This document shows, one piece after another, positions 1 through 35,910 of a DNA stretch of 35,910 nucleotides; position 1 is the first letter of the stretch; every line of letters begins with the position of its first letter. Under the pieces are notes generated by a model, which ran no database searches, had not been told where the DNA came from, and saw only the letters and a list, made by a program, of their open reading frames with translations. The stretch covers positions 1 through 35,910 of the forward strand of contig JAKATR010000080.1 in assembly GCA_021818675.1 (NCBI GenBank), written 5' to 3'. The position numbers were made by a program, and so were the translations under genes. The stretch is from Thermoplasmata archaeon (GTDB taxonomy: Archaea > Thermoplasmatota > Thermoplasmata > Thermoplasmatales > Thermoplasmataceae).

Positions 1-5
1 TTAAA

Positions 6-77
6 TGGACCGGTCGGGATTTGAACCCGAGGCCTCCTGCTTGCAAAGCAGGCGATCTACCGCTGATCTACCGGCCC
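6..77 (-). tRNA. tRNA-Ala (anticodon TGC)
   Basis: Reverse complement GGGCCGGTAGATCAGCGGTAGATCGCCTGCTTTGCAAAGCAGGAGGCCTCGGGTTCAAATCCCGACCGGTCCA folds as a cloverleaf. Anticodon loop TTTGCAA, T-loop GGTTCAAATCCC, and the G3:U70 acceptor pair typical of tRNA-Ala. Confidence 0.95.
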
Positions 78-1652
78 TTCAGGTAAAAGTTCTTCTTCTT
101 TATTTATCTTTTCACTCTTTCCCGTTTGGTTTGATAACCATTTTTTTCTGAAACCCATGATTCCAGCGGAGGGTGGAAGTGAAGTAACCTCAAGGGATAA
201 TCCTCTGGTTTCCCTGATGGTGAATGCCGTTATAACTGCTCCTATAACTGATATAAATGAAAGAAGATAGAATTCTCCAGAATCTCCTAAAACCTGACCA
301 AGTATGAGGAATAGGAAAGTGAATATTCCTGCTCCCAGCTTAGCTATGGAAGAAGCAATACCATGAGCAGTGGATCTTATATTTGTTGGAAATAACTCTG
401 TTGGGAGTATGAAAGTAGTAGTGTTAGGCCCAATATTACCAAACATATATGATAAACCGAATATCACAATGAATATTGATGGCTGAACAGTTAGATACGT
501 GTAAAAATACCCGGTAATAAAATAAGATAGAGCCATAATCAGAAAACCTATCCATTGAAGCGTTTTCCTGCCAACACCGTCGACCAGTGCAACTGCTATG
601 AAATATCCCGGTACCGCAAAAAGACCTGCCAGAATAGAATCTCCCACGGCAATATTGAAGACTGCGGTATGAATAGCTCCTTTGGTAGAATACCCTATAT
701 TTTCCAGAATGAAACTGTTATTTAATGTGGTTCCATAGAAAGCCATATCAAAGATGAACCAGGTGATGGAGGTTCCAATAACGAATATGATATATTTGTT
801 CAGGCTGCTCGCGTAATTAGTATTATTAACCTTTCCATTGTGCGCCGCTTTCTTTGTTTTTGCCAGTTCTGCACCTGAGGGGGTTTCCTTTGCTCCAAGA
901 ATCTTCTGAGTAGCTGACGAAGCTCCATATTGATCATGTTCAACCTGAAGCGCATAACGTGGAGTTTCCAGCATCTGCCTTCTGAGTTTCACAACATAAA
1001 GTGCGGGAATAATACCTATGGCAAGCATTATTCTCCAGGAATATTGCAATGGAAAGAAGGTAATGCTAAGCAATCCCACAAGTGCACCTGCAAGGAGGCC
1101 CAGTCCCTGCATTGAAAATACCAAAGCAACAAGTTTCCCTCTGTGCTTTGCACTTGAATATTCACTCATGATCGTGGAACTTATGGGATAGTCTCCGCCA
1201 ACACCTATCCCCATAAGAAATCTGGATGCAATAAGAACATAATAGTTCATTGAAACCGCTGATAATGCTGTGAATGCAATCATAATTCCCAGCTCCAGAC
1301 CGTATACTGCTCTTCTGCCAAGACGATCTGAAATATTACCAAGAACGGCTGCGCCCACAAAAGCTCCAAAAAGTGCAGCCGAAGTTATGGCACCCTCCAC
1401 AAGCTTCTCTTCTTTTACCTCATAGCCTAGGAAAGATACATGATTTGTAAGCGACCCAATATTGAATCCCAGGGGAGATGCAAGTATTGGCATAGCCACC
1501 TCCAATATAAATAGAAGATAAGCGTCAGTGAAAAATCCCATACCAGCAACAAGCATCATTTTCAGATGACGCCGATTTAAGCCAGATTCATCAAGGCTTT
1601 TCAGAATACTATCATCACTACTGGCTTTCAACACTTGGGAAAATGCTGGCAT
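57..1652 (-). CDS. MFS transporter, phosphate:H+ symporter (PHS)-like
   Basis: 531 aa, 12-TM-like; motif GVGGDYPISSTIMSEYSSAKHRGKLVALVFSMQGLG resembles PHS-family transporters. The stop codon lies inside the tRNA-Ala gene. Confidence 0.85.
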   Translation of the reverse strand: MPAFSQVLKASSDDSILKSLDESGLNRRHLKMMLVAGMGFFTDAYLLFILEVAMPILASPLGFNIGSLTNHVSFLGYEVKEEKLVEGAITSAALFGAFVGAAVLGNISDRLGRRAVYGLELGIMIAFTALSAVSMNYYVLIASRFLMGIGVGGDYPISSTIMSEYSSAKHRGKLVALVFSMQGLGLLAGALVGLLSITFFPLQYSWRIMLAIGIIPALYVVKLRRQMLETPRYALQVEHDQYGASSATQKILGAKETPSGAELAKTKKAAHNGKVNNTNYASSLNKYIIFVIGTSITWFIFDMAFYGTTLNNSFILENIGYSTKGAIHTAVFNIAVGDSILAGLFAVPGYFIAVALVDGVGRKTLQWIGFLIMALSYFITGYFYTYLTVQPSIFIVIFGLSYMFGNIGPNTTTFILPTELFPTNIRSTAHGIASSIAKLGAGIFTFLFLILGQVLGDSGEFYLLSFISVIGAVITAFTIRETRGLSLEVTSLPPSAGIMGFRKKWLSNQTGKSEKINKEEELLPEGPVDQR

Positions 1653-1673
1653 AAAATAACAACATTTCCTATG

Positions 1674-1687
1674 TAGTATATATACTA
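1674..1687 (-). promoter_or_regulatory. Putative TATA box / palindrome upstream of the MFS transporter
   Basis: Perfect palindrome TAGTATATATACTA about 22-35 nt upstream of the ATG at 1652, a spacing consistent with an archaeal TATA box and a leaderless or short-leader transcript. Confidence 0.45.
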
Positions 1688-1841
1688 TATATATGTATTT
1701 ACCATATATAATTATTCGTATATACCCCAGTCATTTCTTTTTAACAATATCAAATTTCATGTAAACACAATAATGAAAAAAGAAAATAAAATCAACACTA
1801 ACAAATATTTGTTTAGCCTGCATGTTATATTGGTATCGTAG

Positions 1842-2570
1842 ATGATCGCAATAAAGCTTGGAGGAAGTTTCATAACAGATAAATCCAATTACAGAACTTT
1901 CAGGAAGAATGAAACGGAACGGGCATTAAGAGGAATAATAAAATTTGACGAACCATTTGTTCTCGTCCATGGAGCCGGTTCGTTTGGACACATATTATGC
2001 AAGCAGAGTGGTTTTCCCGGAAAATATAACGGGAAAGAATCTCAACTCTCCAGAGTTAAGCATGATACAAGCTCTCTAAATAGCATGATAACAGAAATCC
2101 TGCTTGATCTGGGTATGGCTCCCATGAGCTTTTCACCTTTTTATCTCAGGCGGCAGGATACCTTTGATTACTCATCTGTTCTTAGATCTGTAGAAGCGGG
2201 TTTCCTTCCTGTGCTATATGGCGATATTTATATTGACGGGAATGATGTTAAGATATATTCCGGTGACAGCATAATGTTTGATATTTGTAACCTGTTGAAT
2301 CCTACGGATGCGATTTTCATGGGTGATGTTGACGGGATATTCGAAAGGGACCCAAAGATATATCCTGAAAGCAAACTTCTGAGAACCGTGAAAGCAAAAC
2401 AGGATTTTAACACTATATTGAATGATGTAACCGGCGGCATGGGTGGAAAGTACATAGCCATGAAGAAGATCGCCTCACTGGGAATAAGAACCTCCATGAT
2501 CAACGGATTACATCCGGAAAGACTTAGCGATCTGCATAACGATAACTTTTATGGTTCGGTGATTGAATGA
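1842..2570 (+). CDS. Isopentenyl phosphate kinase
   Basis: Amino acid kinase fold; N-terminus MIAIKLGGSFITDKS and FVLVHGAGSFGH; adjacent to IPP isomerase. Confidence 0.9.
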   Translation: MIAIKLGGSFITDKSNYRTFRKNETERALRGIIKFDEPFVLVHGAGSFGHILCKQSGFPGKYNGKESQLSRVKHDTSSLNSMITEILLDLGMAPMSFSPFYLRRQDTFDYSSVLRSVEAGFLPVLYGDIYIDGNDVKIYSGDSIMFDICNLLNPTDAIFMGDVDGIFERDPKIYPESKLLRTVKAKQDFNTILNDVTGGMGGKYIAMKKIASLGIRTSMINGLHPERLSDLHNDNFYGSVIE

Positions 2571-3613
2571 TTGAAAACAGGAAAGAAGAGCACATCAGGA
2601 TAGCAGAGCAGAAAGAGGTTACATCTTCGCATAATTATTGGGATGACATAACCCTCGTACACCGGGCAATACCTGAGGTAGATTTCGACGAGATCAAAAC
2701 TTCAGTGACATTTCTCAACAGGAAATTGAATTACCCGATGATTATTTCTTCAATGACCGGCGGAACTGAACTTGCTAAAAAAATTAACAGAAATCTTGCA
2801 GCAGCTGCCGAGAAATTTGGAATCGGAATGGGACTGGGGAGCATGAGGGCAGCAGTGGAGAAGAAAGAACTGGAAGATACGTTTTCGGTCATAAATGATT
2901 TTAAAGTTCCAATGAAGATTGCAAATATTGGGGCTCCGCAATTGCTGAAGCAGGGAAAACCTGCTTTCACCAACAAGCAGATAGATGAGGTTTTCAATCT
3001 CATCAATGCAGATTTCCTTGCAATACATTTCAATTTCCTTCAGGAGATGGTGCAGCCTGAAGGTGACCGGAACTCAAAGGGTATTCTTAAGAGACTGAGT
3101 GAAGTTGCTTCCAGTTATCCGGTCATTGCAAAGGAGACGGGAAACGGATTCTCACACAAAGATGCGTTGAATCTCATAGATGCAGGGGTTAAAGCCATAG
3201 ACGTTGGTGGTCTCGGAGGAACATCATTCGCTGCAATTGAATATTATCGGGCAGAAAAGGTAAATGACAGAGAAAAAATGCGGTCGGGGCTTACATTCTG
3301 GGATTGGGGTATCCCTTCACCCGCTTCAATAATGGAATGCAGGGGAAAAGTTCCGGTTATAGGCAGTGGAGGTCTCAGGAACGGGCTTGACCTTGCCAGG
3401 GCATTGAGTCTGGGTGCCAAACTTGGGGGCTTCGCACGTTCATTTCTTTCTGGAGCGGATAAGGGAATGGAAGAACTGGAATCAAATATAAACATGACAA
3501 TTCGGGAATTGAAAGTTGCCATGCTTCTCACAGGTTCGAAAAAGCCTGCAGATCTAACAAAAGCAAGATCGATGATAACGGGAAAACTGAAGGATTGGAT
3601 AAATAATGACTGA
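2567..3613 (+). CDS. fni: Type 2 isopentenyl-diphosphate delta-isomerase
   Basis: FMN-dependent IDI-2 motifs: ISSMTGGTELAKKINRNLAAAAEKFGIGMGLGSMR, HFNFLQEMVQPEGDRN, GSGGLRNGLDLARALSLGA. 4-nt overlap with the kinase gene. Confidence 0.93.
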   Translation: MIENRKEEHIRIAEQKEVTSSHNYWDDITLVHRAIPEVDFDEIKTSVTFLNRKLNYPMIISSMTGGTELAKKINRNLAAAAEKFGIGMGLGSMRAAVEKKELEDTFSVINDFKVPMKIANIGAPQLLKQGKPAFTNKQIDEVFNLINADFLAIHFNFLQEMVQPEGDRNSKGILKRLSEVASSYPVIAKETGNGFSHKDALNLIDAGVKAIDVGGLGGTSFAAIEYYRAEKVNDREKMRSGLTFWDWGIPSPASIMECRGKVPVIGSGGLRNGLDLARALSLGAKLGGFARSFLSGADKGMEELESNINMTIRELKVAMLLTGSKKPADLTKARSMITGKLKDWINND

Positions 3614-4169
3614 TGAGGAAAATAAACCAGAGAGAAATATTCCGGTTGAAAGGGAAACCAGTATTGAATGTCCAGTTTGTTCAAGCAAACTCTATCTTGT
3701 TTATTACACAACAGAAATCTCATTTGAGAGGGAAATATATATCCAGAGCTATGTATGTCATAACTGCCTTTATAAGGAAAGTGAAATTTTCCAGTTGAAT
3801 ACAGGTGAACCCATAAGAGTCACGATGAATGTACAATCCCCTGAGGACCTTGGTATACTTCTCTATAGATCACCATCAACCACGGTCTTGATTCCAGAAA
3901 TAGCAGCTGAAATATATCCTGGAGAGAATTCAGAAGGAGGAATAATTTCAATTGAAGGGCTTCTGGATAGTATCATGGAAAGGTTTAATACCATGATTCA
4001 GGATTTTGAGGGGGATCAAGAAGAACTTAAGAAAATATTCAACTTCTTTGACGCCATAGAAAAGAAAGAAGAGGAAACATTCACACTTATCCTCGAAGAT
4101 AAATCAGGGAAATGCAGGATTAACAGTCCAAAGGCACTGATTGATCGGCTGGACACCCTGCAATCATGA
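3606..4169 (+). CDS. ZPR1-type zinc finger domain protein
   Basis: CPVCSSKL...CHNCLYKESEIF zinc finger followed by a ZPR1-like domain (GEPIRVTMNVQSPEDLGILLYRSPSTTVLIPEIAAEIYPG). Confidence 0.8.
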   Translation: MTDEENKPERNIPVERETSIECPVCSSKLYLVYYTTEISFEREIYIQSYVCHNCLYKESEIFQLNTGEPIRVTMNVQSPEDLGILLYRSPSTTVLIPEIAAEIYPGENSEGGIISIEGLLDSIMERFNTMIQDFEGDQEELKKIFNFFDAIEKKEEETFTLILEDKSGKCRINSPKALIDRLDTLQS

Positions 4170-4177
4170 AAAATTGA

Positions 4178-5104
4178 TTAATCGACCTGGTAACCAAGGA
4201 ATTCTCCCAGCGGACCAGCCTTCCTGACCTCAATGTTTGCATCACCCAAGATTTTCAGATCCGCCATAACATTTTTAAGGTAATTGTTGTAAAATGATGT
4301 CATCACTATTGAATCAAAATACATGACGCCAACCTCATTTTTCTGGCACTCCATTATGACAGGTTCCAGATAATCTATTTTATTAAACATCTCATCTCCA
4401 TGAGTATTCAATTGAGCAAGGTTGTGCTTTTCTGATACAACATTCAAACCTTCTATTTTGGGAATTTTATCTTCAAATTTATAAAATGCATCTGTTACGC
4501 TATGTGGAGTATTATACCTGATCTTTCGAATCCACTTATACTTCATTATTCCTCCAATCTTACCTGGATCATATTCCAGCTTCATGCTGGAGTAGCTCAG
4601 ACCAGGAACTTTTTTCATAATGTCGAGTGTTCTGGAAATCCCACGGTTTTCTCCAAGGTACGCTATACTGAATCCAGGCAATAGCTCCTTCAGTTCCATT
4701 ATAAGCTCGGAAAATCTTTCCAGATCCTTCCTGGAGAAATTGAAAATAACGTGATGCACTCCGTCTTCCAGATATTTATAATTCAACACTAACGAAGGTA
4801 TGGCAAGGAGTTTTTCGTAGTTTTGAATGGATGGCATTCCAGCCTGCTCGTTTACAATATAAGATAAATCACCAAATGATCTGCACTGGAATTCCCTTTT
4901 GAATATCTCAAGATTTCTCGCGGATTTTACCTCTTTCTTATCGATAAAATAACTTATGGAGACGCCATTTTTATCAATATATAAAAACGAAGGCACGTGA
5001 TCCACTAGATCAGACAAACTCCTGAAAACTTTTAATTCGCTTACAATTGTCGCCTCACATTCCATATCAGGAATCCCATCCATTTCCTTGACGAGCACAC
5101 TCAT
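4178..5104 (-). CDS. Hypothetical protein (308 aa)
   Basis: Long ORF with protein-like composition and no recognised family. Confidence 0.7.
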   Translation of the reverse strand: MSVLVKEMDGIPDMECEATIVSELKVFRSLSDLVDHVPSFLYIDKNGVSISYFIDKKEVKSARNLEIFKREFQCRSFGDLSYIVNEQAGMPSIQNYEKLLAIPSLVLNYKYLEDGVHHVIFNFSRKDLERFSELIMELKELLPGFSIAYLGENRGISRTLDIMKKVPGLSYSSMKLEYDPGKIGGIMKYKWIRKIRYNTPHSVTDAFYKFEDKIPKIEGLNVVSEKHNLAQLNTHGDEMFNKIDYLEPVIMECQKNEVGVMYFDSIVMTSFYNNYLKNVMADLKILGDANIEVRKAGPLGEFLGYQVD

Positions 5105-5292
5105 GCATTTTCATTTAGATTAAAAGACTTTGTCCTACAATCAGGTCTTTATATATCTCACAATTTATTATGATAATGGTTTGAGTAATTCAACATTGAG
5201 CCAGAAATATGGTAAAACGACTTGATATGCAAAGTAAGATAGTAAAATATGGCACCATACAAAATTTAAAGTAAGGTATCACATAACACGAT

Positions 5293-6252
5293 ATGGATAA
5301 GATCACAGGAAAAAAAATTCTCTTTACAGGCGGTTGCGGTTTTATAGGTTCAAATTTTGTCAGAAAGATATATGATGGAAACGAGATAACAATTATTGAC
5401 AACCTTTCCGGGGGAAAAGAAGAGTTTCTTTCTGATCTCATAAGGGCAGGAAAGATCAAACTTGTGAAGAAAGATCTTCGAAAAGCAGATGCTTTTCATG
5501 GTCTGGGTGAATTTGACATGGCAATTCACCTTGCCGCTGATTCAGACGTAAGGCAGGGTGCAGTGGACCATAAGTTCTCCCTTGACACAAATGTCATTGG
5601 AACTTTCAATCTCCTTGAATTCATGAAAGAGAAAGGCACGAAAGAAATGATATTTGCATCAACCTCCGCAGTCACCGGAGATACGGAAATCCTTCCTACA
5701 CCTGAAACGTTTGGTCCATGTCTTCCAATTTCATCCTATGGGGCATCCAAGCTTGCCTGCGAGGGATTTATATCTTCATATTCTCATTACCATGGAATTA
5801 AAGCCTCAATATTCAGGTTCGCAAATGTGGTTGGCAGAAACTCAACGCATGGAGTGATCTTTGATTTTATCAACAAACTGAAAAAGAACAGCAAAGAGCT
5901 TGAAATACTTGGGGATGGAACGCAGAGCAAATCATACATCCATGTAGACGATTGTGTAAATGCCATGATCCACATTTTCAATGAAACGAAAAAGACCGAC
6001 ATAGTAAACCTGGGAAATTCAGAAGTCACTTCTGTAAGGAAGATTGCAGAAACCGTAATTGAACAGATGGGTCTTAAAGGCATACCAATGAAGTTTACCG
6101 GCGGGCCTGAAGGAAGAGGATGGAAGGGAGATATAAAACACGCGTTTCTTTCCATAGACAAGATGACTTCAATGGGCTGGAAAAACCGCTATAGCAGTGA
6201 TGAGGCCGTAAAGAAGGCTGTTCAGGAATCATTGCAACAGATTATGAATTAA
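5293..6252 (+). CDS. NAD-dependent epimerase/dehydratase (UDP-glucose 4-epimerase-like extended SDR)
   Basis: GGCGFIGSNFVRK Rossmann motif; SSYGASKLACEGF (YxxxK) active site. Confidence 0.9.
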   Translation: MDKITGKKILFTGGCGFIGSNFVRKIYDGNEITIIDNLSGGKEEFLSDLIRAGKIKLVKKDLRKADAFHGLGEFDMAIHLAADSDVRQGAVDHKFSLDTNVIGTFNLLEFMKEKGTKEMIFASTSAVTGDTEILPTPETFGPCLPISSYGASKLACEGFISSYSHYHGIKASIFRFANVVGRNSTHGVIFDFINKLKKNSKELEILGDGTQSKSYIHVDDCVNAMIHIFNETKKTDIVNLGNSEVTSVRKIAETVIEQMGLKGIPMKFTGGPEGRGWKGDIKHAFLSIDKMTSMGWKNRYSSDEAVKKAVQESLQQIMN

Positions 6253-6313
6253 TTACCCTTACAATTAAGGTTAACTACATATATATTTTTTTGAGATTAT
6301 TAATTGTGATAAA

Positions 6314-6958
6314 ATGAAAGTTTCAGACCAGATGTTTATGACAATTATAGTAGCAACATTCATTGTATTCGGTGCAGGAATGTATGTAGTAGGAAACGCA
6401 GGGCATGGTTCGGCTGCATCCAGTACATCAACTTCAAGCTATAACTTAACGCTTGTGATTACGCACAAGAACTATTATAACTCAAGCATAACAGCACAGC
6501 CAAGATTCTATGTCCTTGAGGGAAACCAGCTTGTAAGTTCTGCCAATATTTATGTACCTTCATATGCAACAATCCATCTTACCATAATTGATTATGATAA
6601 TGGAAATGCAACGGCACCGTCCCAATATCTTAATGTGCTGGGTACTCAGAACAACTCGGAATTCATAGTTAATCAGACAAACGCACACGTTACAAACCAG
6701 AGCAGCACTGTCGGCTCATATACCCATCAGGTATCAGCAGCATCCATTGCACACACATTTACACTCTTCAACAAGAACAATCAGGAAATACTCAACGTGC
6801 CAAGCCCATATGAATCAACCACTTACACAACTTTCACCACACAGGGAGCAGGATATTTCACATGGCAGTGTGAGGTAGACTGCGGTTCAGGTGCAAGTGG
6901 ATGGGGAGGAGCAATGGTAACTCCCGGGTGGATGACAGGTTCATTCATCGTCCAATAA
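6314..6958 (+). CDS. Cupredoxin-like (CuA/sulfocyanin-like) membrane-anchored extracytoplasmic protein
   Basis: N-terminal TM or signal anchor, Ser/Thr/Asn-rich extracytoplasmic domain, C-terminal AHTFTLF...YFTWQCEVDCGSGASGWGGAMVTPGWMTGSFIV resembling a cupredoxin metal-site loop. Confidence 0.65.
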   Translation: MKVSDQMFMTIIVATFIVFGAGMYVVGNAGHGSAASSTSTSSYNLTLVITHKNYYNSSITAQPRFYVLEGNQLVSSANIYVPSYATIHLTIIDYDNGNATAPSQYLNVLGTQNNSEFIVNQTNAHVTNQSSTVGSYTHQVSAASIAHTFTLFNKNNQEILNVPSPYESTTYTTFTTQGAGYFTWQCEVDCGSGASGWGGAMVTPGWMTGSFIVQ

Positions 6959-6996
6959 ACACCAATACCTTTTTTTTCTTATTGTAATATTCTTAA

Positions 6997-8037
6997 ATGA
7001 CATTTGAATACAAAGAACCCGATATTACCCAAAATATCTTTAACTGGATTATTTCAAATTCAAAAAAATGCAGGATAAATCTGGCACTGAGCGGAATGGG
7101 ACCTTATGATCCCATGGATTTTGGCATTGAAACAAACTTTGACAAATTCATGGAGGACGGAAGGTCAGCTGAGTTGAAGCTCAGGGAAACGATTTCCAAT
7201 CTTTATGGTGTAAAGAAAAATGAAATTGTTTTTACTACGGGCGGCTCAGAGGCAATATTTCTTGCAGCGCTTTATTTTAGAGGTCCATCAGGAAGGGCAC
7301 TGATACCAGTTCCTGAATATGAGCCGATGTTCCGTGCCCCGTATTCAATAGGAACAAAGACACTTCTGGTCAACGAAGAAGAGTTCCAGAAGGAATTCAA
7401 CAGATCAACAGATTATGTTCTCATATCAAACCCGAACAACCCAACTGGTAATTCAGCCATGAGCGACGGAATTAGAATGGTAATGGAGGAAAGGCCTGAA
7501 AAACTCTTTGTAGATGAGGCATTCAGGGATTTTTCCTTCAGCAAGGAAGTGTATACCATGTTCAGCGATCATCCGGATATCATCACATCGGTTACGGCCA
7601 CCAAATTTTATGGTGCAGGTTACCTGAGGCTGGGCTGGATCATGGCCAGAAAGGAGGTTGCAAGCAGAATACAGGAGCTGAAAATGATCACCTCAGGATC
7701 ACTGCCAACGCACTCGCTCTGGTTAGGTAACCAGATCCTGCAAAAAAGAGACCTTTTCATAGACAGGATGAGGGGACGAATCGAAAGGAATCGTGAGCAG
7801 ATAAGATCATTTGCAAAGAAGTATGGTATAAAAGCCACTGATCCTGGAAATGCCTCGTTTTGTTTTATATATACGGACAAGGATGGTTACAAACTCTCCT
7901 CGGAGATCATGGAGAAGGAAAAGATTCTTCTAACTCCTGGGGTATATTTTGGCCTGAAAAACGGTTTCAGATTGTGCATAACCGGAATCGAAGAAGAATT
8001 AAAGTCGGCACTGGAAGACATTGCAAAATACCTTTAG
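6997..8037 (+). CDS. PLP-dependent aminotransferase class I/II
   Basis: Fold-type I motifs: ISNPNNPTGN, LFVDEAFRDF, TSVTATKFYGAGYLRLGW (Schiff-base Lys). Confidence 0.88.
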   Translation: MTFEYKEPDITQNIFNWIISNSKKCRINLALSGMGPYDPMDFGIETNFDKFMEDGRSAELKLRETISNLYGVKKNEIVFTTGGSEAIFLAALYFRGPSGRALIPVPEYEPMFRAPYSIGTKTLLVNEEEFQKEFNRSTDYVLISNPNNPTGNSAMSDGIRMVMEERPEKLFVDEAFRDFSFSKEVYTMFSDHPDIITSVTATKFYGAGYLRLGWIMARKEVASRIQELKMITSGSLPTHSLWLGNQILQKRDLFIDRMRGRIERNREQIRSFAKKYGIKATDPGNASFCFIYTDKDGYKLSSEIMEKEKILLTPGVYFGLKNGFRLCITGIEEELKSALEDIAKYL

Positions 8038-8045
8038 GTGCATAT

Positions 8046-8678
8046 ATGATAGAGAGCTGGAAAAAGCTAACTTTCACACAGCATTATCCAAAAACCGATC
8101 TTTTCAGGTACAGGTCCATGGCATACCTCATGATACCAGAAAAAAATGAAATAAATCGATTTCTTGTGAAGAGCAGCAGGGATAAGATCACTTTTTATAT
8201 CTGCAGCAGCAGTGAAGGATCATTGCAAATGCTTGAATCATTCTTTACCAGACTATACCCTTGCAGAACCGATCCTATTGAAAATCCTCTGGATCAGTCG
8301 CAGTCAACTATGGCAGTATATCGCGTGAAAATCAGCAAAAGTTCAGGAATCTTCTATTACCCTGCACTTCTGCAGAATATAGCCATGATTGCCTCCTCAA
8401 CGGAAAACTCAGAAATAGGCTATGAGATAATCATAATGAATAAAAACAACAGGGGCTATGCAGTTCTTAACAGATTGCATTTAAGCAGCGGCAACGCAGA
8501 TCTTAGAAACTTGAAATACCACATAAAGGCCATCTACAGGAGGGCTCATTGGGAATCTAAAATAAAACTGAAACCTGTCAAGGGAAAGAGGTTTTTAACT
8601 GTAAGAAAAAGGTTCAGCGCCGATCCATCAATGCTGATGAATTTTATCAGAATTCCTGAAGATGAAAGGTTAATTTGA
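8046..8678 (+). CDS. Hypothetical protein (about 210 aa)
   Basis: The track ORF starts at 7860 inside the aminotransferase gene; the ATG at 8046 gives an ORF beginning MIESWKKLTFTQHYPK right after the upstream stop. No recognised family. Confidence 0.65.
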   Translation: MIESWKKLTFTQHYPKTDLFRYRSMAYLMIPEKNEINRFLVKSSRDKITFYICSSSEGSLQMLESFFTRLYPCRTDPIENPLDQSQSTMAVYRVKISKSSGIFYYPALLQNIAMIASSTENSEIGYEIIIMNKNNRGYAVLNRLHLSSGNADLRNLKYHIKAIYRRAHWESKIKLKPVKGKRFLTVRKRFSADPSMLMNFIRIPEDERLI

Positions 8679-8682
8679 TGTA

Positions 8683-10626
8683 TTATTTATAAACTTTTTC
8701 AGTGTATTTCCTGCTGGTTCCAAAGGGAATGAATGGTCTTCCGTTTCCTCTGTAGAACTTTGAGAAAAATTCCACATAAATCAGTCTTGCCCCCTGAATT
8801 CCAGGTTCAAATACAGCCAGAATAAGAGTAAACAGCTGACCAATTATGAGCACTACAACCCCAACAATTATAAGAGGTATGGAACCTGAGGAATTGGCAA
8901 TAAATACGCCATTAACCAGTTGAGAAAGAACAACTGTTGCTAAAAGCACTCCTAATATCCTGGTATAGGAGAGAACGTGGCTTATTATTGATGGAATTTC
9001 CACGGCTGCCCTTCCACCCTCTCCGTAAAGGATAAGGAGGATACCTGCCACAAGTATGGCTATATCCAGTGCTGCATAGGGATTGGTTGTAAGGCTTACA
9101 TTATATCCGTGCAGGAGCGAGAGACCAAAAATGGAAACGCTCCATACAAACATTAACCATCCTACCTTACCAACTATGCCCTTTCTTTCACCATAATTTG
9201 ATTCGTTGATTATTCCCATGACGTATCCAAGGGTAACCATAAAGAGACCGAAATAACCTGAAAGGAGGAGCATTTTCCCCGCTGATTTCAACGGACTGAA
9301 ATATGTGATGTGATACCCCAATATCTGTGAAGGCATGAAGGTAAACCCGAAGAACGAATTAAAGACGATTCCTGCAATCATTGCAGCTATGGACCCGGGA
9401 ATGAGTGCCTTGGCCAGAATCTTCATCTGCGGAGGCGACAGTATGGTGGATACGAACCTTGTAATCGATCCGGGAAGCCGTACATGGGGACCGGGAGTAC
9501 TCAGTCTCCTGATAACCCATAAGGATCCAAGGAGTATTATAAGGCCATAGCCGAAATCTCCAACCATTATTCCAAAGAAGATTGGGAATGCCAGAGCAAA
9601 GACGATCGTGGGATCAATTTCTGTTTCCTGAGGAAGAGAATAGAATTTTATGAAAAATTCAAACACTTTGAATCTATGAGGATTTTTCATTAAGGTTGGA
9701 GGTTTCTCTTCAGTTTCAATGATTTTGAGAATATATTTCCCATCGGTTGATTTTGATATTTCTTTTTCCAGTGCTGGAATATTATCACTGGGAATCCAGC
9801 CTTCCGCTGCAAAAATTGAATCTGACGAGGGAAATTTAGACAGAAGTTCAAGCTTCTTTGCCTCTATTTCCAGTGCCTCGGTTATAATGGCTATCCTTTC
9901 ATAATAACTCTGAGATAGTTCCTTAAGGTCTTCCTTAACCTCTTCGATCTCAGCAGTTACGGTCTTTTTTCTCTCCTCGAGCATTCTGGCATATTGGACA
10001 GGCGAACCTTCCATGGAAGGTATATGTACCATTTGCAGACCCTGCTCAGAGGCGATTTTTGCAAGTGCAGGTTCATCATCCTTTAAGACCGATACTGCAA
10101 GATAAAGTTCATTGATATTTATGATAAACGGCTCCTTTAAAATTGATCTCAGTTCTCCTTCCAGAGTCTGCGACTTCTTCTCTACGATATATGAAGATAT
10201 AACTGAATTATTGAAAATTTCAAGGTCAAGGCCTAGCGGTTCAAGTCTTCTGGCAACGGTTAACCTGTTATTGATATCCTTCAGATCAGTGTTTAAATCC
10301 TCAAGACGTCGTCTTGCAAAGCCCATCTCAGTATCAATATCGATCTCTTTGGCTCCCCTGATTACATCATCCGGGCTTTTGAATAGTTCCTTTCTTTGGA
10401 CCGGAACGGGAGGAAGGGCAGACAGATAATTTCTGAACCTGTTCAGCAGATTGAATATTTCATCCTTTCTTGCGTCACTGGAAACTCCGCTGAACTGACC
10501 TCTGAATTCCTGTGAGACGTCTTCAAACTGTATAGTCCTGAGATCATGGAATAGAGTCAGAACTTCGTCTTTCCTTGACCTTGAGACGATTATCATTACT
10601 CTGCTCATTTCCGTAGGCTTAAACAT
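8683..10626 (-). CDS. atpI: A/V-type ATP synthase subunit I (a-type membrane subunit)
   Basis: Soluble N-terminal coiled-coil half plus multi-TM C-terminal half (FGIMVGDFGYGLIILLGSL; ISHVLSYTRILGVLLATVVLSQLVN). Confidence 0.93.
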   Translation of the reverse strand: MFKPTEMSRVMIIVSRSRKDEVLTLFHDLRTIQFEDVSQEFRGQFSGVSSDARKDEIFNLLNRFRNYLSALPPVPVQRKELFKSPDDVIRGAKEIDIDTEMGFARRRLEDLNTDLKDINNRLTVARRLEPLGLDLEIFNNSVISSYIVEKKSQTLEGELRSILKEPFIININELYLAVSVLKDDEPALAKIASEQGLQMVHIPSMEGSPVQYARMLEERKKTVTAEIEEVKEDLKELSQSYYERIAIITEALEIEAKKLELLSKFPSSDSIFAAEGWIPSDNIPALEKEISKSTDGKYILKIIETEEKPPTLMKNPHRFKVFEFFIKFYSLPQETEIDPTIVFALAFPIFFGIMVGDFGYGLIILLGSLWVIRRLSTPGPHVRLPGSITRFVSTILSPPQMKILAKALIPGSIAAMIAGIVFNSFFGFTFMPSQILGYHITYFSPLKSAGKMLLLSGYFGLFMVTLGYVMGIINESNYGERKGIVGKVGWLMFVWSVSIFGLSLLHGYNVSLTTNPYAALDIAILVAGILLILYGEGGRAAVEIPSIISHVLSYTRILGVLLATVVLSQLVNGVFIANSSGSIPLIIVGVVVLIIGQLFTLILAVFEPGIQGARLIYVEFFSKFYRGNGRPFIPFGTSRKYTEKVYK

Positions 10627-10630
10627 AGAT

Positions 10631-10954
10631 CTATTCCCTTATGATTTCCTTTAACCTTTCCACGGCAAACCTGTAAAGTTCATCATCAGTTCCCTTATAT
10701 TTCATTGCCGTGGTTTCCGTTCTGGTTTTCGCTATCTCATTATCCCTAACTTTATCCATTTCAGTTTTCAGGGAAGCCATTTTTTCAATCCTTTCACTGG
10801 TCATCTTTGCAGTGAGCGACTTGAGCTTTTCTTCTCTCTCTTTCTTGGCCGCATTAATGGCATCCCTGCACTTCACTTCTTCATCGGCTATCTCCTTTCT
10901 GCTCTTCTCCTCAGCCTCTTTAATGGCTTTAAGCTCCTCTATTTCATTTACCAT
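10631..10954 (-). CDS. atpH: A-type ATP synthase subunit H (peripheral stalk)
   Basis: 107 aa coiled-coil, charged, immediately upstream of subunit I. Confidence 0.8.
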   Translation of the reverse strand: MVNEIEELKAIKEAEEKSRKEIADEEVKCRDAINAAKKEREEKLKSLTAKMTSERIEKMASLKTEMDKVRDNEIAKTRTETTAMKYKGTDDELYRFAVERLKEIIRE

Positions 10955-11081
10955 ATAATATCACCATAAGTGCAATTGCAAGTACCACCACTGAAACCCT
11001 TACTGCCAGAAGGATAAGCCTGTATCTAATGAATCTGATCTGGGATTCATTGAGTTGGCCCGAATAGACTCTCTTTTTCAT
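10944..11081 (-). CDS. Small single-TM protein (45 aa) inside the ATP synthase operon, not in the supplied ORF track
   Basis: My translation: MKKRVYSGQLNESQIRFIRYRLILLAVRVSVVVLAIALMVILYGK*. It fills the gap between subunits D and H and overlaps the atpH start by 11 nt. Confidence 0.6.
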   Translation of the reverse strand: MKKRVYSGQLNESQIRFIRYRLILLAVRVSVVVLAIALMVILYGK

Positions 11082-11094
11082 GATACCATTAACA

Positions 11095-11730
11095 TTAATC
11101 AATATCACCCGAGGTTATTTTCTTTTTCACAATCTTCAAAGTTGTGAAAGTATCCCTCTCCATTTCATCAAGGCGCATTCTGATGTACTTTGCCTGTGCA
11201 TTAAGATTTGGAATCAGGATGTTTTCAATGGCATTCGATCTCCTTTTCGTCCTGTCAATTTCATGAAGCAGTCTTCTCATTGAGTTTTCCTTCTCTGCAA
11301 CATTTATGAGCGACCTGAACAGCTTCTCGAATTTTGAAATTGCCTCGTCCACCGGGATTGGAACAGAAAGAGCACGATATTGCTCAGATAGGACTGCCTT
11401 TTCATAATCAATGTTAAGAACTGGTATTCTCACACCCATTACATTTTTTGGTTTGATCCCGACATTTGATTCTCCTGACATGTATGCAATGCGTTCAATG
11501 GTCATCATTCCAGAAGCAATTTCGGCATTGACCATGGAATTCAGGGCTTCTTCCACATCTTTCCTGAGGTTTTCCCTCAAGCCTCTGATCTCGGCGGCAA
11601 GTTTCAGAAACTCCATAACAAGGGCTGATCTTTTCATTTTTAGAAGATCCAGGCCCCTCTTTGAGAGCTTGATCCTTCTTCTCAACTTGATGAGTTCAAT
11701 CCTTGTGGGTCTGATTTCCATTGATGGCAT
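11095..11730 (-). CDS. atpD: A-type ATP synthase subunit D
   Basis: PTRIELIKLRRRIKLSKRGLDLLKMKRSALVMEF, characteristic N-terminus of subunit D. Confidence 0.95.
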   Translation of the reverse strand: MPSMEIRPTRIELIKLRRRIKLSKRGLDLLKMKRSALVMEFLKLAAEIRGLRENLRKDVEEALNSMVNAEIASGMMTIERIAYMSGESNVGIKPKNVMGVRIPVLNIDYEKAVLSEQYRALSVPIPVDEAISKFEKLFRSLINVAEKENSMRRLLHEIDRTKRRSNAIENILIPNLNAQAKYIRMRLDEMERDTFTTLKIVKKKITSGDID

Positions 11731-11731
11731 T

Positions 11732-13114
11732 TTAGTTACTCTTCCATTTTCCGTATTTAGTAATATGCTCCCTTTTGAGTCTCTTCATATCCTCTTCTGG
11801 CAATTCAGAAAGAAGATCATAGCTTATTCCAAGAGTTGCCTCTATGGTTCTGTCTTCATTGAGACCTTGGGCAACATATTTCTTCTCGAACTCCTCTGCA
11901 AATTTCAGATACAATCGATCATTGGCTCCAAGTGATTCTTCTCCTACGATTGCGCTGAGAGATCTCAGATCTTTACCGTTTGCATAGGCAGAATATAATT
12001 GATCAGCAACACCCCGGTGATCCTCACGAGTTCTCCCCTTACCAATACCCTGATTCATGAGCCTTGAAAGTGATGGAAGCACATCTACAGGTGGATAAAT
12101 GCCCTTTCTCTGGAGATCTCTGCTCATAACGATCTGGCCCTCTGTTATATAACCGGTCAGGTCAGGGATTGGGTTAGTAATGTCATCTCCGGGCATTGTA
12201 AGGATTGGAATCTGTGTAATTGAACCGTTTCTTCCCCTTATTTTTCCAGCCCTCTCATAAATCATGCTCAGATCAGTATACATGTATCCTGGAAAACCTC
12301 TCCTTCCGGGCACCTCTTCTCTCGCAGAAGAAATTTCCCTGAGGGCTTCGCAATAGTTGGTCATATCTGTAAGAATTACAAGTACATGGTATTCGCTGTG
12401 ATACGCCAGATATTCCGCCGCAGTTAAAGCCACCCTTGGAAGGATTATTCTCTCCATGGATGGATCAGATGATAGGTTCAGATAAATAGCCGCTCTTGAA
12501 AGGGCTCCTGTGTTTCTAAACTCATTTATGAAATAATTTGCCTCCTCGCTGGTTATACCCATGGCCCCAAATATAACGGCGAACCCCTCATCCTTGCCAA
12601 TAACCTTCGCCTGTCTGGCAATCTGTGCAGCCAGCATGTTGTGTGAAAGACCTGAACCTGAGAATATGGGCAGTTTTTGTCCTCTGACAAGAGTGTTCAT
12701 CCCATCAATGGTCGAAATACCTGTTTGAATGAATTCTGAAGGTTCTTCCCTTGAATATGGGTTCATTGAACTTCCCACAATCTCAAGTTTTTCCTTTGAT
12801 ACAATGGCCGGTCCCTGATCGATGGGTTCTCCAAGACCATTGAAAATTCTCCCAAGTATTGAATCTGAAACAGATATTTTTGACGCTTCTCCCGTAAATC
12901 GCACTACGGTATTTCTGTTGTCTATACCTGTTGTTGGGCCAAATACCTGAACAACTGCCATACCTTTCCTTGTATCAAGAACCTGACCGGATCTGATCTG
13001 ACCGTCAGGGGTTTCAATGGAAACCATTTCATTGTAGCCTGCATTGCTTATACCTTCCACAAAAATTAATGGTCCGCTGATCTCCTTAATGCTTTTGTAG
13101 CCCACTTTAACCAT
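11732..13114 (-). CDS. atpB: A-type ATP synthase subunit B
   Basis: [21 protein letters not shown] start at 13114 (track start at 13153 overlaps atpA); [28 protein letters not shown]. Confidence 0.96.
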
Positions 13115-13115
13115 A

Positions 13116-14870
13116 TTAAACACTCTCCAAGACTTTCTTAACTTCCTGAGCAATGCTCTCCTTCATTTCATCATGATACTTCTGGAAATCAGAATCTCTT
13201 ACCTCTTTCATCCTTGAAATAAGGCTTCTGCACTTCATCTTCTGTAGCGTTGCCATTTGTGCCCCTTTGGAGACTGCCTGATCTTCCATATCGCCAAGAT
13301 AAAGTATGCTCTGCAGCATGAGAAATTGCTTTTTCATTGAGCAGAACTGATCTATTTCGTCAAAGGCACTCTGCTGAAGGAAATCCTCCCTGATCATTCT
13401 GGCCGTGTCAAGAACGACCTTTTCCCTGTCAGGTAGAGCGTCGTAACCCACCAGCTGTACAACCTCCTGCAATTCAGCCTCCTTTTGAAGTATTGCCATT
13501 GAATTTTTATATAATTGGGGCCAGCTTTCAGACACATTTTTAGAAAACCATGGCAGAAGCTCATTCTGATATAGAGAATAGCTGTTCAGCCAGTTTATTG
13601 AAGGGAAATGTCTTCTTGATGCAAGGGAAGCGTCAAGCGCCCAGAAAACCCTTGTAACCCTCAGGGTATTCTGTGATACTGGCTCAGAGATATCTCCTCC
13701 CGGGGGAGAAACTGCGCCAACAATAGTGATTGATCCAATTCGTTCAGGCAATCCAAACACCCTCGAATTTCCTGATCTTTCATAAAATTCTGATAGTCTT
13801 CTTCCAAGATATGCAGGATATCCCTCTTCACCTGGCATTTCCTCAAGTCTTCCAGAAATTTCTCTGAGGGCCTCAGCCCATCTGGATGTACTATCAGCCA
13901 TCAACGCAATGCCATACCCCATATCCCTGTAATATTCTGCAATGGTAATGCCTGTGTAAATACTTGCTTCCCTTGCTGCTACTGGCATATTGGAAGTATT
14001 TGCAATCAGTATGGTTCTTTCCATAAGCGGTTTTCCGCTCTTTGGGTCCTGAAGCTCAGGGAAGGTTGTGAGAATCTCTGTCATTTCATTTCCCCTTTCT
14101 CCGCATCCTACATAAACTACAATATCACTGTCTGCCCACTTTGAAAGCTGATGCTGCACAACTGTTTTTCCGCTGCCAAAGGGACCCGGAACAGCTACTG
14201 TTCCTCCCTTTGCCACTGGGAACAGGCTGTCTATGACTCTCTGCCCCGTGATCAGAGGTATCTGTGGAGGAAGCTTGTTCTGGACTCTTCTTGAAACCCT
14301 TACAGGCCACTCCTGCTTCAGCCTCAGATCTACCATACCTGAGTCAGTCTTCAGTTTGGCCACAGTTTCTGTTATGTTGAATGAACCTGATTTAATTTCA
14401 GTAATTTCTCCGGATAATCCCAATGGAACCATTATTTTATGAAGAATAAGTGAGGTTTCCTGCACTTCGCCGATTATATCGCCCTGACCGACCTTAGCGC
14501 CTTTGGATACCGTAGCCTTGAAATCCCACTTCTTGTTTTGATCCAGAGGCGGGGCGGTATACCCTCTCATAATGAAATCACCAGTCTTCTCTCTTATAAC
14601 GTCGAGAGGTCTCTGAATACCATCATAAATGGATTGAAGCAGGCCTGGACCAAGCTCAACTGATAGAGGCTTTCCCGTGGATTCCACGGGCTCACCAGGT
14701 CTAATGCCCGTGGTATCTTCATATACCTGAACAGTGGCCTCATTTCCAGAGATTTTGATTATTTCTCCAACAAGACCCATCTGGCCCACTTTAACAACAT
14801 CGTACATCCTCTGATTTTCTATGCCTTCTGCAATAACCACTGGTCCTGATACCCTAATAATTACTCCCAT
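13116..14870 (-). CDS. atpA: A-type ATP synthase catalytic subunit A
   Basis: [15 protein letters not shown]-loop, [43 protein letters not shown]. Confidence 0.97.
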
Positions 14871-14874
14871 TATT

Positions 14875-15201
14875 TCACCTGTTTAGATCGATTCCTAACA
14901 CTCTTTTTGCCAGCTCAGACAGAGATTCTTCATTCCTGATCCCAGGAAGAGGAATAAACATGATAAGAGGGTTTGTTGAAGTTTCAACGGTGGAAAGAAG
15001 TTTCCTGTCCATATGCTCCTTAAAGGATTCGGAGACAAGAATCATGGAATATTCTTTGGAATTCATAAGGTCCATAAGGAGCTTTATTCCTGTTTGGCCC
15101 TCCTCATCATAGGAATCGGCGATCCCTATGAGCTTAAAGCCAAGGGAAATATTTCTCTCCCCTATTACTGCAATTTTCCCCTTACCGCTTTCTTTTATCA
15201 T
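14875..15201 (-). CDS. atpF: A-type ATP synthase subunit F
   Basis: 108 aa, [19 protein letters not shown]; between C and A genes. Confidence 0.9.
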
Positions 15202-15202
15202 T

Positions 15203-16267
15203 TCACACCATTATCAATAGTTCCTTTATCTTTGCCGGTTCAAGCCCATAAACTTTTCCATTCACTATTTTTCTGATATTATCCCTTTCATTTTCAGCCC
15301 TTAACATAACAGAAAATATGGAACCCATAGAATTGCTCTGCGTGGAAAGCAAATCAAGATATTTTTTAAGAATTGAGCCCTGTATTTTCTGCTCAAGCAT
15401 GGGCATACTCATCTTTGTGTTCTGTTCTCTTTCAATCATAATTGTAAGGAGATCCTCAATCATTTTCACATGATCCGGATTTCCTGTAAGCTGGTTAAAG
15501 AACTCCTCCAGCCTTGAAACTTTAATGTTTCCGAAGGGTATAAGCCCTGGCAGGAGTAAATCAAATGGAAGTTTCAGGTAATGCCCCTTCATTAATATCA
15601 TGATATTTCTTTCATCAACTCTGGCTTGAAAATAACGTATAATTGCCCCTTCATCTCCTCTGAAGAATTTAATTGAATCCATCAATCTTTCATAATGCAT
15701 TATGTCCAGGGAATAGAGCAGGATGGAAAGATCTCCCGTTTTTCTAAAATTATCCATATATTTGAGCATCTCAATTCCATAACCCATCTTCACCAGATAC
15801 TTGGAAATCGATTCAATGTCACCCTCCTCTGACATAATGTTGTAATCTTCCTTGGTTAGGAGAGAGGTTCTCATTCCAATGGGTATCTTCTTGTCGTTTA
15901 CAAGGAATATATCAGTTTCGGATATTGGCCTGTTAAGGAATTTAGCCGTAAGGAGGGACTTTATGCTTTCGATGTCCCATCTTGATAAATAAGCCGTGAT
16001 AAATGATCTGGCTGATGGAGGAGTTCCTTCTGCCAGTCTAACTATGATCTCTATCATTCTCCTGTTAGATGCAATTTCCACGAGATTCTTTCCTTCATAA
16101 GTATTGAATAATTCAACCAGATCTTTCTTGAAAGAGGTTTCATTGAGAATTCTTGTGATTTCTTCAAAATTAGGAGCTTCGCTAAGCCTGTTGATCTGTT
16201 CACTGTTGAGAAGCTCCGTCTTTATAAGTCTGCTTCTGCCATAATTGCCGGCAAAGGAAATTTCCAT
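15203..16267 (-). CDS. atpC: A-type ATP synthase subunit C
   Basis: 354 aa, V-ATPase subunit d/C-like; NYGRSRLIKTELLNSEQINRL; operon position between E and F. Confidence 0.9.
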   Translation of the reverse strand: MEISFAGNYGRSRLIKTELLNSEQINRLSEAPNFEEITRILNETSFKKDLVELFNTYEGKNLVEIASNRRMIEIIVRLAEGTPPSARSFITAYLSRWDIESIKSLLTAKFLNRPISETDIFLVNDKKIPIGMRTSLLTKEDYNIMSEEGDIESISKYLVKMGYGIEMLKYMDNFRKTGDLSILLYSLDIMHYERLMDSIKFFRGDEGAIIRYFQARVDERNIMILMKGHYLKLPFDLLLPGLIPFGNIKVSRLEEFFNQLTGNPDHVKMIEDLLTIMIEREQNTKMSMPMLEQKIQGSILKKYLDLLSTQSNSMGSIFSVMLRAENERDNIRKIVNGKVYGLEPAKIKELLIMV

Positions 16268-16836
16268 CAGTTTGCACCAATATTTTCAAGTATCCTGGCT
16301 TCTAACTCTGGTTTTATTTCTTTAAACAGCCTGTCTATCCTGAAATCCATAATCTTTTCAGCATTTGCTGAGCTGCATATAATACCCATTTTGATTGCCG
16401 GGTCTTTCTTAATATTTATTTGATTTTTTTTGCCTTTTAAAAACTCAAAGTCCTCAGGGGAGCAATTGACAATAAAATCTCCACCAAGCTCTTTCTCCGC
16501 TATGGCCATAGAATCATTTAGTATCTCTTCATATTCCTTCCCATGCTTCAGAGTTGAAAGTTTTGAGTTAAGGTGCTCCATGAGCGCATTTACAATTTCC
16601 GTTTTTCTATTCAGGATAATGGAATTCTTCTCCATATTAATGGAATCATGCTCTCTTCTCCTGGCTACATCAATATCGGAGTCCATTCTTGCTTTGAAAT
16701 CCTCCTGCATAGTGCTCAATTCTTCAACAGAAGACCTGGATATAGTTTCCAGTTCCGCAGCACACTGACTTCTAATATATGCAAGGCGGTCTTCCCTGTT
16801 TTTCTCTATATCTGCCAGAATTTCTTTAATGGCCAT
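16267..16836 (-). CDS. atpE: A-type ATP synthase subunit E
   Basis: 189 aa coiled-coil N-terminus and globular C-terminus; operon position. Confidence 0.88.
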   Translation of the reverse strand: MAIKEILADIEKNREDRLAYIRSQCAAELETISRSSVEELSTMQEDFKARMDSDIDVARRREHDSINMEKNSIILNRKTEIVNALMEHLNSKLSTLKHGKEYEEILNDSMAIAEKELGGDFIVNCSPEDFEFLKGKKNQINIKKDPAIKMGIICSSANAEKIMDFRIDRLFKEIKPELEARILENIGAN

Positions 16837-16844
16837 TTAAACCT

Positions 16845-17081
16845 TCACAGAATTCCGAGCAGCAATACAATACCCAGAACCAATCCTATGATCCAAAGCG
16901 TCTCTGGAATAACGAAAAAGAAGAGAACCTGTCCAAACTTCTCTGGTTTCTCTGCTATTATTCCCATTCCAGCAGCGCCAATACCCTGCTGTGCCATTCC
17001 CGTACCTATAAGACCCCCCATTATTGCTATTGCCGCAGCAATAGCCACAAAGGGATATGTTGAATCTGTAATCGCTACCAT
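16845..17081 (-). CDS. atpK: A-type ATP synthase subunit K (proteolipid ring)
   Basis: 78 aa two-helix hairpin with GTGMAQQGIGAAGMGIIAEKPEKFG and carboxylate VIPETLWIIGLVLGIVLL. Confidence 0.93.
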   Translation of the reverse strand: MVAITDSTYPFVAIAAAIAIMGGLIGTGMAQQGIGAAGMGIIAEKPEKFGQVLFFFVIPETLWIIGLVLGIVLLLGIL

Positions 17082-17295
17082 TAACTTTCCTCAAGGCTAA
17101 TTATCCTTACTTATTTAAAAGTGATTGCAAAGGTTCTTAAAGTATTAAACTGGGAAAGAAGATGAGTTCATGACACAGGTCCAGACAATAAAATCTCTGA
17201 GATTCTAAGTGAACGAATTTGTAATTTTCCAGACAAAAAATAGAAGTGAGAACTATGAAGTGAACTTATGCAGTTACTATAATCTGAGCAGAAAA

Positions 17296-17315
17296 CCCAC
17301 GATTTCCGTCGTGGG
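17296..17315. repeat. IS200/IS605-end-like hairpin 1
   Basis: CCCACGA-TTTCCG-TCGTGGG perfect 7-bp stem, followed directly by ATGAATAAG. Confidence 0.5.
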
Positions 17316-17472
17316 ATGAATAAGAAATTCCTAATAAACGAGAAAATATGTCTAATATAGTCCACAGGGTCTACCGGATTTGAAGTCTCATAATCCATCA
17401 AAAAATTGATTGTGAGAGATTCAGTAAGATCTCTGAATCGAATTAAAGGGGCACTTTCAATAATGGAGAAAC

Positions 17473-17493
17473 CCCACTCCCTTCAAGGATGGG
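17473..17493. repeat. IS200/IS605-end-like hairpin 2
   Basis: CCCACTCC-CTTCAA-GGATGGG stem with one bulge, followed directly by ATGAGAGTG; same layout as hairpin 1. Confidence 0.5.
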
Positions 17494-17583
17494 ATGAGAG
17501 TGAACCGATTATAATATATAATTATAAAGATATATATAAAGGATATCTTCTAATATCTCTGTAATTATCCTTCATTAACAGGT

Positions 17584-17856
17584 GAAATTCGGAATTCGTC
17601 TTTTTTACAGGAGGTTCCAACGGCTGATCATTTCGCTTGGTATGAACTGACACATCGGGGCGCCAGACCTATAGTTAAGGCATTAACCGAAATTGTTATA
17701 GCTGCTTTAGCTCGAGAGGACGCACCTTACGTTGTCGAAATGATATCTTTGGCTGCGGATGAAATGCTTGCTTCCTCGACAATTGCGGTTGAAAGTATTG
17801 AGGATATCTTGGCAGTAACCGTAGCAGCTAATCCAGCAATCAGGGTAGTTATATGA
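17584..17856 (+). pseudogene. Orphan coding-like fragment without a canonical in-frame start
   Basis: Open frame GEIRNSSFLQEVPTADHFAWYELTHRGARPIVKALTEIVIAALAREDAPYVVEMISLAADEMLASSTIAVESIEDILAVTVAANPAIRVVI*. No ATG/GTG/TTG in frame upstream of the internal Met at 17743. Confidence 0.45.
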
Positions 17857-18173
17857 GTAATAGCCGACTTTGTGGTTGGATTTTAAATTATTACCAATAT
17901 TTTTATTTTTAAGGCCCTCTTTGGTTTAGTGGGAGTAAATGAATCCCATTTTTCTTCTCAGTACTGTCTGTATCTAAGCCTAAAACTCTTAATTCTCACT
18001 GATTGGTCCAATCATTATTCAATCTAATCTCGGAAAAGGTATATTGCTTGCTTTATTCGCATAGAATTGTATTCCTTTGCTTACCCCCAGAATGTTAAAG
18101 AGATCCATTTTTAATAATATGGTATCTGACAGAAGTTTGATTTAAAAAAGAAAAATTACTATGAAGACATTTC

Positions 18174-19099
18174 GTGAAAAAGATGGCGAGATTGGCTCAA
18201 TTATTAAGAAAAAAGAGATTGCTTACGGATTTGGCAATAATCATAATTTACGCAATAATAGTATTATCTTTTCCAGAGTTAGTAGTAAGCAGTTTTGACT
18301 TTCTGAGTTCTGAAATTATTTTATTCAGTATCCTCGGTGTGGTAGATTACCTCATAAAGACCAAATATGGGGGTGATTATTATCCATTGCGTGCAAGATT
18401 AACCGTTCAAAGGTTTCAGAGCATAGTATCAGTTCTTGATGAAGAATATTCAAAGATTTTTTCGGCAGAATTCGTCAACATTGTGCCACAGGGGATCAAC
18501 GTCTACCTATTTCAAAATGACGGGCGCCGCCCGCCAGTCTTCTCTGACGACAGGAAAAGTAAACCTGATATTTATGTGGATGATCGCTTGCCCGGGAAAG
18601 TTGATTCAAGTTTTCTGAGGTTCACAATTCTTCACGAACTGGGACATTACATACGAAATGATCTGTCAAAGCGCATTAATCTAGTTAAAGCAATGTTATT
18701 ATCCATTCGTTTGCAGCACTTTCCTCAGTTGTGTTAATCTCATTAAGCCTTTTTGTTACATACTTCTGGATCCCAGTAATTTTTTTACTGGTGGCAGCAT
18801 CCTCGATACTTTTCTTTATAATGGAAATATCAAGTTCAGAATACAAGGCAGATGCTTTTGCCCTGTCACAAACCGGAGATCTGAACGGGATTGTCCAGAC
18901 CCTCAAACAGCTAAAGAATTTTGTCAAGACCAATTACAATCCTTCCTACACTCTGGATCGGAGGGTGGAGAAAGGTGTTAGAGAGAATAGCAAGGTTGCG
19001 TTCAGAATGAGAGTGCTGGGCTTAAACAATAGATTGCCGATTTACCTGACTGAAAAGTCATTTCTGATCCCAGTTTCTATTGCAATACATTTCCTTTAA
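18174..19099 (+). pseudogene. M48-family-like membrane metallopeptidase, interrupted by a frameshift
   Basis: Part 1 (18174-18737) has TM segments and TILHELGHYIRND (HExxH). Part 2, in the -1 frame, continues with NVIIHSFAALSSVVLISLSLFVTYFWIPVIFLLVAASSILFFIMEISSSEYKADAFALSQ (candidate third ligand ExxxD). Confidence 0.65.
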
Positions 19100-19262
19100 G
19101 CATGCAAATCTTATATTTTGCAGATTTTTAGTCCATATCATATACCATTTAACGTTGCTCTGAAAAATGTGTTTGGCACATATCCTCGGTGGGTTTCCAT
19201 AGGAATATGGGTAATTGTGGCTTTTATATATTATTCCATGGAAAGTATATTTATAATGGCAA

Positions 19263-19421
19263 TTAATCATCATTAAGACAGGCTTCACAAACACAATCCC
19301 TGAAGTTTTCCCTAAGCCATTGGAGTTTCCCGCTGGAAACCATCTGAAAGGTGCACCAGCAGGGAATGGAACCGCAGCATACGAATTGCTTTCCGCAATT
19401 CCCACAAATTTTCTGTTTCAT
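19263..19421 (-). CDS. Cysteine-rich CWC-type small protein (52 aa), not in the supplied ORF track
   Basis: My translation: MKQKICGNCGKQFVCCGSIPCWCTFQMVSSGKLQWLRENFRDCVCEACLNDD*. CxxCG..F.C....CWC...CxCxxC pattern typical of the Cys_rich_CWC family. Confidence 0.75.
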   Translation of the reverse strand: MKQKICGNCGKQFVCCGSIPCWCTFQMVSSGKLQWLRENFRDCVCEACLNDD

Positions 19422-19502
19422 CTTATTGATGGATAGATTTTGCCATTATAATTTTTTTAATAAAATGCGACAATTAAATATGAAACATGGAGATTGACAT
19501 TT

Positions 19503-19952
19503 ATGGATGCCAAAGACAGGGAGATTCTAAAATATCTTTTCGCAAATGGTCGCGATAAGATTTCCGATATTTCCAGAGAGCTTAACATTCCCAGAATAAC
19601 TGTGCATGAACGAATTGAAAGGATGAAGAAAGACGATATAATCAAAGGATTTTCAGTGATACCAAATTACCATATTCTGGGGTATGATATCACTGCCTTT
19701 ATTCTTGCCTCCTTTGATCCCAAAGGTGGTATATCACAGCAGCAGCTTGCAACAGCAATTGCAAAGATACAGGGGGTAACGGAGGTTCACATCATCGCAG
19801 GTGAATGGGATATGCTCATAAAGGCGCGGGTAAAATCGACAAGGGATCTTGGAAAAATAGTTCTGGAAAGGCTCAGAGAAATGGATGGAATAGCCAGAAC
19901 GGCAACGCTAAACGTTTTTGAATCAATTGAAAATCAGGAGCTAATAATATGA
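19503..19952 (+). CDS. Lrp/AsnC family transcriptional regulator
   Basis: N-terminal HTH (DREILKYLFANGRDKISDISRELNIPRITVHERIERMKKDDIIKGF) and RAM domain (VTEVHIIAGEWDMLIKARVKS). Confidence 0.9.
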   Translation: MDAKDREILKYLFANGRDKISDISRELNIPRITVHERIERMKKDDIIKGFSVIPNYHILGYDITAFILASFDPKGGISQQQLATAIAKIQGVTEVHIIAGEWDMLIKARVKSTRDLGKIVLERLREMDGIARTATLNVFESIENQELII

Positions 19953-20725
19953 CTGCAGAAGAATCACCGGGAACGGTGCTATCATCACAAAACGGAAGAA
20001 TCAGAACGATTTTATTAAGCAATCCCCGGAAGCTAAACTCAATCTCAGGAGAGATGGCTGATCTGCTTGCACAGGAGCTGAAGAAAGCGGAAAGTGATCC
20101 CAATACAAGAGTGGTAATTCTCAGGGGACATGGAGATAACTATTCTTCCGGAGCAGATTTGACAAAATTCGAAACAGGGAACCGCAACAAAGCTCTGGAA
20201 TTTAGAAAGAGCATGAACAGTGTTGTGCTTACAATGAATTCTATGAAAAAACCCATTCTGGCAGTTCTTCATGGATATTCCCTGGGCGGAGGCCTTGAAA
20301 TAGCAGAATCTGCGGATATAAGGATTGCAGGTTCCTCCGCAAAAATAGGACAGCCTGAGATAAAGATAGGCATAAATGCCGGGGCTGGGGGTAACGTCAT
20401 TCTTCCTAAACTTATAGGACGGGGAAGAGCACTTTATCTAATGCTAACCGGTCAGATAATAACGGCCAAACAGGCAATGGATTGGGGTCTGGTGGACCTT
20501 GTTTTTGGAGACGAGGAACTCTTTTCAAAAGCACAGGAAATTGCTGAAAATATTGCAGGTATGCCAGAGGAAACAGTTTCAATTTGCAAAAGACTTGTAT
20601 ATGAATCACAGAACCTTAACATAGAAGACGCCCTTCAGAGAGAATCCGAAGGTTTTGCAGATCTATTCACATCACAGGAGACAATGAAAAGGATCGAGAA
20701 GTTCCTGCATCGTCAGGTAAAATAG
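19949..20725 (+). CDS. Enoyl-CoA hydratase/isomerase family protein
   Basis: Crotonase motifs: NNYSSGADL-type YSSGADLTKF, AVLHGYSLGGGLEIAESADIRIAG, GINAGAGGNVILPKLIGRGRAL. Confidence 0.92.
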   Translation: MTAEESPGTVLSSQNGRIRTILLSNPRKLNSISGEMADLLAQELKKAESDPNTRVVILRGHGDNYSSGADLTKFETGNRNKALEFRKSMNSVVLTMNSMKKPILAVLHGYSLGGGLEIAESADIRIAGSSAKIGQPEIKIGINAGAGGNVILPKLIGRGRALYLMLTGQIITAKQAMDWGLVDLVFGDEELFSKAQEIAENIAGMPEETVSICKRLVYESQNLNIEDALQRESEGFADLFTSQETMKRIEKFLHRQVK

Positions 20726-20827
20726 AGGCACAACGGTTTAATGGAGCAGGTGAATAATAGCCAATATTAATCCCGCAAGAGTTGTCAATTACTAATCATT
20801 TTATAAAGTTAAGTGATTGGCTTTTTA

Positions 20828-21685
20828 ATGTTTATAGTTTCAACAAAGAATTGTCTCAATACTGCCATTGAAATTTGTGACAAATCAGATTTTCATCTCA
20901 TAATGACTGAGGTGAAGCGATTTCCAGATGGAGAACTCTATGTCAGGGTTGTTGAATCCGTGGAAGGCCAGGAAGTTCTGGCAATAGGAAACACAAGGGA
21001 AGATGGAGAGGCGCTGGAATTCATGCTTTTACTCAATGCACTGAAAGAAAATGGTGCATCCAACGTCATCGCATTTCTTCCATACTTTGGATATGCCAGA
21101 CAGCATATGATATATAAACCGGGAGAAGCAATCTCATCAAAGGTATTTACTCAGATGCTCTCAGAATATTCCGATGGAATAATAACCATAAATATTCATG
21201 ATAATTCAACTATGAAATACAGCAAAAAGAAATTTGTTGTAATCAGCATGGTCAAGCGCATTGCAAGATACTTTTCAGAAATGGATATTGGTCTGGTTGT
21301 GGCCCCAGACGATGGCGCAATGGAGATAGCCAGAGAGGCTGGGGAAATATTGAAAGTGGATTCAAGGCATCTGGACAAGAAACGCATTGACTCAATAACT
21401 GTTAGTTATTCAGAAGCAAGATTTGATGTAAAGGGGAAAAATATACTCCTCATTGACGATATCATATCCACAGGTGGAACAATTAAAAAATCAATAAAAC
21501 TGCTTAAGGAGATGGGGGCCAACAAAATTTACGTCGGCGCGATTCATGGAATATTCATCAACAATTCCGGCGATGATATTGCGGGAATGTGTGATGAACT
21601 TGTGGTTACTGATACCATATATTCCAGATACAGCAAAGTAAAGATATCAGATTCCATTGAAGAGATCATAAGTGAGGTGGCATAG
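20828..21685 (+). CDS. prs: Ribose-phosphate pyrophosphokinase
   Basis: RFPDGELYVRV, FLPYFGYARQHMIYKPGEAISSK, ILLIDDIISTGGTIKKS. Confidence 0.93.
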   Translation: MFIVSTKNCLNTAIEICDKSDFHLIMTEVKRFPDGELYVRVVESVEGQEVLAIGNTREDGEALEFMLLLNALKENGASNVIAFLPYFGYARQHMIYKPGEAISSKVFTQMLSEYSDGIITINIHDNSTMKYSKKKFVVISMVKRIARYFSEMDIGLVVAPDDGAMEIAREAGEILKVDSRHLDKKRIDSITVSYSEARFDVKGKNILLIDDIISTGGTIKKSIKLLKEMGANKIYVGAIHGIFINNSGDDIAGMCDELVVTDTIYSRYSKVKISDSIEEIISEVA

Positions 21686-22432
21686 TTGGAAGATCAGGAT
21701 CTAAGATCGTGCAGAGAACATGGACCATTCAGGGGGGAAATCTGCCCTGTATGCGGTGACGAGGGCAAGGGATTGATGCACCCGGATGAGATTGAAGGGG
21801 TAAGCCGAATTCTGGCGGGAATGCTGAGGCACTTTCCCGAAAATTATGGAGTGCGAATGGATTCACACGGATGGGTTAAGATTTATACAATTGTTCCTGC
21901 AATAAGGACACAGAGACGAAGATATGGATGGATCACCCCGTATCACATCATCGCTTTAGCCAAAACCGACCACCGGCAGAGATATGAAGTTAATGAAAGA
22001 GATGAGATCAGGGCAACCTATGGGCACACAATTCCCGTTGATCTATCTGATCTTCCCACTGAAAACATTCCCGAAGTTGTTTATTACCAGACCACCCCTG
22101 AAGAGTATGAATTCATTATGGAAACAGGAATAAGCCCATCTGACAAGACGTATGTCCACCTTTCATCCACATACAGGAAAGCGTATGTTTCAGGTCTATT
22201 TCACGTGGATAATCCTCTGATTCTTGATGTGGATACACAAAAATATATTGAATCAGGAGGAAAGATTTACCGGGCATCCCACGAGGTATACCTATGCAAG
22301 GAGATATCCCCGGAATTCCTGAGAAAATCAGAAGTTGAAGAGGTGGAACTCACACAGGATGAACAGGAAGACATTAAAAGGGTCAAAATGAAGAGGGAAG
22401 CAAGAGCCCGGGATCAGCAGGATCTAGCTTAA
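21686..22432 (+). CDS. kptA: RNA 2'-phosphotransferase (Tpt1/KptA family), TTG start
   Basis: N-terminal zinc ribbon CREHGPFRGEICPVCG; ISRILAGMLRHFPENYGVRMDSHGWV-like motif, RATYGHTIPV, HLSSTYRKA. Confidence 0.9.
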   Translation: MEDQDLRSCREHGPFRGEICPVCGDEGKGLMHPDEIEGVSRILAGMLRHFPENYGVRMDSHGWVKIYTIVPAIRTQRRRYGWITPYHIIALAKTDHRQRYEVNERDEIRATYGHTIPVDLSDLPTENIPEVVYYQTTPEEYEFIMETGISPSDKTYVHLSSTYRKAYVSGLFHVDNPLILDVDTQKYIESGGKIYRASHEVYLCKEISPEFLRKSEVEEVELTQDEQEDIKRVKMKREARARDQQDLA

Positions 22433-24082
22433 CTCCGGGAGATTGTTGATTATATAGTATTCCAATTTTGAAATACCCTGTTCCATGGCAGATTTTATGT
22501 CATGCTGGTTCTTCGTATAGTTCCTCAAATTGAAATCAATTTTGAGATCATTTACAAATTTTATGCCCTTGCTCTCTGCAATTTTTCTATAAGCGATCTG
22601 CCTGTTTCTGTCCATGCTATCCAGACTTCTTTCCGACATTATAATAGTGCATTGATCTGCCAGGGCAAGTGCCTGATCCTGATGTTTGTATATATTCGAA
22701 TCTATTGAGAGCTCGGATATTTGTGGAAGATCTTCATAATGTACCGGTGGAATGGCAAAAATATCTGCTCCTTTTCCTTCAGTGGACAGTTGAACATCAA
22801 TTTTCAGTCTCTTTATCTCATTTTCATAAAACGCCAATAATCGATCAAATTCCTTTTTCTTGAAAGGATCAGTTATCTTTCTAAGATCGCCTCCAATTTT
22901 CTCCTCTTTTTCATATATGGTAACTTTCAGGCCACTTTCCTTGGCCTTAAGGGCAGCTTCAAGTCCTGAAATTCCTCCTCCGGCAATGGTAATTTCTCCT
23001 CTCAATCCTGTGAAACGTCTCCTTGTCAGTTCAAAACCCGTTGAGGTGTTAACCGTGCATCTTACTTCTCCGTATGAAAGATCTCTGCAGGCCTGATTAC
23101 ACCTGATGCATGGCCTGATTGCTCTGTTTCCATTGAAGACTTTTGATGGAAAGAATGGATCCGCAAGGGCAGGTCTTCCCAGAGCAACAAAATCAACAGT
23201 CTGCAAGGCTTCTTCAATGGATTCCGGATTGGTCATTGATCCCACTATCATCGTTTTGACTTTCGCTTTCCTGGGAAGTTTCTTAAGGATATGCATTTCA
23301 TCAGAATAGAATGAGGCTGAAGAACCCGGTGGAGCAAATCTCCCAGCAGAAAAATGTACGTAGTCAATGTTTCCAAGTGATTCAGCAACCTTCAAACCAT
23401 ATGCAGCATCATAACCATCCGGATCGTCTTCATACAGGCTGAGTCTAATTCCCACCGGAATTCCAGACGATTCGCGTACGAGGTTTATAATCTCCTGAGG
23501 AAATGTCAGGCGACGCTCAAAGGAGCCACCATATCTGTCTGATCTCATATTCAAGGCAGGGGAAATGAACTCCTGAACCAGATAACCATGTGCTCCATGA
23601 ATTTCTATGCCATCGAAATTGGCCAGTCTGGCAATTCTTGCAGCGGATTCAAAGGCCTTTCTTACCTGTTCCATATCTTCCTCAACCATTGCTGCTGGTT
23701 TATGCCCCATATAATCAACTGCTGAAGGTGCTATAATTCTTTCATTATTGGGGGATAATGCCTTTCCCCCTGCATGAACTATCTGGAGAAATACCTTTGA
23801 CTGATGCCGGTGAATACTCTCTGTAAGTCTCTTAAGTTTTGGAATATGATCAGAAACTCCAATGACCATTTCATTTCTTGAACCCCTGGCAGAGTCCATG
23901 AAAACATAGGAATATTCTGTTATAATGAGCCCAAAGCCTCCCAACGCCCTTTCTTCAAGGTAGGAAATGTGAGTGTCGTTGGTAACTCCACTTGGATCTG
24001 CAAGGTTTGAAATCATTGGGGCCATTACAAACCTGTTTTTAATCCAGGTTTCGCCAATATATTCTCCGGTTAAACTCTTCAT
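22424..24082 (-). CDS. NADH:flavin oxidoreductase (OYE / 2,4-dienoyl-CoA reductase-like) with 4Fe-4S and FAD/NAD-binding region
   Basis: FVMAPMISNLADPSG, GIEIHGAHGYLVQEFISPALNMRSDRYGGS, CIRCNQACRD...C cluster ligands, ITIAGGGISGLEAA. Confidence 0.88.
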   Translation of the reverse strand: MKSLTGEYIGETWIKNRFVMAPMISNLADPSGVTNDTHISYLEERALGGFGLIITEYSYVFMDSARGSRNEMVIGVSDHIPKLKRLTESIHRHQSKVFLQIVHAGGKALSPNNERIIAPSAVDYMGHKPAAMVEEDMEQVRKAFESAARIARLANFDGIEIHGAHGYLVQEFISPALNMRSDRYGGSFERRLTFPQEIINLVRESSGIPVGIRLSLYEDDPDGYDAAYGLKVAESLGNIDYVHFSAGRFAPPGSSASFYSDEMHILKKLPRKAKVKTMIVGSMTNPESIEEALQTVDFVALGRPALADPFFPSKVFNGNRAIRPCIRCNQACRDLSYGEVRCTVNTSTGFELTRRRFTGLRGEITIAGGGISGLEAALKAKESGLKVTIYEKEEKIGGDLRKITDPFKKKEFDRLLAFYENEIKRLKIDVQLSTEGKGADIFAIPPVHYEDLPQISELSIDSNIYKHQDQALALADQCTIIMSERSLDSMDRNRQIAYRKIAESKGIKFVNDLKIDFNLRNYTKNQHDIKSAMEQGISKLEYYIINNLPELS

Positions 24083-24115
24083 AAAGCAATATTGCCCTTT
24101 AATATTTAAGAAAAC

Positions 24116-25294
24116 TCACTTCTTTCCTCCGAAAAGCTTCAAATACAGGATACCGGCAGCAAATTGTATGCCTCCTCCCACAACAAGAGGAAGGGGAACA
24201 TACAGATCAGTGAGTATTCCTGAACCGCCAGAAGTGAGTTGAGAGAGTCTTCCTGCAGTTGCCTGAAGACTGGTACCCGCGCCAAGATCACCCTCTTTCA
24301 GTTCTGAAATATTTATTGTGCTGCGGGAAGGGGTACCATAGCCAGCCACTGTCATTCTTCCCACATAGAATATTGCAGCAATGAAGAAAAAAGGTGAAAG
24401 GGCAAGTGGGATCATGAGAAGTCCCTGAAGCATTCTTGCATAGGCCCCTACCTTTGCAGGATTCTTCATCCGATGTGCTGTCCTGACAGAAAGATATGAT
24501 CCAATTGCAGTTGAAATATATGAGCCGGTGAACATGATTCCAAGGAGAAATGTGGAAACACCAAAGGCAACATGGAACCATGCTGATATTATGGCCATAG
24601 AGAGACCAATTCCAGCCCCGTTTATACTGTTCGACAAAATTACTTTTCCAAGAAACTTCATGGAACCTTTCTGGATTACCCCATGCTTTTTCATTTCCCG
24701 TTTTCTTTCAGAGACAAATATGAGAGATATGAGAGAAGTGATCATAAGGATTGCAGAAATTCCAAAAAGAAACCTGTAAGAGTAAATGTCTCCCACTGAA
24801 TGGGCAAGGAACCCCTGCCCTATAACCAGGCCGCCACCAAATACAGAGAACAGGCTCCCTATTGTTGTAATAATGCTGATCTTCCTTACCCTTTCACTGG
24901 TATCAGGCCAGTTATTGCCAATTAGGGCGGTTGTGCCCGGTGAGAATGCTCCTCTTATGGCTCCTGGGCCACCTCCAATTCCGCCGATAACTGTCAGTTC
25001 TATGAACAACGGCTGGGTTGTTAGGAGCAATGTCAACATAGAAAAAATAGGGAACAGTTCAGAAATAAGGAGTGAATATCTGTATCCAAACCTGTCCCCG
25101 ATGATGCCCATTATGATGGTTTGGAAAACAGTAAAGAGGATGAGAAAGAAGGCAAAAAATCCAATGGTAACTATGTTGTAGCCAAGAACGAAGAGGTAGA
25201 GTGGATAAGATATTGCGGAGAAACTCAGTGCAATGCTTCTCGATGCCCTTGAAACCACGAGAAATTTGAAGGTGAGATCGGTCTTCTCAGGCAT
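24116..25294 (-). CDS. MFS transporter
   Basis: 392 aa, about 12 TM segments; GDRFGYRYSLLISEL loop motif. Confidence 0.8.
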   Translation of the reverse strand: MPEKTDLTFKFLVVSRASRSIALSFSAISYPLYLFVLGYNIVTIGFFAFFLILFTVFQTIIMGIIGDRFGYRYSLLISELFPIFSMLTLLLTTQPLFIELTVIGGIGGGPGAIRGAFSPGTTALIGNNWPDTSERVRKISIITTIGSLFSVFGGGLVIGQGFLAHSVGDIYSYRFLFGISAILMITSLISLIFVSERKREMKKHGVIQKGSMKFLGKVILSNSINGAGIGLSMAIISAWFHVAFGVSTFLLGIMFTGSYISTAIGSYLSVRTAHRMKNPAKVGAYARMLQGLLMIPLALSPFFFIAAIFYVGRMTVAGYGTPSRSTINISELKEGDLGAGTSLQATAGRLSQLTSGGSGILTDLYVPLPLVVGGGIQFAAGILYLKLFGGKK

Positions 25295-25432
25295 ATCCTC
25301 TTATGCAAAACAGATTAAAAGAGTTATAGAAATCACCAAATTCAAAGCGATGGAAACGAATCTCCAATTCATAAAGAATTTCGGCTAACAAATGGTTAAA
25401 TTTTTATTGCTTCTTACTCTATGGCGTTTAAT

Positions 25433-25505
25433 GGGGCTGTGGGGTAGCTTGGTATCCTACGGGCTTTGGGAGCCTGAGACTCCGGTCCAAATCCGGGCAG
25501 CCCCA
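25433..25505 (+). tRNA. tRNA-Pro (anticodon TGG)
   Basis: GGGGCTG...CAGCCCCA acceptor; anticodon arm CGGGC-TTTGGGA-GCCTG; T-arm CCGGTCCAAATCCGG. Confidence 0.94.
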
Positions 25506-25659
25506 TTTCATAATTGTGATTATATATTATGTGAGCTTTTAGAGGTTTAGGTTTTAACAGTATTCATCTTAAAGGAGAGTTTGAAGTCAATTATGGGTTA
25601 TGGGGATTTCTAGTAATCTCCATCGAAGCCTTTTTTCATGAACGCAATGACTAATATTC

Positions 25660-25935
25660 ATGAGCCTTTACCTCGCAGGATTATCCGAATTGTACATAGA
25701 GATTGAGACAAATGGCAGTTCCTTAACCGATATATGGGATCGCGTTGACTTTGATATGATCAGAGCAGTGGTTTCCGATCTGTATAAGAATAACATAGAG
25801 AAGGGTAGAGAACCAGATTATGATCCAGTGCACATGTGAAAATATTACAACTGCAGCACTGGGGCAACCTCCACGATCCGCAGGTAGAGAAGAATATCAG
25901 ATCAGTGGATGTTACTATCATACGAAAGAGGTATA
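25660..25935 (+). pseudogene. IS5-like transposase N-terminal fragment, frameshifted
   Basis: Frame 1 (25660-25839): WDRVDFDMIRAVVSDLYKNNIEKGREPDYDPVHM*. It continues in another frame as VKILQLQHWGNLHDPQVEKNIRSVDVTIIRKRYTF, matching the typical IS5 N-terminal layout. Confidence 0.65.
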
Positions 25936-26124
25936 CGTTTAAAACTGGGAAACTCAAATTCCTCCATTTTTCAAATTATTTCTTTTCAGAGGATTTCGAA
26001 TAACTTCTTGAACCCTGCTATTTTCATTTTGTAGATCGGAATTTCTATGGGAATCTATACAATATCAGCATTTTCCGGTTTTCTTTTTACTGATTTCCAA
26101 AATACTTCATGCAAATCTTGATAG

Positions 26125-26307
26125 CTACCGCTGTCCATGCAGAATTTTAAGGGCATGGACATGGTATCCAAAGCATGCAAACATGAACTTCACCCTTACC
26201 CTTCGCACAAGGGTGACCATAACATGTGAAAAATGAAACATCCTCTTCATGACTGCATACGGATATTCCACCAGTGATCTCTTTCTTGAAATTCTTAGAT
26301 TTCTTCT
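26125..26307 (-). pseudogene. IS5-like transposase C-terminal fragment
   Basis: My translation: RRNLRISRKRSLVEYPYAVMKRMFHFSHVMVTLVRRVRVKFMFACFGYHVHALKILHGQR*. The RxxVEYPFAVxKRxF...RVRVKFMFACF pattern is typical of IS5-type transposase C-termini. Confidence 0.65.
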
Positions 26308-27123
26308 TCAGTAATTGGTTATTAAAACCTCATTTATTTTACCCCTTCCCTTACCATTGGAGTTAATACTCCTGGCTGCAAGTACATTTGATATATTAAA
26401 ATCAGAATAAAGTTCCCGAATTAAAGAGGAATCAGAATTGCTTATCATCAAGAAAACACCCAAGGAAGAGGCACTCATGAAAGCTTTTGCCAGCCTTCTC
26501 TGTTCTTGCTCTCCAAAACCCCCAGAACTGTATGACGTAAAAAAAGACGTTTCTGAAATTGGGTGGTATGGGGGGTCAATATATACATAATCTTCGTGTT
26601 TAGCCTCTCTAATTACACTTTCAAAATCGCAGTGTTTTATTTCCACATTCTTAAGTGATCTGGATATCTCCATTATTTGTTCTCTGCTGGGAACACCTGG
26701 ACTCTTATATTTTCCAAAGGGTACATTGAATTTTCCTGAAGAATTCACTCTATAAAGGCCATTGAAGCAATGGCGGTTAAGATAGATCATCAGGGCAGCT
26801 TTTCTGACGGGGAAAGGATTTGAATTAAACTCATCCCTTGCAGAATTGTAATCTTCCCTGTTGTTTTTGTAATCAATATTCTCAAGGGAATCTATGAGTT
26901 CTTCCGGTTTATCTCTTATTATTGTATACAATGAAATAAGATCAGAATTAAGATCGGAAAGGGTTGCACTGGTGATCCATCCTCTGTTCTTCAATTCGAA
27001 GAACATTGCACCGCCTCCCACGAACGGTTCCACATATTTATTGAAGCTATTTGGAACTCTTTCAATTATGGAAGGGAGCAGTCTTCTCTTCCCTCCTGCC
27101 CACTTTAATATGGGAGATAACAC
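26308..27123 (-). CDS. DNA adenine methylase, Dam/DpnM (D12 class) family
   Basis: PILKWAGGKRRLLPSI, YVEPFVGGGAMFFEL, YVYIDPPYHPISETSFFTSYSSGGF. Confidence 0.93.
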   Translation of the reverse strand: MLSPILKWAGGKRRLLPSIIERVPNSFNKYVEPFVGGGAMFFELKNRGWITSATLSDLNSDLISLYTIIRDKPEELIDSLENIDYKNNREDYNSARDEFNSNPFPVRKAALMIYLNRHCFNGLYRVNSSGKFNVPFGKYKSPGVPSREQIMEISRSLKNVEIKHCDFESVIREAKHEDYVYIDPPYHPISETSFFTSYSSGGFGEQEQRRLAKAFMSASSLGVFLMISNSDSSLIRELYSDFNISNVLAARSINSNGKGRGKINEVLITNY

Positions 27124-27170
27124 AAAGGGGTATCGGAAAAAGAATTTAAAAGGATTTGAGAGAATGCCAT

Positions 27171-28199
27171 TTATTTATTCCTGATTCTTTTCGATTTACT
27201 GTTCTGAAAAATAAATATGTATTCATGTTTGAAGATATAGAATCCACCAACCAATGAGCGATATCTCCACAAATTTTCCTGATTCCTCTTTCCTCTGGTG
27301 GCATCGTAATTCTTCACCACTATACTTTTCAGGATCATCCCCTCATCAGTGGCTGCATTCATTGCCAGAAATCCCAGAGGTTCAAGCTTTGAGGCTGAGT
27401 ATTTGTCACCAATGACAATTGCCAGAATTCCATTTGGACGAAGTACCCGCTTTGAGTTCATGATAACTTTCCTTAAGGAAGCTATAAAACTTTCAGTATG
27501 GGGAGTATTGGAAAGATCCAGATTGTTTCCGGAAAACTTTATGATATCGTGGTAAGGAGGGTGAAGGATGGCCAGTTGAAACCCTGTAAAATCACTTTCA
27601 TCAATTAATTTTGCGAAATCAGAAGATGTGCTGTCTGCACATTCTACAATTATTTTCACATCTTCACTGGACTTTTGTGAATCGATCCTTTCTTTTGCCT
27701 TTGTGACAATATCCTGATTAAGATCAACGCCCACTCCATTCCTGCCCTGTATCTTACATTCAATCAATGTTGTTCCGCTCCCCATAAATGGGTCAAGAAC
27801 CCAATCGTTTTTTTTGGTATATCTCAATATGAGCTGTCGGGGTATCTGCGGGACAAAGTTTCCCCAGTACCATCCCAGGTGATTTCCGCTTCGATCTCTC
27901 TTCTCAAAATTCCACAGACTGTCTGTAAGGATGTAATCATAATCCATCCACCGGTTCAAATTTATGTCATTCACACCGTTTGTCTTTACTGTGGTTACGC
28001 TATCCATCAGGCGTTCCAAATAATATTTTGCCCTTTCAATTCCATTACTCTGGAGAATTTTCTCCACAAGGTATGCCTCTTTAGGGAAAAATTTTGCATT
28101 CCTTTCAATTTCTTCCTTTATCTCATCAAGGTTTTGCAGAGATACTATCTCTTTAATGATTTGTTCTAAGCCATGTTCTTCAGGTTTTTCTCCATTCAT
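27171..28199 (-). CDS. DNA (N4-cytosine/N6-adenine) methyltransferase with variant HPPY motif
   Basis: RQLILRYTKKNDWVLDPFMGSGTTLIECKIQGRNGVGVDLN (SAM-binding motif I), then FQLAILHPPYHDIIKFS (motif IV variant). Confidence 0.85.
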   Translation of the reverse strand: MNGEKPEEHGLEQIIKEIVSLQNLDEIKEEIERNAKFFPKEAYLVEKILQSNGIERAKYYLERLMDSVTTVKTNGVNDINLNRWMDYDYILTDSLWNFEKRDRSGNHLGWYWGNFVPQIPRQLILRYTKKNDWVLDPFMGSGTTLIECKIQGRNGVGVDLNQDIVTKAKERIDSQKSSEDVKIIVECADSTSSDFAKLIDESDFTGFQLAILHPPYHDIIKFSGNNLDLSNTPHTESFIASLRKVIMNSKRVLRPNGILAIVIGDKYSASKLEPLGFLAMNAATDEGMILKSIVVKNYDATRGKRNQENLWRYRSLVGGFYIFKHEYIFIFQNSKSKRIRNK

Positions 28200-28870
28200 T
28201 GTGGCTGCGACCCGGTGGAAGAATCACTGGAGGGCGCAGGGGGAATCTTCTCCCTGAACCAGGTTTCCAGAGTAATGTTTTTTGAGCGTAACCTGTAGTT
28301 TGGAAAACTCATTCTCCTGCCATCCTTCAACTTTATGACAAGAGCCTGGGTCCCTCTTGTTCCCGTTATTGGATTCATTCCTTCAATATCTGAGTAATCA
28401 AAGGAAAGATCCAGTGCACCTTTCTTAGTTCTAAAACCGTTTTCATAAATATAGAGTCTTCCCGAACTGGCTCTTTTTCCCATTGATATGCCAATAAGGA
28501 CAATATAAATTAGGAGATAAGGCAAATAACCGGTCAGGTATGAATAATTTCCCGTCGTTATTGTAATGTAAATTGGGTAACCCATTACCACCAGAAGTAT
28601 GGCGATCATGCCTATGAGACTTGGCAGCATTCTGGAACCGAATTCTCCCACAGGGGCCTCACCTGTAAAGGCATTTCCTTTTGCCGGTTCATCTGTGGAC
28701 CGTTTTTGAACAGTAGCTGTTACAGGAGACGATACCTGTCCGGCTGTTGAACTTCCTTGCAGAGTACCCCCAGGAGTTGAGCCCGTTTCAAAATCGTATC
28801 CGCAGCTTAAGCACGTCTTTGCCCTTTTTGTATTTGGATAACCACATGAAGGGCAGATCTTATTTGCCAT
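28196..28870 (-). CDS. Zinc-ribbon membrane protein
   Basis: N-terminal CPSCGYPNTKRAKTCLSCGYDFE zinc ribbon, low-complexity linker, two TM helices, C-terminal PH-like beta-rich region; 4-nt overlap with the downstream methyltransferase. Confidence 0.75.
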   Translation of the reverse strand: MANKICPSCGYPNTKRAKTCLSCGYDFETGSTPGGTLQGSSTAGQVSSPVTATVQKRSTDEPAKGNAFTGEAPVGEFGSRMLPSLIGMIAILLVVMGYPIYITITTGNYSYLTGYLPYLLIYIVLIGISMGKRASSGRLYIYENGFRTKKGALDLSFDYSDIEGMNPITGTRGTQALVIKLKDGRRMSFPNYRLRSKNITLETWFREKIPPAPSSDSSTGSQPQ

Positions 28871-29319
28871 TGATTAAAATTGCAGTTTACATTATAAAGA
28901 TGTTTATTTCTCAGTGAGTTTGATAAATAATTATTCTCTGGCTCATACCAGAATTATTTGAAACTTTCTGGCAATTATGGAGTTCATGTTCATTTTGATC
29001 ATGTTCTTCGTGGATATCTAAAATAAATTTCACGTACCTTAACATGGCACAACCCACCATATATGAGAACGAATAGGGTTTCCATATGTTTCCGCCGACC
29101 TCGAGGTTTCCAAAGTAATCCTTCAGAATTGGACATTCAAGAGCACACCTTTATCCACCTATCTTCTCGACTAACCTTATGGCCCAAGGGAATAGAAAGA
29201 ATTACATGGCTAGTTTGGGAAGTTTTCATCTGGCATCGACATGAAACAAGAAATTGTATTTCACAGTCTTTCCTAAGGGTAGTTTTTTTAAGCCTGATGC
29301 ATTGATCTATAAGTTCAAA

Positions 29320-29733
29320 ATGATAGACAAAAAAGGGAGGGGCGATAAAGAAACCATACGGGATAAGATTCCAGTACCTGAGGTAAAACCGCTTTCAGGA
29401 GAGGTTCTGGGTATACTGGTGCACAACGCATCTAAATCTTCAAACCCTGTGGAATATAAGCTGGATGATAAAAAATACTCAGTTAAATATGAATATTATG
29501 CCAGGAAGATGGGCGAGGAAGAGGGAATATATGATTCAATCCCGTCGGAATCAGATTTAAAAGAAGCCTCATCGGTTGTTTTTTCAGTGCTTGGATTGCA
29601 TAAAGGAATAACTGAGGAAAAAAAGACTCAGTTAGAGTTTACCGAAGGAAGAATAATTTCAACCCCGGACCGGGAAGAAGAAAAACTGATGGAATTCCAG
29701 AAAGCTGTCCTGAAGCTTGGAAGACTCAACTGA
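29320..29733 (+). CDS. Hypothetical protein (start uncertain; TTG at 29254 also possible)
   Basis: Charged soluble ORF MIDKKGRGDKETIRDKIPVPEVKPLSGEVLGILVHNASKS...; no family recognised. Confidence 0.55.
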   Translation: MIDKKGRGDKETIRDKIPVPEVKPLSGEVLGILVHNASKSSNPVEYKLDDKKYSVKYEYYARKMGEEEGIYDSIPSESDLKEASSVVFSVLGLHKGITEEKKTQLEFTEGRIISTPDREEEKLMEFQKAVLKLGRLN

Positions 29734-29761
29734 TCAAAACTTCAATTTTAAAATTACTTAT

Positions 29762-30436
29762 TTAATTTTTAAAGTGCTCGTAATATTTGAAGAACTGAGC
29801 TCTGGTCATATTAGTTTTAAAAGTAAAGTGCGCAGAGAAGTTATTTAATACCGCCCGAATCATCTCATTCCTGCTTATATCAAGAAATCCCATGACATGA
29901 GGATCCATTCCACATGGGCTGATCCTTGAAAATCCATTCAGAACCTCTGAAGTTAAATTTATTGAAATTCCATGGAAGGCAACACCTCTTACTATGGCCA
30001 TTCCAAGTGAGGCAACTTTTCTGTCCCCCTGAGGGGAATCGTATACCCATATTCCCGGTTCTTCTCCAAGATGACAGTGGAATCCAAGCGTTTCGATTGA
30101 TTTTATAATTATTTCCTGAACCATGTTCACATATTTTCTAACATCAACCTTCTCGGGCGTGCCTATTTTTATGATCGGGTATATAACCAATTGTCCGGGA
30201 CCATGATATGTTACGTCACCTCCCCTTTCTGTGCTTATGACATTTACAGAAGAGAAATTGTTTGGATTGGGATGTCTGCCCACGGTGTAAACTGCCGGAT
30301 GTTCGAGAAATAAAATAATATCTCCTATGAGTTCTCGCTCCCGTAATTCCCGCAATCGATGCTGAATTTCTAAAGCTTCTTCAAAACCAATGATTCCAAG
30401 ATCAGCGGTTAGGTTTGAAGTGGAGCGGTTTATCAT
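29762..30436 (-). CDS. lipB: Lipoyl(octanoyl) transferase LipB
   Basis: LEHPAVYTVGRHPNPNNF, RGGDVTYHGPGQLVIYPI, RKVASLGMAIVRGVAFHGISINL, RISPCGMD (catalytic Cys and Lys present). Confidence 0.93.
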   Translation of the reverse strand: MINRSTSNLTADLGIIGFEEALEIQHRLRELRERELIGDIILFLEHPAVYTVGRHPNPNNFSSVNVISTERGGDVTYHGPGQLVIYPIIKIGTPEKVDVRKYVNMVQEIIIKSIETLGFHCHLGEEPGIWVYDSPQGDRKVASLGMAIVRGVAFHGISINLTSEVLNGFSRISPCGMDPHVMGFLDISRNEMIRAVLNNFSAHFTFKTNMTRAQFFKYYEHFKN

Positions 30437-31721
30437 AGGCTATCTCTGCAGATTCCTTTATTGCTTCTGATATTGTTGGATGCGGATGAATTGTTGATCC
30501 AAGATCTTCTACAGTAAGACCAGATTCGATGGCCAGTGAAATCTCACTTATGAGCTCAGAGGCATGAGGTGCAGCAAAACCTGCCCCTACAACGGTACCA
30601 TCCTTATCATAATAGATAGAGGTATGGCCAAGGCTTGAGTTCATTCCCTGAGCTCTACCATTAGCTGCTATGGGGAACTTGGTTGCGTTTTCTGACTTTT
30701 TACCAGTGTAAGCCACTTCAGGATCTGAATATATCACATATGGCATTGCGTAGTAATCCACCTGGCTGTTGATTCCAGAGATGTTATTTGCTACAATGCC
30801 ACCCTCATAGAATGCCTTGTGTGCAAGCATGGGCATTCCTGAGACATCTCCTACTGCCCACACGTTACTTTCGCTTGTCATCTTTCGCTTGTCGGTTTTT
30901 ATGAAGCCGTTTTCCATTTCCAGTTTGAGAGTCTCAAGTCCAAATCCTTCAATATTTGGCTTTCTCCCGGCAGTTAAAAGAACAAGATCGGCTGTCAGGT
31001 TGGCACCTGATTCCATTTTTACATAGTAACGATCCCTCTTGTCAACACCAGCTACTTTTGCTGAGGTCATAACTCTGATCCCAAGATCCTTTAATCTTCG
31101 ATCTACTGGTTTTATGAGCTCCGGATCAACTCCATTCAGGATATTCGGCAAAACTTCTATTATTGTAACCATCGAGCCCAGCTTGGCAAAAGCTGTTCCC
31201 AATTCTATCCCAATGTAACCGCCACCTATAACAATAAGCTCTTTTGGAATTGCTTTTACATCAAGAATTTCCTTATTAAAAAGCACATCGTTGAATTTAT
31301 CCAGTTTAACAGGCGATGAACCAGTTGCTATTACAAGGTGATCGCACTGGTATGTTTCCACGCCGACCTGCACATGAGTTTTATCCAGGATCATGGCATT
31401 TCCCTTAACTATCCTGATCTTGTATGCAATGCAGAGCGTCTCTATTCCTGAGGTCAGCCTGTTGATCATTGACCATTTCCAGTTTTGCCATGCAGCCATA
31501 TCAATGTTGTAATTGAGTCTGACACCAGGCATAGTTTTAAGATAGTTGACACTGCTCGCCAGCTCTATGAGGGATTTGGAAGGAATACACCCATAATTGA
31601 GACATTCTCCGCCTACTTTGTCTTTCTCAATCATCAGGACAGACTTTCCTTTCTGTCCCAGTCTGATGGCAGTTGCATATCCTCCCGGTCCCGCACCTAT
31701 TACTATTGCATCATATTTCAT
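30402..31721 (-). CDS. lpdA: Dihydrolipoamide dehydrogenase (E3)
   Basis: VIGAGPGGYATAIRLGQKG, GGECLNYGCIPSKSLIE redox disulfide, IHPHPTISEAIKESA. Confidence 0.95.
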   Translation of the reverse strand: MKYDAIVIGAGPGGYATAIRLGQKGKSVLMIEKDKVGGECLNYGCIPSKSLIELASSVNYLKTMPGVRLNYNIDMAAWQNWKWSMINRLTSGIETLCIAYKIRIVKGNAMILDKTHVQVGVETYQCDHLVIATGSSPVKLDKFNDVLFNKEILDVKAIPKELIVIGGGYIGIELGTAFAKLGSMVTIIEVLPNILNGVDPELIKPVDRRLKDLGIRVMTSAKVAGVDKRDRYYVKMESGANLTADLVLLTAGRKPNIEGFGLETLKLEMENGFIKTDKRKMTSESNVWAVGDVSGMPMLAHKAFYEGGIVANNISGINSQVDYYAMPYVIYSDPEVAYTGKKSENATKFPIAANGRAQGMNSSLGHTSIYYDKDGTVVGAGFAAPHASELISEISLAIESGLTVEDLGSTIHPHPTISEAIKESAEIAYDKPLHFKPNR

Positions 31722-31736
31722 TTATGCATTTCCTCT

Positions 31737-33083
31737 CTATTTTATGAGGAAAGAAGTTGGATCCTCAAGGAATCCCTTCAATCTCATTATAAATCTCGCC
31801 GCATCTGCTCCATCAATTAATCTATGATCACAAGAGAGCGTGATATACATCATATCTCTCTCTTCACCATCAATATTCAATCTCTTGACCACTCTGTGAA
31901 CACCAAGTATTGCCACTTCGGGATAATTGATTATTGGAGTCGAGAAGAGCCCGCCAATACTCCCGACATTGGAAACCGTAAATGTTGAATCCTGAACATC
32001 TGAGAGAGTCATCTTGTTCTCCCTGGCCCGCTTTGCTATTTCCGATATTTCTTTTGCAATCTGCTCAACCGATTTCCTGTCTGCCGATTTCAGAACGCCA
32101 ACGGTTAAACCGTCAGCGGTGTCAATGGCAGTTCCAATATTGTAGGAGCTTTTCATTACATATCTCTTATTTGCCTCATCATAAATTGAATTAAGCTTGG
32201 GGAATTCTCTCAGGGCGACCGTAACCGCTTTTATGAAAAATGGAGTATATGAGATCTTTATTTCCTTTTCTTTGAGGTTGCTTATTATTGCGCTAAGTTC
32301 TGTGAGATCCACTTCTTCGCCTACTGTGAAGTGTGGAATGATACTCTTTGATTTGGTCATCTTTTCAAATATAATTCTGCGCAGCCCTTTAAGCTCCAAA
32401 ATTTGATCTTCTGCAAGAGGTTTGATAGTCTGGATTTCTACCTTCGGAGAAGAACTCTCTTCAGATACCCTGTGAACTGCATGTTCTACGGGTGCCGCAG
32501 CCGGTGCCCTTGGTTCCTCAACACTTGGTGCTGGTGCTGCTGGAGCGGCGGCCTGAGGTGCAGGAGCAACTGCTGCCTGTGCCTTTTCCTCTTCCTTCTT
32601 CTTTTGTTCGGCCTCTGCTCTGTCAAGGTCTTCTAAGGTTACCCTTCCATTTGGCCCGGTTGGCACAATATTATCAAGATCAATATTTCTCTCGCGGGCT
32701 ATTCTCCTGATAGTTGGCGAAGCTACAACTTTTCTCTCTCCATCCTGATCCGCTGAATTATTTTCATTTTCGACCATATCATCTTCCTCTTTTCTTTCTG
32801 TCTTCGGGGATGCCGTTTCTTCATTTATTTCCTGTACAAGAGGACCTTCCCCGTCAATTTCAATTATTGCTTTCCCTACTTGTACAATCTCTCCGTCCTT
32901 ATAAATAATTTTCAATACCTTCCCTTCGGTTGGTGAAGGTATGTTTACAGTCACTTTATCGGTCATTATCTCGACCATTTCCTGATCTTTCTTAATCAGG
33001 TCACCCTCTTTCACGTGCCACTTTACAATCTCCCCTTCACTAACCCCTTCTCCTATATCTGGAAGTTTGAACTCATAAACCAT
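31737..33083 (-). CDS. 2-oxoacid dehydrogenase E2 (dihydrolipoamide acyltransferase)
   Basis: Lipoyl domain with EIMTDKVTVNIPSP, Ala/Pro linker, peripheral subunit-binding domain (ASPTIRRIARERNIDLDNIVPTGPNGRVTLEDL), catalytic LSCDHRLIDGADAARF. Confidence 0.96.
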   Translation of the reverse strand: MVYEFKLPDIGEGVSEGEIVKWHVKEGDLIKKDQEMVEIMTDKVTVNIPSPTEGKVLKIIYKDGEIVQVGKAIIEIDGEGPLVQEINEETASPKTERKEEDDMVENENNSADQDGERKVVASPTIRRIARERNIDLDNIVPTGPNGRVTLEDLDRAEAEQKKKEEEKAQAAVAPAPQAAAPAAPAPSVEEPRAPAAAPVEHAVHRVSEESSSPKVEIQTIKPLAEDQILELKGLRRIIFEKMTKSKSIIPHFTVGEEVDLTELSAIISNLKEKEIKISYTPFFIKAVTVALREFPKLNSIYDEANKRYVMKSSYNIGTAIDTADGLTVGVLKSADRKSVEQIAKEISEIAKRARENKMTLSDVQDSTFTVSNVGSIGGLFSTPIINYPEVAILGVHRVVKRLNIDGEERDMMYITLSCDHRLIDGADAARFIMRLKGFLEDPTSFLIK

Positions 33084-33085
33084 AA

Positions 33086-34060
33086 TTATCTGAACTCCAT
33101 TAATTTGCCAATTGCTTTCATTATCTTTCTTTCATTGGGGAGATAATAGTCTTCAAGTCTGTATGGGAAAGGCGTGTCTGGCCCGGTAACTCTCAGTATT
33201 GGCCCCATAAGATAGTCAATTGCTCTTTCCGCCAGGAATGCAGATATTTCAGCGCCCATACCAAGGGTTCTTGGAGCTTCATGAACGATCATTGCCCTTC
33301 CTGTTTTCTTTACTGATTGAAGTATTGCTTCGCCATCATATGGCATTATTGTTCGCAGATCTATGATTTCTGCATCAATCTTATTCTTCTCAACTGTACC
33401 GCTAACAACAGGAACCATTGATCCATAAGTAACGATCGTCAGGTCATTTCCCTCCCTGACAATTGAAGCTTTTCCTATGGGAACCTTGTACTCTTCGTCA
33501 GGAACATCTACTTTTGTTGAACGGTAGAGTTTCTTCGGCTCAAGAAATATTATTGGATCCTCATATTCGAGAGCTGACATCAAAAGCCCTTTTGCGTCAT
33601 ATGGGTTTGATGGTGAGATTACTGTCAGACCGGCAGTGTGTGCAAAATAAGCTTCTCCGCTCTGTGAATGATAAAGTCCACCCTTGATGCCACCGCCGTA
33701 AGGCGTTCTCAAAATCATGGGGACATTAAACTGCCCTCCAGATCGATACCTTAACTTGGCGGCCTGATTGACAAGCTGATCGAAAGCGGTGAATATGAAA
33801 TCCTGGAACTGAATTTCGGGTATTGGTTTCATTCCGTTTAATGCCATTCCAATAGACATACCCACTATGCCAAGCTCAACAAGAGGAGTATCTATTACTC
33901 TGTCAGAACCATACTTGGCCTGCAAACCCTCGGTTACCCTGAATACGCCCCCATCTCTTCCAATATCTTCTCCCAGAAGAACAACCGAATCGTTTTTAGA
34001 CAAAGCATAATCAAGCGTTGAATTAATTGCCTGAACCATGTTTAGCTGCTTTGAACTCAA
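33086..34060 (-). CDS. 2-oxoacid dehydrogenase E1 beta
   Basis: VLLGEDIGRDGGVFRVTEGLQ, DTPLVELGIVGMSIGMALNG, RTPYGGGIKGGLYHSQSGEAYF. Confidence 0.95.
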   Translation of the reverse strand: MSSKQLNMVQAINSTLDYALSKNDSVVLLGEDIGRDGGVFRVTEGLQAKYGSDRVIDTPLVELGIVGMSIGMALNGMKPIPEIQFQDFIFTAFDQLVNQAAKLRYRSGGQFNVPMILRTPYGGGIKGGLYHSQSGEAYFAHTAGLTVISPSNPYDAKGLLMSALEYEDPIIFLEPKKLYRSTKVDVPDEEYKVPIGKASIVREGNDLTIVTYGSMVPVVSGTVEKNKIDAEIIDLRTIMPYDGEAILQSVKKTGRAMIVHEAPRTLGMGAEISAFLAERAIDYLMGPILRVTGPDTPFPYRLEDYYLPNERKIMKAIGKLMEFR

Positions 34061-35070
34061 AGTGCATCACCCTTTTCTTCTTTGATAATCCAGGTCATTT
34101 CTTTATAAACATCATCATACATGCTTTCCGGTTTCGGTGGTGGAATCTTCTCCCTCTCATCGAACTTCTGGTCAACTATTCTCTTGGCCTCAGATTTCAT
34201 TTTGTCTATGATCTCATCTGTGATATATCCAAGATCCTTCAACCTCTTCTCAGCTATAACTATTGGATCTTTTTCGCTTCCCTCAGTAATCCCTTCAGAT
34301 CTATACTTTGAAGGATCATCGGAGGTTGAGTGAGGCCCGATTCTATAGCTGACAGCTTCGATTAATACTGGTCCCTTACCGGAACGTGCTCTGTCAACCG
34401 CATCTTTGGCCACTTTGAACGTTTCAACGAAATCGTTCCCATCTACCTTTACACCATAAGCTCCATAGGCTTCGGCTTTCTTCCAGATTTCAACCTTGGT
34501 CTGTTTCTCAACAGGTAGAGATATTGCCCATTGATTGTTTTCGCACAGAAAAATAACGGGAAGATCATAAACTGAAGCAAGATTCAGGGCAGCATGGAAA
34601 TCGGGGGTGGACGTTGAGCCATCGCCAAAAGTTGTAACCACCACTTTATTTTCCTTTCTATGTTTAATTGCGTATGCTGCACCTACAGCAAGTGGCAAGT
34701 TAGTGGCTACCGGGCTCTGAACAGACATAAAGTTCTGCGCCTTGGCATTGTAGTGCGAAGGCATTTGCCTTCCCTTAGCGGAATCTTCGCTGTTCCCCAT
34801 AATCTGATCCAGAAGTACTTCTACAGGAACCCCTCTATGGATCATAAACGGCACATCCCTGTAATATTCGTAAACCAGATCATCAGGGTTCAGTGCCATG
34901 GATACGCCTACCTGCGTAGCCTCCTGGCCAATGGTTGGGGTATAGAATCCGACCCTTCCCTGACGCTGGGCAGTTACAATCTTTTTATCAAACATTCTTG
35001 AAAGTAACATTGAACTGTACGCTCTCATGAACACATCTTTTTCTTCCTGACCGTTAAAAACTTCTGTCAT
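34057..35070 (-). CDS. 2-oxoacid dehydrogenase E1 alpha
   Basis: TPP motif TTFGDGSTSTPDFHAALNLASVYDLPVIFLCENNQWAIS; GPHSTSDDPSKYR. Confidence 0.95.
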   Translation of the reverse strand: MTEVFNGQEEKDVFMRAYSSMLLSRMFDKKIVTAQRQGRVGFYTPTIGQEATQVGVSMALNPDDLVYEYYRDVPFMIHRGVPVEVLLDQIMGNSEDSAKGRQMPSHYNAKAQNFMSVQSPVATNLPLAVGAAYAIKHRKENKVVVTTFGDGSTSTPDFHAALNLASVYDLPVIFLCENNQWAISLPVEKQTKVEIWKKAEAYGAYGVKVDGNDFVETFKVAKDAVDRARSGKGPVLIEAVSYRIGPHSTSDDPSKYRSEGITEGSEKDPIVIAEKRLKDLGYITDEIIDKMKSEAKRIVDQKFDEREKIPPPKPESMYDDVYKEMTWIIKEEKGDAL

Positions 35071-35910
35071 CTAATCAACCTCCTGGAAGCCCAGGCTTCT
35101 GCAGCTTTGTATGATGTCCTCACAAGTGGCCCTGAAGCCACAAAGGAGAACCCTTTTTCATACCCTATCTTCTCAAACATCTTGAATCTCTCCATTGAAC
35201 AGTATTCAGTAACTTCTATCTGCTTCTTTGATGGTCTCAGATATTGACCTATGGTCAAAATATCCACACCCACACCCCTTAAATCATCCATCGTTTCTTC
35301 CACTTCATGATCCAATTCTCCGTGTCCCAGCATGATGGATGATTTTGTTATAAGCGTGTTATTTCTCTCCTTGAAATATTTCAACACTTTTAAAGATTGC
35401 TCATAGCTGGCTCTATGATCCCTGATTGTGGGAGTCAGTCTTCTTACCGTTTCCACATTGTGTGCCAGAACATCCGGTTTTGATTGCAAAATATTCTCCA
35501 ATAAATCCTCTCTTCCCGTAAAATCTGGAATCAGTGCCTCAACGAGAACACCTGACATCCTTACCTCATTAATCACCCTGGAATAATGAACAGAACCCTG
35601 ATCGGGAAGATCGTCCCGATCCACAGATGTAATAACTGCATATTTTAAATTCATAGCAATGACGGAATCTCTTACTTTCACCGGTTCTTCCGGATCGACA
35701 GGTAACATTCCTCCATGTGTTACTGAGCAGAATCTGCAACCTCTTGAACAGTTGCTTCCTAAAATCATGAATGTAGCCGTTCCCGAATCCCAGCACTCCG
35801 CTATATTGGGACATCTGGCCTCCTGACAAACCGTATGAAGATTTTTTTCCATAAGATTGTTCTTAATGGAAATATAATTTTCCCCCGAGGGAATATTAAC
35901 CTTAACGTAG
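35067..35910 (-). CDS. lipA: Lipoyl synthase LipA (5' end truncated by the window edge)
   Basis: CQEARCPNIAECW and CSRGCRFCSV cluster ligands. The frame stays open upstream of the track Met (YVKVNIPSGENYISIKNNLMEKNLHTVCQEA), matching typical LipA N-termini, so the start is beyond 35910. Confidence 0.93.
   Translation of the reverse strand, partial: YVKVNIPSGENYISIKNNLMEKNLHTVCQEARCPNIAECWDSGTATFMILGSNCSRGCRFCSVTHGGMLPVDPEEPVKVRDSVIAMNLKYAVITSVDRDDLPDQGSVHYSRVINEVRMSGVLVEALIPDFTGREDLLENILQSKPDVLAHNVETVRRLTPTIRDHRASYEQSLKVLKYFKERNNTLITKSSIMLGHGELDHEVEETMDDLRGVGVDILTIGQYLRPSKKQIEVTEYCSMERFKMFEKIGYEKGFSFVASGPLVRTSYKAAEAWASRRLIR

Follow-up and report, generated by a model that had tools for sequence, protein, structure and literature searches.

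The KECFABD-X-HI operon described here carries a tenth gene, X, between atpD and atpH, and on balance its product is best read as a small membrane subunit belonging to the A0 sector of the ATPase. The gene is conserved in archaea of two phyla wherever this operon type occurs, with a single exception among the D-H loci compared.

A tenth gene between atpD and atpH

In the window (the whole stretch of 35,910 nucleotides that was analysed), the ATPase genes run K-E-C-F-A-B-D-X-H-I on the minus strand (Table 1). An earlier note on this DNA had described a 45-aa ORF with one transmembrane segment that fills the gap between atpD and atpH and whose stop overlaps the atpH start by 11 nt. Both observations were borne out, the strand being minus. 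The window ORF list gives a translation of 45 residues (MKKRVYSGQLNESQIRFIRYRLILLAVRVSVVVLAIALMVILYGK, followed by the stop). The atpD stop (11097-11095) is separated from X by 13 nt, and, as read from the window sequence, X terminates (stop at 10946-10944) past the atpH ATG (10954-10952), which accounts for the 11-nt overlap. The frame of X remains open upstream as far as a GTG at 11108, corresponding to a 54-aa version. Because a diverged sister copy of the operon (L004/L012) has a TAG at the place of this upstream extension, translation probably begins at the ATG at 11081.

The borders of X contain elements that could link its translation to that of its neighbours. At the atpD stop starts a mini-ORF of 5 codons, whose TGA shares bases with the X start codon (ATGA) and which is preceded at a distance of 8 nt by GGTGAT (11104-11109, minus strand). 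The same layout is repeated in L002-L004 and L012, including the diverged sister operon, and suggests termination and reinitiation across the X start. A second GGTGAT, resembling a Shine-Dalgarno element, falls within codons 39-41 of X and precedes the atpH ATG by 5 nt. Taken together, the element within X and the mini-ORF before it suggest that translation may be coupled from D through X to H.

Table 1. Features of the ATPase operon in the window.
Feature	Position	Strand	Basis
X, 45-aa single-membrane-helix protein	10944..11081	-	ORF, kept in relatives; dN/dS; AlphaFold2 helix 12-43
Shine-Dalgarno-like GGTGAT, putatively for atpH	10960..10965	-	read from sequence; function presumed
5-codon mini-ORF ATG TTA ATG GTA TCA TGA	11078..11095	-	read from sequence; coupling role presumed
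atpD, central stalk	11095..11730	-	PF01813 match at 11122-11697, E 4e-56
atpH, peripheral stalk coiled coil, 107 aa	10631..10954	-	ORF; iterated profile matches in relatives
atpI, membrane a-type subunit, 647 aa	8683..10626	-	ORF; profile
atpB	11732..13114	-	ORF; start trimmed to ATG
atpA	13116..14870	-	ORF; profile
atpF	14875..15201	-	ORF; profile
atpC	15203..16267	-	ORF; profile
atpE	16267..16836	-	ORF; profile
atpK, ring subunit, 78 aa	16845..17081	-	ORF; one copy per genome in genus

The passages of Wang et al. (2019; PMC6863869) that deal with the V-type-like archaeal ATPase describe a single operon for nine subunits including H, shared by Thermoplasmatales and acidophilic or acid-tolerant Nitrososphaeria and moving between phyla. 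The operon studied here is of this type. Nine subunits in the order K-E-C-F-A-B-D-H-I were found in the window and in L009, L020, L021 and L037, the AtpD search returned both Thermoplasmatales and Nitrososphaeria, and X is homologous between them.

Conservation and selection across two phyla

Loci of relatives were fetched with AtpD from GTDB genomes and supplemented by whole-genome searches. Of the 69 distinct D-H loci, 68 have a small single-helix ORF of 30-63 aa between the two genes; these 68 belong to Thermoplasmata (including Aciduliprofundum-like MAGs) and to Nitrososphaeria with a transferred V-type-like ATPase. This count sets aside L157, which appeared as a D-H locus only through a spurious weak H match, and includes L064, initially missed solely through the hydrophobicity cut-off. 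In the Aciduliprofundum-like genomes (L020, L021, L022) X has only 30 residues, nearly all of them helix, and a single-contig genome (L079) carries the gene as well. Among Thermoproteota operons with K after D, none of 17 had such an ORF, and in two Micrarchaeota loci (L025, L056) the gene next to D is unrelated and X is absent. The linkage of X to the V-type-like operon type is exclusive.

The single D-H-I operon without X (L088; G096 contig 83) has its atpH start 12 bases past atpD. A fusion of X with H was sought in this operon and not found, and no fusion of X to any other subunit was seen in the loci examined. X is thus not strictly indispensable, and L088 provides a natural experiment on its dispensability.

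The earlier note had named a frame broken in relatives as one sign that X is not a gene; instead, the frame was kept throughout the 68 loci. Values of dN/dS ranged from 0.06 to 0.38 among Thermoplasmata pairs (0.15-0.38 within the genus), with a median of 0.13 among Nitrososphaeria pairs, and substitutions in X fall mostly at third codon positions, indicating that X is under purifying selection. In Nitrososphaeria, X starts mostly with TTG, which may be why it was missed in annotation there; a Shine-Dalgarno-like motif lies upstream in 37 of 41 cases.

It could be argued that X is a chance ORF, or a frame kept merely for the translational coupling of atpH. The overlap with the atpH start agrees with this, and a hydrophobic ORF of 33 aa or more with an ATG start appeared in 37 of 4000 dinucleotide shuffles of the gap, that is, in about 1% per locus. 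However, selection at the amino-acid level (dN/dS) and the profile match across phyla described below refute this explanation, and the spacing between X and H varies from an overlap in Thermoplasmata to a gap of about 20 nt in Nitrososphaeria. We therefore find a coupling-only frame hardly credible. A chance origin is excluded by the codon-position bias, the dN/dS values and the filling of the same position in nearly all D-H operons, and X is almost certainly a real protein.

When alignments of X from Nitrososphaeria and from Thermoplasmatales were compared profile to profile, they matched with E = 5e-7 and a score of 32.0, against at most 15.4 for decoys (32 windows around AtpI and AtpK helices and 60 shuffled profiles). 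On this sequence evidence, the X proteins of Thermoplasmata and Nitrososphaeria are homologous. A joint profile (A1) run over whole genomes gave X matches in 74 of the 100 genomes from the order and in 21 of 101 from the class Nitrososphaeria, as expected if only some genomes have a V-type-like ATPase. Nearly all fetched matches (45/46) lie directly after atpD, 44 of them also before atpH; the sole exception is weak (E 0.003). The C-terminal 28-residue sequence was new to the profile in 29 of the 46.

When 14 family members were scanned against Pfam and NCBIfam, nothing significant emerged, and profile searches of the PDB gave architectural matches only, to LH1 alpha chains (the best, E 0.02) and SecE. 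Across Pfam, NCBIfam and the PDB, X had no sequence match to known small subunits of rotary ATPases. The description of X as overlooked needs qualifying, as it probably does not apply to Nitrosotalea devanaterra. The passages of PMC4836417 on its ATPase give atpI as NDEV_1999 and atpD as NDEV_2002; as this leaves exactly two locus tags in between, for H and X, the gene has probably been called. Neither the main-text passages of that paper nor those of PMC6863869 on the nine-subunit enzyme mention it. X probably represents a new, uncharacterised family of small components of a known kind of machine. The relevant passages of PMC6863869 connect the V-type-like ATPase with the expansion of ammonia-oxidising archaea to acid soils and deep-sea habitats. 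A tenth conserved gene travelling with this enzyme alters its parts list, the design of constructs for heterologous expression and the reading of future cryo-EM maps.

Predicted structure and putative role in the A0 sector

Members of the family are small single-helix D-H ORFs with the motif N-x4-[KR]-F-x2-[IV]-R-x6-[NRK], and the window protein is one of them (N11-x4-[KR]16-F17-x2-[IV]20-R21-x6-[NRK]28-I29 in its numbering). Position 17 (Phe or Leu) and the polar position 28 are invariably kept in the aligned sequences, the latter being N, R or K in 45 D-linked matches (40 by pattern, 5 by eye). AlphaFold2 predicts one helix from residue 12 to 43 (mean pLDDT 84), of which about ten residues would stand in the cytoplasm, and the N-terminus is predicted to be cytoplasmic by the positive-inside rule. 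F17, I20, R21 and position 28 share a face of the helix; in a general periodicity test the preference for one face was suggestive but not significant (permutation p = 0.115).

The strict linkage of X, its co-transfer and its apparently coupled translation with D and H make it very likely that X works with the ATPase. Given its conserved residues, which resemble those of an interface, we prefer to read X as a permanent, AtpI-bound subunit of A0, and X would rather probably be a stable subunit than an assembly factor. We infer its presence in the complex, its partner and its role as follows. The short basic N-terminal tail and about ten helix residues (a conserved Asn cap, then [KR]-F-x-x-[IV]-R) would lie at the cytoplasmic face. 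The single continuous helix would then cross the membrane, with the obligate polar Asn, Arg or Lys 28 about two turns in, and leave only a stub outside. One face of the helix would probably pack against a membrane subunit, AtpI being likelier than the ring, and X would probably stabilise the stator or the stator-stalk junction, by analogy with the small one- or two-helix subunits of other rotary ATPases. A more far-reaching proposal, which we make tentatively, is that X might be a stoichiometric tenth subunit that defines the acid-associated V-type-like ATPase and moves with its operon between phyla; its polar intramembrane residue could then shape the AtpI/ring interface or seal the ring, aiding proton pumping at low pH.

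The main rival, and our second choice after a permanent subunit, is an assembly or insertion factor that would bind the ring or AtpI transiently during the building of A0 and be absent from the finished enzyme, comparable to UncI/AtpI of F-type operons or yeast Vma21. Such a factor might well be small, have one helix, evolve faster than D, be encoded directly ahead of H and I, and be missing from one otherwise similar operon (L088), as X is. However, the strictly kept polar membrane residue and the cytoplasmic motif, found over two phyla, fit a permanent interface at least equally well. We consider an assembly role rather unlikely.

X is also a small and basic membrane protein, and its ATPase operates across large pH gradients, which might bring to mind a peptide that leaks ions or protons, or a stress-time inhibitor of the ATPase like cyanobacterial AtpTheta. 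The position of X within the operon speaks against conditional expression, and nothing in its sequence points to either function, which we regard as very improbable.

For the permanent subunit that we prefer, the eukaryotic V-ATPase offers a comparison, with its small subunits e and f and the single-helix Voa1/Ac45/PRR located beside subunit a or inside the ring. Like X, these are small membrane components, but their topology or size differs, and no sequence match to X was found in their PDB chains.

The E-plasma genome has two ATPase operons (L009, KI542676.1, and L012, KI542678.1; contigs C4 and C6 of G003), which share 89% identity in D, 75% in I and 50% in H. Between the two operon versions of the genus, X is 50% identical compared to 89% for D, and such fast divergence would suit a peripheral role. 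The second E-plasma operon has no K gene before E, and the genome has a single K. Both operons retain X, and its persistence in the K-less operon speaks slightly against the ring subunit as its partner. In addition, atpH was found in both (L009:6777-7100 and L012:6777-7100), contrary to the reported absence of AhaH from Eplasma (PMC3750248).

AhaG and other small genes downstream of atpD

It was suggested in the earlier note that X could be a positional counterpart of Methanosarcina ahaG. This proved apt for position and architecture. In A-type operons (HIKECFABD) of other Thermoplasmatota, 29 loci have a single-helix ORF of 40-90 aa directly after D (alignment A2), which shares with X its position, its length and an N-terminal charged segment followed by one helix. 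Homology of X to these ORFs is at most tentative, as the profile-profile score (hhalign, 16.3) barely exceeds that of the best shuffled decoy (16.0). The A2 sequences have a DxPEKxAR motif before an invariant Gly; this Gly and the Asp-x-Pro-Glu-Lys motif are missing from X. The sole local X-A2 match aligns the same pre-membrane motif. In many other lineages no A2-like ORF follows D.

A2 resembles Methanosarcina AhaG in position and build. X is likened to AhaG by description, on the basis of M. mazei (ahaHIKECFABDG) and Methanothermobacter: both are encoded directly downstream of D, are small and have one hydrophobic tryptic peptide, but the operon order differs from that of X (PMC4350412, PMC3087415). 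AhaG of M. mazei has 6.3 kDa and yields two tryptic peptides above 900 Da, one of them very hydrophobic (PMC4350412), and in silico digestion of X gives the same pattern. Membership of AhaG in the ATP synthase complex is uncertain (PMC4350412, PMC3087415), and its orthologue is stated to be missing from both T. acidophilum and the AMD plasmas (PMC3750248). The main-text passages of a M. mazei Ribo-seq study mention the ATP synthase operon only in a reference (PMC11456600). Searches of plasmids gave no match for an AhaG-like protein (tblastn) or an A-type atpD (blastn).

X might nevertheless be the orthologue of AhaG, both descending from one ancient small subunit whose gene followed D, the operon having undergone a circular rearrangement from HIKECFABD-G to KECFABD-G-HI. 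Such an origin would be compatible with either a permanent or an assembly role. The shared place relative to D, the size and build, the 29 A-type operons, the local profile match and the digest all point in this direction. Against it stand the near-decoy score and the invariant Gly and Pro of A2 that X has not kept, and AhaG itself is known here by description. We see orthology as possible, but short of probable.

A further small ORF, NtpH, which follows ntpD in the V-type operon of Enterococcus hirae, we take to be placed like X; NtpH is reportedly not part of the purified E. hirae V-ATPase. X provides fresh material for deciding if AhaG and similar small proteins with genes behind D are genuine subunits of the ATP synthase. 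The A2 ORFs directly after atpD (e.g., L067, L086, L090, L126), which have no entry in curated family libraries, form a second unannotated small single-helix family and an AhaG-like candidate.
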